Below are positions 1 to 64,000 of a DNA stretch of 64,000 bases, piece after piece. This DNA is from Haloarcula sp. CBA1127 (lineage in GTDB: Archaea; Halobacteriota; Halobacteria; Halobacteriales; Haloarculaceae): assembly GCF_001485575.1 (NCBI RefSeq), contig NZ_BCNB01000006.1, positions 124,001 to 188,000 on the forward strand. The letters run 5' to 3'. The position numbers and the translations under genes were made by a program. How positions within the stretch are numbered: position 1 is the stretch's first letter; each line of letters opens with the position of its first letter. The notes beneath the pieces were generated by a model. It saw nothing but the letters and a program-made list of their open reading frames with translations. It had not been told where the DNA came from and searched no databases.

Positions 1-794
1 ATCAAGCCGATGTCAGCCATCAGGCCAATCCCGAATATTGTAGCCGCGACCGCCATCACTGTCATCGCTGCAATAGAGGTCAACGTCATCGTCACACCGG
101 TTCGCATCGCACGGTACGTCGATTCGTAAAACCCGCCTGAACGTCTGAGAACATGGTTATTCAACAGAATATCCGAGTCGACAGAGTATCCGATCAGCAT
201 GAGAAGCGCTGCGACGATTCCCAGTGAAAGCTTGATTCCAAGAAGGTTCATTATCGCGAGCGGAATCATGATATCGGAAAACGCCGAGATAACGATGGCG
301 ATACTCGGGATAAATGTGCGGAAGAAGGCGAAAGCGAGCAGGCTCATTCCAACGAACGCAACTCCGACACCGATGACTGCGAGACGCTGGTTTTGCCCGC
401 CAAACAGCGGCGATGTCGTTCCGCTCCCCAACAGCGTCAGTTCCGCTGCTGACTGGGCAGCGGACCGAACCGAAGACACGTTGGCCGAATTGTCGAACGT
501 GACGACGTATTGATTCTCGTAGGTGGATTCAGAAGTCGTCGTGATACCCTGCACCGAAAGTACCGGCTCGTCAAATGTGGCTTCGATTTCTTCGTTTGTG
601 AGCGTCGCGTTTGTCCCTACCGTTAATTCCGTCCCGCCAGTGAAGTCGATGCCCCGGTCGACTGGTGCCCCGGTGACAGCCCACCAGCCACCGATGACCG
701 CGAGCGAGAGCGCAAGCACCACCAGCGGAACCGCCACCAACTGGCGGTTCGAATACTGGGTGTAATCGACTTCCGGGACCTCGAACTCGAACAT
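1..794 (-). CDS. secF: Protein-export membrane protein SecF (C-terminal part outside window)
   Basis: Reading leftward from an ATG at 794 gives an open frame to the window edge, about 264 residues beginning MFEFEVPEVDYTQYSNRQLV. It has a first membrane helix near residues 18-40, then the SecF signature VDRGIDFTGGTELTVG, an extracellular segment, and four further helices including the GYSVDSDILLNNHVLR stretch (D-S-D-I-L) typical of SecD/SecF. SecF works with SecD in the cell membrane to help the Sec translocon use the ion gradient. The last ~20-30 residues are cut off. secD usually lies directly downstream, which would be left of this window. An AT-rich box (GGCTTATTCG on the minus strand, ~820-829) sits about 30 nt before the start. 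Confidence 0.93.
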   Translation of the reverse strand, partial: MFEFEVPEVDYTQYSNRQLVAVPLVVLALSLAVIGGWWAVTGAPVDRGIDFTGGTELTVGTNATLTNEEIEATFDEPVLSVQGITTTSESTYENQYVVTFDNSANVSSVRSAAQSAAELTLLGSGTTSPLFGGQNQRLAVIGVGVAFVGMSLLAFAFFRTFIPSIAIVISAFSDIMIPLAIMNLLGIKLSLGIVAALLMLIGYSVDSDILLNNHVLRRSGGFYESTYRAMRTGVTMTLTSIAAMTVMAVAATIFGIGLMADIGL

Positions 795-895
795 GACGGA
801 ACGGTGTGAGACGGGGGCGAATAAGCCTTCTCAATCACTGGCGCTGACATCCGTCGTGCCATACATCTATGGCAGTTTATCACGTATATCTGGGT

Positions 896-1210
896 ATGGC
901 CGAGAGCGCAACCAGGGTCAAACTCTCCTATCCGGCGGACCTCAGCGGCTGGGGCCGCGACAAGATCGACGGCTCGCCGTTCCGCGCGTACCTCCGGAAG
1001 ACACACGACACCGCCGCGCCGGGCGACGTGTGGACGGAGTTCGTCGGCGTCGGCTGCTGTGGCGACACGCTAGATTTCCCGCTTCAGGTCGAGTCAGTCG
1101 AGGGAGGGTCCCGGGTGACCGAGGACACTGCGTTCGTCTACACCGAGCGGGAGGCGTGTGGCATCGCCGGCGGCTGGCAGGTTCAGAGCGCCGCCGGACC
1201 GACCGAATAG
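896..1210 (+). CDS. Conserved haloarchaeal hypothetical protein
   Basis: A 104-residue soluble acidic protein starting MAESATRVKLSYPADLSGWG. I chose ATG 896 because it lies about 20 nt behind an AT-rich box (GTTTATCAC), whereas an upstream in-frame ATG at 869 would add nine unlikely residues. It has two adjacent cysteines (GVGCCGDT) and a further one (EACGIAGG), possibly metal- or redox-related. It is divergent from secF. I do not recognise a biochemical function. Confidence 0.72.
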   Translation: MAESATRVKLSYPADLSGWGRDKIDGSPFRAYLRKTHDTAAPGDVWTEFVGVGCCGDTLDFPLQVESVEGGSRVTEDTAFVYTEREACGIAGGWQVQSAAGPTE

Positions 1211-1236
1211 GAAACGAGAGCGGATGAGAGAACGCG

Positions 1237-1710
1237 TCAGTCCGGCAGGTAGCGCACGCTGACGACGCCCGCTGCGGTCCGAACCTCGACACGGTCGACG
1301 CCGAGCCTGGCCGCCCGCGAGAGGGTCGCCTCGTCCTCGACGACATCCGTCGCAGCCTCGGCCGTCTCGTCTTCCGGGACCGTGAGGACGTGTACCTCGC
1401 CCTCACCAGCGCGTTCGACCGTCGTTAGCTCGCCGGGGGCCTGCTCGGCCGCGATTTCGGTCGTCTGGGCCGTCGGCGCGAGGTCGACCGTCTCGACGGG
1501 AATTGTGCGCCGCTCGGCGACCTCGGTGACGGTGTAGGTGACCTCCATCGGCGGCTCCGGTTCGACCGTCCCCTCCACTACTTCGCCGGCTTCGACGCCG
1601 GGATTGTCAGACAGTGTCAGCACCTGTGAATCCGCGACGTTCCGAAGCGTCGCCGACCCGTCGTCGGCGTTCGTGACAAGAAATGTCCCTTCAATCGCTG
1701 TCATGGACAT
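1237..1710 (-). CDS. Haloarchaeal conserved protein (DUF5812-like)
   Basis: About 157 residues, very acidic, beginning MSMTAIEGTFLVTNADDGSA. The second methionine (1704) is an equally good start. The N-terminal ~60 residues look like a small beta domain (EGTFLVTNADDGSATLRNV, then EVVEGTVEPEPPMEVTY), resembling the family I remember as DUF5812. The C-terminus ends in a basic patch (RVEVRTAAGVVSVRYLPD) after a stretch rich in Glu and Ala. No membrane segment or known catalytic motif is visible. It stands alone between the preceding rightward gene and a leftward membrane protein. Confidence 0.7.
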   Translation of the reverse strand: MSMTAIEGTFLVTNADDGSATLRNVADSQVLTLSDNPGVEAGEVVEGTVEPEPPMEVTYTVTEVAERRTIPVETVDLAPTAQTTEIAAEQAPGELTTVERAGEGEVHVLTVPEDETAEAATDVVEDEATLSRAARLGVDRVEVRTAAGVVSVRYLPD

Positions 1711-1799
1711 ACGTTCGTGGCGGGCGTTCTTGCCCGTTTCGACCCGGGAACGGGCTGGAGTGGGATGCCGTAAGAGTGGACAGCCGTGGACTGGCGGTC

Positions 1800-2345
1800 C
1801 TACTTCAGCAGCCGGTGAGTCAGATATATCCCCAGCGTCGCGAGAATCGGCGGGGCAACGCCGGCAATCGGCGGCAGCGAGTAGAAGAACCCGACGACAG
1901 CGCTCTGTGTCGGCTCGCGAAGCTCCGCCGGAGCGGAGGTCAACAGCGCGAGGTATATCGACCCGATGAACAGGAACGCCGAAAGGGCGAGAGCGCGGTC
2001 GTAGGCGACCGAGGATGCGGTCCGTCGATGGCGGCGCGCGACGGAGAGCACTGGGGCTAGTAGCGGCGCGACGAGCAACAGTCCGACGAACAGGAAGAAG
2101 CTCCGGGAGAAGGTGAACGTCCCGCCGCGGACGCTGCCGGTTTCGGCGAGTTGCGTTATCAGCCCGAACGAGAACACGAGCGTAATCGCCACGGACAGCA
2201 ACAACGCGACCGGAACGTAGGCTTTGAACAGCAACGAGTCACTAGCCCGGAACGCGTACGGGAACGCGCCGGGGAGCCCGTTGTACGGTTCGGGCTTGTC
2301 GTCGGCGTCGGCTGTGACGGACTGCTCTGCCGTCGCGTCTGTCAT
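1800..2345 (-). CDS. Four-helix integral membrane protein, function unknown
   Basis: A 181-residue protein with an acidic, soluble N-terminus of about 40 residues and then four hydrophobic helices, roughly at residues 43-63, 80-103, 115-137 and 146-170. Short basic loops (SVARRHRRTAS, THRLLK) suggest a cytoplasmic C-terminus by the positive-inside rule. Yip1-like or DUF-type haloarchaeal membrane proteins look similar, but no family motif is clear. It is divergent from pgi with about 120 bp between starts. Confidence 0.68.
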   Translation of the reverse strand: MTDATAEQSVTADADDKPEPYNGLPGAFPYAFRASDSLLFKAYVPVALLLSVAITLVFSFGLITQLAETGSVRGGTFTFSRSFFLFVGLLLVAPLLAPVLSVARRHRRTASSVAYDRALALSAFLFIGSIYLALLTSAPAELREPTQSAVVGFFYSLPPIAGVAPPILATLGIYLTHRLLK

Positions 2346-2467
2346 ACCTGTGGCTTAGGCGAGCGCGTGGTTAAGCGCGGTGTTGTCCGGCCAGCGGTGA
2401 CAACGGAGTCACGTCTGCTGCCATGCCGTCCGGGAGTTGTTTGTACCCGCCCATCGACACCTCCAGT

Positions 2468-3778
2468 ATGCACGTCGATATCGGAGCCGCGCTTGCCAGT
2501 GCCGCCGACCCGGGCGTCGAGCGAGCGATGCTTGACGACTTGGACGAGCGGGTGGCTGCGGCCCACGAGCGAATCGAGCAGGGGCGGGACGACGACGAGT
2601 TCGGCTACGCGTCGCTGAACCTCCCCGAAGCAACCGACGCCGAGACCATCTACGATGCCGTCGCGCCGGTCGCCGACGCCGAATCGGTCATCACCGTCGG
2701 CATCGGCGGCTCCGCGCTGGGGGCGAAAACCATCACCGAGGCGCTGGCTGAGGACCCAGGCAATCACGTCGTTCTGGACAACGTCGACCCGGAGCACGTC
2801 CGGCGGACGCTCGATGGCCTCTCGCTTGCCGACACCGCTATCAACGTCGTCTCCCGTTCGGGGACGACGGCCGAGACGCTGGCGAACTTCCTCGTTGTCC
2901 GCGAGGCCTACGAGGACCGCGGCGTCGACTGGACCGAGCGCATCGTCGTCACGACCGGCGAGTCCGGCCCGCTCCGGGCGCTCGCCGACAAGCACGACCT
3001 CCCGACGCTGCCGGTTCCCGAGGGCGTTCCGGGCCGCTTCAGCGCGCTGTCGGCGGTCGGGCTCGTCCCGCCAGCCATCCTCGGCATCGACATCGAGGGG
3101 CTGCTTGCCGGCGGTCAGCAAGGGGCTGACGACCTCGCGCCGTCGCTGTATGACTCGCCGGCCTACGCCTACGGTGCGATGGCCTACGCGCTCGAAGAGG
3201 CGGGCGCGACGGTCAACGCCGTCATGCCCTACGCCGAGCGACTGGAGTCCTTCGGCGAGTGGTTCGCACAGCTCTGGGCCGAGAGTCTGGGTAAGGACGG
3301 GCGGGGCCAGACGCCGGCGCGAGCGCTGGGCGCGACTGACCAGCACTCCCAACTCCAGTTGTACCGCGCCGGCCATCGGGACAAAGTCATCACGTTCGTC
3401 CGACCGCGCGAGCGTGCCGACGTAGCGATTCCCGACCCGGACCACGAAGACCTGTCGTATCTTGCCGGAACCGACCTCGGCGGTCTCATCGACGCCGAGT
3501 ACGAGGCGACGGTAGCGAGCCTGCCGGCGGCTGACCGGCCAGCGCTGGAAGTCGAAATCGACCGCCTCGACGCCGAAAGCGTCGGCGAATTGCTGTACGC
3601 GATGGAGGCCGCCTGCGTCCTCGTCGGCGAACTCGCGGACGTAGAGACGTTCACCCAGCCGGCCGTCGAGTGGGGCAAAAACGCCACGCGGGCACTCATC
3701 CGCGGCGAAGCGACGGACGAGACGGCGGTAATCGACGAGCGCGAGCGACTGCGGATCGGCGAAACGGAGTCCCTTTAG
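2468..3778 (+). CDS. pgi: Glucose-6-phosphate isomerase
   Basis: A 436-residue enzyme interconverting glucose 6-phosphate and fructose 6-phosphate in the cytoplasm. It belongs to the classical PGI superfamily, not the cupin type found in some archaea. Sugar-phosphate-isomerase motifs are visible: GIGGSALGAK near residue 77, SRSGTTAETLANF near 125, and the later QLWAESLGKDGRGQTP and DQHSQLQLY stretches. The start MHVDIGAALASA (ATG 2468) is preferred over an upstream ATG at 2423, which would add residues not typical of the family. In haloarchaea it serves gluconeogenesis and the semi-phosphorylative Entner-Doudoroff side reactions. Confidence 0.93.
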   Translation: MHVDIGAALASAADPGVERAMLDDLDERVAAAHERIEQGRDDDEFGYASLNLPEATDAETIYDAVAPVADAESVITVGIGGSALGAKTITEALAEDPGNHVVLDNVDPEHVRRTLDGLSLADTAINVVSRSGTTAETLANFLVVREAYEDRGVDWTERIVVTTGESGPLRALADKHDLPTLPVPEGVPGRFSALSAVGLVPPAILGIDIEGLLAGGQQGADDLAPSLYDSPAYAYGAMAYALEEAGATVNAVMPYAERLESFGEWFAQLWAESLGKDGRGQTPARALGATDQHSQLQLYRAGHRDKVITFVRPRERADVAIPDPDHEDLSYLAGTDLGGLIDAEYEATVASLPAADRPALEVEIDRLDAESVGELLYAMEAACVLVGELADVETFTQPAVEWGKNATRALIRGEATDETAVIDERERLRIGETESL

Positions 3779-3801
3779 GCCGGCGCAACGGACTGCCGAT
3801 A

Positions 3802-4944
3802 ATGGACGATACCGCCGCGAACTGGGGTGTTCTCGTTGCTGGCCTCGGTCTCGTCGTACTCGTCGCTACAGAAACTGGCGTCGTTGGCTGGATGACACCG
3901 GCGACAACGGTCGGCCCAGTCACCGCCCGACAGGTCGCCGCTGCCGGCTTTGTCGTCGCCGCACTCGCCTTCTCACTCGTCCGTCATGGCGCACTCGACC
4001 GCAGACAGGCGGGTCTGGGCGCAGCAGGCGCGAGCATCGTCGCAACCCTCGCGACGCTCATCGCCTTCTTCGGGCCGGAGTTCCGTACTGGCGTCGAGGC
4101 GACCGTCGGCATCGCTGTGTATCTCACAGTGCTGGCCGGGGGTCTGACGGTTGCGCTGGGCTGGGCGCTGGCGACCGGCGTCCCGAACGACCGGCTGTAC
4201 ACGGTCGCCAGAGCGCTCTCAGTCGCGACGGGAATCGGGCTGGTCGGCTTCCTCGTGGGCACGGTGTTCGCCCAGTTCGTCGTTCTCGGGGTCGCGGCCG
4301 CAGGGCTTGTCAGCGCCACGGCGCTGGAAGGCGGGACTGTCACCGGCCCCGCGTATGTTACGCTCACTATCGGTCTCGGCGTCGGCTTCGTCGGCTTTGG
4401 GGCAGCCGTCGCCAGCCGACTAGACCGGACCTGGGCCGATCTGGATCTAGAACTACCCAGTCTCCGTGACATCGGCTACAGCGTCGGCGGCGTCGTCGTC
4501 CTCATGGTCGCGCTGTTTGGCTTCAGTTACATCATTCAGACGCTCGGGCTGGAAGCCGCGCGGAGCAGCGTCGAAGAACTGGCCCGCGAAGACCCGTCGT
4601 TCCTGCTCGTGATGGTCCCGCTCGCGTTTTTGACTATCGCACCGAGCGAGGAGTTCATTTACCGGAACCTCATCCAGAAGTACCTCTACGATGATTTCGG
4701 TGAATTCCAGGCGATTGTACTCACCAGCGCTGTCTTCGGCGTCGTCCACTTCGGACAGTACGCCGCCGGGACGCCGACACAGACCGTCCTCTCGCTACTG
4801 CTAGTGTTCGTCCTCTCGACGCTGCTGGGCCTGAGCTATCTCAAGACCGAGAACCTGCTCGTGCCCATCTTTATTCACGGGGCGTTCAACGCCATCCAGT
4901 TTCTCACATTGTACATCGAGATTACAGGAAATCCGGCAATCTGA
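3802..4944 (+). CDS. CPBP family intramembrane metalloprotease
   Basis: A 380-residue polytopic membrane protein with about nine helices. The CPBP/Rce1 (CAAX protease and bacteriocin-processing) core is in the C-terminal third: EEFIYRNLIQKYL near residue 282, HFGQY near 315 and HGAFNAIQ near 358, giving the Glu-Glu and two His that make the membrane-buried active site. The N-terminal ~220 residues are extra helices without motifs. The start MDDTAANWGVLV follows pgi by 23 bp, so the two may be co-transcribed. The substrate is unknown. Archaeal homologues are linked to protein processing, not prenylation. Confidence 0.85.
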   Translation: MDDTAANWGVLVAGLGLVVLVATETGVVGWMTPATTVGPVTARQVAAAGFVVAALAFSLVRHGALDRRQAGLGAAGASIVATLATLIAFFGPEFRTGVEATVGIAVYLTVLAGGLTVALGWALATGVPNDRLYTVARALSVATGIGLVGFLVGTVFAQFVVLGVAAAGLVSATALEGGTVTGPAYVTLTIGLGVGFVGFGAAVASRLDRTWADLDLELPSLRDIGYSVGGVVVLMVALFGFSYIIQTLGLEAARSSVEELAREDPSFLLVMVPLAFLTIAPSEEFIYRNLIQKYLYDDFGEFQAIVLTSAVFGVVHFGQYAAGTPTQTVLSLLLVFVLSTLLGLSYLKTENLLVPIFIHGAFNAIQFLTLYIEITGNPAI

Positions 4945-4945
4945 G

Positions 4946-4967
4946 CCGTCAGACCGCTGTCTGACGG
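4946..4967. promoter_or_regulatory. Perfect 9-bp stem hairpin between CPBP gene and next promoter
   Basis: CCGTCAGAC at 4946-4954 and GTCTGACGG at 4959-4967 form a perfect inverted repeat with a CGCT loop. It begins one base after the CPBP stop codon and ends just before an AT-rich box (TATTTATG, ~4969-4976) of the next small gene. It could end the upstream transcript or act as an operator for the downstream gene. The lack of a T-run favours a protein-binding site. Confidence 0.55.
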
Positions 4968-5000
4968 GTATTTATGCGACCAACCGTTGTATGCGATGGC

Positions 5001-5147
5001 ATGGCTCGGCGGTTCACCATCGTCTGTGATGACGATCAAGCGCGGATTATCGAAACGCTTGCGCGGCGCTACGGCATCACAGAGGAGGAAGTGCTGTCGC
5101 AGCTAGTCGACCTTGGGCTCGAAGCCCGGGACGAACAGACCGTCTAA
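5001..5147 (+). CDS. Small CopG/ribbon-helix-helix-like protein
   Basis: A 48-residue reading frame too short for usual cut-offs: MARRFTIVCDDDQARIIETL, then RRYGITEEEVLSQLVDLGLE. The pattern of a short beta strand (RRFTIVCDDD) followed by two helices with a conserved turn (YGITEEEVLSQL) fits a ribbon-helix-helix DNA-binding fold. It has its own TATA-like box about 28 nt upstream and a perfect palindrome next to that, suggesting autoregulation. Its stop overlaps the convergent nob1 stop by 4 bp. Confidence 0.62.
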   Translation: MARRFTIVCDDDQARIIETLARRYGITEEEVLSQLVDLGLEARDEQTV

Positions 5148-5602
5148 GCCGGGTTTTTCCGCGAAAGCGAGCTCCCACAGATGGGACAGCGGTCGCGATT
5201 CTCGTCGAACTCACGGCCGCAGCCGGCACACTGGAACAGCCACTCCCGCTGTTCGGAAATCCCTTCACGGGCGATGACTTCGACCGCCACGTCGAGTTTC
5301 TCCGCGACGTTTTGCATCGCGTAATCGTCCGTGACGAGGCGGCTGTCAAGTTCGAACGCGGCTGCGATCAGCCGGATATCGGTTTCCGAGAGTTCCGCGA
5401 GGTCACCAGTTTCGCTGGCGGCGCGCTCGATGCGCTCAACAGTGTTGTCCTCGGGAATGTGAAGGTGCATCCCAGAACCTTCGAGCGCGTCGAAGCGATA
5501 GGCGGCCTCGTCCTCTAGTTCCTCTCTGACGAGCGGAATCGTTGCTATCTGCTCGTCGGTGTGATACTCGTTGATAAATGCCGAGGAGTCAAGAACGTAC
5601 AT
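5144..5602 (-). CDS. nob1: Endoribonuclease Nob1 (PIN domain plus zinc ribbon)
   Basis: A 152-residue protein. Residues 1-115 are a PIN nuclease domain (MYVLDSSAFI at the start, LSETDIRLIAAAFELD, LVTDDYAMQNVA) with the acidic residues that bind catalytic metal. Residues ~122-146 are a zinc ribbon with CAGC and CPIC pairs. This arrangement is that of Nob1, which makes the final cut at the 3' end of 16S rRNA during small-subunit maturation. It follows the PRC-barrel gene with no gap, so the two form an operon. Confidence 0.93.
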   Translation of the reverse strand: MYVLDSSAFINEYHTDEQIATIPLVREELEDEAAYRFDALEGSGMHLHIPEDNTVERIERAASETGDLAELSETDIRLIAAAFELDSRLVTDDYAMQNVAEKLDVAVEVIAREGISEQREWLFQCAGCGREFDENRDRCPICGSSLSRKNPA

Positions 5603-5842
5603 CTAGCGTTTGACGATCATGTGGTCTTTCACTGCCTTGACCCGCTCAACCGGGACAAGCAGGCGGCCCTGATCGCTGTACTCGAAGTTCGTGTTGCGGA
5701 GCGACTCCGCGGGGTCAATAACGAGGTTGTGCAACGCGCCCGAGGAGAAGTCCATCGTGATATTGTAGAGACTGCCGATCTCCGCGCCGTCAGTCCCCAT
5801 CACGTCTTTCCCCGACAGGTTTTCTGCGAGTATTGCAGCCAT
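5603..5842 (-). CDS. PRC-barrel domain protein
   Basis: A 79-residue single-domain protein, MAAILAENLSGKDVMGTDGA. The pattern GKDVMGTDGAEIGSLYNITMDFSSG and later GRLLVPVERVKAVKDHMIV is the PRC-barrel fold, found in RimM (ribosome maturation) and photosynthetic reaction centre H subunits. Small archaeal PRC-barrel proteins often sit beside ribosome or RNA genes. The immediate coupling to nob1 (start codon of nob1 follows its stop) suggests a role in ribosome maturation. Confidence 0.85.
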   Translation of the reverse strand: MAAILAENLSGKDVMGTDGAEIGSLYNITMDFSSGALHNLVIDPAESLRNTNFEYSDQGRLLVPVERVKAVKDHMIVKR

Positions 5843-6036
5843 ACCCCTTTGTTCCGAACGAGGTTACATAAACGCCACGGGGATGTCCGACGAGAAAACG
5901 ATGGTCGCTGACAGCGACGGTCACGGATAGAAACCATGCGTCAGCAAGTGTCGGTTCACCGGTGGTGCCGTTCTGTGCCCAAGGGCGCACGGTCACAGGA
6001 CAGCAGTCATAAGCGACAGGCATCCCAGGAGTACGC

Positions 6037-6591
6037 ATGGACCGAAACAGGCGTCAGTTTCTCGGCGCGCTCACGGCCGTCGTTACCGGAGCTGCCGCGG
6101 GCTGTAGTGGTGGCGACAACGGTGAACCATCCCCAACAGCGACGGCCACCGCTACGCAAGTATCAACCCGCACTGCGACAGCAACGCCGACTGATTCGGT
6201 GACGACCTCAACGGAGACCGCCACCCCAACCGAAACGCCAACACCGACTGAGACTGCAACTTCAACCGAAACGCCGACCGCCACTGGAACGCCGGTGGAC
6301 GCCGAGCAGGAGGTCGCCGTCGCGCCGGGAAGCTTCAGTTTCGACCCGGAAACGTTCGAGGTCCCTGTCGGAAGCACCGTGCTGTGGGTCTGGGAGGCCG
6401 GCGGCCACAACGTCAAGCCGACTGCGACGCCGTCCGGTAGCGACTGGTCCGGGACGCCCGGGGACGATGGGAAGACGTACAGTTCGGGCTACGAGTACGC
6501 CTACACGTTCGAGGTCCCCGGCGAGTACGAGTACCACTGCGTCCCCCACCAAAGCGTGGGCATGACGGGGTCGTTCACTGTAACCGAGTGA
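6037..6591 (+). CDS. Halocyanin-type blue copper lipoprotein
   Basis: A 184-residue exported electron carrier. The N-terminus has a twin-arginine motif (RNRRQFLGAL) and a lipobox ending AAGC at residue ~22, so it is probably exported folded by Tat and lipid-anchored. Residues ~28-92 are a Thr/Pro/Glu-rich linker, likely glycosylated. Residues ~95-184 are a plastocyanin-like cupredoxin with copper ligands His (AGGHNV) and Cys, His and Met in HCVPHQSVGM. Family members pass electrons at the outer membrane face to terminal oxidases. An AT-rich box (TCATAAGC) lies about 30 nt upstream. Confidence 0.92.
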   Translation: MDRNRRQFLGALTAVVTGAAAGCSGGDNGEPSPTATATATQVSTRTATATPTDSVTTSTETATPTETPTPTETATSTETPTATGTPVDAEQEVAVAPGSFSFDPETFEVPVGSTVLWVWEAGGHNVKPTATPSGSDWSGTPGDDGKTYSSGYEYAYTFEVPGEYEYHCVPHQSVGMTGSFTVTE

Positions 6592-6685
6592 CGCCCGTTT
6601 AGCCCCACGTTCGGTTGCGTGCGTTTGATGACGACGAACTTAACTGCCACCGACGACTCGGTTCTGACAACTTCTGGAGCCATCT

Positions 6686-8491
6686 ATGTCTGACACGGAC
6701 CCCACAACAGCCACCGACGACACCCTGCGGACGCCCATCGTCGCCGTTCTGGGCCACGTCGACCACGGGAAGACGAGCCTGCTCGACAAGATCCGTGGTT
6801 CGGCCGTCACTGCCGGCGAATCGGGCGCGATTACACAGCACATCGGCGCGACCGCCGTCCCGCTGGACGTGATTTCGGAGATCGCCGGCGATCTGGTCGA
6901 CCCAACGGACTTCGACCTGCCCGGCCTGCTGTTCATCGACACGCCAGGCCACCACTCCTTCTCGACGCTCCGTTCCCGCGGTGGCGCGCTCGCCGACATC
7001 GCCATCCTCGTCGTCGATGTCAACGACGGCTTCCAGCCCCAGACGCTGGAGGCCATTGACATCCTCAAGCGAACCCAGACGCCGTTTATCGTTGCCGCAA
7101 ACAAGATCGACACCGTCCCGGGCTGGAACCCCAATGAGGGGCAACCAGTCCAGCAGACGATGGACGCACAGTCCGACCGCGTGCAGTCCGACCTCAACGA
7201 GAAGCTGTACGAGATTATCGGCGAACTCTCGGACAACGGCTTCTCGGCTGACATGTACTGGCGCGTCCAGAACTTCCAGGCCAATATCGGCGTCGTGCCG
7301 GTCTCGGCCGAAACGAGCGAGGGTATCCCCGACCTGCTGACGGTGATGATGGGGCTGTCCCAGCGGTACATGAAAGAGGAGATGGAAATCGACACCAGCG
7401 GTCCCGGTGTCGGGACTGTCCTCGAAGTGAAAGACACCCAGGGGTTCGGGACGACGCTTGACGCCATCATCTACGACGGGACCATCCGCAACGACGATAC
7501 CATCGTCGTCGGCGGGCTGCAAGGGCCGATTATCACTGACGTGCGCGCCCTGCTCCGTCCGCGTCCGCTCGAAGAGATCCGGACCGAACAGGAGTTCGAG
7601 CAGGTCGACCAGGTCGCCGCCGCCGACGGTGTCAAAATCGCCGCGCCGGACCTCGGCGACGCGATGGCCGGCGCGCCGATCCGCGTCATCCGCGACCGCG
7701 ACCGCAGCGAGGTCATCGCTGAGGTGGAGGAGGAACTCGCCGAAATCGAGGTGACGACCCAGGAAGAAGGGGTCGTCATCAAGGCCGACACGCTCGGGTC
7801 GCTGGAGGCTCTCTCCAGTACGCTCGAAGAGGAAGAAATCCCGGTGATGCGGGCCGAAGTGGGCGCGGTCGCACCGCGGGACGTGCGAGTCGCCGAAACC
7901 GCCGGCGAGCCAACCAATCAGGCGATTCTGGCGTTCAGCGTCGAAGTGCTCGATGACGCGCGGGACCTCGCCGAACAGGAGGACGTGGAACTGTTCGAGG
8001 ACGACGTCATCTACCAACTCGTGGAGTCCTACGATGACCACGTCACCGCCATCGAGGAGGCCCAGCAGGAGCAGATTCTGGAGAACATCACGCGTCCCGC
8101 GAAGTTCCGGATTCTGCAGGACCACACCTTCCGCCAGTCCGATCCCGCCGTCGTCGGCGTCGAAATCCTCTCCGGTGAGCTCCGCCGGAACGTCAACGTC
8201 ATTAGGTGGGACGGCGGCGAAGCGAACCGCGTCGGGACCCTCAAAACGATTCAGGACGAGGGCGAGGACGTCGACTCGGCCCGTGCCGGTGAGCGCATGG
8301 CCGTCTCGATTCAGGGGCCGACCGTCGGCCGCCAGATCGAGGAAGGCGACGACCTCTGGGTCGAAATCCCCGAAAAGCACGCGAAGATTCTCGAACAGGA
8401 ACTCAAGGAAGACATCTCTGTCGACGAGCGCGAAGCGCTGTCGATGTTCCTAGAGAAACACCGGAACCGCGACCCCTTCTGGGGCAAATAG
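6686..8491 (+). CDS. infB: Translation initiation factor IF-2 (aIF5B)
   Basis: A 601-residue GTPase promoting ribosomal subunit joining with initiator tRNA. G-domain motifs are clear: GHVDHGKTSLLD (P-loop) near residue 20, DTPGHHSF near 83, NKID near 139. The rest holds the beta-barrel domain II, the domain III segment after residue ~370 and the C-terminal initiator-tRNA-binding barrel. The length matches archaeal/eukaryotic aIF5B without the long N-terminal extension of bacterial IF-2. It is a single gene after the halocyanin, with a short AT-rich box (AACTTAACTG) ~40 nt upstream. Confidence 0.96.
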   Translation: MSDTDPTTATDDTLRTPIVAVLGHVDHGKTSLLDKIRGSAVTAGESGAITQHIGATAVPLDVISEIAGDLVDPTDFDLPGLLFIDTPGHHSFSTLRSRGGALADIAILVVDVNDGFQPQTLEAIDILKRTQTPFIVAANKIDTVPGWNPNEGQPVQQTMDAQSDRVQSDLNEKLYEIIGELSDNGFSADMYWRVQNFQANIGVVPVSAETSEGIPDLLTVMMGLSQRYMKEEMEIDTSGPGVGTVLEVKDTQGFGTTLDAIIYDGTIRNDDTIVVGGLQGPIITDVRALLRPRPLEEIRTEQEFEQVDQVAAADGVKIAAPDLGDAMAGAPIRVIRDRDRSEVIAEVEEELAEIEVTTQEEGVVIKADTLGSLEALSSTLEEEEIPVMRAEVGAVAPRDVRVAETAGEPTNQAILAFSVEVLDDARDLAEQEDVELFEDDVIYQLVESYDDHVTAIEEAQQEQILENITRPAKFRILQDHTFRQSDPAVVGVEILSGELRRNVNVIRWDGGEANRVGTLKTIQDEGEDVDSARAGERMAVSIQGPTVGRQIEEGDDLWVEIPEKHAKILEQELKEDISVDEREALSMFLEKHRNRDPFWGK

Positions 8492-8540
8492 GCGGTACTC
8501 AGTGCGCTGTTTGCGCGAGTAATAATATTTAATTAGGAGG

Positions 8541-8560
8541 CGTGTCTCCGTACAGACACG
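8541..8560. promoter_or_regulatory. 7-bp inverted repeat abutting a start codon
   Basis: CGTGTCT (8541-8547) and AGACACG (8554-8560) form a perfect inverted repeat with a 6-nt loop, ending two bases before the ATG at 8562. It follows an AGGAGG ribosome-binding sequence (8535-8540) and an AT-rich box (8522-8534). Either an operator over the transcription start or an mRNA hairpin that masks the start codon is possible. Confidence 0.5.
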
Positions 8561-8561
8561 A

Positions 8562-8756
8562 ATGACCGGGTCCCCCACAATGCCCGACCTCGTGCTTGCC
8601 AGCATCGCCCTCTCGATGCTGCTGGCGTCGCTCGGTGCCGTGGTTACTTCGCTTAGTTTCGTCACGGCGCTGAGTGCCGGCAGCCTCCCGGCGACCGGCT
8701 CCATCGGCTACGCGCTGTTTTACAATCCGCCGGTCCCGGACGGACGACGCTCCTGA
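8562..8756 (+). CDS. Small single-helix membrane protein
   Basis: A 64-residue protein, MTGSPTMPDLVLASIALSML, with one hydrophobic stretch (residues ~8-40) and a polar proline-rich tail (FYNPPVPDGRRS). A second start at 8580 is possible. An AGGAGG sequence ~21 nt before the ATG is unusually strong for a haloarchaeon. No family is recognised. The dedicated promoter and the inverted repeat make a real gene more likely than chance. Confidence 0.5.
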   Translation: MTGSPTMPDLVLASIALSMLLASLGAVVTSLSFVTALSAGSLPATGSIGYALFYNPPVPDGRRS

Positions 8757-8911
8757 CGGTAGTGTCTCTATCTACCCACCGCTTCGGCGTGAGCGTGTAA
8801 TCGGATTATTTACAAACGAGTCCTTCCCCGGAACGCCGATCATATTTCTAACAACACTTCCTGGGAATTGTTCATCACCACCACTAAGAGATAGTGTCAG
8901 AAGTGAATGAT

Positions 8912-9226
8912 ATGGCGAGAGAATTTGATAAATTGGTTCGAGACAAGATTCCAGAAGTGATCGAGGACAACGGGGAAACGCCAACAGTCTCGCTCGCAGG
9001 CGAAGACGAGTACTCCGAGCGGCTGGTCGATAAGTTAGAAGAAGAGGTGGCAGAGTATCGAGAAAGCCACGAGATCGAGGAACTGGTAGATATTCTTGAA
9101 GTAATCCACGCGATTCGAAAAGACAGAGGGGTTACTGGTGAAGAACTACGGGACAAGCGAGCACTGAAGGCCGAACAACGGGGGCGTTTTGATGAGGGGA
9201 TTGTTCTCGAACGAGTCGACGAGTAG
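8912..9226 (+). CDS. Phosphoribosyl-ATP pyrophosphohydrolase-like (MazG superfamily) protein
   Basis: A 104-residue all-helical protein, MAREFDKLVRDKIPEVIEDN. The pattern KLVRDKIPE..., then LVDKLEEEVAEYRES and EIEELVDILEVIHAI, gives the EExxE...ExxD acidic metal-binding set of the all-alpha NTP pyrophosphatases. The specific subfamily with the KLVRDKIPEII start is widespread in bacteria and phages. It probably hydrolyses a modified nucleoside triphosphate. Codon use is visibly AT-richer than its neighbours (codons such as ttt, gat, aaa, ttg), so it was likely acquired by transfer. I chose ATG 8912 over 8894. Confidence 0.85.
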   Translation: MAREFDKLVRDKIPEVIEDNGETPTVSLAGEDEYSERLVDKLEEEVAEYRESHEIEELVDILEVIHAIRKDRGVTGEELRDKRALKAEQRGRFDEGIVLERVDE

Positions 9227-9316
9227 AAAGTCTGTATTACGTTCTGTCTGTGAGCTGAAATACGAGCGTTCTGAAGGCTCTATTTGTCCATCTACAACCG
9301 CAAAAACAGCGGCTCG

Positions 9317-9670
9317 CTACTGCGCGGTCGGCGACGTATCGTCGCCCATCACTTGCTTGACCTGCAGGGCAGCGGAGGCGGCGATGCCCTGCGCGAGGTC
9401 GTCGCGCTCAGCAGCGGAGATGCTCGCACTTTCCGGGTCTTCCGGCGTGTAGTCAGCGCTGACGACCGATCCGACCGGGGGCTGGACTGCGATTGTGGCC
9501 CGTGGGCCTGTCGTGCTGTTGCTGATTTCAGAACCAACGACGAACTCGCCGGGCAGGAGTTCGCGGGTCCGGGCGGCAACGCTTGAGAGATCCTGGCGGA
9601 GCTCCTCACGCTGTTCTGCGGTCAGCGTCACTTCTTCCGTCTCCCCACCAAACGACGTATTGCCGTACAT
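9317..9670 (-). CDS. Haloarchaeal conserved protein (DUF5811-like)
   Basis: A 117-residue soluble protein, MYGNTSFGGETEEVTLTAEQ. The central part (LSSVAARTRELLPGEFVVGSEISNS, then GPRATIAVQPPVGSVVSADY) and a C-terminal helix (AQGIAASAALQVKQVMGD) match the haloarchaeal family I recall as DUF5811. No catalytic motif or membrane segment is seen. It lies downstream of, and in the same direction as, the arginine decarboxylase gene, 84 bp away, so they may share a transcript. Confidence 0.72.
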   Translation of the reverse strand: MYGNTSFGGETEEVTLTAEQREELRQDLSSVAARTRELLPGEFVVGSEISNSTTGPRATIAVQPPVGSVVSADYTPEDPESASISAAERDDLAQGIAASAALQVKQVMGDDTSPTAQ

Positions 9671-9754
9671 GAACGTTCTCTGTCTCTATGGGGGGGAAGA
9701 CTAAAAACCCAGGGTCGAGCACAGTTCTGGCCGGAACCGTCGGTGCAACGCCGC

Positions 9755-10225
9755 TTACACGACGGGGTGGCTCTCGCCGTAGGTGGCGAGAACGACGGCA
9801 CTGGCGTACTCGGCGTCGTCGGACGCCGACTCGACGTAGACATTCTCCTCGACGAACTCCCAGTCCCGCAGGTCCCGACCGGCGGCTAGCCCCTCACGGA
9901 TTTCCATCCTGACCGCGTCCTCGCTTGTGCCGTCGACCTCATAGAAGATGCCCGGCCCGTCCTCGCTGCGGGCCCAGCCGATGCCCGCCGCGCCGCGTTC
10001 ACCCGGTGCGACGGTCGCCGAGGACTGGACGACCTCCAGCGCTTCGCCGGGCGGCCCTAGGTCTGGCGCTGTCTCCACTACCTCGATAGTTGGCTCGGCA
10101 GGAATGACAGACGACAGCGAGATGAGATTGTAGTTGTGGACGCCCGCCTCGGCGAGTGCCGCGTCGTACGCAGCCAGCGCGGTCGGGCCGGTCGCGGTCC
10201 CCCATACGACCCGGATAGTACTCAT
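9755..10225 (-). CDS. pdaD: Pyruvoyl-dependent arginine decarboxylase
   Basis: A 156-residue proenzyme, MSTIRVVWGTATGPTALAAY. The self-cleavage site is the Ser38-Ser39 pair in NLISLSSVIP, which generates the pyruvoyl group. The later GWARSEDGPGIFYEVDG and the C-terminal AEYASAVVLATYG complete the family pattern. It makes agmatine from arginine. In archaea agmatine is needed for agmatidine at the wobble base of tRNA-Ile(CAU) as well as for polyamines. ATG 10225 is chosen over a TTG two codons earlier. Confidence 0.9.
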   Translation of the reverse strand: MSTIRVVWGTATGPTALAAYDAALAEAGVHNYNLISLSSVIPAEPTIEVVETAPDLGPPGEALEVVQSSATVAPGERGAAGIGWARSEDGPGIFYEVDGTSEDAVRMEIREGLAAGRDLRDWEFVEENVYVESASDDAEYASAVVLATYGESHPVV

Positions 10226-10301
10226 AGGCAAGAGTCGACGGGCCGTGGGGTAAGGGGTTTCGTTTCAGTGCGTGTTTTCAGGGTTGATAGTTCGGGGTGA
10301 A

Positions 10302-10328
10302 CGGTTAAGAGAGGACCTCTGTTAACCG
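10302..10328. promoter_or_regulatory. 27-bp palindrome over the promoter of the transducer gene
   Basis: Arms 10302-10314 (CGGTTAAGAGAGG) and 10316-10328 (CCTCTGTTAACCG) flank a central A. Twelve of 13 positions pair. It ends four bases before the ATG at 10333 and contains a TTAA box about 28 nt from that ATG, so a leaderless transcript would start inside or just after it. This looks like an operator covering TATA box to start site. Confidence 0.6.
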
Positions 10329-10332
10329 AGGC

Positions 10333-11940
10333 ATGACTCTAGTTTCGGACGTTGTCAGCAGGATTGTCGGGCTGTTCCCCCGTCGCGTACAGGAGCGGAT
10401 GCTGTACGAGGTGGGAGTCAATCAGATTATCTGGGGCGGTATCAGCGGGGCAATCATCTACGTGGTGACCGGTAGCGGGACCGATGCACTCCTGACCTGG
10501 GGAATTACTGCCGTGACGATGGCGTTCGGGACGATGCTGGTTGCGACAGAACTCATCCACACCTCTAACCAGCTGACTGCGAGCGCGAAGAAACTCTCTG
10601 CCGGGAACTTCGACACGGCGATGGAGATGGATCGCCACGACGAGCTGGGCGACCTCAGTGTGGCGCTCCGGGAGGTCCGTGACTCTCTCAGTAGCCGTAT
10701 CGAGGAGGCTGAACAGGCACAGGCGAACGCCGAACAGGCCCAGTCTGACGCCGAGACGGCCCGCAAAGAGGCTGAGGGTCAGCAAGACGAGGCCGAAGTA
10801 CTCCTCGAAACGCTCCAGAAGCAGGCCGACGAGTTCAGCGACGTAATGGCTGCGACCGCCGACGGCGATTTCACACGGCGGATGAGCACAGACACTGACA
10901 ACAAGGCGATGGCCCGCATCGCCATGTCATTCAACGAGATGGTCACCTCGCTCGACGGGACGATAACCGAAGTCCAGACGTTTGCAGATAAGGTCGCCTC
11001 AGCGAGCCAGCGGACGACCGAGCAGGTCAACGACGCTCGCGACCGCGGCGCGTCCGTCACCGACACCACCGACACCATCGCCGCTGACGCCGAGGAGCAA
11101 GACCGAAAGCTCCAGACCGTCGCCAGCGAGATGAGCGACCTTTCGGCCACTGTCGAGGAGGTCGCCTCCTCGGCTGACGAGATAGCGACGACTGCACAGA
11201 GCGCCGCCGACAAGGGTCAGCAGGGAAGCGAACTCGCAGGCGAGGCCACGGCGGAGCTCCGGGACATCGAGTCAACGATGCGCGAGATGGTGACGGCCAC
11301 TGCCGAACTCGACGATCGGATGGACGAGATCCGCGACATCGTCGGACTGATCGACGATGTCGCCTCCCAAACCGACGTGCTTGCGATCAATGCCTCCATC
11401 GAAGCTGCTCATGCCGACGCCAGTGGCGACGGGTTCGCCGTCGTCGCTGACGAAGTCAAAGAACTGGCGACACAGACGCAGGAGGCAACGGACCGCATCG
11501 AAACCATCATCGAGGAGGTGACGGCCCAGGCTGGCGAGACCGCGGCGGAAATGGAGACGACGAACCAGCGGGTCGCGAGCGGAGCCGAGACGGTCGAGCA
11601 AGCACTCACAGCCTTTGACGAGTTGGTTGCCGATGTCGAGGACGTCAACACCGGGATTCAGGAGATCAACCGCGCAACTGACGAGCAGGCGTCAACGAAC
11701 CAGGAAGTGGTTTCGATGGCCGAGGACGTGGCGGACGTGGCCGACCAGACGGCCAACCGTGCGGCGACGGCAGCCGAGGAAACCGAGGCACAGACGACCG
11801 CACTGTCGATGGCTACGGACGATATCGATGACCTCGCCGCCCAGTCTCGGGAACTCGAATCGGTACTTTCAGCCTTTGAGACGACCGGAAATAGCGCCGG
11901 TTCAGGAGCGGCACGGACAGCCACCGACGGCGGGTACTGA
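10333..11940 (+). CDS. Two-helix methyl-accepting chemotaxis transducer (Htr family)
   Basis: A 535-residue signal transducer. A short cytoplasmic N-terminus is followed by two membrane helices (about residues 33-50 and 53-75) joined by only a few residues, so there is no extracellular ligand domain. A HAMP region follows (ASAKKLSAGNFDTAMEM, ~83-130), a Gln/Ala/Glu-rich coiled coil (~115-170), a second HAMP-like segment (AATADGDFTRRM) and the long signalling coiled coil. Its tip is around residues 335-380 (DDVASQTDVLAINASIEAAHA, then GDGFAVVADEVKELA), which docks CheA/CheW. Glu/Gln pairs for methylation are present. The length and topology are like HtrI, the sensory rhodopsin I partner, but no rhodopsin gene is adjacent. 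Confidence 0.92.
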   Translation: MTLVSDVVSRIVGLFPRRVQERMLYEVGVNQIIWGGISGAIIYVVTGSGTDALLTWGITAVTMAFGTMLVATELIHTSNQLTASAKKLSAGNFDTAMEMDRHDELGDLSVALREVRDSLSSRIEEAEQAQANAEQAQSDAETARKEAEGQQDEAEVLLETLQKQADEFSDVMAATADGDFTRRMSTDTDNKAMARIAMSFNEMVTSLDGTITEVQTFADKVASASQRTTEQVNDARDRGASVTDTTDTIAADAEEQDRKLQTVASEMSDLSATVEEVASSADEIATTAQSAADKGQQGSELAGEATAELRDIESTMREMVTATAELDDRMDEIRDIVGLIDDVASQTDVLAINASIEAAHADASGDGFAVVADEVKELATQTQEATDRIETIIEEVTAQAGETAAEMETTNQRVASGAETVEQALTAFDELVADVEDVNTGIQEINRATDEQASTNQEVVSMAEDVADVADQTANRAATAAEETEAQTTALSMATDDIDDLAAQSRELESVLSAFETTGNSAGSGAARTATDGGY

Positions 11941-11953
11941 CGATCGGACTGAG

Positions 11954-13165
11954 TCAGCCGATCAGTTTGTACAGCATCCCCGGTCGGTTCCAGTCGCCGT
12001 CAACTGCACGCTCGGCGTAGTAGATGCCGTCGGCAGTCACCAGCGGTGCACTCGTCACGTGGCCACGGTTCTCGATGGACCAAGCCGCCGTCCCCGACTC
12101 CTGAGCCAGCGCGTACAATCGCCCGTCGTAGGACCCGACGAGCACGTGATCCCGGGTGGCGATGACGCTCCCAATAATCCACCCGCCGGTGTCGTACCGC
12201 CACTGCTCCTCGCCGCTGGTGAGATCGATTGCGTACACCCTGTCGTCGTGGCTGCCGACGTAGACGGTGCCGTCGTGGACCGCCGGCGCGCACATCACGT
12301 CAGCGTCGGCCTCGAAGGTCCACAGTTCCGAACCATCGGTCACGTCGACAGCGGTGACTGTCTCAGCCCACGACGGCACGATGGCTATCCCGTCGGCGAC
12401 GGCAATGGGAGCTTTCACGTCGCCACCAGTGTCATAGCGCCAGACCTGTTCGAGGCCCGGAAACGACCACGCGTAGCAGTAGCCGTCGTTAGAGCCAAAC
12501 AGTAGGCGGCCGTGTTCGTGGTCCAGCGCCACCGTCGAGTGGGGGTGGTCGGTTGGTCGGCTGTCGCGCCACTGCACGTCCCCGGTCGCGGCGTTGACAG
12601 CGACGACACTTCCGCTCGGAGCCGCGTGCTCGACAGCGACGTACAGCGACCCGTTGTAGTACGTCGGACTCGCACCGATTGCATCGCCCAGGTCCGTCCG
12701 CCAGCGGCGCCGGCCGGTTTCGAGATCCAGTGCCGACAGCGCACCGTCGTAGGCCCCGATGTAGGCGGTGTCGTTGGCGATGGCCGGGGTGCCGTGGCTC
12801 CCGCGCGTCGCCTGTGTAATCGTCGTTGCCCACTGGACCTCGCCGTCCGGTGCGATGGCCCGTACGCGACCGGTGTCGTCGGCCAGAATCAGGTCGCCAG
12901 TCGGTGCCAGCGCAGGGCTCCCTTTTGCAGCGGTGTGGTCTCCCCGATTGGCTGGCAGTTCCCAGGCCCGCTTGACGGCGTCCGGAACAGATGTATCCTG
13001 ATACCCCTGATTCAGGAGCCCCTGCCGGAACTGCGTGGCGGCGTGTTCATCGAGGGCCGTCGATGCGAGCGGGTTGAACTGTGACTGACACCCCGCGACC
13101 GACCCGACTGTTGTCGCCGCAAGCGTCCCCAGAAACGCCCGCCGCGTCCGTCCGCGCTCTGTCAC
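11954..13165 (-). CDS. Tat-exported lipoprotein with PQQ-like beta-propeller repeats
   Basis: About 403 residues from a GTG at 13165 (or 13171). The open frame runs further upstream to 13354, but those residues lack family character and precede the signal sequence. The start has a twin-arginine motif (GRTRRAFLGTL) and a lipobox (SVAGC), so it is exported and lipid-anchored. The rest is about seven PQQ/WD-like repeats of the form G.VYVGSHDDRVYAIDLTSGEEQWRY, forming a beta-propeller. Such proteins may be scaffolds like BamB or quinoprotein dehydrogenases. No dehydrogenase-specific residues are obvious, so a scaffold or binding role is likelier. Confidence 0.87.
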   Translation of the reverse strand: MTERGRTRRAFLGTLAATTVGSVAGCQSQFNPLASTALDEHAATQFRQGLLNQGYQDTSVPDAVKRAWELPANRGDHTAAKGSPALAPTGDLILADDTGRVRAIAPDGEVQWATTITQATRGSHGTPAIANDTAYIGAYDGALSALDLETGRRRWRTDLGDAIGASPTYYNGSLYVAVEHAAPSGSVVAVNAATGDVQWRDSRPTDHPHSTVALDHEHGRLLFGSNDGYCYAWSFPGLEQVWRYDTGGDVKAPIAVADGIAIVPSWAETVTAVDVTDGSELWTFEADADVMCAPAVHDGTVYVGSHDDRVYAIDLTSGEEQWRYDTGGWIIGSVIATRDHVLVGSYDGRLYALAQESGTAAWSIENRGHVTSAPLVTADGIYYAERAVDGDWNRPGMLYKLIG

Positions 13166-13287
13166 GGGCACCGATACTGGGCGGTGTGGCTTAAATCGCG
13201 TGGGGACAAGCCGTGTGAGCAGATTGGACCATACATCGCTCAGCGTTCGTGGCGACGGTATAGTGGCGAGATTATATTCAAAGGAAG

Positions 13288-13425
13288 CATCCGCGAGCGT
13301 AGCGAGCGGTTCACCGCGCTCGAACGCCGTGAGAGCGCGACCTTTTTCGCCCACGTTTTTCGAGGAGCCTTCCCACAGCGCGCTCGTAGAGCGCGCGAGG
13401 AAAGGCGACGCTGAAAAAGGTGGTT
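13288..13425. repeat. Intergenic palindromic element, copy A
   Basis: An intergenic block between pan and the PQQ protein. It contains CTTTTTCGCCCACGTTTTT (13342-13360), an 8-bp perfect hairpin (GCGCGCTC, loop GTA, 13378-13396) and GAAAAAGGTGGTT (13413-13425). The ends pair (CCTTTTTC 13341-13348 with GAAAAAGG 13413-13420). The same 19-nt and 13-nt ends, with a different hairpin between, recur at 49189-49253. A motif GAGCGTAGCGAGCGG precedes it (13294-13308). The element overlaps the pan stop codon. Confidence 0.65.
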
Positions 13426-14644
13426 AGGCGAACGCGACCGGAACGCTACTGGCGTCGTCGTCGGCTTCAATCTTCTCGAGGGCATCGTGGAGGTCGGCCT
13501 GCTGGACCGTTGTCCGGCCGTCGCGGATGGCGAACATCCCGGCTTCGGTCGCCAGTGAGGCCAGTTCCGCGCCGGAGAGGCCGTCGGTCTCGGTGGCAAA
13601 CGCACCCAGGTCCACGTCGTCGTCGAGGTTCATCTCCTGCGTGTGGATTTCGAGGATGCGCTCGCGGCCCTCGACATCGGGGTTCGGAACTTCGATGAGG
13701 CGGTCGAAGCGGCCGGGGCGGAGAATGGCCCGGTCGAGCATATCGAAGCGGTTCGTCGCGGCGATGATACGGATTTCCCCGCGCTCGTCGAAGCCGTCCA
13801 TCTCCGAGAGCAACTGCATCATCGTTCGCTGGACCTCGGCGTCGCCGGAGGTCTTTGACTCCGTTCGTTTGGCCGCGATGGCGTCGATCTCGTCGATGAA
13901 GATGATAGCCGGTTCGCGCTCGGCGGCAAGCTCGAACAGGTCTCGGACCAGTCGCGCGCCCTCACCGATGAACTTCCGGACCAGTTCGGAGCCGGCCATC
14001 TTGATGAACGTCGCGTCGGTCTCGTTGGCGACGGCCTTCGCCAGCATCGTTTTCCCGGTGCCGGGCGGGCCGTGCAGCAGGACGCCACTCGGCGGTTCGA
14101 TACCGACCTCGCGGAACTGCTCGGCGTTGACGAGCGGCTCTTCGACGGCTTCCCGGACCTCGCGGATCTGCTCTTCGAGGCCGCCGATATCCGAGTAGGA
14201 AACGTCCGGCGAGCCGTCGACCTGCATCGCCTGTGCGCGGGCGTCGGTCTCGGGGTCAAGGATCTGCTTGACGCCGAAGGAGTCGTTGATCGCGACGCGG
14301 TCACCGGCCTCAAGGCCGTCGCGGATGGACGGCGAGACTTCCGTCAGCACTTCCTGATTGTTGCCGTGCTGTTTGACGACGACGCCGTCGTCGGTCAGCT
14401 CCTCGGCCGTCGCAATGTACAGCGACGAGGTTTTGAGCGTCTCGTTTTCCCGTTCGAGCTGGTCGACCTCGTCCGTGAGGCCGTGTTGCCGGTCACGGGC
14501 AGCGTCAAGCTGCTCAGTCAGCTGTTCGTTGACCTGTACTATCTCTTTGAAATGTTCCCGGAGTGCCTCCAGACGCTCGTCAGGCGTCATATCGGGATCA
14601 AGTTCCAACCGTGGTCGTTCCGGAAGCGAGGGACTGCGCGACAT
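13424..14644 (-). CDS. pan: Proteasome-activating nucleotidase PAN (AAA+ ATPase)
   Basis: A 406-residue AAA+ unfoldase that caps the 20S proteasome. Residues ~15-70 are a coiled coil (LREHFKEIVQVNEQLTEQLD), followed by the OB fold (~75-130) and the ATPase domain with Walker A GPPGTGKT near 190, Walker B IIFIDEIDAIAAKR near 243, arginine fingers in RAILRPGRFDRLIEVP, and the C-terminal helical domain. The protein ends in AFA. Classical PANs end with a hydrophobic-Tyr-any (HbYX) tail that opens the proteasome gate; here Phe replaces Tyr. The start MSRSPSLPERPRLE (14644) is preferred over 14677. Confidence 0.95.
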   Translation of the reverse strand: MSRSPSLPERPRLELDPDMTPDERLEALREHFKEIVQVNEQLTEQLDAARDRQHGLTDEVDQLERENETLKTSSLYIATAEELTDDGVVVKQHGNNQEVLTEVSPSIRDGLEAGDRVAINDSFGVKQILDPETDARAQAMQVDGSPDVSYSDIGGLEEQIREVREAVEEPLVNAEQFREVGIEPPSGVLLHGPPGTGKTMLAKAVANETDATFIKMAGSELVRKFIGEGARLVRDLFELAAEREPAIIFIDEIDAIAAKRTESKTSGDAEVQRTMMQLLSEMDGFDERGEIRIIAATNRFDMLDRAILRPGRFDRLIEVPNPDVEGRERILEIHTQEMNLDDDVDLGAFATETDGLSGAELASLATEAGMFAIRDGRTTVQQADLHDALEKIEADDDASSVPVAFA

Positions 14645-14792
14645 TTGGATGGTCGGTACTATACGGTTGAGACACAAAGTGCCTTCGGGTCACAGGGGGT
14701 GAAACAGTTATCCGTGTCGAGACGGGGCTGTAGCGTTCGGTTAGGCCGGTGGCTCGAACAGCCAGCCAGACACCGAATAGCTACTGGCCACC

Positions 14793-16583
14793 CTACAACA
14801 GCTCGGCGAACTCGTCGAGGTAGTCGCTATACGTCGAGAGCGCGGACTCGACGGGGTCCGGACTGGCCATGTCGACGCCGGCGTCACGAAGCAGTTCCAG
14901 CGGGTACTGCCGCGACCCGCTCCGGAGGAAGTCGATATACCGCTGGGCAGCGGGCTCGCCTTCCTCGAGGATGCCGTCGACGAGCGCGACAGCCGCCGAG
15001 ATGCCGGTCGCGTACTGGTAAACGTAGAACGCCCGGTAGAAGTGTGGGATGCGCATCCACTCGCGGGCGATGCGGTCGTCGAGCATCGCCGGCTCGTAGT
15101 AGTCGCCTTTCAGCTCCCGGTAGAGGTCGTCAAGCCGGTCGGGGGTCAGCGGCTCGCCGGCCTCGGACATCTCGTGAGTGCGGTGCTCGAACTCGGCGAA
15201 CATCGTCTGCCGATAGAGGGTGGAGCGGAACCGTTCGAGGTACTCGTTGAGGATGTGCCGGCGCAGGGTGGCGTCCTCGACGGTGTCAATCAGGTGGTGG
15301 GTCAACAGCGTCTCGTTGACGGTGCTCGCGACCTCGGCGACGAAGATCTCGTAGCCGGAGTAGACGAAGGGCTGCTCCTCGCTGGTGTACTCCGAGTGCA
15401 TCGAGTGGCCGAGTTCATGCGCCAGCGTGTACATCGACTCCACGTCGTCCTGATAGTTCATCAGGATGAACGGCTGAGAATCGTAGGTGCCGCCGGAGTA
15501 CGCGCCGGACTGCTTGTGCTCGGTCTCGTAGACATCGACCCACCGCGAGTCCAGTCCCTCGGCGAGCCGGGACTGGTAATCATCGCCCAGCGGTGCGACA
15601 GCCTCGGTGACGTACTCACAGGCCTGTTCGTACTCGATTTCGGGCGATTCCTCCTGAACGAGTGGGGTGTAAAGGTCCCACATTCGGAGTTCGTCGGCCC
15701 CGATTGACTGGCGTTTGAGGTCGGCGTGGCGGTGAAGCGTATCGAGGTTGTCGTGGACGGTGTCGACGAGCGTGTCGTACACCTCGACAGGGACGTTCGG
15801 GCCGTCCAGTGCTGCCTCGCGAGCGGTGTCGTAGTTGCGCGCGTTCGCCATCTTCACATCCGTCTTGACGGCGTTCTTGTAGGCCGTCCCGACAGCGTTG
15901 CGGACGGTCTCCCACTCGTCGTAGAACGCCTCGTAGACGCGCTGGCGGAAGTCGCGGTCGGGGTGTTTCTGTAGCGTCGTGAAGTTGTTGAGCGTGATCG
16001 GCTGCTGGTCGCCGTCGGGGTCCTCGACGGTCGGGAACGTCATGTCGGCGTTGGCCAGCATATTGTACACCTCACCGGGCGCGCCGGTGACCTCGCCGAG
16101 TTCGGCCAGCAGGTTCTCGACTTCGGCCGAGCGGGTGTGGTCTTTCATCCGGAGCACGTCGTCGAAGTAGTGCTCGTACGGTTCCAGCGCCGGCTCCTCG
16201 TCGATCATCGCCTCGATATCGTCGTACTCTAGGTCCTGCAGTTCCGGGTCGAGGAACGAGGCCGCCGAACTGGCCTCAGACGAGAGGGACTGCGAGCGGG
16301 CAGTCAGCGCCTGATAGGTGTCGTCCGTCGTGTCCTCGTCCCGGCGGCACCGGGCGTAGGCCGCGACGTTCGAGACGGTCCGCATCAGTTCCTCGTATGT
16401 CTCCAGCGTCGCAAGCAGGGTGGCGGCGTCCTCGGTGGCCCGTCCCTCGTAGGCGGACAGATCCTCGATTAGCGCCTCCGCCTCCTCGTAGGCGGCTTCC
16501 CAGTCCTCGTCGCTGGCGTAGAGGGAGTCGAGGTCCCACTTGTACGCTTCATCGATGTCGCTCCGTGCGGGTACCGAACTCAT
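14793..16583 (-). CDS. pepF: Oligoendopeptidase F (M3B metallopeptidase)
   Basis: A 596-residue cytoplasmic zinc peptidase that breaks down oligopeptides, for example those released by the proteasome. The zinc-binding HELGHSMHSEY sits near residue 388, with the third ligand in the downstream Glu (EIFVAEVAST). The YSGGTYDSQPFILMNY stretch just before is typical of PepF. The N-terminal ~200 residues form the helical lid. Length matches the family (about 600). It follows pan in the same direction, 148 bp upstream of it, consistent with a shared proteolysis role. Confidence 0.95.
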   Translation of the reverse strand: MSSVPARSDIDEAYKWDLDSLYASDEDWEAAYEEAEALIEDLSAYEGRATEDAATLLATLETYEELMRTVSNVAAYARCRRDEDTTDDTYQALTARSQSLSSEASSAASFLDPELQDLEYDDIEAMIDEEPALEPYEHYFDDVLRMKDHTRSAEVENLLAELGEVTGAPGEVYNMLANADMTFPTVEDPDGDQQPITLNNFTTLQKHPDRDFRQRVYEAFYDEWETVRNAVGTAYKNAVKTDVKMANARNYDTAREAALDGPNVPVEVYDTLVDTVHDNLDTLHRHADLKRQSIGADELRMWDLYTPLVQEESPEIEYEQACEYVTEAVAPLGDDYQSRLAEGLDSRWVDVYETEHKQSGAYSGGTYDSQPFILMNYQDDVESMYTLAHELGHSMHSEYTSEEQPFVYSGYEIFVAEVASTVNETLLTHHLIDTVEDATLRRHILNEYLERFRSTLYRQTMFAEFEHRTHEMSEAGEPLTPDRLDDLYRELKGDYYEPAMLDDRIAREWMRIPHFYRAFYVYQYATGISAAVALVDGILEEGEPAAQRYIDFLRSGSRQYPLELLRDAGVDMASPDPVESALSTYSDYLDEFAELL

Positions 16584-16628
16584 AGCCCGCTTTTGGGACG
16601 GGGCCGAAGTAAGCCTTCGTTTCGGGAA

Positions 16629-17456
16629 CTACAGCCCGTCGGTGATGTGGCCGGCAACCCGTGCAGTCGCGCAGGCATTCGCGCGCCGGTGTGCAAAGAC
16701 CGTTCGGGCGTCAGCCACGGCGTCCTCGTCGCGGGTGAAGGCCACGTCCGGGTATCGAACATCAGTCAGTACCAGCGGTTCGGGTGGAGCCGGCGGAACC
16801 CCGTCGGGCCCGCTGATAGGTTCCGGCGAGAGAATGCGGTCAACCTTCGATGGCGGGGCCGATCCGTCCGCGACGGCCGCCGCGAGCGAGACGAGCCGGC
16901 GAACCAGCTGGCGGCAAAACCCACCGGCCGTGAACCGAACGATGAGGAACTGGCCATCCCGTGTCCAGTCGATACTGACGGTTCGCTCAGTGCCGGTGTC
17001 GTCGGACGTGAGGTTGTGGAAGTCGTGGGCACCGGCGAGCGCGTCGACAGCGTCGGCCCACCGCCCGTCGTCGACCGGTTCGTGTCCGGGTCGGTCCGCG
17101 TCCGACGGCGCGTACAGGTAGTAGGTGTACGTGCGCTGGGTGGCGTCGTGGGTCGCGTGGAAGTCCTCGGGGACATCAGCGCTTGCCCACACCCGAATGT
17201 CGTCCGGGAGTTCGCCGTTGAACGCCACCGGTGAGAGCCACGCGGGCGCGTCGAAGGCGACGGTCTGTGCCCGCGCAGAGACGCCGGCATCAGTCCGGCC
17301 GGCGGCCGCGTACCGGTCAGGGAGCCCCTCACCGCGCTCACAGACACCGAGGCGAACGAGCGCCGAGCGCAGTCGCCCCTCGACGGTGTCGACGTCGGGC
17401 TGGCGCTGGAACCCGTGATACGGTTGGCCGTCGTAGGCCACGCGGTAGGCGCGCAT
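16629..17456 (-). CDS. truA: tRNA pseudouridine synthase A
   Basis: A 275-residue enzyme, MRAYRVAYDGQPYHGFQRQP. It converts uridines in the tRNA anticodon arm (positions 38-40) to pseudouridine. The catalytic Asp is in RYAAAGRTDAGVSA, and the FHATHDATQRTYTYYLY and GGFCRQLVRRLVS motifs are typical of TruA. The ATG at 17456 is chosen over an upstream one at 17489 because the family begins right at this strand. It lies 45 bp upstream of pepF and may be co-transcribed with it. Confidence 0.94.
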   Translation of the reverse strand: MRAYRVAYDGQPYHGFQRQPDVDTVEGRLRSALVRLGVCERGEGLPDRYAAAGRTDAGVSARAQTVAFDAPAWLSPVAFNGELPDDIRVWASADVPEDFHATHDATQRTYTYYLYAPSDADRPGHEPVDDGRWADAVDALAGAHDFHNLTSDDTGTERTVSIDWTRDGQFLIVRFTAGGFCRQLVRRLVSLAAAVADGSAPPSKVDRILSPEPISGPDGVPPAPPEPLVLTDVRYPDVAFTRDEDAVADARTVFAHRRANACATARVAGHITDGL

Positions 17457-17551
17457 ACCGATTTGTCGACTGCGAGCCACTTGTCTCACCCGAATCTCAG
17501 TCGCTGGGAAGGATAGACGAACTTAGGCGTCCTGAGGACAAAGACGGGGGT

Positions 17552-18058
17552 ATGTCCAACGCCGCCGCGGCGGATCACAACTTCCCTCGCCCGCCCGAAA
17601 CGTTCACCGACCACGACGGGCGGACGGTAACAATCGAGGCCTATGACGGCGACATCGACCCACTGGTGGAGATGTATGCTGACTTCGGGACCGACTCCCG
17701 GTCACAGGGTGTCCCACCCCGGACTGAAGCGGACATCCGCGACTGGCTGCCGAACCTTGTCGAAGACGGCCTGAACGTCGTTGTCTGGCACGAGGATCGA
17801 GCCGTCGGCCACTCCGTCCTCGTCCCGTATCAGGACACATCGGAGCTGGCGATTTTCGTCCACCCGGACTACCAGCACGCCGGCATCGGCTCACAGCTCA
17901 TCCGCGTCTTGCTTGGCTACGGGCAGGAAAACGGGCTCGACCGCGTCTGGCTTTCGGTCTCGAACACGAACCACGTCGCCCGGGCACTGTACGAATCAGT
18001 CGGCTTCGAGACGATTGCCAAAGAGCGCGTGGAAATGGAGATGGAACGGGCGCTCTGA
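17552..18058 (+). CDS. GNAT family N-acetyltransferase
   Basis: A 168-residue acetyl-CoA-dependent transferase, MSNAAAADHNFPRPPETFTD. The acetyl-CoA binding motif A is FVHPDYQHAGIGSQLIRVLL (the Q/R-x-x-G-x-G/A pattern) and motif B is ARALYESVGFETIAKERVEM. The N-terminal ~25 residues are a flexible extension. Substrate unknown; haloarchaeal homologues are often protein acetyltransferases. It is divergent from truA, with a small inverted repeat (GTCCT-G-AGGAC, 17529-17539) just upstream. Confidence 0.9.
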   Translation: MSNAAAADHNFPRPPETFTDHDGRTVTIEAYDGDIDPLVEMYADFGTDSRSQGVPPRTEADIRDWLPNLVEDGLNVVVWHEDRAVGHSVLVPYQDTSELAIFVHPDYQHAGIGSQLIRVLLGYGQENGLDRVWLSVSNTNHVARALYESVGFETIAKERVEMEMERAL

Positions 18059-18126
18059 CCGGACCGCCTCGCGGACGGCCTCACGCAGGGATAGTGGTCA
18101 CGCGGGAGTAGCGTCTGGACTCCGTC

Positions 18127-18549
18127 TCATTCAGTTTCGAGGCTGATTTCTCTGTCAGCCTCACCGACCGTCTCCTCTGTTTCACTGTTTGCTGAGAGTG
18201 ATTCGGTTTCCAACAGTCGGTCCAGTCGCCGCTCGAACTCGCTGTCCGTCAGTTCACCGCGGGCGTACCGCTCTCGGAGTTGGTCGACCGGGTCTACCGT
18301 CGGTTCCGAAGCCGTGGCCATGTCAGCTTCGTCCGACTCCGGCTCGGCCGCCGGCGATTCAATCATCGGCAGTTTCGATCCCAGCAGGGCGACAAGCGGG
18401 GCCAGGATGAACCAGCCGAGGATGATAAATACTGGAGCAAGCACGTTTCCGAGGCCGGCCGCACCTGCGAGCATGGCAAAGCCCATCGACAGTATCGCGA
18501 TGGTTGCGACGAGCTTCCACCTCGGGAGGGCGATGGAGGGGAGCTGCAT
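18127..18549 (-). CDS. SHOCT domain membrane protein
   Basis: A 140-residue protein with two N-terminal membrane helices (about residues 12-32 and 36-58), an acidic linker and, near residues 87-115, a SHOCT motif (DQLRERYARGELTDSEFERRLDRLL). SHOCT is a short C-terminal helical module of unknown, possibly oligomerising, function. Two-helix SHOCT proteins are very common in haloarchaea. The tail is rich in Glu and Thr. It follows hisS in the same direction, beginning 62 bp after the hisS stop... seen from hisS it is the next leftward gene. Confidence 0.87.
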   Translation of the reverse strand: MQLPSIALPRWKLVATIAILSMGFAMLAGAAGLGNVLAPVFIILGWFILAPLVALLGSKLPMIESPAAEPESDEADMATASEPTVDPVDQLRERYARGELTDSEFERRLDRLLETESLSANSETEETVGEADREISLETE

Positions 18550-18610
18550 GTCGACTACTCAACACGCTGGTCGCAAAAAGTTACTGTCACAATCCGACCG
18601 CTATGTCGCG

Positions 18611-19918
18611 CTACTCCGCGAAGTCCTCAAACGTCGGCCGGTCGTGGTCGCCCGGGAACTCGGAGAGCGGGACGCTGACCTGTTCGCCGTCGTCCATCTC
18701 TTTGAGCGTCACCTCGTCGTTTTCGAGGTCCTGCTCGCCGACGATAACGACCGTCTCAGCGTTGATGCCGTCGGCGTACCCCATCTGCGCGCCGAAAGAC
18801 CGGTCGGCAACGTCGCTCTCAACGACGTGGCCCCGCTCGCGCAGGTCACGGGCGATGCGGGCCGCGGTCGGGCGCGTGTCGCCGACCTGCAGGACGTAGT
18901 AGTCCGTCGACAGCTCCTCGGCGGGCCAGACGCCGGCGCGCTGACAGAGGAGTTGGAGCGTGGCGTGTCCGGGCGCGAACCCGACGGCCGGCGTCGGCTG
19001 GCCGCCGAAGCCCTCGATGAGGTCGTCGTAGCGGCCGCCACCGAACACCGAGCGGGACACCTCGCCCGTCGAGTCGAAGCACTCGAAGACGACGCCGGTG
19101 TAGTAGTCCAGCCCGCGTGCGGTCGTCAGTGAGACGGTGAGGTGCTCGCGGACGCCGAAGTCCTCGGCCGCATCGAGCACTGCCTGAAGATTGTCGGTCG
19201 CCGCGCGGACATCCTCGGAGCCGGTGAGGTCCGCGAGCGTTTCGATTTCCGCGGCGTCGATCTGCAGCATCTCGTCGAACGTGTCGGCCTGGCCGTAGTT
19301 GAGCCCCGCTTCGACGAGCGCGTCGAGGTACTCGTCGTGGTCGACCTTCGCCCGCTTGTCGACCGCGCGAATCGCCTCGGGCACGTCCACATCGGCCTCG
19401 AAGGACTCCAGCACGCCCGAGAGGATATCCCGATGCGAGACGCGGATTTCGAAGTCCTCACCCGTCAGACCGAGGTCGGTGAGCATATCCACGGCGACGG
19501 CCAGAATCTCGGCGTCGGCCGTCGGCTCCGCCGACCCGAAGATGTCGACGTTGGTCTGGTAGAACTCGCGGAACCGCCCCTGCTGGGGCTCCTCGTAGCG
19601 CCAGAACGGTCGCGTCGACACCCACTTGATCGGTTTCGAGAGTTCCTGTTGCTTGGCGACAAACATCCGCGCGACGGTCGGCGTTAGCTCCGGCGTGAGT
19701 GCGACCTCGCGCCCGCCCTTGTCCTCGAAGCTGTACAGTTCCTCGACGATTTCCTCGCCGCTCTTGTCGACGTACATCTCGGTCGGCTCGATGGCCGGCG
19801 TGCCGATCTCTCGGAAGCCATAGCGCTGTGCAACGTCTTCCAGCGTGTCCATGGCCCACCGCCGAGCCTGCATCTCCTCGGGGTAGAAATCACGAAAGCC
19901 CTTGACGGAGTCGTACAT
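18611..19918 (-). CDS. hisS: Histidyl-tRNA synthetase
   Basis: A 435-residue class II aminoacyl-tRNA synthetase that charges tRNA-His. Motif 1 lies in the N-terminal ~60 residues, motif 2 around FWRYEEPQQGRFREFYQTNVD, and the histidine-specific segments are ARGLDYYTGVVFE and the motif 3 stretch GGGRYDDLIEGFGG followed by PAVGFAPG. The C-terminal ~95 residues are the anticodon-binding domain (DYYVLQVGDTRPTAARIARD). Start MYDSVKGFRDFYPEE is typical of the family. Confidence 0.95.
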   Translation of the reverse strand: MYDSVKGFRDFYPEEMQARRWAMDTLEDVAQRYGFREIGTPAIEPTEMYVDKSGEEIVEELYSFEDKGGREVALTPELTPTVARMFVAKQQELSKPIKWVSTRPFWRYEEPQQGRFREFYQTNVDIFGSAEPTADAEILAVAVDMLTDLGLTGEDFEIRVSHRDILSGVLESFEADVDVPEAIRAVDKRAKVDHDEYLDALVEAGLNYGQADTFDEMLQIDAAEIETLADLTGSEDVRAATDNLQAVLDAAEDFGVREHLTVSLTTARGLDYYTGVVFECFDSTGEVSRSVFGGGRYDDLIEGFGGQPTPAVGFAPGHATLQLLCQRAGVWPAEELSTDYYVLQVGDTRPTAARIARDLRERGHVVESDVADRSFGAQMGYADGINAETVVIVGEQDLENDEVTLKEMDDGEQVSVPLSEFPGDHDRPTFEDFAE

Positions 19919-20072
19919 ACCCGCGTCTACAGCGAGGGCGCGCTTGAACCTGTTCGTTCACGCTGACCAGACCCACGAACCATGGGCCGGTACCGCCCGG
20001 TAGAGACTCGCTAAAATGCGCCCACTGCTGCGTTTGCTGGCGATCTACCGATGACAGGCGGGCGTGGCCAGC

Positions 20073-20093
20073 GTCCGCTGGCGGTAAGCGGAC
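20073..20093. promoter_or_regulatory. 7-bp hairpin in the hisS upstream region
   Basis: GTCCGCT (20073-20079) and AGCGGAC (20087-20093) form a perfect inverted repeat with a 7-nt loop, inside the 255-bp space between the divergent hisS and RecA-like genes. It may be a binding site for either promoter. The rest of this space (19919-20173) shows no reading frame I would support. Confidence 0.35.
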
Positions 20094-20173
20094 TAGAGGC
20101 TGACTATGTGGGGAACGGCTCGTGTTAGAGAGGGGACAACAAAGATGCGCTCGTCCGAGGGTGGCCGTATGGG

Positions 20174-20839
20174 ATGGGCAGTGAATCGGTGGACGCCGCA
20201 CGGGGTGAGACAGTGACACAGCGATTCGAGACGGGTGTTCGAGCACTCGACCGGAAGCTTGACGGCGGCATTCCGACTGGAAGCCTCGTCACGCTGCTCG
20301 CCGAACCGGCGAGCCAGGCGGAGCTGTTTCTCTCCAAGTTCGTCGCCCGGCAGGAGACGGTGTATCTTTCCGGCGAACAGGCACTGACGGCGGTCACGTC
20401 GGCGCTGCGGTCCCAGCAAGGGACCTACGACGACCTCGCAGTCAGCCAACTGGATCGCGAGGCTCCGGTCAGCGATGCGCTCGCCCACGTCGAGGGGCTC
20501 AGTGAGGGATCGCTCCTCGTCGTCGACCCGGTCGAACCGCTCGAACGCGCAAATAAGGGAGAGTTTCGGGCCTTCCTCGAAACGCTGCAGGCCAGACTCA
20601 CACAGACCGATAGCGTCGCGGTCCTGTACACGCTCAAACACGACAGTACGCCGTCGCAACGACACCGAACGGAGTACACGAGCGACGTCGTGCTCGACCT
20701 CGAAACGACGCGACGCGACGACGCTATCGAAAACAGGCTCTTCGTCCCGAAGGTCCGCGGCGGCCGCGCGCTCACCGAACCAATCTGCCTCGACCTCACC
20801 GACCGCATCAGCGTTGACACCACCCGGGATATTGCTTAG
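20174..20839 (+). CDS. RecA/KaiC-like protein lacking a P-loop
   Basis: A 221-residue protein with a RecA/KaiC layout: FETGVRALDRKLDGGIPTGSLVTLLAE at residues ~17-43 aligns with the KaiC start ...G.D.ll.GGiP.G..v.i.G. The Walker A loop is destroyed: where GxxGxGK(T/S) is expected it reads AEPASQAELF. The Walker B strand is recognisable as GSLLVVDPVEP. ATP binding is therefore doubtful. Haloarchaeal genomes call relatives HTR-like or RecA-superfamily proteins. A role as a non-catalytic partner of a RadA/KaiC protein is only inference. Confidence 0.8.
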   Translation: MGSESVDAARGETVTQRFETGVRALDRKLDGGIPTGSLVTLLAEPASQAELFLSKFVARQETVYLSGEQALTAVTSALRSQQGTYDDLAVSQLDREAPVSDALAHVEGLSEGSLLVVDPVEPLERANKGEFRAFLETLQARLTQTDSVAVLYTLKHDSTPSQRHRTEYTSDVVLDLETTRRDDAIENRLFVPKVRGGRALTEPICLDLTDRISVDTTRDIA

Positions 20840-20877
20840 ACCGACGGACACACGCGCAGGACTCGAACCGCCAGCGG

Positions 20878-21495
20878 CTACCGCAGGCCCTGCACGCGGG
20901 ACTGCGTGTGCTCGGGGAACACGTCGGCCACGGCACCCTCGCCGTAGCGCTCCCGCAGGAGTGCGCGGAGTTCGACTTCGTAGTCGGCCTTCGGAATCTC
21001 GGCGCTGGGACCGCTCTCGACGACGAGTCGGTCGGCGGCCATCGCGTCGATAGCGCCGCGGCCGATGCCCGCAAGCGGCGCGAGGTAGTCCACGTCGAAA
21101 CGGTCCTCGATGCTCTGGGCGGGCGGGCGGTCCACTGTCGGCACCCGGTCATCGCGCCGGGTGCCGTCAGCCACGGCGTCGAGTGTGTCGATACCATCAG
21201 CATCGGCGACCCAGTCACCGCGGGCGACGGTTTCGACGGCGTGCTCGTGGACCTGCTGGATGCCGTTTCGCGGGTAGCCGTCGTCGTGCATCTGCTCGAC
21301 GGCGTCGTGGGCCACGTCCGGGTCCAGGTCAACCGTCACGTGATCGAAGCCGACAGCTGTTGCGCTCTCCTGTGCAGGGTCGGTGTCACAGACGCCAAAA
21401 GAGCCGCTGACGAGCGTCACGTTGTAAAAGGGGTCGAGCAAGAGCGCTGCCAGCGTCGAGTCCTTTCCGCCGCTGTACAACAGGGCACAGTCCAT
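20878..21495 (-). CDS. PP-loop (adenine nucleotide alpha-hydrolase) family protein
   Basis: A 205-residue protein beginning MDCALLYSGGKDSTLAALLL. SGGKDS is the PP-loop that binds ATP pyrophosphate in enzymes that adenylate a substrate (tRNA thiolases, GMP synthetase, diphthamide synthetase). The body (VDYLAPLAGIGRGAIDAMAA) is haloarchaeal in character. It abuts the PDCD5-like gene with no gap. Given the ribosomal context, tRNA or translation-factor modification is plausible, but the substrate is not known. Confidence 0.83.
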   Translation of the reverse strand: MDCALLYSGGKDSTLAALLLDPFYNVTLVSGSFGVCDTDPAQESATAVGFDHVTVDLDPDVAHDAVEQMHDDGYPRNGIQQVHEHAVETVARGDWVADADGIDTLDAVADGTRRDDRVPTVDRPPAQSIEDRFDVDYLAPLAGIGRGAIDAMAADRLVVESGPSAEIPKADYEVELRALLRERYGEGAVADVFPEHTQSRVQGLR

Positions 21496-21840
21496 CTACC
21501 GGCGCTTGATGTCGAAGCTCTTGGAGTCGGGGGTCAGCTCCGAGAGGAGTTCCTTCATCTGATCCTCGTCGATCTGGCCCTGCACGCGGCCGCTCTGGGC
21601 CAGCGCGACGACCTGCTGTTCGATCTGTTCGCCGACCTGCGGTTTCGACATCTTGACCGTGTTGAGCCGCTTGCGTGCGCCGTCGGTGAGGTTCTGCTTG
21701 AGGACTGCCTGCTTCTGGGCGTCAGCCTGCTGCTTGGCCGCTTCTTGCGCCTCGCCCTCGCCGCCCTGCTGTTCCTTGAGCTGCTCCATCTTCTTTTTCC
21801 GGAGCTCTTCGAGTTCCTCCTCGCTGGGGTCGCCACTCAT
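21496..21840 (-). CDS. PDCD5-related DNA-binding protein
   Basis: A 114-residue protein, [20 protein letters not shown], with a charged helical N-terminus ([22 protein letters not shown] in pieces) followed by the conserved PDCD5/TFAR19 three-helix core ([19 protein letters not shown], then [19 protein letters not shown] and LKELLSEL). Archaeal homologues bind double-stranded DNA; the eukaryotic relative is linked to apoptosis. The gene is commonly next to rps19e in archaea, as here, suggesting linkage to translation genes. Confidence 0.93.
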
Positions 21841-21927
21841 AGTTGTATGGAAGTACTGGAGTCGGTCGGAAAACGATTTCGGAGCAGGGGCTACGGGCCA
21901 GCTAAAAAACAGCGAGAAAGGCGTCAG

Positions 21928-22389
21928 TTACGCGTAGCGTTCGAGTTCCGGACGGTCGAGTTCCGTCAGGAGGTCGCCTGCGGTGTCATCAAGGAGACTG
22001 CGGCCCTCGCCAGTGATACGGCGGCCGTCGTTCTCGCTGGTCTCGACGTAGCCGGCGTCTTCGAGCTGCTGGAGCGCCGTCCGGATGATGTTGCCCGAGC
22101 CCTTGGTCTTCTGGTGCGGGCGGACGCGGTAGCGGGTCGTCCCCTGCTTCGAGGTACCGTACTCGGAGCGGAGGGCGTTGACGCCGACAGGACCGTCGAC
22201 GGCGACCTTTCGGAGGAGGCTGGCTGCGCGCCGCGTCCAGAAGTCCTCCTGCTCAGGTGGGAGTTCGCGGTCGACACCGGTCTTGGTGAACTCGGCCCAG
22301 TCCGGCGCTTCGATGTCGTCTTCGTCTGCGAGCGTCTCCGTGAGTGCCTCGATGAGTTCCTCGGGGGGAACGTCGTAGAGTGTAGCCAT
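21928..22389 (-). CDS. rps19e: 30S ribosomal protein S19e
   Basis: A 153-residue archaeal/eukaryotic-type ribosomal protein, MATLYDVPPEELIEALTETL. The family features DFWTRRAASLLRKVAVDGPVGV, the YGTSKQGTTRY segment, RPHQKTKGSGNIIRTALQQLEDAG and a winged-helix-like fold are all present. It is needed for small-subunit maturation. It heads the leftward cluster rps19e - PDCD5 - PP-loop protein. Confidence 0.96.
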   Translation of the reverse strand: MATLYDVPPEELIEALTETLADEDDIEAPDWAEFTKTGVDRELPPEQEDFWTRRAASLLRKVAVDGPVGVNALRSEYGTSKQGTTRYRVRPHQKTKGSGNIIRTALQQLEDAGYVETSENDGRRITGEGRSLLDDTAGDLLTELDRPELERYA

Positions 22390-22506
22390 TGCAGATTTCT
22401 TTCCGTCGCCGTCATTTAAACGCGTCGTTCGCAGTCGGCGGGCGTGAACCGTTCACTCGCCCGTAGGGCAGCGATGACGCCACCCGCCTACAGTTGTGAG
22501 CGGGAC

Positions 22507-23541
22507 TCACTCCTCGGGCGATGCGGCCCGGTCGACACTGAGCGCAGCGGCGACGCCGCCGCCGATAACCGTTGGCAACAGGTAGCTCCCGACGCGGTGG
22601 ATCAGCACCGCAGAGGTGGCGAGGGCGGCCGAAACCGGGGCCGTCGAGACCAGCAGCGTCACGAGCACCGTTTCGATAGCGCCGGACCCGCCGGGAAGCG
22701 GGACGACGCTGGCGATGCTCCCAACAGGGACGACAAGCAGGACAACTTCGACCGGTACTGGTGCCCCAACGGCGTACAGCGACGTCCACAGCGATGCCGA
22801 CAGGCAGATCCAGCCAACGGCCGAGAGCCCGAAGGTCTGGAGGACCGTCCGCCGGTCGGTCGCGATGCGTTCGATGGCCGAAAAGAACCCCTCAATTCGT
22901 GCCTCGATGTTGGCCGCGGATGGGGGTGACCACCGTGGCACGACATTCGACAGCCCTGCGAGGGCCGGTGAGACACCGCGAATGACCAGCGCTTGCACCC
23001 GATCCCGGTGTCGCCAGCCCAGGACAGCTGCAGTGGGGATGCCGACCGCGAGCACCGCGACTGCTCCGGCGGCAAACGCCAGATTCCGAGTTAGCTGGAC
23101 CGCGCCGGCAGCGACGAAGGTGAAGCCGATGACGGCATACCCGACCGACGGCAGGAAGTGGACTGTGTCGACGGTGGCGATAGCCGCCAGCCCGGTCTCG
23201 TACTCGGTGTCGGCAGCCGTCGATATCAACAGCGCGCTCACGGGCTCGCCGCCGGCCTGGCCAAAGGGCGTGACGTTGTTCGAGAACACGGCGGCGACGA
23301 ACACGAGAACCGCAGTGTGTGGCGCCACCGGTGCGCCCAGCGCTTGGAGAACCGTCCACAGCGCTAGTCCCCACGAGACAAGCCACAGTATGGCGATGCC
23401 TGCGACGGCGAGAAGCGCCCCTGGGTCCGCCGTCGCAAGCGCGTCCAGCGTCTCGTCGACGCCGACAAGCCACACCAGCCCCGCGAGGACGGCGAGCGCG
23501 GCCGCGAACCCGACGACCGTCGCCATCCGGTTCCCATCCAT
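22507..23541 (-). CDS. Flippase-like membrane protein (UPF0104 / LPG synthase transmembrane family)
   Basis: A 344-residue polytopic protein, MDGNRMATVVGFAAALAVLA, with about eight helices. The motif NNVTPFGQAGGEPVSALLI near residue 85 and VPLPGGSGAIETVL near 285 (repeats of the P-x-x-G-G pattern) define the AglD/MprF transmembrane family, which moves or transfers lipid-linked sugars. In Haloferax, AglD of this family helps N-glycosylation, so a cell-surface lipid or glycan role is plausible. The frame extends upstream to 23970, but that part is antisense to thiL and is rejected. It is divergent from thiL, sharing a 96-bp promoter region. Confidence 0.85.
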   Translation of the reverse strand: MDGNRMATVVGFAAALAVLAGLVWLVGVDETLDALATADPGALLAVAGIAILWLVSWGLALWTVLQALGAPVAPHTAVLVFVAAVFSNNVTPFGQAGGEPVSALLISTAADTEYETGLAAIATVDTVHFLPSVGYAVIGFTFVAAGAVQLTRNLAFAAGAVAVLAVGIPTAAVLGWRHRDRVQALVIRGVSPALAGLSNVVPRWSPPSAANIEARIEGFFSAIERIATDRRTVLQTFGLSAVGWICLSASLWTSLYAVGAPVPVEVVLLVVPVGSIASVVPLPGGSGAIETVLVTLLVSTAPVSAALATSAVLIHRVGSYLLPTVIGGGVAAALSVDRAASPEE

Positions 23542-23637
23542 GTGGATGGGATTGGCAGTCTCAGGTTTCAACCCACCGACCCTGTCCCGCCAGCGGATAT
23601 CCGCGGGGGTTTTGCCTCGGGGACCTGACGACGGAGT

Positions 23638-24504
23638 ATGGACGAGCGGGCCGCACTCGCTGACCTCGCCGACCGGCTTCCCGACGTGGGCGACGACTGC
23701 GCCATCGTGGACGGCCAGGTCATTACGACCGATATGCTCCACGAGCGGACGGACTTCCCGACGGGGACGACCCGCTACACGGCCGGCTGGCGGGCCGTCG
23801 CCGCCTCGCTGTCGGACGTAGCGGCGATGGGGGCCGACGCAACCGCGGCGGTGGCCGCGTACGGCGCGCCATCGTTCGAGGCGGACGAACTCGCGGCGTT
23901 CATCGACGGCGCACAGGATGTGTGTCACGCTGTCGGTTCGGAGTACGTCGGCGGGGACCTGGACAGCCACGACGAGTTCACCGTCGCGACGACGGCCATC
24001 GGCTCCGCGGCTGACCCGGTCCGGCGTTCTGGCGCGACACCCGGAGACGCGGTCTGTGTCACCGGAACGCTCGGCCGGTCGGCCGCCGCTCTCGAACTGT
24101 TCGACCGAGGCGACACCGGCCGGGCGAACAAGCTATTCCAGTTTGAGCCTCGCGTCCGCGCGGGCGTCGCGCTCCGACCACACGCGACAGCGATGATGGA
24201 TTCAAGCGACGGCCTAGCCCGCTCGCTGCACCAGCTGGCTGCGGCCAGCGGCTGTGGCTTCGCTGTCGAGGAGCCACTGCCGATAGACGCACAAGTCGAC
24301 GCGCTCGCGGAGACGGAACGGGAGCGCAGAGAGCTGGGCGTGTTCTTCGGTGAGGACTTCGAGCTGGTGTGTACGCTGCCTGAATCCGACGTGCTCGAAG
24401 CCAGAGAGGCCACGCCGTGCCCGCTCCACCGGATCGGAACGGTCACCGAGGACGGCGTGACGCTCAATGGCGAGCCGCTTCCGGACCGAGGGTACTCACA
24501 CTGA
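23638..24504 (+). CDS. thiL: Thiamine-monophosphate kinase
   Basis: A 288-residue enzyme that phosphorylates thiamine monophosphate to the diphosphate cofactor. Motifs: PDVGDDCAIVDG (metal/ATP binding) near residue 15, TTDMLHERTDF near 31, WRAVAASLSDVAAMGA near 51, SEYVGGDLDS near 99, and MMDSSDGLARSL near 186. The length is a little short of the bacterial ~320 because of a compact N-terminus (MDERAALADLADRLP). It is divergent from the flippase-like gene. Confidence 0.93.
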   Translation: MDERAALADLADRLPDVGDDCAIVDGQVITTDMLHERTDFPTGTTRYTAGWRAVAASLSDVAAMGADATAAVAAYGAPSFEADELAAFIDGAQDVCHAVGSEYVGGDLDSHDEFTVATTAIGSAADPVRRSGATPGDAVCVTGTLGRSAAALELFDRGDTGRANKLFQFEPRVRAGVALRPHATAMMDSSDGLARSLHQLAAASGCGFAVEEPLPIDAQVDALAETERERRELGVFFGEDFELVCTLPESDVLEAREATPCPLHRIGTVTEDGVTLNGEPLPDRGYSH

Positions 24505-24532
24505 GAACGGCCACAGCGACACCACCTGACAG

Positions 24533-25783
24533 TTAGACCGCGCTGATCTCGAACGGAACCGGCGTGAAACAGGCCAGTCCCAACAGGAACGTAAACAGGC
24601 CAAGCAGCGCTCGCCGCCGGTCCAGCGTCGCGTCCACGGTCGGGCGGGCCGGACCGGCGTACGCGAGCCCGGTGGCGAACAGGCCCCAGAACACCCACAG
24701 GCCCCAGACGCCGAAGCCGACCGGCGGCGGGTCGCGAGTGAAATACAGGTAGCCGGCGAGTGCGAACAGTGCGCCGGGCACCGCGGCGGCGATGGTTTCC
24801 TGACGCCGTCCAACAATGGACCGCACGATGTGGCCGCCGTCGAGTTGCCCCACTGGAAGCAGATTCAGGAACGTGAAGAACATCCCGGCCCAGCCGGCAA
24901 ACACGATGGGGTGGACTGACTCGCCGGGGCCGACCTCGGTTCCGAGCCCCAGCGCGTTCACCAGCGCTTCCAGCGCCTGGAACAGGAGCGGATAGTTGAA
25001 CGTGATGATGACGCCGGTGTCGCTGTTTGCCACGCGTTCCGGGACCGTAATCGGGTCTATCGAGAGGCCGATGACCGTGACGATGGTCGTCGCGACGAGT
25101 CCGGCGAGCGGGCCGGCGACGCCGATGTCAAACAGTGCCGTCCGGTCGGGGATGCGCCCGCGGATGTTGATGACCGCCCCCATCGTCCCCAGGTACGACG
25201 GAAACGGGATGAAATACGGGAGCGTCACGTCGACGCCGTGATAGCGAGCCGCGGCGTAGTGACCCAGTTCGTGGATGCCGAGCACGCCGAGCATCGCGAC
25301 CACGAACGGCCAGGCTTCGAACACGCGAAGCGGGTCCTCGGCGACCGGAATATAGTACCAAGCGCTCGCGCCGACGTAGAGCGTCGATGCGATAGTTGCG
25401 AACAGGAGCCCGATGTTGAGCCACGGGATACCGCCGGTGCCCGTGTCGGCGGGCTCCGCGACCAGTGCGTACTGGTTCGGGCGCGCGTTCAACACACCAC
25501 CGGAGGCGGTAATCGAGTCATCAACGCCCGGACCGCCGACAACAGTAGTGCCACCGTTGCTTGCAGCGGCAGCCGAATCGACTGATCCGGGACCAAGTTC
25601 TTCGAGTCGAACGTCGTAGCCCCGCTGTCGAAACACCGGCTTGAGTTGCTCAACGGCGGCGTCTGGGGGCACTAGCGGGTCACCGATATACTGGACAGTG
25701 CCGTCCGTCCGCCGCACTGACGAGACGGAGAACACGCCGGCCAGTCGGTCAGGCGACGGCGGGTCCGCGGCGGAGCCACTCAT
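24533..25783 (-). CDS. Site-2 protease (M50 zinc metalloprotease)
   Basis: A 416-residue membrane protease. About 110 soluble acidic residues come first, then roughly six helices. HELGHYAAARYHG near residue 169 gives two zinc ligands and the catalytic Glu, and NLLPVGQLDGGHIVRS near 305 gives the Asp ligand. Such enzymes cleave membrane-anchored proteins within the bilayer. The soluble N-terminal region lacks a PDZ signature. It overlaps nothing and is convergent with thiL (28 bp between stops). Confidence 0.92.
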   Translation of the reverse strand: MSGSAADPPSPDRLAGVFSVSSVRRTDGTVQYIGDPLVPPDAAVEQLKPVFRQRGYDVRLEELGPGSVDSAAAASNGGTTVVGGPGVDDSITASGGVLNARPNQYALVAEPADTGTGGIPWLNIGLLFATIASTLYVGASAWYYIPVAEDPLRVFEAWPFVVAMLGVLGIHELGHYAAARYHGVDVTLPYFIPFPSYLGTMGAVINIRGRIPDRTALFDIGVAGPLAGLVATTIVTVIGLSIDPITVPERVANSDTGVIITFNYPLLFQALEALVNALGLGTEVGPGESVHPIVFAGWAGMFFTFLNLLPVGQLDGGHIVRSIVGRRQETIAAAVPGALFALAGYLYFTRDPPPVGFGVWGLWVFWGLFATGLAYAGPARPTVDATLDRRRALLGLFTFLLGLACFTPVPFEISAV

Positions 25784-25878
25784 CGACTACTCGTAAACGA
25801 TGCGGGCACAAATACTCCGCGAACGATCACACAGCTAGCAGGTACTCCGTCCGAAAACTGTACGCGGGGACCAGTCGC

Positions 25879-26127
25879 CTACGCCGGCTCAATACGCCAG
25901 GTGGTCGCGCTCGTGTACGACCACTTCTCGACATTGATCTCGGACGCGCTGTCCTTGAGCTTGACCATCAGGGCACCGATCTCTTTGGGGGAGAGACCGA
26001 CTTCGTCAGCGATGAACTTGCTCTTGAAATACATCTCGCCGTCACTGGCCTTCTCTGCGAGGAACGACTTCAGTCGCTCTTCTTTGGAGGGCTCTTCCTC
26101 GCCGGAGGGCGTTGCGGTAGCGCTCAT
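25879..26127 (-). CDS. Small winged-helix-like conserved protein (DUF7123-like)
   Basis: An 82-residue protein, MSATATPSGEEEPSKEERLK. Residues ~15-80 (LKSFLAEKASDGEMYFKSKFIADEVGLSPKEIGALMVKLK, in pieces) look like a winged-helix DNA-binding domain ending in a beta hairpin (WSYTSATTWRIEP). A GAGGTGA sequence seven bases before the ATG at 26127 is a good ribosome-binding site and decides the start over a GTG at 26136. It is conserved in haloarchaea and probably regulatory, but no target is known. Confidence 0.8.
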   Translation of the reverse strand: MSATATPSGEEEPSKEERLKSFLAEKASDGEMYFKSKFIADEVGLSPKEIGALMVKLKDSASEINVEKWSYTSATTWRIEPA

Positions 26128-26136
26128 CTTTGTCAC

Positions 26137-26547
26137 CTCACTTCCTCGTAACCCCGCCGAGAGTATATAAAGGAAGGAACCTTCAGGTCACTTCGGTCAC
26201 TTTCAGGACAAATCGAGCTAAAACGCATTTTTTACAACCGTTTCAGATTTCTTTAGACGTTTTACAAAGCTTTCTTAGGCAATGGATGGGCACTTATTCC
26301 GTGGTGTTTTGAACGGTCTGTGAAAGAGAGATATCACCCTCTGGGAAGGGTAATAAACGGCATATTTCGCCGGTAGAGTGTCAGAACCGTCAGACGTGCG
26401 TCAGCACGTCGGGCACACGTCATACAGACATTCCCACCGGTACGCGACCGACAGCAGTCACTGTGGGGACCAGAAAGGGCGGACTAGAGAGACAGCAGTC
26501 AGTGGCCTTGACAACCCTTAAGAGTGCATCGCGGTTACGGCGGGCTA
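26137..26547. other. 411-bp non-coding region upstream of pyrH
   Basis: AT-richer than its surroundings and without a supportable gene. It holds a tandem 9-mer (GGTCACTTC/GGTCACTTT near 26186-26204), a near-perfect inverted repeat TATCACCCT...AGGGTAATA (26332-26355), an AT-rich box (CATATTTCG, ~26361), a perfect 7-bp hairpin (GACGTGC, loop GTCA, GCACGTC, 26393-26410) and two GACAGCAGTCA direct repeats (26450-26460 and 26491-26501) before the pyrH TTAAG box (~26517). A small RNA or a complex promoter could lie here. Confidence 0.45.
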
Positions 26548-27234
26548 ATGAAAGTCGTCGTCTCCATTGGCGGAAGCGTACTGGCCCCGGACCTCGACGC
26601 GGACCGGGTCGCCGACTACGCCGACGCCATCCAGTCACTCGATGCACAGGGACATACACTCGGGACCGTTGTCGGCGGTGGCCCGACAGCACGTGATTAC
26701 ATCGGCAGCGCTCGGGATCTGGGCGCGAACGAGATCGAACTCGACCAGCTCGGCATCGCCGTCACGCGGCTGAACGGCCGACTGCTGATCGCCGCCCTAG
26801 ACGACCGCGCCGCGCCGACGCCCGCCGAGAGCTACGACGAGGGACGAGAAGCCATCCGTCGTGGGGACATCCCCGTCCTCGGGGGCATCGTCGCCGCACA
26901 GACCACCGACGCCGTGGCGGCCGCCTTCGCTGAGTACGTGGGCGCGGACCTGCTCGTGTACGCGACATCCGTTCCGGGCGTCTACGACGCTGACCCGAAC
27001 GAGGACGACGACGCGACGCGGTTCGACGAACTCGGCGCGGACGAACTCGTCGACGTGATCGCCGACATCGAGATGGACGCCGGCAGCAGCGCACCGGTCG
27101 ACCTGCTAGCCGCGAAAATCATCCAGCGGTCCGGCATCCGGACGATGGTGCTCGACGGCACTGATCCCGAACGTGTCGTGCGCGCAGTCGAAGACGGCGA
27201 GTTCGACGGGTCCGAAATCCTTCCGGAGGCATAG
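26548..27234 (+). CDS. pyrH: Uridylate kinase (archaeal type)
   Basis: A 228-residue amino-acid-kinase-fold enzyme, MKVVVSIGGSVLAPDLDADR, which phosphorylates UMP to UDP. GGSVLAP near residue 8, VVGGGPTARDYIG near 44, and DMDAGSSAPVDLLAAKII-like (IEMDAGSSAPVDLLAAKI) near 180 are diagnostic of the archaeal enzymes. The ATG at 26548 (not 26524) begins the conserved strand and lies about 30 nt after a CCTTAAG box, fitting a leaderless transcript. Its stop is directly followed by the lysS ATG, so the two are co-transcribed. Confidence 0.95.
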   Translation: MKVVVSIGGSVLAPDLDADRVADYADAIQSLDAQGHTLGTVVGGGPTARDYIGSARDLGANEIELDQLGIAVTRLNGRLLIAALDDRAAPTPAESYDEGREAIRRGDIPVLGGIVAAQTTDAVAAAFAEYVGADLLVYATSVPGVYDADPNEDDDATRFDELGADELVDVIADIEMDAGSSAPVDLLAAKIIQRSGIRTMVLDGTDPERVVRAVEDGEFDGSEILPEA

Positions 27235-28872
27235 ATGGCGGAAGACCCCTACGAGGTCGGCCGCGGCGGTTCCCGGGCGTTCTGGGCCGACTCCGTCGCC
27301 GACGCCATCGAGGCACGAGACCCCGACGAGCCAATCGTCATCAAGGGCGGCGTTTCCCCGTCGGGCGTCCCCCACATCGGCCACTTCAACGAGATTATGC
27401 GGGGCTACTACGTCGCCGAGGCCCTGCGGGACCGCGGTCACGAGGTCCGACAGGTGTTCACCGCCGACGACAAGGACCGACTTCGGGCGGTCCCCCGCCA
27501 GCTTGCCGACCTCGACTGGAACATCGTCGGCCTCGGGGAGGTCGACGCCGGCGCGCTCGGGCGGAACCTCGGGAAGCCGTACACCGATATCCCGGACCCC
27601 TTCGGCTGCTGTGATTCCTACGGCGCCCACTTCACGACGCTCCTGCAGAAAAGCGCCGAACTGGTCGGTGTCGACGTGGAGTTCGTCTCTAACACCGAAC
27701 TGTACGCTGACGGCGAGTTCGAAGCAGTCACGCGCCGCGTGCTCGAACGGGCCGACCGGGCCCGCGACGTGCTCGCCGAGTACCAGAACAAGGTCGACGA
27801 CGACTACGTCCCGTTCCTGCCACAGTGTGCAGAGTGCGGGAAAATAACCGAAGGCGTCACCGCGGTCGACCTCGACGCCGGCGAAGTCGAATACGTCTGT
27901 GAGGACGTCGAAGCCGGCGACCAGACCATCGAAGGCTGTGGCCACGAGGGAACGGCGACGCTCCGGGACGGAAAGCTCCCGTGGCGGTTCGAATGGCCCG
28001 GTCAGTGGGAGATTCTGGGCGTTGACTTCGAGCCGTTCGGCAAGGACCACGCCGAGGGCTCTTGGCCATCGGGTGAGGATGTTGCCGAGAACGTGCTGGA
28101 CATCCAGCCGCCGGTCCCGATGGTGTACGAGTGGTTCACACTCGACGGCGAGCCGCTCTCCTCGTCGTCGGGCAACGTCATCACCGTCGACGAGGTGCTC
28201 GACATCCTCGAACCGGAGGTGTTCAAGTACTTCTTCGTGAAAGACCCGCGGAAACAGCGGGACTTCTCCGTCGAGAACATCGACCAGCTTGTCGACGAGT
28301 TCGACCGGTTCGAACGGCGATATTTCGAAGAAATCGAGGCCAGCGAGGACGACGCCGAACTTGCGGAGCGGGCCTACCCGATGGTCGTAGACGAACCGCG
28401 TGAACAGCGGGTTCGGATCCCCTACACGTTCGCAGCCGTGCTCGGGATGACTGACGACCCGGAACAGCGGGAGCAGATCGCCCGGAAAGAGGGCCACATC
28501 CCTGACGACGCACCGGAGTGGGCCGTCGAGCAGGCGCTCGCCCGCGTCGAGCGCGCCCAGGAGTGGGCCAGCCTGACGAACAACGAGTTCAACTACGAAC
28601 TCAAGCGCGCCGAGATTCCCGACGTGTCCTTCGACGACGAGACGGCGGCCGCGCTGGACGAACTGGCCGATCTCATCGCCGAGGGCCACGACGGCGAGGC
28701 GATTCAGGCCGAAATCTACGAGACGGCGAAGCGAAACGACATCGACATCAGCGAGTTCTTCTCGGCCGGCTACCAGCTGCTGTTCGACGACACCGAAGGC
28801 CCACAGCTCGGGACGTTCATCGCTAAGCTTGATCGGGAGTTCGTCGTGGAGCGGTTCCGCCGGAACGAGTAG
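27235..28872 (+). CDS. lysS: Lysyl-tRNA synthetase, class I
   Basis: A 545-residue enzyme of the archaeal class I LysRS type, structurally unlike the bacterial class II enzyme. The HIGH motif is in GVSPSGVPHIGHFNE near residue 40, and the KMSKS counterpart is LSSSSGNVIT near 305. Internal cysteine pairs (CAECGK, and CEDVEAGDQTIEGCG) suggest a zinc module at ~200-240. It starts at the base after the pyrH stop codon, so translation is probably coupled. Confidence 0.95.
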   Translation: MAEDPYEVGRGGSRAFWADSVADAIEARDPDEPIVIKGGVSPSGVPHIGHFNEIMRGYYVAEALRDRGHEVRQVFTADDKDRLRAVPRQLADLDWNIVGLGEVDAGALGRNLGKPYTDIPDPFGCCDSYGAHFTTLLQKSAELVGVDVEFVSNTELYADGEFEAVTRRVLERADRARDVLAEYQNKVDDDYVPFLPQCAECGKITEGVTAVDLDAGEVEYVCEDVEAGDQTIEGCGHEGTATLRDGKLPWRFEWPGQWEILGVDFEPFGKDHAEGSWPSGEDVAENVLDIQPPVPMVYEWFTLDGEPLSSSSGNVITVDEVLDILEPEVFKYFFVKDPRKQRDFSVENIDQLVDEFDRFERRYFEEIEASEDDAELAERAYPMVVDEPREQRVRIPYTFAAVLGMTDDPEQREQIARKEGHIPDDAPEWAVEQALARVERAQEWASLTNNEFNYELKRAEIPDVSFDDETAAALDELADLIAEGHDGEAIQAEIYETAKRNDIDISEFFSAGYQLLFDDTEGPQLGTFIAKLDREFVVERFRRNE

Positions 28873-28924
28873 TCCGTGGTAGGCGGGTCCTACCTGTCCG
28901 TAACAGCCTGTTCAGGGAATTCTT

Positions 28925-29101
28925 TCAGGGTGACTGTTCCTGCGTGTCGACCCGCTCGAACATCGGTCCGAGCTGCTCGTCGTAGCAGTCCTGGCAGACG
29001 TACGCATCGATGACCCCCGTCTCGCTGTGAGTGTGAATCATCGCGTGAACCGTGGCGTCAAACGGAACGGTTTCGCCACAGATACCGCAGGTTTCTGTCA
29101 T
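28925..29101 (-). CDS. Small zinc-finger protein
   Basis: A 58-residue frame, MTETCGICGETVPFDATVHA, with CGIC near residue 5 and CQDC near residue 36, which together form one zinc site, and His-rich MIHTHSETG between them. The tail is acidic. The arrangement is a small zinc ribbon of the kind haloarchaea have in large numbers; some affect biofilm or lipid phenotypes. It lies upstream of nothing obvious and is convergent with lysS. Confidence 0.75.
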   Translation of the reverse strand: MTETCGICGETVPFDATVHAMIHTHSETGVIDAYVCQDCYDEQLGPMFERVDTQEQSP

Positions 29102-29163
29102 TGTCCGGCACCGTCTTGCGGTATGTTCCCACTATACATAGAACGGGTGGTTCGTCCACCCGC

Positions 29164-30060
29164 TCAGGTCGAACGGGGCGTCACTAGCACGGGGACATCG
29201 ATAGTTCGGAGCAACTGTGACGTAACGCTGCCGAGCAGCTGGCGTTTCAGGTTCGAGCGGCCGTGTGACGCCATCACGACGAGGTCGATATTCCGGTCGG
29301 AGACATACTCTTGAATGCCGGCGGCGACGCCATCGAGCGAGGTCGTCTGTTCCACGGCAGTTTGGACTGATACGTCCGGAGCTATCTGTCCGAGTTCGTC
29401 GGCGGTTGCTGCGACGGCGTCACGTCCGTTGTCTTCCAGTCGTTCGATGAACGCCTCGTTCAGGCCACCAGCGTTGAACGCGCCGCCGGCGGCTTGGATA
29501 TCGACGACATTGAGGACGTGGACCGCCGCGTCGTACCGGTCTGCTACCGCTGCGCCGTGTCGCGTCGCCGTTTCGGCGTTCGCGCTGCCGTCAGTCGGGA
29601 GGAGTATCTGCGAGTAATCGAATTCATCCCTTTTCGCCTGTGTCCCGTCCGAAACGACGAGTACAGGCACCGTAGTTCGGTGCAAGATCTGTTCAGTGAC
29701 CCCACCGAGGAGTCGCTTCCCGAGACCGGTCATCCCCTGTCGGCCAAGGACGATGAGCCCTGCGTCGGTTTCGCGGGCGTACTCGTCGATCTGCACACTC
29801 GGTTTTCCTTCCAGCAATTCCGTCGTGACGGGCTGGCCGGCGTCGGTGGCGAGCGATTCTATCTCCGCGAGGACCGACTCGCCGTGTTCCCGGAGACGCC
29901 CGCTCTCGCGGTCCGTTCGCGTGAGCCTGCGTGCTCGCTGGTCGACGACGTGAACCACCTCGGCAGTCGCGTCGAAGTCCTTAGCCAGTGCGAGGCCGCG
30001 CCGTGCGGCCGCCGTGGATTCGTCGCTCCCGTCGACGGGAATGAGAACGTGGTCGTACAT
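29164..30060 (-). CDS. Tandem universal stress protein (two UspA domains)
   Basis: A 298-residue protein made of two Usp domains, residues 1-142 (MYDHVLIPVDGSDESTAA ... GLIVLGRQGMTGLGKRLLGG) and ~150-298 (YSQILLPTDGSANAETATR ... LVVMASHGRSNLKRQLLGS). Each keeps the G-2x-G-9x-G(S/T) ATP-binding loop (GRQGMTGLGKRLLGGVTEQ and ASHGRSNLKRQLLGSVTSQ). Usp proteins help survival under stress. It is divergent from the PDZ site-2 protease, with an inverted repeat (CTGCTG/CAGCAG, 30098-30114) between them. Confidence 0.93.
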   Translation of the reverse strand: MYDHVLIPVDGSDESTAAARRGLALAKDFDATAEVVHVVDQRARRLTRTDRESGRLREHGESVLAEIESLATDAGQPVTTELLEGKPSVQIDEYARETDAGLIVLGRQGMTGLGKRLLGGVTEQILHRTTVPVLVVSDGTQAKRDEFDYSQILLPTDGSANAETATRHGAAVADRYDAAVHVLNVVDIQAAGGAFNAGGLNEAFIERLEDNGRDAVAATADELGQIAPDVSVQTAVEQTTSLDGVAAGIQEYVSDRNIDLVVMASHGRSNLKRQLLGSVTSQLLRTIDVPVLVTPRST

Positions 30061-30163
30061 TGTGTGGTCGTTTGCGGCGGGGTCACTTCACCGTTGGCTG
30101 CTGTGGGCCAGCAGTGTGTCCCAAACCAAACCCTCTTGCTTGGCTACGCCTAGTTTCGGATAA

Positions 30164-31930
30164 ATGGTGAGTACGCTGACGTGGGTCCTCGCGGGCCTTG
30201 TCGCCTACACCCTCCTCGCGATGGCGCTACGGACCCGCGGCGTTGTCCCCGAGTATATTCGTTTTAGCGGCCCGATTACGACGATTCACACACAGAAGGG
30301 CAAAGCTGTGCTCGACTGGCTCGCACGGCCAAAGCGGTTCTGGCGGGCCTGGGGGAACCTCGGCGTCGGGTTCGGCCTCGTCGTGATGGTCGGCTCGTTC
30401 CTCCTCGTTGCGCTCGGAGCCTACCAGGCGCTCGTCAACCCACAGCCGTCCGCACTGAACGAACCGCGGAACGCGCTGGCGATTCCCGGCGTCAACGACT
30501 TCCTCCCGCTGTCGGTCGCACCCGAAATCGTGCTCGGGTTGTTGCTCGGCCTCGTCGTCCACGAGGGCGGCCACGGGCTCTTCTGTCGCGTCGAGGACAT
30601 CGACATCGAGTCGATGGGGCTTGCCTTGCTGGCGATCATCCCGATCGGAGCGTTCGTCGAACCCGACGAAGACGAACTGCTCCGTACCGACCGCGGCTCC
30701 CAGACCCGAATGTACACGGCTGGCGTGACGAACAACTTCGCACTCGCTATCATCACGCTCCTGTTGCTGTTTGGACCGGTCGCCGGCGCTGTCGCCGTCG
30801 TCGACGGCGTGCCGGTCGGGAGCCCCATCAACGGAACCCCCGCCGCCGATGCGGGTATCGAGTCGGGTGATGTCATCACGGCGGTCAACGGCCAGTCGGT
30901 CGAGAACCAGCAGGCACTCGAATCAGTGCTCGCCGAAAGCGACGCACAGACTGTCGAAGTGGCGCGCAAGGATGCCGACACCGTCACCGTCGAACGGTCC
31001 GTCGTCATCTCTGCGGCCCTCCAGAGCGCGTCACTTGGAACCGGGGAGACGATTGTCTCTGTCAACGGGACCGCAGTAGCGACCCGAAGTGAATTCGAAC
31101 AGGCGGCCCAAGACCACCCCGTAGCGACGCTCGAAACGGAGTCTGGGGAGACAGTCACGACCCCGCTCGGCGCGTACGTGCTGGTCGCTGAAGACGGCCC
31201 GCTCGCCGGAGAGGGGGCACCGAGCGGCGAGAGCATGATTATCACCGAAGTCAACGGGGAGCGCACGCACAGCGGGGCGGCACTGATACAGACGCTTGAA
31301 GGCGGTGAACCCGGTGATGAGGTGACCGTCACCGGCTACGCCGACGGCTCACGCGAGACCTACGAAGTGACGATGGCCGAAAGTGAGCAGGTCGACAACG
31401 GCATCATCGGCGTCAGCATCCAGCAGGGTATCAGTGGCATTCAGGTCAGTGACTTCGGTATCGACGCTTACCCCGCAGCCGCGTTCCTCGAATTCATCGG
31501 CGGCTCGCCGGACGCACCCACGTCAGTCTCCGAGTTCTCGTTCGCCCAGCGGATTTTCAGCACGCTCTTGCTCCCGTTCATCGGCGTCGCCGGCGGCTTC
31601 GGCTATAACTTTGCCGGCTTCACTGGCATTGCGACGAACTTCTACACCGTCCAGGGCCCGCTCGGGGCGCTCGGAGCGACGCCGGTGTTCCTGCTCGCGA
31701 ACGTCCTGTTCTGGACCGGCTGGATCAACCTCGTCATCGGCCAGTTCAACCTCATCCCGACGTTCCCGCTTGATGGCGGACACATCCTGCGGGCGTCGAC
31801 CGAATCGTTCGTTTCGCGGCTGCCCGTCTCGGACGGGCGACGGGTGACGACGGCCGTCTCGATCGCGATTACGGTATCGATGATTAGCGGCCTCCTGTTG
31901 ATGGTGTTCGGCCCGCGGCTCCTGACCTGA
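30164..31930 (+). CDS. Site-2 protease with PDZ domains
   Basis: A 588-residue membrane protease. HEGGHGLFCRVE near residue 133 is the zinc site (HExxH with Gly-Gly), and PTFPLDGGHILRAS near 530 is the distal Asp site. Between them, residues ~205-420 are a soluble region with PDZ-like motifs (GTPAADAGIESGDVITAVNG near 225, and two further EVNG/SVNG segments near 300 and 365). Four or more helices flank these. This resembles RseP-type and eukaryotic S2P architecture, where PDZ domains gate access to the membrane site. Confidence 0.92.
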   Translation: MVSTLTWVLAGLVAYTLLAMALRTRGVVPEYIRFSGPITTIHTQKGKAVLDWLARPKRFWRAWGNLGVGFGLVVMVGSFLLVALGAYQALVNPQPSALNEPRNALAIPGVNDFLPLSVAPEIVLGLLLGLVVHEGGHGLFCRVEDIDIESMGLALLAIIPIGAFVEPDEDELLRTDRGSQTRMYTAGVTNNFALAIITLLLLFGPVAGAVAVVDGVPVGSPINGTPAADAGIESGDVITAVNGQSVENQQALESVLAESDAQTVEVARKDADTVTVERSVVISAALQSASLGTGETIVSVNGTAVATRSEFEQAAQDHPVATLETESGETVTTPLGAYVLVAEDGPLAGEGAPSGESMIITEVNGERTHSGAALIQTLEGGEPGDEVTVTGYADGSRETYEVTMAESEQVDNGIIGVSIQQGISGIQVSDFGIDAYPAAAFLEFIGGSPDAPTSVSEFSFAQRIFSTLLLPFIGVAGGFGYNFAGFTGIATNFYTVQGPLGALGATPVFLLANVLFWTGWINLVIGQFNLIPTFPLDGGHILRASTESFVSRLPVSDGRRVTTAVSIAITVSMISGLLLMVFGPRLLT

Positions 31931-32060
31931 GGCGAACTGCTGTCCCTGTTTCTTGCAGAGACCCACTGGCGGCGGTTGATGTGGACATGACATACAGGAG
32001 TCCATCTGTGGCGGTCGGGGTTTCGTTACCCATTTACTCTCCGCCGCGAAATCCGGGCGT

Positions 32061-33800
32061 ATGTTCCTGCAGCTCCGTGCGGAGGTTGAGGACGCCCTCG
32101 CCGACGCACTCACAACCCTCGACCTGCCGGCCGAGGACCTCGGTATCGAGGAGCCACCGGAGGACGTCGACGCCGTGCTGGCGTCGAGCGTCGCCTTCCG
32201 GCTGGCCGGCGAGGCCGGTACTGCGCCACCAAACGTCGCTGGCGACATCGCCGATGCGATCGACACCGACGACCTCACCTACGTCAGCGACGTGACGACA
32301 CAGGGGCCGTACGTCAATTTCCTTCCGAGCGAAGCGTACTTCGCTGAAACTCTGCAGTCGGTCACGGAGAGTGAGTTCGGGCGGCTTCCCGACCGCGACA
32401 CCAGCGTCGTCGTCGAGCACACGTCTGCGAATCCGACCGGCCCGGTCCACGTCGGACGAGCGCGCAACCCCATCATCGGTGACGCCGTCGCTCGCGTACT
32501 TGACTACGCCGGTTACGACGTCGACCGCCACTACTACGTCAACGACGCGGGCCGACAGATTGCGGTGTTCACCTGGGCGTACGAGACCTTTGACGAGGAT
32601 GACCTGCCCGAACCTGAGCGGGAGTCCCCGGAGTACGAGATGGTCCGGTACTACCGCAAGGGCAACACCGTTCTCGAAGAGGGCGACCCCGACGAAGTCG
32701 AGGCGGCGGAGGCCGAGGTCCAGTCAATCTTGCAGGGCCTCGAAGACGGCGACGAGGCGACGTACGAACGCGTCGCCGAGGTCGTCGATACCGTGCTGGG
32801 CGGGATGCAGAACACACTCGGTCGCCTCCCGGCGGAGTTCGACGAGTTCGTCAAGGAGACGAAGTTCATGCGCAACGGCGACACGGACGATCTGGTCGAC
32901 CGGCTGAAGGCCCTCGACTGCGCCGTCTACGAGGAGGATGCCTGGCAGCTGGACCTGCCCGATTTCGAGAAGAACCTCGTGTTCCTTCGTTCGGATGGCA
33001 CGTCGCTGTACACCACCCGCGACCTGGCCCACCACGAGTGGAAGTTCGACACCTACGACCGCGCCGTCACAGTGCTGGGCGAGGACCACAAGCTACAGGC
33101 CGACCAGCTCTCAGCAGCGCTCGAACTGCTCGACAACGACACCGACCAGCTCCGGCAGGTGTTTTACTCCTGGGTGAACCTCCCAGAGGGCGGGATGAGC
33201 ACGCGCGAGGGGACCGGCATCGACCTCGACGACCTGCTGGATGAAGCTATCGACCGCGCACGCGAGGAAGTCGAGTCGAGACTCGACGACCGGACCCGCG
33301 GCGACCTCGACGAGGACGACATCGACCGCATCGCCCGTCAGGTCGGTATCGGGGCGGTGCGCTACGATATCGTCTCGAAACAGCCGACCAAGGGCATCAC
33401 CTTCGAATGGGACCGCGCGCTGGACTTCGAGGCCCAGTCCGCGCCCTATGTTCAGTACGTCCACGCGCGTTGCTGTGGCATTCTAGGCGACGTGGAAACC
33501 GACATCCCTGACAAACCCGACCTCGACCCGCTATCGGAACCGGAGGAGCGCGCCCTGCTCCGCGAACTGGCCCGGTTCCCCGCTGTCATCGAGGCAGCCG
33601 CAGACGACCTGACACCCCACACCGTCGCCACCTACACCCGCGACCTCGCCGAGACGTTCAACGCCTTCTACCGGGAATGTCCGGTTCTCGATGCCGACCC
33701 AGAGACCCGCGCTGCGCGGCTGGCGCTCGTCGACGGGACCAGAACTGCGATTGCGAACGCGCTGGACGCGCTGGGCGTCGAAGCACCGACCTCGATGTAG
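32061..33800 (+). CDS. argS: Arginyl-tRNA synthetase
   Basis: A 579-residue class I enzyme, [20 protein letters not shown]. The N-terminal tRNA-binding domain covers ~1-115; HIGH-type motif in [15 protein letters not shown] near residue 127; a KMSK-like segment in [15 protein letters not shown] near 380; and the C-terminal anticodon-binding helices ([20 protein letters not shown]) after 510. A TATA-like CATTTACTC lies ~27 nt upstream of the ATG. The large leftward reading frame opposite the start (31523-32278) is a shadow. Confidence 0.95.
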
Positions 33801-33865
33801 GTGCAGCCCGTTTCGGGTATCCGGTGTGACAAGCGACAAGTAGAGAACCGGTCCGGCTGGCCGGG

Positions 33866-34657
33866 CTACGTTTTGCGGAACGCGTCGACTTCCGCTGCGA
33901 TTAGGTCAGGTGCCTCAGCGGGGCCGCTGTGGCTGACACCATCGAACTCGACAAATCGACTCTGTGGCAGTGCCTCGTGAACGTCCCGTGCACTCTGTCG
34001 AAGGAAGTCCGGCCCGTCGGTGCCGGACAGAACGAGCGTGGGTGCATCGACATCGAGGCGGTCCGGGAGTCGGTACTGTTCGACGGACCGGTTCATCCGG
34101 ACGACTTCCTCGGCGAGGGCCACACAGTCGGGCCAGACGGGCCACTCCGCAAGCCAGGCGTCGAGGTCCTCGATACCGTCAGGGTGGAGAACCTGTTCGA
34201 TGTAGCGTTTCACTGCTTCCGCTCGCTTTCCGTCCTGAATGAGCGACGCCATTCGGTCGGCGAGATCGGCGTCGGCCCGGTAGTCATCGGGGAGCACCGC
34301 CGGCTCGTAGGCAATAACCGCCTCAACCGACGTAGCCGTCGCGGCCTCGATAGCGGTGAGTGCGCCGTAGGAGTGGCCAAACAGGATCGGGTCGCCGTCG
34401 ACAGCGTCGACAAGCGCCTGAACGTACCTGATCTCGCGGTCCAGTACCTCGTCGGCGCTCGTTTCCGTGGCGGAGTCGAGACAGGTCCCGAACCCCGGTC
34501 GCTGGGGAACGACAGCGCCGTATCCCTCGAATGCCGGTACGACCGGTCCCCAGTACTCCGTAGGGGCCATCCCACCGTGTAAGAGAACGAGTGGCTGGCC
34601 GTCACTGTAGCGCTCGAATTCGACTTCGATCTCATCTGTCGGTTGTGTTGGCTGCAT
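33866..34657 (-). CDS. Alpha/beta hydrolase
   Basis: A 263-residue hydrolase, MQPTQPTDEIEVEFERYSDG. The nucleophile elbow is GHSYGALTA near residue 107, the oxyanion-hole stretch is LLHGGMAPTEYW near 25, an Asp is in LVLSGTDGPDF near 215, and the catalytic His is in FDGVSHSGPAEAPDL near 247. No substrate-specific features are visible; esterases and haloalkane or prolyl-type hydrolases share this fold. It is convergent with argS and divergent from the HTH-10 regulator. Confidence 0.9.
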   Translation of the reverse strand: MQPTQPTDEIEVEFERYSDGQPLVLLHGGMAPTEYWGPVVPAFEGYGAVVPQRPGFGTCLDSATETSADEVLDREIRYVQALVDAVDGDPILFGHSYGALTAIEAATATSVEAVIAYEPAVLPDDYRADADLADRMASLIQDGKRAEAVKRYIEQVLHPDGIEDLDAWLAEWPVWPDCVALAEEVVRMNRSVEQYRLPDRLDVDAPTLVLSGTDGPDFLRQSARDVHEALPQSRFVEFDGVSHSGPAEAPDLIAAEVDAFRKT

Positions 34658-34800
34658 ACAACAGTACGGTCGAACGCAGTCGGGCTAAGCCGTTCTCTCA
34701 GTGATTGGGCCGTTTAAAAGAGAAGGTGCCAGCAGGGGGAGACATCCCGGCCGACACCTTATTTCGACAGGCGCTTCAGCATCGCAGAGAGGGATAGCGT

Positions 34801-35487
34801 ATGGGGCTCATTGCAGAGTTTCAGATATACTGCGATGCGTTGCCGCTCGTGTCGGTTGCAGAGACGGTCCCAGAGGCGTCGATTGCCTTTTCCCTCCAGT
34901 ACAACCACGGCCGTCGTCCGCTGTTCATTGTAACCGTGACCGGCGGTTCCAAGCAGGCTGTCGAGCGGGCACTCACTAACGCCTACGACGTGCAGGAGTG
35001 GACGCGCATCGGGACGGCCGGCGACACCCGACGGTATCAGGCAGTGCCGGCGCTGAGTTTCGAGGAGCAGCTCGGCGACCAAATCGACGACCTAGACGGA
35101 CTCGAAGCACTTGCAACGGCAGATGCCATCATCGAACGGATAACCGTGACCGCAGACGGGTGGGAGCAAATGGGCTGGTTCGCCGACCGAGCGGCGTTCA
35201 CCGAGTTCGCCTCGTTCTGGCAGCGAAACGCTGGCTTCGAATTGGAGAGGCTGACTCGCGATTCGGAGCCGAAGCAGCCCGGTAACGGGCTCACTGACCG
35301 ACAGCTGGAAGCGCTACGGACGGCGTACGAGCGGGGGTATTTCGAGATTCCGCGGCGTACGTCGCTGGACGCCGTGGCCCAGGAACTGAACATCTCTGCG
35401 TCGTCGCTCTCGGAGCGACTGCGCCGGGCACAGACCCAGCTCATTCAGGAAACGGTTGCGACGCTGTGGCCGCCGCTTCCGGAATGA
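34801..35487 (+). CDS. HTH-10 (bacterio-opsin-activator-type) transcriptional regulator
   Basis: A 228-residue protein. Residues 1-160 match the sensor-like N-terminal part of short Bat-type regulators (MGLIAEFQIYCDALPL ...). Residues ~168-222 are the HTH_10 domain: LTDRQLEALRTAYERGYFEI, then PRRTSLDAVAQELNISASSL and SERLRRAQTQLI. The full-length Bat regulator also carries PAS and GAF sensor domains, missing here. HTH-10 proteins are abundant in haloarchaea, and this gene lies ~4 kb from bop, so a link is possible but unproven. TATA-like TTTAAAAG is at 34714. Confidence 0.9.
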   Translation: MGLIAEFQIYCDALPLVSVAETVPEASIAFSLQYNHGRRPLFIVTVTGGSKQAVERALTNAYDVQEWTRIGTAGDTRRYQAVPALSFEEQLGDQIDDLDGLEALATADAIIERITVTADGWEQMGWFADRAAFTEFASFWQRNAGFELERLTRDSEPKQPGNGLTDRQLEALRTAYERGYFEIPRRTSLDAVAQELNISASSLSERLRRAQTQLIQETVATLWPPLPE

Positions 35488-35552
35488 GCCAGAGGCAGTG
35501 AGATACGGTCGGAGCGGCGGGCTGAGACCGGACCAGCAAGCGGGTACAAACG

Positions 35553-36371
35553 TCAGTTGAAGAGGCCGAACACACCGCCTGAGTCCTCGTCGTCGTCGAC
35601 ATCGGAGTGGTCCTCGGTGTCGTCGAGGAACCACTCGTCATCAAGTATCGTCTCGATATCCGCTTCGGGGCTCTCGCCACGGAAGAACACACCCTCCAGC
35701 GCCTCGGTCAGCCGCTGGTAGGCGTCGGCAGCCGTGCTTTCGGGGGCATTGAGCACGAGCGGTTCCTCGGTCGTTGCCTGCGGGTCGTCCGGGATGACCG
35801 CAAGCAGCGGGAACTCCATCTGTTCGGCGATGGCTGCGACGTCAGTGTGGCGGGTCGCGCGGTTGATAATCGAACCGAGGACGGTCCCGTCGATTCGGTT
35901 CGCTAGCTGGGCCGTTTTGACCGTATCGCCCACCGCAACGTCGTCGGGGGTCGTGACGAGGACGATGCCGTCAGCCAGTCCCAGCGGCACGGCGACTTCG
36001 TGGCTCAGCCCGGCCCCGGTGTCGATCAACACCACGTCGTAGGCATTTCGGAGCGTCTTGATGACTTTCCTGAGCTTTGCGGGGTCAGCGTCCGCGAACG
36101 CCTCCAGTGACTGTTCACCAGGAATCACCGTGAGTCCACCCGGCGCATCAGTCAAGGCCTCACTCACGGCAGCCTCGCCGGCCAGAATTTCGTGGAGGCT
36201 CTTGTCGGGCTCTACGGAGAGCATCGAGCCGAGATTCGCCATCCCCAGATCTGCGTCGACGACGGCGACATCGTAGCCCATCTCCTGAAGCACAGCCCCG
36301 AGATTTACCGCGGTCGTCGTTTTTCCGACGCCGCCCTTGCCGCCCGCAATCGTACACACATACCCCGCCAT
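35553..36371 (-). CDS. minD: MinD/ParA-family ATPase
   Basis: A 272-residue ATPase, MAGYVCTIAGGKGGVGKTTT. The deviant Walker A (GGKGGVGKTT), switch I (DADLGMANLGSML) and Walker B (VVLIDTGAG) match MinD-type proteins. The C-terminal tail is very acidic (DDTEDHSDVDDDEDSGG) and ends VFGLFN, possibly an amphipathic tip, since bacterial MinD binds membrane by its C-terminus. Haloarchaeal MinD homologues (e.g. MinD4) position motility and chemotaxis arrays. A TATA box (CATATAAATG, plus strand 36402-36412) lies ~34 nt upstream of the ATG at 36371. Confidence 0.92.
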   Translation of the reverse strand: MAGYVCTIAGGKGGVGKTTTAVNLGAVLQEMGYDVAVVDADLGMANLGSMLSVEPDKSLHEILAGEAAVSEALTDAPGGLTVIPGEQSLEAFADADPAKLRKVIKTLRNAYDVVLIDTGAGLSHEVAVPLGLADGIVLVTTPDDVAVGDTVKTAQLANRIDGTVLGSIINRATRHTDVAAIAEQMEFPLLAVIPDDPQATTEEPLVLNAPESTAADAYQRLTEALEGVFFRGESPEADIETILDDEWFLDDTEDHSDVDDDEDSGGVFGLFN

Positions 36372-36720
36372 AGTCTGATTGCTTGGGTACAATACAGGCA
36401 GTCATATAAATGCGACTGTCAGTTGTCGAACCGCTACGGGACAGACCGGTCGGTTCCACAGCCAATCAAATCATCAGAAGGTCGCGTCTGCCGTATCGGC
36501 CGTCCCACTTCGACGCTCAGTTGTGGTGAAACACTTCGCTTCGCTCCCTTCCTCCACGGCTCCCGTCGGTCGCCGTTCCGGCACGAGGACCGCTCACTCC
36601 GTTCGCGCCCCTCGCTGCTCGCGGGTCGTTCCTCCCCGCTCGCCCGTCCTGCGATTCTCGCTTTGCTCGAATCGCACGGCTGTCAACAGGTTCTTACGCC
36701 ACCTTGGCCAACATAGAGTA
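36372..36720. other. 349-bp intergenic region with repetitive palindromic tract
   Basis: Between the divergent minD and prf1 genes. 36400-36415 is the minD promoter. 36517-36690 is a pyrimidine-rich, low-complexity haloarchaeal intergenic tract (CTTCGCTTCGCTCCC..., CTCGCTGCTCGCGGG...) with a perfect 8-bp inverted repeat TGCGATTC/GAATCGCA (36650-36657 and 36669-36676, 11-nt loop). Such tracts are dispersed in Haloarcula intergenic regions. No gene is supported. An upstream in-frame ATG at 36379 would fuse this to prf1 and is rejected. Confidence 0.55.
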
Positions 36721-37977
36721 ATGAGCGAGCAGCAGGAACAGGAACAATCTGACAAGCAGAAATACGAGTTCCGGAAGGTCATCGAGGAACTCAAAGGGTA
36801 TCAGGGTTCGGGCACCCAACTCGTCTCTATCTACATCCCCGAGGACAAGCTGATCAGCGACGTCGTCGCTCACGTCACCCAGGAACACTCCGAGGCTTCG
36901 AACATCAAGTCGAAGGACACCCGAACGGCGGTGCAAGACGCACTCACCTCGATCAAGGACCGACTCCGATACTACGACGTGCGGCCACCCGACAACGGAC
37001 TGGTCGTGTTCTCGGGCGCGTTCGACACCGGCGGCGGCCGGACCGACATGGTGACGAAGGTCCTCGAATCTCCACCGGACCCCATCGAGTCGTTCCGCTA
37101 TCACTGTGATTCGGAGTTCCTCACCGAGCCGCTGGAGCACATGCTGGCCGACAAGGGACTGTTCGGCCTCATCGTGCTCGACCGACGCGAGGCAAACGTC
37201 GGCTGGCTGAAGGGCAAACGCGTCGAGCCTGTCAAGTCCGCCTCCTCGCTAGTGCCGGGTAAGCAGCGGAAAGGTGGCCAGTCCGCCCAGCGTTTCGCCC
37301 GCCTCCGACTGGAAGCCATCGACAACTTCTATCAGGAGGTCGCCGGCATGGCCAACGACCTGTTCGTCGCCGACCGCCACGAAATAGACGGGATCCTCGT
37401 TGGCGGCCCCTCACCGACGAAAGACGAGTTCCTCGACGGCGATTATCTCCACCACGAGCTACAGGACATGGTGCTCGGGAAGTTCGACGTGGCCTACACC
37501 GACGAGTCTGGGCTGTACGACCTCGTTGACGCGGCCGACGATGTGCTGGCCGAACACGAGATGCTCCGGGACAAGGAGCTCATGGAGGACTTCTTCAAGC
37601 AGCTCCACAACGGGGACAAGGCCACCTACGGCTTCGACCAGACGCGCCAGAACCTCAACATGGGCGCGGTCGAACAGCTGCTTATCTCCGAGGACCTCCG
37701 GAAAGACGTGGTCGCCTACACCTGCGAGAACGGCCACGACGAGTACGAACTCATCAACAGCAACGCCGGGACCGACGACCACGAGTGCTCCCGCTGTGGG
37801 GCCACCGTCGAAGCTGAGGACGGCGAGCGCGAAGACGCCATCGACCACCTGATGGAACTGGCCGACCAGCGCGGCACCGAGACGGTATTCATCTCGACTG
37901 ACTTCGAAAAGGGCGAACAGCTGCTGACCGCTTTCGGCGGCGTCGCCGGCCTGCTGCGCTACTCGACGGGCGTCTAA
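36721..37977 (+). CDS. prf1: Peptide chain release factor aRF1
   Basis: A 418-residue omnipotent class I release factor, MSEQQEQEQSDKQKYEFRKV. Residues 61-64 NIKS read the stop codon; 185-187 GGQ (in KQRKGGQSAQRF) triggers peptide release. The C-terminal domain carries a zinc-ribbon-like pair (YTCENGHDEYEL and HECSRCGATVE) and ends in the aRF1 C-terminal helices. Start chosen at the first Met of the family-type N-terminus rather than the long upstream extension. Confidence 0.96.
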   Translation: MSEQQEQEQSDKQKYEFRKVIEELKGYQGSGTQLVSIYIPEDKLISDVVAHVTQEHSEASNIKSKDTRTAVQDALTSIKDRLRYYDVRPPDNGLVVFSGAFDTGGGRTDMVTKVLESPPDPIESFRYHCDSEFLTEPLEHMLADKGLFGLIVLDRREANVGWLKGKRVEPVKSASSLVPGKQRKGGQSAQRFARLRLEAIDNFYQEVAGMANDLFVADRHEIDGILVGGPSPTKDEFLDGDYLHHELQDMVLGKFDVAYTDESGLYDLVDAADDVLAEHEMLRDKELMEDFFKQLHNGDKATYGFDQTRQNLNMGAVEQLLISEDLRKDVVAYTCENGHDEYELINSNAGTDDHECSRCGATVEAEDGEREDAIDHLMELADQRGTETVFISTDFEKGEQLLTAFGGVAGLLRYSTGV

Positions 37978-38095
37978 CGCCCAGTCGTTCTCTCCTCTCT
38001 GTACGTCTTTGACGGTGGCTCTCACCACGGACTCCGCCGAACCGCACTACGTCAGCGCCGTCTATCGCAGTTCGGGAAGCGGTTGCCCTGTCCGC

Positions 38096-38488
38096 TCATA
38101 GCAACTGTTCGAGTTGCCGGCGACGACGCCCGAGGTCGACATGAGCCGCTTCCCCGTAGCTGGCGTCGAGGCGGTCCAGTGCCAGCAGCGGGTCAACGCC
38201 CTCGCGCTCGACTCGCTCCAGCAACGCGGTGATCTCCTCGCGGTGCATCGCGAGCGAATCGAGCAGTCCGACCAGCAACAGTAGCGGGACCGCCGCTCCA
38301 TCGTCATCGGGAATCGCATCGTCGAGATCTGTGAAATCAGGCACAGCAGCGGGCGGCTCCGTCTCCGGGTGAAGCGCCAGACAGGACCGGCAGACGCTGG
38401 CACCCGGTGCGTCTCCGGGGAGAAGTTGCTGGAGATCAGACGGGACTGGGAACGAAACGAGGTCGCCACCGCAGTCGGGACAGGACAT
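38096..38488 (-). CDS. Haloarchaeal zinc-binding protein (DUF6276-like)
   Basis: A 130-residue protein, MSCPDCGGDLVSFPVPSDLQ. Two cysteine pairs, CPDC (residue 3) and CRSC (~33), make an N-terminal zinc ribbon. The C-terminal part is helical (LLLVGLLDSLAMHREEITAL) with an acidic centre and ends in a basic/Leu segment (RRRRQLEQLL). I recall it as DUF6276, found beside atpD in haloarchaea. The ATG at 38488 is chosen over 38494. It is convergent with prf1 and downstream of atpD in the same direction. Confidence 0.78.
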   Translation of the reverse strand: MSCPDCGGDLVSFPVPSDLQQLLPGDAPGASVCRSCLALHPETEPPAAVPDFTDLDDAIPDDDGAAVPLLLLVGLLDSLAMHREEITALLERVEREGVDPLLALDRLDASYGEAAHVDLGRRRRQLEQLL

Positions 38489-38544
38489 ACACAAGTACGA
38501 ACCTGAAAGCGCAAAAACGATACCGATCAGGACGGACTCCCTGT

Positions 38545-39237
38545 TCAGTCGTCAGCAGTGACTGCTTCGGGCTCTTCTTGTGCTTCCTCTTCGGCCGCGA
38601 GCGCGTCCTCTTCTTCTTCCTTCTTGGCTTTGATCTTCTTCATGCGGAAGATCTCCTCGCGCTCCTGCTCTTCGAGTTTCTGCTCAATGTACTCCTGGTT
38701 GTCGTAGAGGTCGGGCAGGAGCTTGAATTCGAGGGCGTTGACGCGGCGTTTCGTTGTCTCGATCTCTTCGAGCATCTTCTTCATCGCCGTCTCAACTTCG
38801 GCGGCGAGGATGATGTTTTCGAGCAGTTCCTCGTAGGCCTCGGCAGCCTCGTCGATGCGAGCCGAGGTCCCCATGACGCCGTAGCCGCGTTCGTCCAGTG
38901 ACTTTCGAACCTTGCTGGACTCGATTTGCGGGACAACGACGCCCATGATGTTCTTGGACTGGGTCGTCAGTTCGGGGTGTTCTTTCAGTGCTGCGGCGGC
39001 TCCGCGGACGGCCACGTCGCCTTCCATCGCCCGGGCCATATTGATCGCGCGCTGGGCCCGTTCGTAGGAACCGTCGAGGTCTTCACGGACGTCCTGCGCC
39101 TGGTCCAGTATGTCCATGAACTCCATGATGAGGCCGTCACGCTTCTTCTCCAGCGTGTCGTGCCCACGCTCGGACAGCTCGATGCGGTCCTCGATCTGCA
39201 TCAGATTCTTGCGCGTGGGTTTGACGTCCTTAGCCAT
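38545..39237 (-). CDS. atpD: A-type ATP synthase subunit D
   Basis: A 230-residue central-stalk subunit, [20 protein letters not shown]. Two long helices (residues ~5-80 and ~110-200) form the coiled-coil rotor shaft, with the conserved [19 protein letters not shown] and [20 protein letters not shown] segments. The charged C-terminus ([21 protein letters not shown]) is a haloarchaeal extension. It rotates inside the A3B3 head. Separated from atpB by bop. A possible promoter box (AAATAACT, minus strand ~39280) and a perfect inverted repeat (CGGCGC/GCGCCG, 39284-39297) precede it, so it may be transcribed independently of bop. Confidence 0.95.
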
Positions 39238-39317
39238 TACGGGTCCTTTTTCGACGTAGGCAGTTAACGGTTTCCAGTTATTTCGGCGCGAGCGCCGCCG
39301 CTTCCGGACTGACACCC

Positions 39318-39323
39318 AAAAAA
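39318..39323 (-). terminator. T6 tract after bop
   Basis: On the minus strand a run of six T (plus-strand A at 39318-39323) lies about 23 nt after the bop stop codon at 39346. Archaeal intrinsic terminators often are simple T-tracts. It may end part of the bop transcript, leaving read-through to atpD. No strong hairpin precedes it. Confidence 0.4.
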
Positions 39324-39345
39324 CGAAGTCGGCGAACAGCAGCGA

Positions 39346-40098
39346 TTAGTCGTCTGCAGGCGTTGCGCCAGTTCCGGTCGTGTCGGCCGCGCCGTCGAGC
39401 ACGCCGTGGCTCCGGAGCAGGATGATACCGAACCCGACCTTCGCGACGAGGTCGATGACCATGAAGCCGGCCGTCTCGATTCCGATACCGACAAGGCCGA
39501 GTCCTTCACTGCCGACGAGCCACCAGACCGGGTAGACCAGCCACACGACCGTCACGAGGTTGCGTAGCGTCTTGAAGGTGCTACGCGTGTCACTGGGCAG
39601 GTCTGCGACCCGACCGGACAGCGAGGCAAACAGGAAGTACAGCAGGACCAGCAGGAAGGCGGTGCTGATACCCCACCAGACCAGCCGTTCCGCGCCAGCC
39701 GACAGCACGCCGCTCCCTGCGCTCAGCGTCGCGACCACACCGGTACCGATCATCAGCACGTCGAGGCTGACGAGCGAGTAAATGGTGTTGCGGTCTGCAC
39801 CTGCGAGCAGTCCGAGGTCATACAGGAGCAACGGCGTCGTGAACAGCCAGTCGGTGTATCGCGCCCAGTAGATGGGGTGTTGTTCGCCGCCGAACTCGAT
39901 GAACGTCAGGCCGAAGCCAAGCGCCATTGCGAGGTAATTCACGAACGCGATTGCCGTGATCAGTATTGTCGCGATGTAGAACTTCTGACGCCGGCTGTCG
40001 GTTTCACCCCAGCCGCGCGCGATGAAGTATAGCATGCCGAGGAACATGCCCGCTGTACCTAACCACAGCCATATTGCTTCACTCCCTGGTTCTGGCAT
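39346..40098 (-). CDS. bop: Cruxrhodopsin (bacteriorhodopsin-type light-driven proton pump)
   Basis: A 250-residue seven-helix retinal protein, [20 protein letters not shown], nearly identical to Haloarcula cruxrhodopsin / HmBRI as I remember it. Pumping residues: R80, Y81, D83 (proton acceptor, BR Asp85) in [11 protein letters not shown]94 (internal donor, BR Asp96) in LLLYD; E198 and E208 (release pair); D216 and the retinal Lys K220 in [11 protein letters not shown]. Both acceptor and donor are Asp, so this is an outward proton pump, not a sensory rhodopsin or halorhodopsin. It lies between atpB (94 bp upstream) and atpD (108 bp downstream), all leftward. Retinal-forming genes (brp/blh) are not in this window. 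Confidence 0.97.
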
Positions 40099-40125
40099 AG
40101 TGCATTCTAGTGTACGAGGGCAACG

Positions 40126-40135
40126 CTAAACAGTC
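40126..40135 (-). promoter_or_regulatory. Candidate TATA box of bop
   Basis: On the minus strand CTGTTTAGCG at 40126-40135 lies about 31 nt before the bop ATG (40098). Archaeal TATA boxes sit ~26 nt before the transcription start, so the leader would be only a few nucleotides, as in the Halobacterium bop gene. Weak by sequence alone; chosen for its spacing to the inverted repeat upstream. Confidence 0.45.
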
Positions 40136-40137
40136 GC

Positions 40138-40157
40138 ATACCCAAAATATAGGGTAT
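40138..40157 (-). promoter_or_regulatory. Inverted repeat resembling the Bat-responsive UAS, upstream of bop
   Basis: ATACCC (40138-40143) and GGGTAT (40152-40157) flank an 8-nt A/T spacer. On the minus strand it contains ACCCTATATTTTGGG, which fits the ACC...TTnGG frame of the upstream activator sequence of the Halobacterium bop promoter as I recall it (ACC and TT-n-GG matches plus some internal ones). Its centre is ~50 nt before the bop ATG, about the spacing of the Halobacterium element. It may instead be read as a TATA box inside an operator. Confidence 0.55.
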
Positions 40158-40192
40158 AGATTGAGGGGTGCCGGAGAAAGTAAGCCGTCGCG

Positions 40193-41605
40193 TCAGGCCT
40201 CGACGGTTTCGGCGGTCTCGTCCTCGCGGTAGTGCTCCTCGATGAGGTCCTCGTCGATGCGGTTCAGCGCATCTTTCGGAAGCATCGAGAGCAGGTCCCA
40301 GCCGAGTTCAAGCGTCTCGTCGATGCTGCGGGCCGTGTCGGTCCCCTGGTCGACGAACTCCTCCTCGAAGCGGTCGGCGAAGTCCAGATACTTGTTGTCC
40401 AGTTCCGACAGCGCCTCGCGGCCGACGATGTTCACGAGGTCGCGCAGGTCCTCACCTTCCGCGTACGCGGCGAAGATCTGGTCTTTCACGTCGGCATGGT
40501 CAGCGCGGGTGAGTCCCTCGCCGATACCGTCGTCCATCAGCCGCGACAGGCTTGGCAGGACATTGATCGGCGGCTGGATGCCCTGACTGTTGAGGTCGCG
40601 GTCGATGTAGATCTGGCCTTCGGTAATGTAGCCGGTCAGATCCGGAATCGGGTGCGTGTCGTCGTCGCCCGGCATCGTCAGGATCGGGAGCTGGGTCACG
40701 GAGCCCTCGCGGCCCTCGATCCGACCGGCACGCTCGTAGAGCTGTGCCAGGTCAGTGTACATGTATCCGGGGTAGCCACGCCGGCCCGGGACCTCCTCAC
40801 GCGCGGCACCGATCTCACGCAGTGCCTCACAGTAGTTGGTCATGTCCGTCAGAATGACCAGCACGTGATAGTCCTTCTCGAAGGCGAGGTACTCGGCGGT
40901 GGTCAGCGCCAGCCGCGGCGTAATCGTCCGCTCGACGGCCGGGTCATCCGCGAGGTTCATGAAGACGACGGAGCGTTCCAGCGCGCCGGTGCGCTCGAAG
41001 TCGTCCATGAACTCGTTTGCCTCTTCGGCTGTGATACCCATCGCACCGAAGATGACTGCGAACTCCGAGCCCTCGTCGTCTTCACCGTCCTCCTCTTCCG
41101 GCACCGTCGCCTGTCGCGCAATCTGGAGCGCCAGGTCGTTGTGTGGCAGGCCGGAGGCGGAGAAGATCGGCAGCTTCTGGCCGCGGACGAGTGTGTTCAT
41201 GCCGTCGATAGCCGAGACGCCTGTCTGGATGAACTCCTCAGGGTACTCCCGGGAGAACGGGTTGATTGCCTCACCGACGATGTCACGGCGTTCGTCAGGG
41301 ACGATCTCCGGGCCGCCGTCGATCGGCTGGCCGGTCCCGTCCATGACCCGCCCGAGGAGGTCCTCGGTAACGGGCATCTTCATCGTCTCGCCGAGGAAGC
41401 GAACCGAGGCATCGCGGTCGATACCTTCGGTCCCCTCGAACACCTGAATGGCGACGTAGTCGCTCGCGGATTCGAGCACCTGGCCACGGCGGGTCTCGCC
41501 GTCGCTGAGCTCGATTTCGACGATGTCGTCGTAGCCGACCGGTTCGTCGGTCTCGACGAACACCAGCGGTCCGCTGATCTCCGTGATTGTCTGATACTCT
41601 TTCAT
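40193..41605 (-). CDS. atpB: A-type ATP synthase subunit B
   Basis: A 470-residue non-catalytic subunit of the A1 head, [20 protein letters not shown]. It has the N-terminal beta barrel and the alpha/beta nucleotide fold but no P-loop, as expected for B. Typical segments are [27 protein letters not shown] (in parts), [13 protein letters not shown], and [17 protein letters not shown]. It alternates with subunit A in the A3B3 hexamer. Starts three bases after the atpA stop region (2-bp gap). Confidence 0.97.
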
Positions 41606-41607
41606 TG

Positions 41608-43368
41608 TTAGTACAGCTCCCGCAGTTGAGACTCGATGTCGTCTTCGAGGTCGTCGATGTACTCGTTGTAGTCTTCCTGCACGCCGATACGGTTGAGCCG
41701 CGGCGCGGCGTCGATGTCGGTGATCTCCTCGACGGGGACACCGGCATCCAGCGCCTCGAAGGCCGCATCGTTGTACGTCTTGGCGGCGTCCATGATGCGG
41801 TAGGTCTTCTCGGGCTCACAGAACGTGTCCACGTCGTGGAAGGCGTTCTGCTGGAGCCACGCCTCGCGCAGGTAGCGGGCGATCTCGAGCGTCAGCTGCT
41901 GGTCTTCCGGCAGCGCGTCCTTCCCGACGAGCTGGACAATCTCCTGCAGTTCCGCTTCCTCGTCCAGCGTGTCGATAGCCCACTGGCGCGTCTCCGGCCA
42001 GTCGGCTCGGACGTTGTCCTCGAACCACGGGTCGAGCTGGTCGCGATACAGCGAGTACGACTCGTTCCAGTTGATAGAGGGGAAGTGCCGGCGTTCGGCC
42101 AGGTCCGCGTCAAGCGCCCAGAACGTCTTGACGATACGCAGCGTGTTCTGGGTGACCGGCTCGGAGAAGTCCCCGCCCGGCGGTGAGACGGCCCCGATAA
42201 CTGAGACGGAGCCCTCGGTGCCGTTGATGTTCTCGAAGTACCCGGCGCGTTCGTAGAACTCGCTCAGGCGAGCGGAGAGGTACGCGGGGTACCCCTCCTC
42301 ACCCGGCATCTCTTCGAGTCGGGACGAAATCTCACGCATGGCCTCGGCCCACCGGGAGGTGGAGTCGGCCATCAGCGCCACGTCGTACCCCATGTCGCGG
42401 AAGTACTCCGCGATGGTAATCCCCGTGTACACGCAGGATTCGCGTGCCGCGACGGGCATATTCGACGTGTTGGCGATGAGGCAGGTCCGGTCCATCAGCG
42501 CGTTGCCGGTGGTCGGGTCCTCGAGTTCCGGGAAGTCCTCAATGACCTCAGTCATCTCGTTGCCACGCTCGCCACAGCCGACGTAGACGACGATGTCTGC
42601 GTCGGCCCACTTGGCGAGCTGGTGCTGGGTGACCGTCTTCCCGGAGCCGAAGGGCCCGGGAATGGCGGCCGTCCCGCCTTTCGCAATCGGGAACAGGCCG
42701 TCAAGCACACGCTGGCCGGAGATGAGCGGTTCCGTCGGCGTCTCTTTCTCGACGGTCGGCCGCTGCTGGCGCACCGGCCACTCTTGGTGCATCTGGATCT
42801 CTTCGCCGTTGTCCAGTTCGACGACGGTCTCTTCGACGTTGAAGTTGCCCGATTCGATGGCGACGACCTCGCCACCCTCGGAGTCGGGCGGGACCATCAC
42901 CTTGTGGTCGATACTCGGCGTTTCGGGGACGGTGCCGACGATATCGCCGGCCTCGACCTCGTCGCCTTCCTCGACTTCAGGGGTGAACTCCCAGGTCTTC
43001 TCCAGGTCGATGCCCGGCGCGTCGACACCGCGGTCGAGGAACGCCGACCCCATCTTCTCTTCGAGCACGTCGAGCGGGCGCTGGACACCATCGTAGATGG
43101 CGTCGAGCATACCCGGCCCGAGGTCCACGGAGAGCGGCGAGCCCGTCCCTTCGACGGGTTCGCCGGGGGAGACACCGGAGGTCTCCTCGTACACCTGAAT
43201 CGTGGTGATGTTTCCTTCGATCTCGATGACCTCGCCCATCAGCCCTTCCGAGCCGACGTAAACGACGTCGTTCATCCGGGCGTCGAGGTCCCGAGCCGTT
43301 ACGACCGGTCCCGAGACGCTTTCGATAATGCCGTCCTCGCGGACGTCTGTGTCTGTTGCTTGACTCAT
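41608..43368 (-). CDS. atpA: A-type ATP synthase catalytic subunit A
   Basis: A 586-residue catalytic subunit, [20 protein letters not shown]. The P-loop is [11 protein letters not shown] near residue 237, preceded by the non-homologous insert typical of A/V-type A subunits (~110-200). Catalytic Glu is in [11 protein letters not shown] near 262, and [18 protein letters not shown] near 335 is family-specific. No intein is present (some archaeal atpA genes carry one at the P-loop). It is separated from atpF and atpB by only 2 bp each, so the genes are one operon. Confidence 0.97.
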
Positions 43369-43370
43369 GG

Positions 43371-43694
43371 TTAGTCCTCGTCCATCAGGTCGATACCGAT
43401 GGCTCGCTTGATCTGTTCACGCAGTCCGCCGCTCCCAGTGCCGCCGCCGAGCGTGACCATCACTGGCTCGACACTCGTCTCCGCGTCCTGTCTGACACCG
43501 CGTGAGAGATGCGACAGGTCGTCGTCGTGCATCACGACGATACCGACGTCGTCGTCGTTGAGCATCTCCTCGACGGCGTCGTCGAGCTGCTCGTCTTTCT
43601 CGTCGGAAGGCACGTCCGCGAACTTGCGGACGCCAGCTAGCCGAAAGCCCGTCGTGAACTCCGGGCTTCCGATGACAGCGATCTCCTGGCTCAT
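43371..43694 (-). CDS. atpF: A-type ATP synthase subunit F
   Basis: A 107-residue Rossmann-like central-stalk subunit, [35 protein letters not shown], then [16 protein letters not shown] and [11 protein letters not shown] match subunit F, which together with D forms the rotor axle and couples nucleotide turnover to rotation. It overlaps atpC by 4 bp (ATGA), indicating translational coupling. Confidence 0.94.
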
Positions 43695-44764
43695 AGTATC
43701 ACCAGCTCCTGTTCGATTTCGTCGGGGCCGAGGCCGGCCTCGCGACCGCGGGCGATGGCCCGGATGTTGTCGACCTCGCGTTCCTTGGCGAGGACATAGG
43801 ACAGCACCGGACAGACCGACAGCGGGTAGCGGTTCGAGAGCCGGTCGGCGTATTCGAGCAGTGCCGCGTCCAGCGCCCGCTCGAAGTCGATGAGGTTGTC
43901 GGCTTCTTCAAGCGCCGACAGCGCCTGGTCGAGGTCGTCGCCGTATTTGCTCTCGCGGACGGCGCTGACCAGCTGGTCGAGGTTCGTCGACAGCTGTGCG
44001 ACCTCCTGTGCGTCGAACAGCTGTCCGCCCTCGATGAAGTACTCCGAGGGGTCGATGTCCGCGCCACTTCGGGCCAGCCGGAGCGCGTTCCGGAGGTTTC
44101 GGAAGTCGACTTCCGTCTCCAAGAACTCCACGTACAGCCCGGTCGGACTGTCTATCTCTGGATTGTCCGGAAGCCCCGACAGCAGCGTTTCGTAGAACGC
44201 GCGGTCGAGCGCGTTCTCCAGCGGCACGAGAACGCCGCTTTCCTCGTATACGTCGAACGCTTCGGCCAGCGTGTCACCGAAGATGGTGTCGTCAAGCTGC
44301 TCGACGACCTCCTCGATAGAGCCGGCGTTCAGCAGGTCCTCGATACGTCGGTCGCTGAACTCGCCGGCCCGGATGAGGTCGTCCTCGACCTCGGTCCGCT
44401 CCGCGTCCGAGTAGAGCCCACGGATGACCGTTTTGACGTTCCACACATCGAATTTCCGCAGGTAACGGGCAATATAGTCGTACAGCGCGCCCTCAGACCA
44501 GCGAAGCAGGTCGTCGAAGTGTTTCGCGAGGTTGCGGTTCAGCGCGTACTCGACGAGGTCGACGCCGTCGTACCGGGAGCCGAGCGCGTTCATTTCGGTC
44601 TCGTACTCCGTTTCCTCCATGAAGCGGGCGATTTCGCCCGTCCCCATGCGGACCAGCTTCCGGTAGTCGTCATCGTCGAACAGGGATGCGCTGCGGGCAC
44701 GAACCCGTGCGATGACGTACTCGTAGTTGCTTCCCTGGCCGCTCGTTCCCGTTCGCGAACTCAT
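43691..44764 (-). CDS. atpC: A-type ATP synthase subunit C
   Basis: A 357-residue helical funnel subunit that connects the D/F axle to the membrane proteolipid ring. Family segments are YEYVIARVRARSASLFDDDDYRKLVRMG near the start, TEYETEMNALGSRYDGVDLVE, NVKTVIRGLYSD and, near the end, SYVLAKEREVDNIRAIARGREAGL. It overlaps atpE by 4 bp at its start and atpF by 4 bp at its end, in one operon. Confidence 0.95.
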   Translation of the reverse strand: MSSRTGTSGQGSNYEYVIARVRARSASLFDDDDYRKLVRMGTGEIARFMEETEYETEMNALGSRYDGVDLVEYALNRNLAKHFDDLLRWSEGALYDYIARYLRKFDVWNVKTVIRGLYSDAERTEVEDDLIRAGEFSDRRIEDLLNAGSIEEVVEQLDDTIFGDTLAEAFDVYEESGVLVPLENALDRAFYETLLSGLPDNPEIDSPTGLYVEFLETEVDFRNLRNALRLARSGADIDPSEYFIEGGQLFDAQEVAQLSTNLDQLVSAVRESKYGDDLDQALSALEEADNLIDFERALDAALLEYADRLSNRYPLSVCPVLSYVLAKEREVDNIRAIARGREAGLGPDEIEQELVIL

Positions 44765-45345
44765 TGGTCTTCGAACAGGCGGTCGCTGATTGCTTTCAGG
44801 TTGTCCTCCCAGACGTCCTCAAGGATGGAATCGAACGTGTTGTTCACACGAACTCGTGACTCGCCGCTCTCGACGACGACACCGCCGAGGCAGTCCCGCT
44901 CACCGGCGTAGGTCGCGCCGTCGTAGTCATCGAGTACATCCTCGAGAAGCGACTGGTCCGACGCACGGCCGTACACCGACAGCTCGTCGCTGTCGTCGAA
45001 TTCATCGACAGCGGCGTCAAGCAGTGCGCGTGTCAGTTCCTCTCGTCGGTCCCCTTCGAGGGCCGCAAGCGCGTCCTCAACGTCGCCGTGAACGTCTTCG
45101 AGGATGTCACGCCGGGCGTTGAGTCGAGCCTGTTTGGCCTCGAGCTTTGCGGAGGAGAGTCGCTGCTCTCGCTCCTGCTCGATGGTCCGCTCGACCTCGG
45201 CCTCGCGTTCCTCGCGGATCTGGTCGGCGTCAGCCTCGGCGTCAGCGATTATCTCCTCGGCACGTTCGTCGGCCGCGTCGCTAATCTCCTGAGCACGCGC
45301 GCGGGCCTCGTCGCGGATGTCCTCTACGACTGTTTGAAGGCTCAT
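44761..45345 (-). CDS. atpE: A-type ATP synthase subunit E (peripheral stalk)
   Basis: A 194-residue peripheral-stalk subunit, MSLQTVVEDIRDEARARAQE. Residues ~1-95 are a long charged helix (ADERAEEIIADAEADADQIREE, then EREQRLSSAKLEAKQARLNA) that pairs with subunit H as a coiled-coil stator. The C-terminal ~90 residues form a globular domain that binds the top of the A3B3 head. Overlaps atpC by 4 bp. 22 bp after atpK. Confidence 0.94.
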   Translation of the reverse strand: MSLQTVVEDIRDEARARAQEISDAADERAEEIIADAEADADQIREEREAEVERTIEQEREQRLSSAKLEAKQARLNARRDILEDVHGDVEDALAALEGDRREELTRALLDAAVDEFDDSDELSVYGRASDQSLLEDVLDDYDGATYAGERDCLGGVVVESGESRVRVNNTFDSILEDVWEDNLKAISDRLFEDQ

Positions 45346-45367
45346 TATTGGAAAAGGGAGAGAGTGG

Positions 45368-45631
45368 TTACCCGAGGATGAAGACGACGACCAGCGCGAG
45401 AATGACGAGCGTTTCCGGCAGGACTGTCAGGATGAGCCCACGGCCGAACATGCTCTCGTCTTCTGCGATTGCGCCGACGGCGGCGGCCCCGATCCCACGC
45501 TCCGCATACCCCGAACCGAGCGCAGCCAGCCCGACAGCGAGGGCTGCAGCAGCTTCTCCCGGGATGGCCGGGGCAGCGGCGCCACCTTCTTGCAGTACAG
45601 CGTTGACAACGAGTGCGATAGTTTCTATCAT
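45368..45631 (-). CDS. atpK: A-type ATP synthase proteolipid subunit K
   Basis: An 87-residue two-helix proteolipid, MIETIALVVNAVLQEGGAAA. The second helix carries the ion-binding carboxylate Glu in LTVLPETLVILALVVVFIL; a Gly/Ala-rich first helix (AAAALAVGLAALGSGY) packs the ring. It forms the membrane rotor ring (c-ring). The ATG at 45631 is selected because the longer frame from 45754 would add a non-family, polar extension and cover the promoter region. Confidence 0.94.
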   Translation of the reverse strand: MIETIALVVNAVLQEGGAAAPAIPGEAAAALAVGLAALGSGYAERGIGAAAVGAIAEDESMFGRGLILTVLPETLVILALVVVFILG

Positions 45632-45849
45632 GTTGTTGAGATCCTCTCTGAGGTTGCTCGTGTCCGAACAGGCGTATGTGACTCCACGGACTTCATAAAG
45701 CTTCCCAAAACACTTCGTCAAGATGCTGTTCCGTGGGTTTAGCCGCGCTCTCAACCACGGTTGTCATCTGGTACCAGACACCGAGTGCGCGACAGTAGTG
45801 CAGTAGCTACCGGAGTACCGACAAATATCGGAAGTAAGGTCGATAGCGG
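45632..45849 (-). promoter_or_regulatory. 218-bp atpI-atpK gap with probable internal promoter
   Basis: The only sizeable gap between atpH and atpB. On the minus strand AAGCTTTATGAAG (plus 45689-45701) is a TATA-like box about 65 nt before the atpK ATG. An internal promoter here would raise synthesis of the proteolipid, which is needed in ~10 copies per enzyme. No reading frame in the gap is convincing. Confidence 0.5.
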
Positions 45850-48102
45850 TCAGTCGTCAGTGGTGTAGGCCCGCTCGTAGCCGAACGGGTTGTACCGCTT
45901 GCCGCCGCCCTCGAAGAACTTGCCGAAGAACTCCACGTATTCGAGACGCACACCCTGTAGTCCGGCACTGGTGATACCCAGTACGAGGACGAGGAGGTGC
46001 CCCAGCACAAGGACGAGCAGTCCTCCGACAAGACCAGCAATGCCCGAGTGCATCAGGCCACCGAACATGACCTCTGTGACTTCGTGGCCGTGGTAGACGC
46101 CTTCTTCGAGGTAGTAGCTCGGTGCGTGACTGATACCGAAGTGCCACGCTCCGTCGTCCGTGACGAACACACCGAAGAACAGCAGATTGACCACGAAGGC
46201 CATCCCGGCCTTCGCCAGGAGCACTGCTGCCAGTCGCGTGTACGATAGCACGTTCACGAACACGTTGAGGAACTCGACGACTTCGATGGGGTCAGCGAGC
46301 GCCAGCAACACGAGGCCGGCGAAAAACACCAGCAACCACGCTGATATCGGGAACCCACCGACACTGAACAGGTCGATAGCCGGGAGCCCGGCGAAGCCGA
46401 GCGGGAACGGGTTCCCAGCAAAGATGCCTTCCTCAGCGGTGTAGAGGAAGTCCGGTGCCGAGCCCGCTGCGCCGGAGAACACCCAGGCCCAGAGGCCAAA
46501 CAGCATCAGGAGCCAGGAGCCGCTCTCGGTGACAGCGTCCCAGAGGCCGTGGTTCAGGTTCTCGATGAAGTCGAACGTCCACCCCACAGCGAGGTGGAGC
46601 ATCCCGGCCAGGAGGCTCAGCGTCAGCCATCCGATAGCGTACTCGCCGTACGCCGGCTGCAGTCCCTTGTGGAACGGCGCTCCTTCGAACCCGAGGGCAG
46701 GCCACACGACGTTCGAGATTGTGTGCAGGCCGAAGATCTCGCCGTACAGCAGCCCAAACAGCATCGTGAATCCACCGGCCCACATTCCGACGCCCCCGAG
46801 ACTTTTCAGCACATCGCTGTCAACCGCTGAGTACAGCCCGTAGCCAAGCGCGAGGTACAGCAGTCCATACCCGACGTCACCGATCATGAACCCGAAGAAG
46901 GCCGGGAACGTCAGGAAGAAGGCAACCGTCGGGTCGAACTCACCGTATTTCGGCCGGTTGACGACCTCGACGAGGTCCTCGAAGGGTCGGACGCCGCTCG
47001 GGTTATCCTGAATGACGGGCGGCGCGTCGTCACCCATCGTGATGACGCCACCGTCAGCGACGGTTTCCTGCGGTTGGCTCTCGCTCTCCGGCTCGGGAGC
47101 ATCGACGGAACTGCCGACGGGTTCGCCGCCGTTGCCGCCTTCCCGCTCGACTTCCTCGTGGGACTCTGCGTGCCCCTCGCTGTCGTACTCGGCGATTTCG
47201 ATCCGGTCGATGTCGACAGCATCGCCGACAGCGCTCGAAAGAGCCCGCTCGAATGCCTCGTAGCGCTCGTTCGGAATCCAGCCCTCAGCGATGAAGGCGT
47301 TTTCCGTCGTTGCGAAGGTGAGTGGCGCTTCGCCCTTCTGGGCCTCGATAGCCAGTTTCTCCTCGGCCGCAAGCAGGAATCCGGCGTGGTCGAGGCGGAG
47401 TTCGTTGAGTTCGTCCTCAACAGTCGAGAGCTTCGATTCGAGCTGTTGTTTCTCGTGTTCCAGCTCTTCGAGATACGCCGTCGGGTCGCCGTCACCCTCG
47501 GGGACTTCGAGTCGGGAGAACGTCGCCCCAACCAGTGCGTCCTGCAGGTCGTCTTCTTCGGCCTGTGCGAACACGGCGACGACGCTGTCCTCAGTGAACA
47601 GCTCGAACGTCCCGACATCGCTATCTGCGAGGACAGCCTCGATCTCGTCGCTGTCGCCCTCGCCGACGACGACTGACAGCGAGTCGTAGCCACGGAGCAG
47701 GTCGAGATCTATGCCCAGCGCAACGAACGGCGCCATCGTGTTGATCTGGTCCTCGACGGCCCGGAGTTCGTCACGGACCTCGTCGCGCCGGTCGTCGAGT
47801 TCGTTGACTGCCGTCCGAACCTCATCGAGTTGCTCCTCAATCGCCTCGTCTGTGACGACCCGCGTCGGACCGGCGTCCTCTTCACTGACACCCAGAATGG
47901 ACTGCAGTGAGCGGACCGTGACGAGCTTGTCCGAGACCTCGTTGGTTCCGTCGAGCGAGTTCCCGGGTTCGAATCCGTCCCAGGAGCCGTCGTACTCGGT
48001 GACGTGGAGCATATCGAGGTCGTGGACGGCCTCGATAGTCTGCTCCATCGCGCGTTTCGACCCCGTCACCGAGACGCGGCACATCTTCTCAGGTCTGAGC
48101 AT
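45850..48102 (-). CDS. atpI: A-type ATP synthase subunit I (membrane stator)
   Basis: A 750-residue protein, MLRPEKMCRVSVTGSKRAME. Residues 1-~390 are cytoplasmic with coiled coils (LDDRRDEVRDELRAVEDQIN; EELEHEKQQLESKLSTVEDEL) and an acidic haloarchaeal insertion near 310-350 (EGGNGGEPVGSSVDAPEPES). Residues ~390-750 hold seven or eight helices with the essential Arg in VLSYTRLAAVLLAKAGMAF. It supplies the proton half-channels next to the proteolipid ring. It overlaps atpH by 14 bp at its start. Confidence 0.95.
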   Translation of the reverse strand: MLRPEKMCRVSVTGSKRAMEQTIEAVHDLDMLHVTEYDGSWDGFEPGNSLDGTNEVSDKLVTVRSLQSILGVSEEDAGPTRVVTDEAIEEQLDEVRTAVNELDDRRDEVRDELRAVEDQINTMAPFVALGIDLDLLRGYDSLSVVVGEGDSDEIEAVLADSDVGTFELFTEDSVVAVFAQAEEDDLQDALVGATFSRLEVPEGDGDPTAYLEELEHEKQQLESKLSTVEDELNELRLDHAGFLLAAEEKLAIEAQKGEAPLTFATTENAFIAEGWIPNERYEAFERALSSAVGDAVDIDRIEIAEYDSEGHAESHEEVEREGGNGGEPVGSSVDAPEPESESQPQETVADGGVITMGDDAPPVIQDNPSGVRPFEDLVEVVNRPKYGEFDPTVAFFLTFPAFFGFMIGDVGYGLLYLALGYGLYSAVDSDVLKSLGGVGMWAGGFTMLFGLLYGEIFGLHTISNVVWPALGFEGAPFHKGLQPAYGEYAIGWLTLSLLAGMLHLAVGWTFDFIENLNHGLWDAVTESGSWLLMLFGLWAWVFSGAAGSAPDFLYTAEEGIFAGNPFPLGFAGLPAIDLFSVGGFPISAWLLVFFAGLVLLALADPIEVVEFLNVFVNVLSYTRLAAVLLAKAGMAFVVNLLFFGVFVTDDGAWHFGISHAPSYYLEEGVYHGHEVTEVMFGGLMHSGIAGLVGGLLVLVLGHLLVLVLGITSAGLQGVRLEYVEFFGKFFEGGGKRYNPFGYERAYTTDD

Positions 48103-48421
48103 GCACCGCCTCCTCGAACAGGTCTGTGACGTATTCGACTACCTCGTCGATCTGTTCACTTGCCTGCTGTTCGAGGTCGTCGCGAGCGCTCTCACCGTCT
48201 TCGATGATTTGCTCGCGTTCGGCCTCGATCTCTTCGCGAGCCGCTTCGAGACGATCCTCTGCGGCCGCCTCGGCCTCTTCCCGCGCAGAGTCGCGGATCT
48301 CGTCAGCCTCCTCGCGAGCCTCCGCGATGCGGTCTTCGCGGTCTTGTTCGGCCTCTTCGACGATCTCGTCGGCCTCCTGCTCGGCCTCCTGTATCCTGTC
48401 AAGAACTTCTGGCCGTGGCAT
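48089..48421 (-). CDS. atpH: A-type ATP synthase subunit H
   Basis: A 110-residue, almost wholly charged coiled-coil peripheral-stalk subunit, MPRPEVLDRIQEAEQEADEI, with Glu/Ala/Arg-rich heptad repeats to residue ~95. It pairs with subunit E as a stator. It is the first gene of the leftward atp cluster. The 14-bp overlap with atpI indicates coupled translation. The gene is divergent from the methyltransferase gene; a hairpin (48471-48496) lies between them. Confidence 0.92.
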   Translation of the reverse strand: MPRPEVLDRIQEAEQEADEIVEEAEQDREDRIAEAREEADEIRDSAREEAEAAAEDRLEAAREEIEAEREQIIEDGESARDDLEQQASEQIDEVVEYVTDLFEEAVHAQT

Positions 48422-48470
48422 TCTCTAATCACGTGAGCGTTGCCAGAGCGGCTATTTGGTAGTTGCGAAG

Positions 48471-48496
48471 TTTCCCTGTGTGACAGACAGGGGAAA
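48471..48496. promoter_or_regulatory. Inverted repeat between atpH and the methyltransferase gene
   Basis: TTTCCCTGT (48471-48479) and ACAGGGGAAA (48487-48496) pair except for one extra G, with a 7-nt loop. It lies ~50 nt from the atpH start and ~41 nt from the methyltransferase start, so it is well placed to regulate either or both divergent promoters. Confidence 0.5.
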
Positions 48497-48536
48497 ATCC
48501 GGGGAATTATGACCGCCAAGTCCTAAACTGGCAGTA

Positions 48537-49157
48537 ATGGGAGTCCTCGAGAACAAGGCCCGCGCGCGGACGTTCTACAAGTATCTCTCGAAGGTGTACG
48601 ACCAGATCAACCCCTTCATCTGGGACGAACGGATGCGCGACGAGGCGATCGCAATGCTCGACCTTTCGCCCGACGACAAGGTCCTCGATGTCGGCTGTGG
48701 CACCGGCTTCGCCACTGAGGGGCTGCTCGAACACGTCGATACGGTGTACGGGCTCGACCAGAGCCCCCACCAGCTCTCGAAAGCCTTCGAGAAGTTCGGG
48801 AAGTTCGGTGACGTACGCTACCACCTCGGTGACGCCGAACGACTCCCGTTCAAGGATGACAGTTTCGACGCGGTGTGGTCCTCGGGGTCTATTGAGTACT
48901 GGCCCAACCCCGTCGACGCGCTTGCTGAGTGCCGCCGACTGACCAAACCCGGTGGCAAGGTCCTCATCGTCGGCCCCGACTACCCGAACTCAAGTGTCTT
49001 CCAGAAGATGGCCGATGCCATCATGCTGTTTTACGACGAGGAGGAAGCCGACCGGATGTTCACTGAGGCCGGGTACGAGGACTTCGAACATCACATTCAA
49101 CAGTCCCGGCCGGGCAGTCCGCGTGCGATCACAACGATTGCAGAAGTCCCCGAGTAA
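48537..49157 (+). CDS. SAM-dependent methyltransferase, quinone (MPBQ/menaquinone) type
   Basis: A 206-residue methyltransferase, MGVLENKARARTFYKYLSKV. SAM-binding motif I is VLDVGCGTGFATEGLL near residue 45; then YGLDQSPHQLSKA, GDAERLPF and the family-specific SIEYWPNPVDALAECRRLTKPGG and VGPDYPNSS. DQSPHQL and SIEYWP-P are shared with plant VTE3 (2-methyl-6-phytylbenzoquinone methyltransferase), for which an archaeal origin has been proposed. In haloarchaea it most likely methylates a menaquinone precursor. Its last 57 bp are repeated downstream (49257-49313). Confidence 0.87.
   Translation: MGVLENKARARTFYKYLSKVYDQINPFIWDERMRDEAIAMLDLSPDDKVLDVGCGTGFATEGLLEHVDTVYGLDQSPHQLSKAFEKFGKFGDVRYHLGDAERLPFKDDSFDAVWSSGSIEYWPNPVDALAECRRLTKPGGKVLIVGPDYPNSSVFQKMADAIMLFYDEEEADRMFTEAGYEDFEHHIQQSRPGSPRAITTIAEVPE
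49101..49157 (+). repeat. Direct repeat, copy 1 (3' end of methyltransferase gene)
   Basis: These 57 bp end at the stop codon of the methyltransferase gene and recur at 49257-49313 with five differences, all synonymous (CGG/CGA, CCG/CCA, CGT/CGC, GTC/GTA, GAG/GAA). Both copies encode QSRPGSPRAITTIAEVPE and a stop codon. Homology does not continue past the stop. Confidence 0.9.
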
Positions 49158-49256
49158 TCGCTTCGGGCACGAGCAAAGCGAGTGGCCGCTTTTTCGCCCA
49201 CGTTTTTACGGGGAGCGGTGACCAAAGGTCACCCGAGCCGGAAAAAGGTGGTTTGA
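49158..49256. repeat. Intergenic palindromic element, copy B, between direct repeats
   Basis: A 99-bp segment between the two copies of the gene end. It has GAGCAAAGCGAGTGG (49171-49185), CTTTTTCGCCCACGTTTTT (49189-49207), a perfect 7-bp hairpin GGTGACC/GGTCACC (49217-49233, AAA loop) and GAAAAAGGTGGTTT (49241-49254). The first 19 and the later 13 bases match copy A at 13342-13425, where the central hairpin is different. Confidence 0.7.
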
Positions 49257-49313
49257 CAGTCCCGACCGGGCAGTCCACGCGCGATCACAACGATTGCAGA
49301 AGTACCCGAATAA
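49257..49313 (+). repeat. Direct repeat, copy 2 (vestigial methyltransferase 3' end)
   Basis: 57 bp, 52 identical to 49101-49157, still encoding the same 18 residues and stop in the matching frame, but without a gene in front. The spacing between copies is 156 bp (a multiple of three). It looks like the original gene end displaced by insertion or recombination. Confidence 0.88.
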
Positions 49314-49339
49314 CAGCGAGTCTCACTTTTCCTGCGTCG

Positions 49340-50572
49340 CTACACTGACCCACTGACAGGCACTCGAACCCGGTCGCCGTCCTGTGTGATGGCAGTAACC
49401 GTGTACTCCCCACGGGGTTCGACCGTCCAGAGGGCACCGTCTGTGCCAGTCGTGCCGATTCGTTTACCGTTTATTTTGACGGTCGCATCGGCCGTAGCGC
49501 CTGTGCTGTTGTCGCTGACCGTGACAAGCAGCGGTCCGGACTCGAAGGACTGCTCGACTCGGACGCGAACTGACTGGTTCACGTTCGTCGCTACTTCCGA
49601 CCGGTCGACCGTCGTCAGGTCGAGGGTCTGGGTTTCGTAGAAAACGTTTCTCGTGCCGCCGTCGAGATACGCAGTCAGCCGTCCGTTCGGATGGTCGGCC
49701 TGGATCTGGTAGATAGCACTCCGGCCGTACGTCTGAACAGACGGGTACTGCTCGCTGTAGAGCCATGGATAGAGGCTCTCAGCCCGCGTGTTGACCGCAC
49801 CGAGGGAGTCGTTAGTCTGTGCGAACTGGTCGACTGCCGTCTGTTCGCGGTCCTGACCGAGATATGTCTCGCGTGTGTACTGGCCGTCCGAGACCGTCGA
49901 CAGCATATACCCCTCCAGTGATGCTTCGACGTACACCGCATTCGGCTCAGTCTCACCGGCGGTTTCAGCACTGATACGCTGGCTTATCGGGCCGCGATAC
50001 GTCTTGAGCACGCCCCTGTTGTTTTCCAGGCGGAAGCGCTGAGCCGGTGAGAGTGAGTAGTCCGGTGCGGTGCCGGCGGTCGCCCGAATCCGATCAAGCC
50101 GGGTGGCCAGCTGACGGGACTCAGCGTCGATCAATGCCAGCTGCCGCAGGAACTCCGTAGCGGTTATAGTACCGCTGGCGTACTGCTGGATGGCGGCCTC
50201 GTTCCGTTGTTCCAGACTCGTTCGCTGGCTTTCGATATCAGTCAATGTCTCGTCGACGAGACGGTCGCGAGCGGCCTCGCTGTCCTGCTGGAAAAACTGC
50301 CGTTCGAACGTCGTCGTCGCGTAGTCGCTCCGGAGGTCACTGGATCCGGCTGCAACCGCGACACCGACATCGATCGAGGATCGGTTGTACGTCGTTGACC
50401 TGACGTCGCTGGCCGGGATAGCGAGATGGTTCGTCGTGTTGTCGACGGCCGTGATCTGTGGCAACTGATTGCTACCGTCAGCGGTCTGGGCCGGCGAGGC
50501 GAACCCAGTCACTGGGGCAGCCACGGAGACGACCATGAGGAGGATCACACCGACTGCGGGGAGGGGACGCAT
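49340..50572 (-). CDS. Secreted haloarchaeal protein (DUF7096/DUF7094-like)
   Basis: About 410 residues from ATG 50572 (or 50578). An N-terminal Sec signal (MRPLPAVGVILLMVVSVAAPVTGFASP) is followed by an extracellular region: helical (SEAARDRLVDETLTDIESQR; ATEFLRQLALIDAESRQLA) to ~residue 180, then beta-rich, ending in a small Ig/carboxypeptidase-regulatory-like fold (ATVKINGKRIGTTGTDGALW). No C-terminal anchor is visible. Haloarchaeal genomes pair this protein with a membrane-anchored regulator, as here (divergent, next gene). Confidence 0.78.
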   Translation of the reverse strand: MRPLPAVGVILLMVVSVAAPVTGFASPAQTADGSNQLPQITAVDNTTNHLAIPASDVRSTTYNRSSIDVGVAVAAGSSDLRSDYATTTFERQFFQQDSEAARDRLVDETLTDIESQRTSLEQRNEAAIQQYASGTITATEFLRQLALIDAESRQLATRLDRIRATAGTAPDYSLSPAQRFRLENNRGVLKTYRGPISQRISAETAGETEPNAVYVEASLEGYMLSTVSDGQYTRETYLGQDREQTAVDQFAQTNDSLGAVNTRAESLYPWLYSEQYPSVQTYGRSAIYQIQADHPNGRLTAYLDGGTRNVFYETQTLDLTTVDRSEVATNVNQSVRVRVEQSFESGPLLVTVSDNSTGATADATVKINGKRIGTTGTDGALWTVEPRGEYTVTAITQDGDRVRVPVSGSV

Positions 50573-50726
50573 CAGCATCGGATACTCGCCCACCGTACAA
50601 AAATCTCCCCATTCTCCATATCTCAATAATTGCCTGAGAAGGCACTAGACCTTTCAAAGCGTCCGCTGACGTTTTATTCTTGGATGGAAAGGGTTTTGCC
50701 CCCAGAACGTTCATCGGTGAACGAGA

Positions 50727-51821
50727 ATGACCCCGCGGGTTTCAGGTGCCCTCCTCCTCCTTGTCCTGTTTGCCCTGTTGGCGACCCCGCCGCTTGCGAC
50801 AGCGGCGGCGACGGATGATGTTCCCGCCCAACAGACGACCGGGACACCGGCACCGGTCGCGGAGAACACAACGTTCGCCCTCCAGATACAGTCAAACGGC
50901 GACGCCAAGTGGACGATAACGGACACCTATGCGCTTGACGAAGCTGAGACTGAGTGGTTTAGAGACACCGGTGAGCAGTTCGCCAGCGAGGACACCGAGG
51001 CAGTGTGGCTGCCGGCGTTCCGGGAGGCGAGCGACGAGGCCAGTGCCGCCACCGGCCGCGAGATGGAGATTACCGACGTCAACCGTCGGTACGAGGTGTC
51101 AGACCGCAAGGGGCAACTGATCCTCGAGTTTACGTGGACGAACTTCGCGGTCGTCACCGACGAGAACATCGTCGTCGGGGACGCGTTCAATTCAACGGAC
51201 GGCACGTGGTTTGGGACACTGACCGCCGACCAGCGGTTCGTCATCTCGCCACCGCCCGGATACGGGGTGGAAAGTGCCCCGAGCGCCGTCGACGACGGAA
51301 AGCTGATTTTCGAGGGGCGACGGACGTTCGAGCCCGGGTACCTGTCCGTCGTTTACACTGGCGAACAACCGACTACCCAGACGCCGTCAGAAACCCCGGC
51401 ATCGATGTTTGGCGGCGTCGACTCGACCTGGATCGGCGGGGTCGTGCTGATGGTGCTGCTCGTCGGGGCCGTCGGTTACATGTTCAAGACCGGATACACC
51501 GACGCGCTTCCATCGGTCGCAGCCGGGACCGACGACGGAGACGACAGCGCCGGGGCGGCAGCCCCAGCGAGCGACACCGCGGCCTCGGACGATGTCGACG
51601 TCGAACTCCTGAGCGATGAGGAACGCGTTGAGCGGCTCCTCGAAGAGAACGGCGGACGGATGAAGCAGGCCCGCATCGTCTCCGAGACCGGGTGGTCGAA
51701 CGCGAAGGTGTCGCAGTTGCTCTCAGCGATGGACGAGGAGGGCCGCATCGACAAACTCCGTATCGGTCGGGAGAACCTCATTTCGTTCCCGGACGAGGAT
51801 ATCACCGACTTCGACGAGTAA
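50727..51821 (+). CDS. Membrane-anchored winged-helix regulator with extracellular domain (DUF7345/DUF7343-like)
   Basis: A 364-residue protein. Signal peptide at residues 1-28 (RVSGALLLLVLFALLATPPLA), an extracellular beta-rich domain to ~225 (TFALQIQSNGDAKWTITDTY; AEWFRDTGEQF-like), one membrane helix near 231-250 (STWIGGVVLMVLLVGAVGYMF), then a cytoplasmic acidic linker and a winged helix at ~295-360 (DEERVERLLEENGGRMKQAR; VSETGWSNAKVSQLLSAMDE). This topology makes it a membrane-tethered transcription regulator. A TATA-like box (GTTTTATTC, ~50670) and a small inverted repeat (GTTCA/TGAAC, 50709-50722) precede it. Confidence 0.85.
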   Translation: MTPRVSGALLLLVLFALLATPPLATAAATDDVPAQQTTGTPAPVAENTTFALQIQSNGDAKWTITDTYALDEAETEWFRDTGEQFASEDTEAVWLPAFREASDEASAATGREMEITDVNRRYEVSDRKGQLILEFTWTNFAVVTDENIVVGDAFNSTDGTWFGTLTADQRFVISPPPGYGVESAPSAVDDGKLIFEGRRTFEPGYLSVVYTGEQPTTQTPSETPASMFGGVDSTWIGGVVLMVLLVGAVGYMFKTGYTDALPSVAAGTDDGDDSAGAAAPASDTAASDDVDVELLSDEERVERLLEENGGRMKQARIVSETGWSNAKVSQLLSAMDEEGRIDKLRIGRENLISFPDEDITDFDE

Positions 51822-51906
51822 CCGACGGGACGACCTGAGTGTAAACAAGCCGGGCGTGGTTTCTGGTTCGAAAACGTTTATTCGCTGTCCGGTCGGACGT
51901 TCCAGC

Positions 51907-52698
51907 ATGAAAATCCTTGTCACGGTAAAGGAGGTGGCAGCCGTCGACGACGAGTTCGAGATCGACGGACTCGCTATCGACGACCGGTACGTCACAGCCG
52001 ACCTCAACGAGTGGGACGAGTACGCTGTCGAAGCGGCCGTCCAAATAAAGGAGGCTCACGACGACGTCGAGGTCGTCACCGCCACTATCGGCCCGTCCGA
52101 GACGGACGAAACGATCCGGCAAGCGTTGGCGAAGGGGGCCGACCGCGCCATCCGGGTCTGGGACGAAGCGCTCGATGACGCCGGCCTGCTAGACCCCGAG
52201 ACGAAGGCAGAAGTGCTGGCCGCCGTCGCTGCCGAGGAAGACCCCGATCTGGTGCTGACCGGCGTCCAGTCCGCCGACGATGGGTTTGGGGCGACCGGTG
52301 TCACGCTGGCCGACAAGCTCGATATGGAGTGGGGCGCTGTCGTCAACAACCTCGACCTCGATCTGGAGGCAGGTGTCGCCAGCGTCCATCGGGAACTGGA
52401 AGGCGGCGTCGAGGAACTCACCGACATCGAGATCCCTGCCGTACTGACGATACAGACCGGGATCAACGACCCCCGCTACGCGAGTCTTCGAGGCATCCGG
52501 CAGGCCCAGAGCAAGGAGCTCGCGGAGTACAGCCTGACAGATATCGGTCTCGACGCGGCCGGGATTGAAAGCCCGCTGGAACAGACCTCGCTGTACGAGC
52601 CTGAAACCGAGGGCGATGCGACGGTGTTCGAGGGGAGTCCCGAGGAGACGGCAGCCGAGTTGGCTGAACTGCTCGCGGAGAAGGGGGTGACCAGCTAA
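51907..52698 (+). CDS. etfB: Electron transfer flavoprotein subunit beta
   Basis: A 263-residue ETF beta subunit, MKILVTVKEVAAVDDEFEID. Conserved segments are LNEWDEYAVEAAVQIKEAHD, the AMP/FAD-binding loop VLTGVQSADDGFGATGVTLAD near residue 118, and the recognition loop TIQTGINDPRYASLRGIRQA. It takes electrons from acyl-CoA dehydrogenases and passes them on. A TATA box (CGTTTATTC, ~51876) lies ~28 nt upstream. It overlaps etfA by one base (TAATG). Confidence 0.94.
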   Translation: MKILVTVKEVAAVDDEFEIDGLAIDDRYVTADLNEWDEYAVEAAVQIKEAHDDVEVVTATIGPSETDETIRQALAKGADRAIRVWDEALDDAGLLDPETKAEVLAAVAAEEDPDLVLTGVQSADDGFGATGVTLADKLDMEWGAVVNNLDLDLEAGVASVHRELEGGVEELTDIEIPAVLTIQTGINDPRYASLRGIRQAQSKELAEYSLTDIGLDAAGIESPLEQTSLYEPETEGDATVFEGSPEETAAELAELLAEKGVTS

Positions 52699-53648
52699 TG
52701 TCAGTCCTCGCTATCGCCGAGCACCGGCGCGGGGAGCTCCGACCGGTGAGCTTGGAACAGTTAGCAGCCGGTCGCGATCTCGCCGACGAACTCGGAAGCG
52801 AGCTACACACCGCCGTCATCGGCGGCGATGTCGAGGCGTTCGGGGCGGAGCTGAACCGCGAAGGCGTCGACGCCGTCCACACCGTCGATATCGGCGAAGA
52901 GTTCAACCACGACGTGTACACGCAGGTCGTCACCCAGCTGGCCACGGAGCTGGACCCGACCGTCCTCCTGATGCCAAACAGCGTCAACGGCCTCGATTAC
53001 GCGCCAGCGGTCGCCAACCGGCTCGACCGACCACTCGTGACCGACGTGGTCGACATCGACGCCGAGGACGGCCTCACCGCTACCAGAGAGCTGTACGGCT
53101 CGAAAGCGGAGACGACAATCGACGTCCACGCCGACCAGGCGGCCGTGACCATCCGCCCGGCCGAGTGGCCGACCATCGAAGCGGACGGGGATGCTGCCAT
53201 CGAGGCGTTCGACGCGACCATCGACGAGAGCGCCGTCAAGTCCACCGTGAAAGGCTTCGAAGAGGTCGGCGGTGGCGACATCGACATCACTGACGCCGAC
53301 GTGCTGGTGTCCGTCGGCCGCGGGATCGAGGAGGAGGAGAACCTGGATATCATCCACGACCTCGCTGATGCGCTGGACGCGACGGTGTCGGGTTCCCGAC
53401 CGCTTATCGACAACGGCTGGCTGGCGAAAGACCGTCAGGTCGGCCAGAGCGGGAAGGTCGTCACCCCAGACGTGTACATCGCCGTCGGTATCTCCGGGGC
53501 CGTCCAGCACGTCGCCGGGATGAAGGGGTCGGATACGATCGTTGCCATCAACACCGACCCGAACGCGCCGATATTCGATATCGCCGACTACGGCATCCAG
53601 GACGACCTGTTCGAGGTCGTCCCGGCACTCATCGAGCAGTTCCAGTAG
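52698..53648 (+). CDS. etfA: Electron transfer flavoprotein subunit alpha
   Basis: A 316-residue ETF alpha subunit, MSVLAIAEHRRGELRPVSLE. The C-terminal FAD domain is clear: DVLVSVGRGIEEEENLDIIH, ATVSGSRPLIDNGWL, RQVGQSGKVVTPDVYIAVGISGAVQHVAGM and the final INTDPNAPIFDIADYGI. It forms a heterodimer with EtfB and holds the FAD. It starts on the last base of etfB (TAATG), consistent with coupled translation. Confidence 0.95.
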   Translation: MSVLAIAEHRRGELRPVSLEQLAAGRDLADELGSELHTAVIGGDVEAFGAELNREGVDAVHTVDIGEEFNHDVYTQVVTQLATELDPTVLLMPNSVNGLDYAPAVANRLDRPLVTDVVDIDAEDGLTATRELYGSKAETTIDVHADQAAVTIRPAEWPTIEADGDAAIEAFDATIDESAVKSTVKGFEEVGGGDIDITDADVLVSVGRGIEEEENLDIIHDLADALDATVSGSRPLIDNGWLAKDRQVGQSGKVVTPDVYIAVGISGAVQHVAGMKGSDTIVAINTDPNAPIFDIADYGIQDDLFEVVPALIEQFQ

Positions 53649-53709
53649 CCGCTACACACTGAATCGCGGGTGACAAGGTACTTTTTATGGTAGTCCTAAG
53701 GGAGCGGTA

Positions 53710-54552
53710 ATGGAGTATCTCGAGCGCCGGCGCGACCGGGTCGAGGAGCGCCTAGAGGCGGTTCTCGACAGCGTGGAGCCGGAGGAACTCGCAGACGAAG
53801 TGCGCCACGTGGCGCTTTCTGGGGGGAAGCGAGTGCGGCCGACGGTGACAGTGCTGGTGTGTGAGGCGCTGGGTGGGGAGCCGGCCGATGCCGTCGATTT
53901 CGCAGTCGGCATTGAACTCGTCCACAACGCTTCGCTAGTCATCGACGACATCATCGACGAGTCAGAACTCCGCCGGGGGTCCCCGGCCGCTTGGGAAGCC
54001 TTCGGCCACGGCCCCGCAATCATCGCCTCCGATGGCCTGCTCGGCGAAGCGTTCAATCTATTCTCGACGGACGAGCGCGCCATGCAGACCGTCTCCGAGT
54101 CGATGGTCGAACTAGGCGAGGGCGAGGCGATGGAACTGGTCGCAGAGCCCACCAACGAGCAGGAGTACATGGAACTGGCCCGCCGAAAAACCGGGGCGCT
54201 GTTCCGCGCTGCGGCAGAGCTGGGCGCGATCGCTGCCGACTCGGACCCGTACACGGTCGAGGCAGTCGGCCAGTACGCCGAACGGGTCGGCGTGGCCTTC
54301 CAGATGCGCGACGACGTGCTCGATGCGACGGCCGACGCCGAAACGCTGGGCAAGCCGGCCGGGACCGACGCGGAGATGGAACGACCGTCGTTGGTGGAAG
54401 TGACGGAGCTGACGACAGAGGAGGCAAACGAGCGAGCGCGGGCCGAGTCCGACGCCGCCCTCGAGTCGCTGTCGACCATCGACGCCCCGGAGTCCCAGTC
54501 GATGGAGTACCTACGCGACCTCGCGGAGTTCGTCGTTGTCCGCGAACGGTAA
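53710..54552 (+). CDS. idsA: Polyprenyl (geranylgeranyl-type) diphosphate synthase
   Basis: A 280-residue isoprenoid chain synthase, MEYLERRRDRVEERLEAVLD, that condenses isopentenyl diphosphate with allylic primers. The first Asp-rich motif is LVIDDIIDESELRRG near residue 79 and the second is FQMRDDVLDAT near 198. GGKRVRPTVTVLV is the substrate-binding stretch. Short relative to classical GGPP synthases (~340 aa), so chain length is uncertain, but archaeal lipid synthesis needs C20. A TATA box (CTTTTTATG, ~53680) sits ~28 nt upstream, fitting leaderless transcription. Confidence 0.87.
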   Translation: MEYLERRRDRVEERLEAVLDSVEPEELADEVRHVALSGGKRVRPTVTVLVCEALGGEPADAVDFAVGIELVHNASLVIDDIIDESELRRGSPAAWEAFGHGPAIIASDGLLGEAFNLFSTDERAMQTVSESMVELGEGEAMELVAEPTNEQEYMELARRKTGALFRAAAELGAIAADSDPYTVEAVGQYAERVGVAFQMRDDVLDATADAETLGKPAGTDAEMERPSLVEVTELTTEEANERARAESDAALESLSTIDAPESQSMEYLRDLAEFVVVRER

Positions 54553-54603
54553 AGACCGATCCGAACGGGAGGGCTTTTGCCCGCTGCTCGATTACGCCCG
54601 GCA

Positions 54604-55167
54604 ATGACAGTTATCGGTATCGTCGGGCTGCCGGGCAGTGGGAAAAGCGAGGCAGCGAACGTCGCCGCCGAGATGGACGTACCGGTCGTGACGATGGGCG
54701 ACGTCATCCGCGAAGAGTGCCGTGACCGCGGGCTCGACCCCGCAACGGACCACGGGACAGTCGCGAAGGCGCTCCGAGAGGAGAACGGCCCCGCCGCCAT
54801 CGCTGAGCGCTCGCTACCGATGATCGAGGCGGAACTCGAATCGAACGACACCGTCCTCGTCGACGGTATCCGGTCGGACGTGGAAGTCGAGGCGTTCGAG
54901 TCGGCGTTCGGCGACACGTTCCTGCTGGTCGAGGTAGACGCACCGTTTGAACTGCGGGCCGACCGACTTGACCTCCGTGGGCGGGACACCTCGGCGGAAG
55001 ACGGCGGCGAATCGCTTGAGGACCGCGACGCTCGCGAACTCGGATTCGGAATGGGCGAGGCCATGGACATGGCCGACCTGACTATCGAAAATACGGAGAC
55101 GCTGGCCGCGTTCCAGCGGACCGTTCGCACACTGATCCGTGACGGCCCGGAGGCACTCGACCAATGA
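54604..55167 (+). CDS. P-loop kinase-like protein, UPF0200 family
   Basis: A 187-residue P-loop protein, MTVIGIVGLPGSGKSEAANV. The Walker A GLPGSGKS is intact, followed by VVTMGDVIREECRDRGLD, a helical lid and DTVLVDGIRSDVEVEAFE (Walker B-like). The family (UPF0200, dephospho-CoA-kinase-like fold) is archaeal and of unknown substrate. It overlaps the next gene by 4 bp (ATGA), and that gene overlaps the third, so three genes are coupled. Confidence 0.86.
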   Translation: MTVIGIVGLPGSGKSEAANVAAEMDVPVVTMGDVIREECRDRGLDPATDHGTVAKALREENGPAAIAERSLPMIEAELESNDTVLVDGIRSDVEVEAFESAFGDTFLLVEVDAPFELRADRLDLRGRDTSAEDGGESLEDRDARELGFGMGEAMDMADLTIENTETLAAFQRTVRTLIRDGPEALDQ

Positions 55168-55586
55168 GCGCCGTCTACTCCGTCGACGTCCGAATCGAGG
55201 CCCCCGTCAACGACACCGAAGTAACCGACAGAGTCGCCGACGCCATCCAGAACCTCTTCCCAGAGGCTGACCCGACCCACCAGCAGGGCGCGCTCGTCGC
55301 AGAGGTACACACGATGGACGGGTTCTCCGAGCTCCTCCACCGGCGGGAAATTCTGGACACAGCCCGGTCGGTCTTCTTCGACAATCTAGAGGGTGACACC
55401 TTCGCGTTCGACGTGAAAAAGCAGGCAGCGTTCGAGGGGCGGATTAACTTCGCGGTCGGTGACCCTTCGGAACTGGGCGACATCCACATGAACGTGACCG
55501 TCACCGAACCGACGGCCGAGGAGTACATCGACTACGTCGCGCCGCCAACCGAGGACGGACAGCCGGTCTACGACGACGACACATGA
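55164..55586 (+). CDS. UPF0201 family protein
   Basis: A 140-residue protein, MSAVYSVDVRIEAPVNDTEV, with an alpha/beta RNA-binding-like pattern (VYSVDVRIEAPVNDTEVTDR; FELLHRREILDTARSVF). This is the archaeal UPF0201 family, whose structures show an RRM-like or ribosomal L5-like fold, consistent with RNA binding. It is coupled by 4-bp overlaps to the UPF0200 gene before it and the HAD gene after it. Confidence 0.84.
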   Translation: MSAVYSVDVRIEAPVNDTEVTDRVADAIQNLFPEADPTHQQGALVAEVHTMDGFSELLHRREILDTARSVFFDNLEGDTFAFDVKKQAAFEGRINFAVGDPSELGDIHMNVTVTEPTAEEYIDYVAPPTEDGQPVYDDDT

Positions 55587-56206
55587 CGACGACCATCTGT
55601 TTCGACCTCGACGACACGGTCGTCCACTATCCGGAGCCGTACAAGAATATCATCCAGAGAACAGTCGAGGCTCACGGTATCGAGTATACGGACGAGGTCC
55701 GGGCCGTTAGCAAGGAGGCGTTCTACACGGCCTTCGAGGCGCTGGAGCCGAACCCGTACCGCCAGTCGATGGCCGCCGTCGTGGAGGCGGTCGGGGCGGA
55801 CGTGGACCTCGACACGCTGGTCGAGACGCTCAGGGAAACCGAGTTCGCATCGACGACCGTCCCCGACGCAGCCCGGGACAGCCTGACCGCACTTGCCGCC
55901 GACAATCAGCTCGCGATTGTCACCAACGGTATCCGGGAGCGGCAGGTCGCAAAGCTCGACCATCACGGGCTGACCGACCTGTTCGACCTCTTTGTCGCCT
56001 CCTACGAGGTCGGTGCACACAAGCCCGACAGCGCTCCGTTCGACCGGGTCCGGGAGGAGCTTCCGGCCGACGAGTACGTGATGGTCGGCAACGAGTACGA
56101 AAGCGATGTCGAGGGCGCACGCAACGCGGGCTTCGTGCCGATTCACTACGAGTCGGGCGACGACGGCGGGCCGGACCTCTGGGATTCTATCGACGCGCTG
56201 GTATAG
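55583..56206 (+). CDS. HAD-superfamily hydrolase
   Basis: A 207-residue phosphatase-like protein. The nucleophile motif FDLDDTVVHYP is at residues 7-17, motif II is IVTNGIRERQVAKL (Thr/Asn), and motif III/IV is HKPDSAPFDRVREEL plus VMVGNEYESDVEGARNAG. The subclass is a canonical Cof-type/phosphoglycolate phosphatase-like cap. Substrate unknown. Third gene of the coupled cluster 54604-56206. Confidence 0.9.
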   Translation: MTTTICFDLDDTVVHYPEPYKNIIQRTVEAHGIEYTDEVRAVSKEAFYTAFEALEPNPYRQSMAAVVEAVGADVDLDTLVETLRETEFASTTVPDAARDSLTALAADNQLAIVTNGIRERQVAKLDHHGLTDLFDLFVASYEVGAHKPDSAPFDRVREELPADEYVMVGNEYESDVEGARNAGFVPIHYESGDDGGPDLWDSIDALV

Positions 56207-56263
56207 CGTGCGTGACTGCCGCACAGAACACAACGGGTACTGGAAGCGGCCGATCGCCGGGGC

Positions 56264-56608
56264 TCAGGCCAGTACAGCTGTGAGGATGATACCGGTGTTC
56301 CACGCTGTCACCGCAACGCCTAGTAGCGCCAGTCCGAGCGGGACGCCGATGGAATACGGCCGAGAAACGTACTTCCAGACGGCGAAAAAGCCCACGAACA
56401 CGGTTGCTTTCAGGCCAGTCAGCACCAGCACCGCGTGCTCTTCCAGCAGTAGTTTGACCACGGGGCTGAGTTCGGTCACGCCAGTAATGCTGTAGCCAAT
56501 GAGCGTCGTGACGAGGTCGCCGACGCCGAAAAAAGCGACGGCGACCGCCCACAGGGCGACGGCGGTGTTCGACGGACCGGCAAATCGAGCGGGGTGCCGC
56601 CAGTTCAT
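56264..56608 (-). CDS. Small four-helix membrane protein (DUF5658-like)
   Basis: A 114-residue membrane protein, MNWRHPARFAGPSNTAVALW, with helices at about residues 15-40, 58-77, 80-95 and 96-113. The motif GVGDLVTTLIGYSITGVTELSPVV near residue 25-48 (G-D-x-x-T-T) is what I recall from the DUF5658 family. Function unknown. ATG at 56608 is chosen over 56659. It is convergent with the HAD hydrolase gene. Confidence 0.72.
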   Translation of the reverse strand: MNWRHPARFAGPSNTAVALWAVAVAFFGVGDLVTTLIGYSITGVTELSPVVKLLLEEHAVLVLTGLKATVFVGFFAVWKYVSRPYSIGVPLGLALLGVAVTAWNTGIILTAVLA

Positions 56609-56847
56609 GCCTCCTGCTATCGCGCAGCGGTACTTCGTTAGTGGTAGCTTCAATGACAACTACAGTGGTAAGCTGCTCTTTCGAGCGTTGACAGCGCAGT
56701 GTTACACGGCCGGGAGTCAGCGAGGACCGACGGTGCAGCGGAGCGTACCCGTCCGAAGCAGCTATGTACTACAGGTAACCGCCGCCTTCCGAGGGGAAGG
56801 GCCACAAGGAGCGGCGACCGCGCTGCCGCTGAGGGGCTCGGACGGAC
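56609..56847. other. 239-bp intergenic region, no supported gene
   Basis: Between the leftward molybdopterin-domain gene (stop at 56848) and the start of the leftward DUF5658-like gene. It contains no frame I would support and no tRNA or other RNA fold that I can recognise. A short promoter for the 56608 gene should lie near its right edge. Confidence 0.4.
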
Positions 56848-57903
56848 TCAAAGTCCGCTCACGAATATCGCAAGCCACTCCCCGAGTTCGCGGCGCTTGC
56901 TGACGCGCACTGACTCGACCCACTTCACCCACTGAAACCCTCGACGGCCGGGCGCAACGAGTCGGAGCGGGTAGCCGTGACCGTGGGCCAGGCGCTCGCC
57001 ATCGACGTGGGTAGCCAGCATGGCATCGCGGGCCTCCGACAGGGGGAGACTCCAGCGGTAGCCGGTGACGGAACGGAACTGGACCCACGCCGCCGCGTCG
57101 TCGGGGTCGGCAGCGTCGAGCAGGTCCCCGACCCGAACGCCATGCCACTCGTGGCCGGAGAACCAGCCGCTCGTGCAGTCAAGTATTGCCGACTCAGTCG
57201 CGTCCGGCGAGAGGTCGCCGGCGACGTAGCTTGTCTCGCGGGCGACCCGGCCAGCGACCGACAGCGACCAGTCGGCCGCGTCGACCGGGTCCGGGTCGTC
57301 GGCGACCCAGCTAGTGACAGGGAACCGGTTGCCGTCGCCGGTCCCGTCCTCTCGCGACCCGGTGTACCTTCGGTCCACGCCAGCCGTGTCGAGGGCATCG
57401 TTGACTGGCCCCTGGACTCGCCAGAGGAACGCCCCCGCAGTCACCAGCCCAGCGTACCGGAGGATGGCCCGACGGCCGCCACGGGTGGCCTGCGCCGGCG
57501 AGTAGAACCGGGCGCGGAGATGCACCAGTAGCAGTGGCGGGACCAGCAGGCCGAGCGCGACGTGGAGGTGAAACAGCCCCCATGGACCGAGGTCGAGCGT
57601 GCCGCCGAATATCCACCAGACGCCGGTACCGAGCGCGCCCAGTGTAACGGCGGCCAGACCGACCGAGAGGACACGAGTACCGGTCAGCCGCGACGGAGCG
57701 ACACGGTGGAAGACACGACGAAGCTTCACCGGCAACAGAAGCGTCAGCACCACACCGGAGAGCGCATGGAGGTCGATAATCCACGCGCTGCTGGGGATGC
57801 CTGCGAAGATGGTGGCGACACCAGTGGCAAGCAGCGTCGCCACCGCCCCGAACAGCCCCCAGTCGACCGCCCGTGGCGTCGGCGTCAGCCGGCGGATGGT
57901 CAT
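56848..57903 (-). CDS. Membrane cytochrome b-like domain fused to molybdopterin oxidoreductase domain
   Basis: A 351-residue two-domain protein. Residues ~12-150 hold about four helices with histidines that could bind haem (DLHALSGVVLTLLLPVKL; GLFHLHVALGLLVPP; LLVHLRARF). Residues ~175-351 are a sulfite-oxidase/MsrP-type molybdopterin fold: the Mo-binding Cys is in ILDCTSGWFSGHEWHGV, followed by GYRWSLPLSEARDAML and GERLAHGHGYPLRLVAPG and FQWVKWVESVRV. It is like MsrP and MsrQ joined in one chain, but no Tat signal is seen, so the side of the membrane is uncertain. Confidence 0.85.
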   Translation of the reverse strand: MTIRRLTPTPRAVDWGLFGAVATLLATGVATIFAGIPSSAWIIDLHALSGVVLTLLLPVKLRRVFHRVAPSRLTGTRVLSVGLAAVTLGALGTGVWWIFGGTLDLGPWGLFHLHVALGLLVPPLLLVHLRARFYSPAQATRGGRRAILRYAGLVTAGAFLWRVQGPVNDALDTAGVDRRYTGSREDGTGDGNRFPVTSWVADDPDPVDAADWSLSVAGRVARETSYVAGDLSPDATESAILDCTSGWFSGHEWHGVRVGDLLDAADPDDAAAWVQFRSVTGYRWSLPLSEARDAMLATHVDGERLAHGHGYPLRLVAPGRRGFQWVKWVESVRVSKRRELGEWLAIFVSGL

Positions 57904-57954
57904 GGGTACCGTTAGCACTGGAGGTGTTTATACTGCCGTGGCGGCGTGACAGCG

Positions 57955-58911
57955 TCAGTACGGCTGTCGAAGGACCGTCTCGCCGCTGGCGTTCTTGACA
58001 ATGACTGTGTCGCCGTCGTTGTTCCAGACCGCCCCGTTCCGGCCCCAGTACCGCTCGGTCTCAGTGTCGGTGCCGCTGCCGGTGTAGAGCGACACCGACG
58101 CGTTCGGGTCGAGGGTCAGGTTCGCGAATGTGTACTGATGGCCGACTTCGTCGCTGACCGTCCACCCGGAGAGGCCGACGGGCTCATCGCCGGTATTCGT
58201 GAGTGTGACGTACTCATCGTTCAGGTTCTCGTTGTCGTTGCCCGCCGCGTCGGCGTGGATTTCCGCAATTTCGACGCCGCTGGCGCTCTCGGACCCACCG
58301 TCGGCGATAGCCGTGCGGGTCACTGCGTCCGAATCCACACAGCGCCAGAGTCCGCGCCGGTCGGAGCGGGCAGCGTCCTCGGCCGCGTAGAATCGGTCGG
58401 CTCGCGTGAATTCGCTGTCGTACACGCGGGCATGGCCGGTCTCGACGAGTCGATAGTTAAACAGCGTCCCGTCGTGGACAACGTAGGCCAGTAGTCGGTC
58501 GTAGTAGCCGCGCCGGTCCAGATTCGGGTCGAACGAGAGTCCGACTGTCTCGCCCAGCAGTTGCTGCTTGGCGAGCGACGACGCGTTCGTGCCGGCTCCA
58601 CGGAGGCAGGACGCACTAGCGTCGGTCTCGGGGACGCCCTCGAACTCCGCGGGGTCGTTCTCGGTGTGGACTTCGGGCGTGTCGACGCCGACGAGTCGGA
58701 CCGTATCACCTGTCCCGTTCTCGTAGGCGACCTGTATCGTGTCGCCGTCGACGACAGCCGTGACCGTCACGGTGACAGCGGACTCCGGAACGTCGACTGC
58801 CGACTGGCCGTCGACGGCGGTCCCCGCGGGCTGAGACGGCGACCCGGTGAAGCCGCTACAGCCGGCAGCGACCACGAGGACACCGATAACGCCGAACACG
58901 CCCCATCGCAT
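57955..58911 (-). CDS. Secreted thermonuclease-like nuclease fused to a lamin-tail domain
   Basis: A 318-residue lipoprotein, MRWGVFGVIGVLVVAAGCSG, with a lipobox (VVAAGC). Residues ~45-190 are a staphylococcal-nuclease fold (VVDGDTIQV; RLVGVDTPEVH; DRRGYYDRLLAYV; GHARVYD), with the Asp, Arg and Glu pattern of the active site. Residues ~210-318 are a lamin-tail-like beta sandwich (EIAEIHADAAGNDNENLNDE; YVTLTNTGDEPVGLSGWTV; WNNDGDTVIVKNASG). Such domains often bind DNA. The enzyme probably degrades external DNA for nutrients. Confidence 0.9.
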   Translation of the reverse strand: MRWGVFGVIGVLVVAAGCSGFTGSPSQPAGTAVDGQSAVDVPESAVTVTVTAVVDGDTIQVAYENGTGDTVRLVGVDTPEVHTENDPAEFEGVPETDASASCLRGAGTNASSLAKQQLLGETVGLSFDPNLDRRGYYDRLLAYVVHDGTLFNYRLVETGHARVYDSEFTRADRFYAAEDAARSDRRGLWRCVDSDAVTRTAIADGGSESASGVEIAEIHADAAGNDNENLNDEYVTLTNTGDEPVGLSGWTVSDEVGHQYTFANLTLDPNASVSLYTGSGTDTETERYWGRNGAVWNNDGDTVIVKNASGETVLRQPY

Positions 58912-58998
58912 CACATGGGTGTTGGCGGCCGGCGACACAAGCGTGGCGGTGTCGCCGGGCGGACTGTTATACGTCTGCCATGTCTGGGTTTCGGTACA

Positions 58999-59889
58999 AT
59001 GCTCGTCCCGCTGCCAGTCAGGGAAATCATGCGGACACCTGTCAAAACCATCAGCCCCGACGCGCCGGTCATCGAGGCGGCCCAGCGCCTCCGCGACGAG
59101 GAGATCGGTTCGCTCGTCGTCGAGGACGGCGGCTGCGTCGGCATCATCACGGAGAGCGACATCGTCGCCGTCACCGCAGCCGAGGGGGATACCAGAGCGC
59201 TGTCGGTCGGTGACGTAATGGCCGAGACGCTTGTGACGGTCACCCCCGACGCGGACATCGAAACGGCTGTGGATCGGTTGCGGACGAACAACATCAAGAA
59301 ACTGCCCGTCGTCGAGGACGGGTCGCTCGTCGGTATCGTCACGACGACCGACCTCTCGGACTACATCCCGCATCTCTCTCGGGCAAGGGGAGCGTTCAAT
59401 GACCAGTCACAGCGAAAGCGGTTCACCCGGCCAGACACGCTGTACGAGAACGAGGACTGGACGTTCGAGAGTTACGGGACTGCCGACGGTATCGACGTGG
59501 GTGACCACGTCGAGTTCAGCAAGACGATATCCAAGGCAGACGTGGAGGCCTTCGCCGAAGCGAGTGGCGACACGAACAGACTCCACCTTGACGCGACGTT
59601 CGCGGACGGAACGCGGTTTGGCCGCCGGATTGTCCACGGAACGCTCGTGTCCGGCATCATCAGCGCGGCTCTGGCGCGGCTCCCCGGACTGACGGTTTAC
59701 CTCTCCCAAGAACTGAGCTATCAGGGACCTGTCGACATCGACGAGGAGGTCACCGCCCGCTGTGAGGTCGTCGAGCGCATTCAGGACAACCGGTTCCGCC
59801 TGGCCACGGCTGTCGATGATTCGGAGGGGAACTGCGTTATCGAAGGCGACGCCGTTGTCATCTCCGACCCGATTCCGGACACGGCCTGA
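58999..59889 (+). CDS. Fusion of two CBS domains with a MaoC-like hydratase
   Basis: A 296-residue protein, MLVPLPVREIMRTPVKTISP. Residues ~5-120 are a CBS pair (IMRTPVKTISPDAPVIEAAQRLRDEEIGSLVV; VMAETLVTVTPDADIETAVDRLRTNNIKKLPVVED), usually sensing adenylates. Residues ~150-296 are a hotdog MaoC dehydratase (ISKADVEAFAEASGDTNRLHLD; RFGRRIVHGTLVSGIISAAL), with the Asp-x4-His catalytic pair. It is probably an enoyl-CoA hydratase allosterically switched by nucleotides. Confidence 0.88.
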   Translation: MLVPLPVREIMRTPVKTISPDAPVIEAAQRLRDEEIGSLVVEDGGCVGIITESDIVAVTAAEGDTRALSVGDVMAETLVTVTPDADIETAVDRLRTNNIKKLPVVEDGSLVGIVTTTDLSDYIPHLSRARGAFNDQSQRKRFTRPDTLYENEDWTFESYGTADGIDVGDHVEFSKTISKADVEAFAEASGDTNRLHLDATFADGTRFGRRIVHGTLVSGIISAALARLPGLTVYLSQELSYQGPVDIDEEVTARCEVVERIQDNRFRLATAVDDSEGNCVIEGDAVVISDPIPDTA

Positions 59890-59974
59890 ACCGACAGTCA
59901 GGCACATCCCATCACATTCGACTATGACCAGTCCGGGAGAACTCTCACCACGTTCCCTGTTTCGTGTTACCAAA

Positions 59975-59986
59975 TAACAATTGTTA
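59975..59986. promoter_or_regulatory. 12-bp perfect palindrome over the promoter of the winged-helix/GNAT gene
   Basis: TAACAATTGTTA at 59975-59986 is a perfect 12-bp palindrome. It overlaps or precedes an AT-rich TTAATAAT box (59984-59991) located ~25 nt before the ATG at 60013, so RNA would start at or just before the start codon. An operator for a dimeric regulator is a reasonable reading. Confidence 0.6.
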
Positions 59987-60012
59987 ATAATCTGCTAGTA
60001 GATACAACCGGT

Positions 60013-60747
60013 ATGGACGCTGTCGAACGGCCGACATTCGAAACGAGCGCAGCGATGGAGGTGTACCAGTACGTCGAACGACACGGGACGGCGGCACGGC
60101 ATAGAGTCCGTGAGATGGTAGACCTCTCTCCCGAAGCGTTCGAGAAGGCCCTGACGCACCTTCTGTCGAAGGGGTACATCGAGGACGACGGTGGGACACT
60201 GACGCTGGCGCTCGATGTCGGCTCAGTCGAGGAACACACCACGAACGGGCTGACGTACACGATTCGACCGGCCCACAACGACGATTTCGAGGGGCTCGTC
60301 CAGACCATTCGGAACGTCTCAAGCGACGGGACGTACGTTGTCGCCGAGAGCGTCGCCGAGCAGTTGCTGTACGAGGATGCCGTCACACGGCACAACACAG
60401 TCGAATCGAGAGTGTTTTTCGTCGCGACAGTTGACGAGGCGGTCGTCGGCTGGTGCCACCTCGACATCCCGCAACTGGACAAGCTTCGCGAGACGGCCCA
60501 GCTCACCGTCGGCGTCAGGGAGGAACAGCGTGGCCAGGGCATCGGCAGCCAGCTCATGCAACGCGGGCTGGACTGGGCGGAAGCCAACGGCTACCGGAAG
60601 CTGTACAACAGCGTGCCAGCGATTACGGAGAACGCGATGGTGTTCCTCGAAGACCACGGCTGGCACACAGAGGGTATCCGGCGGAACCACTACACCGTCG
60701 ACGGCGAGCAGGTCGACGAAGTGATGATGGCCTACACGTTTGACTGA
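60013..60747 (+). CDS. GNAT acetyltransferase with N-terminal winged helix
   Basis: A 244-residue protein, MDAVERPTFETSAAMEVYQY. Residues ~15-65 are a winged-helix-like domain (AAMEVYQYVERHGTAARHRV; SPEAFEKALTHLLSKGYIED) fused to a GNAT domain at ~80-244 (TYTIRPAHNDDFEGLVQTIR; LTVGVREEQRGQGIGSQLMQRG; ITENAMVFLEDHGWHTEGIR). The Q/R-G-x-G-S/T motif binds acetyl-CoA. It might acetylate a regulator or itself bind DNA. The palindrome directly upstream fits autoregulation. Confidence 0.88.
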   Translation: MDAVERPTFETSAAMEVYQYVERHGTAARHRVREMVDLSPEAFEKALTHLLSKGYIEDDGGTLTLALDVGSVEEHTTNGLTYTIRPAHNDDFEGLVQTIRNVSSDGTYVVAESVAEQLLYEDAVTRHNTVESRVFFVATVDEAVVGWCHLDIPQLDKLRETAQLTVGVREEQRGQGIGSQLMQRGLDWAEANGYRKLYNSVPAITENAMVFLEDHGWHTEGIRRNHYTVDGEQVDEVMMAYTFD

Positions 60748-60766
60748 CGGGGCCACTGGCCTCGCA

Positions 60767-61840
60767 CTACAGTAGCACAACAAGCGCCAGCGCGATCCAG
60801 ACGATTTTCAGCCCCGTGTTGACGACGATGACTTTCGAGCCGAACTCCCGACCCCAGATGCCATATTGGAACGGAATCGAGCGCTTGAACGTCGAGACGG
60901 CAAAGGAGATGATACCGCCGACGAGCATCGTCGCCACGGCAGTCCGAGCGGAGAAGGTCCCGTTCCGGATGAGCGGTGCGATGACCGTCGCCCCCGAGGT
61001 CGTATCGAGCGCGTAGGCGGCGATAACAGGGATGGCCGCGCCGGGCAAGCCAAGGAGCCCGGCGAATCCGTCGGCGGCAGTCGTCACGGACGCCCCGTTA
61101 CTGCCGATGAGTGTCAGCAGTTCATCGCTGTAGGCGAGCAGTAGCGAGACGACGGCGTAGATAGCCGCTAGTCGCGGCAGGATGTCCCGAACTTTGTCCG
61201 TGGTCGCGTCGAACGCGGCCCTGACGGCCGCCCGACGGCTCTCCGGACGGTCGTCGAACACGTCGCCCGCGTCGTCGGCCGTCCCGCCGTCGGGGGCCGG
61301 GTCCGTATTTGTGCCTGACCGCCCGACGTTGGACGCGTCCAGCAGCACCGCGCCGGCGGCGATGCCGGTCAGCGTGATTGCCAGCGCGATGAGCCCCCGC
61401 GTGGCGACGTACAGCACCCCGACGCGAAAGCCCAGAATCGGGATGAGTATCGGGGCGTAGAACGTGATGATGTGCTGGGCGAAGCCGAAGAACGTGTTGA
61501 TGGTGACGGCGACTATGGTCGCTCGGTCGGACAGCACGCCGGACTCCCGGAAGTCGGCGAGCATCCCGTAACCGGCGGTCGTCGACGCCGTTGTCGTCAG
61601 GATAGCGGTGCCGACCTCGTCCGGGAGGTTCGCCGGCGACGTGAGATAGCGCGAGACGACGGCAATCTTCTCGACCAGTCCGAACGCCACCGCCAGTTCG
61701 GCGAGGAACACGCCAAAGGAGAGGAAGAGCGTGATGCGGAGCACCCGGACAGCGACCTCTCCGAGGACAGCGACCGCCGGGTGGCCAAGCACTGCGGCGA
61801 CGAGCGACTGCACGCTGAAACGTACGACCCTGGCCCGCAA
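60767..61840 (-). CDS. Nucleoside-recognition (Gate domain) membrane protein
   Basis: About 357 residues with some eight helices, e.g. GEVAVRVLRITLFLSFGVFL, SPANLPDEVGTAILTTTAST, TINTFFGFAQHIITFYAPI and AAIPVIAAYALDTTSGATVI. Two repeated Gate-type units (SpoVA/FeoB-like nucleoside-recognition domain) are likely. A haloarchaeal linker (TNTDPAPDGGTADDAGD) separates them. Function is probably transport of a nucleoside or ion. The start is uncertain: TTG at 61840 (with CTAAAA box ~27 nt upstream) or GTG at 61813. Confidence 0.78.
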   Translation of the reverse strand: MRARVVRFSVQSLVAAVLGHPAVAVLGEVAVRVLRITLFLSFGVFLAELAVAFGLVEKIAVVSRYLTSPANLPDEVGTAILTTTASTTAGYGMLADFRESGVLSDRATIVAVTINTFFGFAQHIITFYAPILIPILGFRVGVLYVATRGLIALAITLTGIAAGAVLLDASNVGRSGTNTDPAPDGGTADDAGDVFDDRPESRRAAVRAAFDATTDKVRDILPRLAAIYAVVSLLLAYSDELLTLIGSNGASVTTAADGFAGLLGLPGAAIPVIAAYALDTTSGATVIAPLIRNGTFSARTAVATMLVGGIISFAVSTFKRSIPFQYGIWGREFGSKVIVVNTGLKIVWIALALVVLL

Positions 61841-61935
61841 ATGCCCATCGATAGCGTCGGTCGATTTTAGGAAGATGGCTGCCGGACACGGTGGCCGCGC
61901 GGGACGACGGCTACCGCAGTGCCGACACCGACCTG

Positions 61936-62502
61936 TCACACGAGGACGCGAACAGCACCGAACAGCACCACCACGCCCAGCACGTCACAGACGTTCGTGA
62001 CGACGGGGATGACCACGTCGTCGGGGTCCAGTTCGAACCGGTAGGCGGCGTAGGTCGTCACCGTCGTCACGACGATAGCCAACAGTGCCAGCAGGCTGCC
62101 GCTGACGAGCGCGACCAGCACGACCGTCCGGAGCGGGAGCGTAGCGCCGCCGATGACGGTCTGGAGTAGCCACGCGCCGGCACCGACAAGCGGGAACAGT
62201 GTCACCGCGAGCGCAAGCGTAGCGATAGCGTTGCCGGCCAATCGGTCGTCGGTCGCCGCAAACGACAGGAGGCCGAGGTGAAACGCCGTCGAGAACCGCG
62301 CTGCGAGGATGCTGCCGAGGTTGCCCGCCATCCCGATTGTCACCGGGACGAGCACGAGCAGCGACGGATACTGCAGCAGTGTTCCCTCGAAGGTATCGAG
62401 GACGAGACCGCTCCCGAGTTCGATTGCCGTGAGCACGACCAGAATGGGAAACATCGTCCGGACGATACCCGAGACCGACCACTGGGAGGCGAACTCCGCC
62501 AT
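61936..62502 (-). CDS. MgtE-like transporter, second half
   Basis: A 188-residue membrane protein, MAEFASQWSVSGIVRTMFPI, with about five helices in the MgtE integral domain pattern (LQYPSLLVLVPVTIGMAGNLGSILAARFSTA in parts; then DDVVIPVVTNVCDVLGVVVLF). The N-terminal MgtE/CBS regulatory domains of bacterial magnesium channels are missing. It follows the other half-gene with no gap, so the two probably form one heteromeric channel. Confidence 0.86.
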   Translation of the reverse strand: MAEFASQWSVSGIVRTMFPILVVLTAIELGSGLVLDTFEGTLLQYPSLLVLVPVTIGMAGNLGSILAARFSTAFHLGLLSFAATDDRLAGNAIATLALAVTLFPLVGAGAWLLQTVIGGATLPLRTVVLVALVSGSLLALLAIVVTTVTTYAAYRFELDPDDVVIPVVTNVCDVLGVVVLFGAVRVLV

Positions 62503-63081
62503 TCAGCCACCCCCCAGCGCGAGGACGAGGCGGGTCGCGCCCAACAGCGTCGCGATGCCGACCACATCGCCCGTCGTCGTCACGACCGGGCCGGCCAGCG
62601 TATCCGGATTGAGGCCGCGGCGGTAGCCGACGAACACGACCGAGACGACGGCAATGGTCAACAACAGCCCGGAGACGAAGCCCGCGATGAGCGCAATGGC
62701 GACGAGGGTTGTGAGGGGAGCCGATGGTCGCCCAACCAGCGCGAGCAGGGCGACAGCCATCACCGCGGCGACGCCGCTGATAAGGACGCCGTTTGCCAGT
62801 GCCGCCGCGACAGCGGCGTTGATGCGGTCGTCGTCGAAGGAAAACCGCGGGTCGATCAGTCCCTGATGGAGCGCAGACCCCAGACGTGCGCCAAGGGAGC
62901 CATAGACGTTCCCCCGAGTGGCGAGCAGCGCCGGAACGAGCACGAGTAGCCCGGCGACGTCCTGTAGTTCCGCGTCCATGCCGCCGAGGACAACGCCCGC
63001 GAAGAGGCCGCCGACCGCACTGAGCGCCAGCACCGGGAGCGATTCCCGGTAGGCTTCGAGTGCCACCTCGCGGACAGTCAT
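62503..63081 (-). CDS. MgtE-like transporter, first half
   Basis: A 192-residue membrane protein, MTVREVALEAYRESLPVLAL, with about five helices and the MgtE signature in LLVLVPALLATRGNVYGSLGARLGSALHQG (in parts) and GPVVTTTGDVVGIATLLGAT. It has the same fold as the adjacent half. Both lack cytoplasmic N and CBS domains. The next gene begins on the base after its stop codon, so translation is coupled. Start ATG 63081; the longer upstream frame to 63438 is a shadow. Confidence 0.86.
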   Translation of the reverse strand: MTVREVALEAYRESLPVLALSAVGGLFAGVVLGGMDAELQDVAGLLVLVPALLATRGNVYGSLGARLGSALHQGLIDPRFSFDDDRINAAVAAALANGVLISGVAAVMAVALLALVGRPSAPLTTLVAIALIAGFVSGLLLTIAVVSVVFVGYRRGLNPDTLAGPVVTTTGDVVGIATLLGATRLVLALGGG

Positions 63082-63136
63082 TGCAGGGCGAAGGACGGCG
63101 AGCGAAAAAAAGCCCCCTGATAGCGCTGGCGACGCT

Positions 63137-63988
63137 TCAGTCGGGAGTCGACTGAGCCCTGTCGCGCCACGGTGGCGGCCCGACCGTCGTGTTCCCGACC
63201 GCTGTAAACCGGACCGTTCTGGTGACTGTGACCGGTTCCCCGCCCCCCGTTGCCGTCGTGTACTCGGTCCGGTAGTTGCGGACGAGGCCTGACCGAGTGA
63301 CGTGGGCGACAAGCGTTGCGTTCTCCCGGCTCGCCCACGCTGTCGATGTCGTGTTTTCCCGCAGTCGGTCGCCCCTGATGATGTAGACGGTCCCGTCTGA
63401 CTGCTGGGACTGTAAGGTCCGGGTCTGGAACGGGGCAACGGTCCGAGTGACGTCGGTGGCCGGGCGGCCGTTCAACGCGGCAGCGTGAACCCAGTACCGC
63501 CACGTTCCGGCGTAGCTGTCCGGCGGGTCGTACTCGTTGTACACGGTACGGTTGTCGCGCACGAGCCGGCGGAGATACGTGTCGCCGTCGGACCAGAACG
63601 ACGCGGTCGCCGGCGGCCGCCCGAGGAGTCCCGGGGCCGCAGGGCCGCGGACAGAGACGTTGGCGAGATGTGTCCGGTTCGCGTCCAGCGCGACCTGAAC
63701 TCGGAGGTGAGACCGTAACGACCCGTTTGCATATCTGACGGTCCGATTCATCGTCAGCGTGTACCCGGTTCCGTTGAGACGGTCACTGTGAGCGGAACCG
63801 AGCAGAGATGGGCTGGTGACGCCCGTCGCCCCGACGCCGGCCGGATACGTGGTCGCAGAGTCGGTCGGCACCGGGGCGGGCGTCACCGGCGTCGCCGAGT
63901 CGTCGCCGCCGCTGAACCCGAACCCGCCACAGCCCGCGGTTACGACGATGGTGAGGACGAGTAGCTGCCGACGCAGATTCCTCGTCAT
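63137..63988 (-). CDS. Haloarchaeal lipoprotein (DUF7537-like)
   Basis: A 283-residue exported protein, MTRNLRRQLLVLTIVVTAGC, with a lipobox at residue ~20 (VTAGC). A Thr/Pro/Asp-rich linker (VTPAPVPTDSATTYPAG) is followed by a beta-rich domain (YTLTMNRTVRYANGSLRSHL; TWRYWVHAAALNGRPATDV) resembling a family I remember as DUF7537, related to outer-membrane lipoprotein carrier LolA-type folds. Function unknown; anchored outside the cell. It is near the window's right edge but complete. Confidence 0.78.
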   Translation of the reverse strand: MTRNLRRQLLVLTIVVTAGCGGFGFSGGDDSATPVTPAPVPTDSATTYPAGVGATGVTSPSLLGSAHSDRLNGTGYTLTMNRTVRYANGSLRSHLRVQVALDANRTHLANVSVRGPAAPGLLGRPPATASFWSDGDTYLRRLVRDNRTVYNEYDPPDSYAGTWRYWVHAAALNGRPATDVTRTVAPFQTRTLQSQQSDGTVYIIRGDRLRENTTSTAWASRENATLVAHVTRSGLVRNYRTEYTTATGGGEPVTVTRTVRFTAVGNTTVGPPPWRDRAQSTPD

Positions 63989-64000
63989 GTTTTAACAAAC

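Follow-up and report, generated by a model that had tools for sequence, protein, structure and literature searches.

The 64,000-nucleotide stretch of Haloarcula sp. CBA1127 analysed here (contig NZ_BCNB01000006.1, referred to as the window) contains a gene that ends twice, which raises the question of how the second end arose and what lies between the two. A class I methyltransferase-type gene is followed by a short element, termed E, and by an orphan copy of its own 3' end. T1 and T2 denote the functional gene end and the orphan copy, respectively. The features are, with the evidence in brackets:

48537..49157, plus strand: class I methyltransferase-type gene, 206 aa, with duplicated end (open reading frame; family name from the DVGCGTGF motif and the initial annotation)
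49100..49157, plus strand: copy 1 (T1), functional gene end including the stop (direct repeat, codon comparison)
49158..49255, plus strand: element E, between T1 and T2 (resembles 12 other places in its own genome at an E-value ≤ 1)
49164..49188, plus strand: left hairpin of E (CGGGCAC..GTGGCCG), then CTTTTTCG (hairpin, T stretch and C as in haloarchaeal terminators, PMC7237163)
49189..49207, plus strand: conserved core CTTTTTCGCCCACGTTTTT (exact or one-mismatch copies in 31/32 Haloarcula genomes; reversed control 0)
49197..49251, plus strand: long imperfect hairpin CCCACGTTTTT..GAAAAAGGTGG, fixed 3' end of E (covarying stems; covariance model 64.1 bits)
49252..49255, plus strand: TTTG junction from GGTGG to copy 2 (at other loci copy 2 mostly begins 0-8 nt past GGTGG)
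49256..49313, plus strand: copy 2 (T2), orphan gene end including the stop (direct repeat, comparison with relatives)
13350..13423, plus strand: second E of the window, without gene-end duplication (covariance-model match)

The repeat described in the initial annotation is real, but its sizes (57 bp around a 99-bp gap) have to be corrected. T1 and T2 comprise 58 nt each, of which 53/58 are identical (91%), with a start-to-start distance of 156 and a gap of 98 bp. A chance repeat is excluded by the direct-repeat alignment score of 47, compared with a maximum of 14 across 30 shuffles. Codon comparison confirmed that the five differences (CGG/CGA, CCG/CCA, CGT/CGC, GTC/GTA and GAG/GAA) are all silent third-position changes, which leave the peptide QSRPGSPRAITTIAEVPE and the stop preserved in both copies, and that homology stops at the stop codon. 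Assuming neutral drift of copy 2 and silent-only drift of copy 1, the probability of 0/5 nonsynonymous differences is ~0.02. Taken alone, the silent-only pattern at this locus is suggestive evidence against a neutral copy 2. A tRNA-linked integration was rejected, since no tRNA was found in the window.

E belongs to a dispersed, structurally conserved family of covarying hairpin repeats. With a covariance model, 16 copies are detected in its own genome (E-value ≤ 0.001), 11-23 in each Haloarcula genome sampled and 1-37 per genome elsewhere in the Haloarculaceae, with one genus as low as 1-5. At least one match (E-value ≤ 0.001) is present in 84/106 genomes of Halobacteria, with weaker matches outside the Haloarculaceae. 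Part of the 98 bp from the window matches all Haloarcula genomes except one incomplete genome, and the exact 19-mer of the core is nearly confined to the Haloarculaceae, with 0 matches for the reversed control. Rfam 15 yielded no match for E above threshold, and assignment to a known RNA family was accordingly dropped. Neither the repeat nor a gene-end duplication around it was found described in our literature search, which covered open-access papers and little of the subscription journals.

The order within E is a terminator-like hairpin, CTTTTTCGCCCACGTTTTT, an apical hairpin and GAAAAAGGTGG. A structure alignment of 30 sequences contains 17 pairs, 6 of them with compensatory changes, and the DNA hairpin of the window E copy has a z of -4.0. 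The terminal inverted repeats form a CCAC-G-TTTTT / AAAAA-G-GTGG stem, which covaries in divergent copies. Haloarchaeal termination occurs at a C after a T stretch, in some cases with a hairpin ahead (PMC7237163). E shares this arrangement, with CTTTTTC on both strands, and transcripts would be predicted to end at CTTTTTC (plus strand) and at CCTTTTTC (minus strand). With its hairpins and T5-C stretches on both strands, E appears to resemble a bidirectional transcription terminator. E differs from the haloarchaeal terminators of that study (PMC7237163) in that its sequence and structure are specific to the family, its copies are dispersed and it is associated with gene-end duplications.

Some E copies deviate in structure. 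At L251, L268, L250, L273 and L274 a palindromic insert (GCCGAAAGACTCG ... GCTCAGCAAG or similar) separates the left hairpin from the E core and is possibly a nested second repeat. At L311 (genome G024, locus L254) E has an internal deletion through which CCGACGTTTTT directly abuts the end of copy 2, and this locus is a decaying T-E-T arrangement. A motif resembling GCCGCCTCCCGG recurs 3' of E copies in unrelated genomes (L334, L344 and L134). Between our genome and G029, orthologous E copies (L266/L263, L260/L245 and L262/L265) keep their place and flanks, and their stems are largely different; in L265 even the outer stem differs from that of its orthologue.

The initial annotation proposed to look for the element at other gene ends, and E indeed adjoins many of them. 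For detection, the left flank of E was compared with the sequence right of GGTGG, and a direct repeat was called if it outscored the best shuffle by 6 or more. Such a repeat of the adjacent gene flanks E in 66/151 copies with enough flank, a fraction that holds for this sample of listed matches, which are largely exact-core pattern matches and take in several Haloarcula orthologues of the window locus as well as several array members. In most cases T corresponds to the final 40-220 bp of the upstream gene, stop included. Its length varies from about 30 to 220 bp overall, so that a short target-site duplication of fixed size, as in MITEs, is not found at E. T2 mostly starts 0-8 nt past GGTGG, most often 4 nt (among the matches listed). 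T sequences are unrelated between loci and have no common core sequence; the duplicated genes presumably include etfA-like and gyrA-like ones, as we named them by their peptides. At L047, L055, L072 and L178 T is a gene start, which contradicts insertion of E solely at gene ends. Tandem T-E-T-E-T arrays are found at L044, L046-L050 and L113, at L127 and in G087, and the T-E-T pattern also occurs outside the Haloarculaceae (G061, G110).

Several details of these junctions and arrays were recorded. At twelve of the loci (L044, L064, L071, L076, L079, L103, L113, L123, L146, L153, L158 and L181) the junction reads GGTGG-NNN-Y, in which NNN matches the gene completely or nearly so and is followed by one extra pyrimidine in copy 2. 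Translation of T2 from GGTGG was rejected, since a comparison by hand of two loci showed T2 in a different frame relative to GGTGG at each. An etfA-like three-E array occurs twice in one genome (G005:C1:55835-57535 and 3340899-3342599), identical over 1.7 kb and near both contig ends; this is either a long duplication or terminal assembly redundancy.

Duplication is not obligatory for E, since more than half of the listed copies are without detectable T, often carry an upstream GCATNC module and often face a convergent stop. The module is present in 50/82 E copies without T versus 6/61 with T, and a convergent stop codon lies 0-7 nt past GGTGG in 30/67 copies without T (both among the matches listed). 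E copies with T mostly begin 10-60 nt 3' of a codirectional stop. In the second E of the window (13350-13423) a convergent gene on the minus strand has its stop codon (TTA) immediately after GGTGG.

A single gene end in relatives, the empty site expected for an integrative element and sought on the suggestion of the initial annotation, was found without E at four loci. One is the window locus, where the gene ends once in G014, G020 and G030, and G014 and G030 run on into DNA resembling that after copy 2 here. L246 is filled in G029, G003, G001 and G007; in our own genome it is empty, and the flanks overlap by 52 bp (single T, no E). L254 is filled in G029, G003, G027, G008 and others and empty in G007, with an overlap of 44 bp. 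L047 carries a four-E array in G011, whose last T directly adjoins the old neighbour; in G010, G023, G025, G026 and G030 one T is found with the same neighbours. Empty and filled relatives may reflect gain or clean loss of E. At L047 gain is favoured, because the array is limited to G011.

The initial annotation further assumed that the old gene end had been pushed downstream. At L254, T2 and the downstream DNA match the gene end of the empty relative G007, with 21 discordant sites for copy 2 versus 2 for copy 1; this count covers G029, G003, G027 and G008, which probably go back to one common event. Copy 1 differs from the G007 gene end (FED-TGA versus FEA-TAA), and G014 and G030 compared with our own genome give 5 versus 1 for copy 2. 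At this locus T2, together with the DNA that follows it, represents the resident end, and T1 is the odd one. At L246, G029 compared with our own genome gives 3 for copy 2 to 1 for copy 1; G003, G001 and G007 tie against the relatives that match them best, and G019 and G017, which are more distant, favour T1. Away from the window locus, displacement of the old end is thus well supported at L254 and weakly at L246. At the window locus the discordant sites, counted by hand, are T1:T2 = 2:1 (G014), 3:2 (G030) and 2:3 (G020), so that here the empty relatives do not discriminate between the two copies.

Pooled over 53 T-E-T arrangements, which are not all independent because same-locus relatives are counted separately, the differences between T1 and T2 fall on the three codon positions as 38/38/177 (177/253 in third position) and correspond to 160 silent versus 64 replacement codons. 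If copy 2 had arisen by simple duplication and then drifted neutrally, such a strong silent bias would not be predicted. It is expected if a diverged allele was imported, and could also arise through selection on copy 2. At the window locus the distances are 4.5 within a genome versus 11.2 between genomes (0/20000 permutations), and lineage-specific replacements are common to both copies in G012, G011, G004 and G022. Since within-genome distances are low and such replacements are common to both, the copies have been homogenised or re-made repeatedly; they evolve mostly in concert. Copy 2 of G003 differs less from G001 copy 1 than from the copy 1 in its own genome (7 versus 11), and the same holds for G024 (6 versus 11). 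In G029, G003 and G024 copy 2 contains replacement or nonsense changes, and in G008 a frameshift; because of these changes it is not lastingly under protein-level selection. Hence the view that both copies evolved under such selection agrees with the strongly silent pooled differences but not with these copy 2 changes, and non-synonymous drift in copy 2, which the initial annotation had named as speaking against its reading, is seen in part at the window locus.

We lean towards a history in which an E family, a joint gain of E with a second T, and recombination between species act together. The gain of E and the gain of the second T would be one event. For the joining step we can offer a guess: the GGTGG end of E might re-enter the homologous gene tens of base pairs upstream, on another chromosome copy. 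T2 would then provide E with a right-hand homology arm, and therefore homologous recombination could carry a gene end together with E into relatives. Among polyploid, mating haloarchaea such recombination would leave the resident end behind E as T2, and import of a gene end with E from another species would yield silent-only differences like those at the window locus. Short sequences are the basis on which this import between species is proposed. Later recombination between T1 and T2 may homogenise the copies, expand them to arrays or delete E cleanly. Gene conversion between chromosome copies is described for Haloferax, and haloarchaea are commonly polyploid (PMC10085750; further background on gene conversion and polyploidy, PMC4056108); by analogy, exchange between T copies would be plausible. 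A recent jump from another E is not witnessed, since orthologous E copies can have entirely different interiors and no near-identical donor was seen for the G011 array.

Ordinary tandem duplication would require that E was a prior terminator and that gene end and E were doubled by slippage or unequal crossing-over, with later loss or truncation of the second E. Tandem arrays exist, and a complete or partial second E is found past T2 at L046, L049, L079, L123, L124, L158 and L176. However, several relatives have the same L047 neighbours around one T and no E, the array ends in a T that directly adjoins the old neighbour, the junction is nearly always GGTGG rather than random, and the lineage affinities of T1 and T2 can differ. 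Pure tandem duplication is disfavoured by the empty sites; we retain it as a rival and consider it unlikely. A SINE-like insertion, primed by RNA or a nick and producing long variable target duplications, would account for the fixed GGTGG 3' end, the variable left extent with T of about 30-220 bp and the covarying RNA-like hairpin. It fits poorly with E copies that are not near-identical within one genome and with the copies carrying the upstream module, which mostly have no target duplication, and is thus quite improbable.

T2 might instead be retained by protein-level selection as a spare gene end, with phase-like exchange between T1 and T2. The excess of silent over replacement codons between the copies favours this, but the disrupted T2 copies at the window locus and the coexistence of empty and filled states among species make it very unlikely. 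The integrative element of the initial annotation, with a target gene-end copy in its attachment site, would explain the old end displaced downstream, the silent differences and the location at gene ends. This explanation is to be abandoned almost entirely, since E is ~100 nt long without room for a gene, since the family is found next to dozens of unrelated genes and is accompanied at each by that gene's own end, and since T has no common core and is at some loci a gene start.

Known systems resemble parts of the combined history of E gain and recombination that we prefer. Prophages and islands such as e14 and phage 21 in icd integrate into the 3' end of a protein gene and restore this end. 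As at E loci, the old end is displaced downstream and the new end is mainly silently different; they are, however, large, encode an integrase and use one fixed target gene, whereas E is ~100 nt, gene-free and has many targets. Palindromic MITE/REP repeats are likewise short, gene-free, dispersed and intergenic, but those known have short or no target duplications, in contrast to E, whose fixed end is joined to a variable copy of the adjoining gene end. Mycobacterial interspersed repetitive units (MIRU) are short units at gene boundaries that form tandem arrays, as E does; to our knowledge, MIRU arrays are not built with host gene-end copies as at E.

We tentatively propose, although it is open to considerable doubt, that E represents a new mobile or recombination-borne class: a gene-free hairpin whose fixed 3' end is joined tens to hundreds of base pairs upstream in the neighbouring gene, so that each gain duplicates the gene end and the duplicate serves as a homology arm for spread between species. 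If true, this would account for a recurrent, apparently undescribed signature of haloarchaea, gene end-hairpin-gene end, and would offer a route for swapping terminators and C-terminal codons between species. The differences between T1 and T2 would then record donor and resident lineages and could be used as natural markers of interspecies recombination. The proposal also bears on how palindromic intergenic repeats may spread without a transposase of their own.
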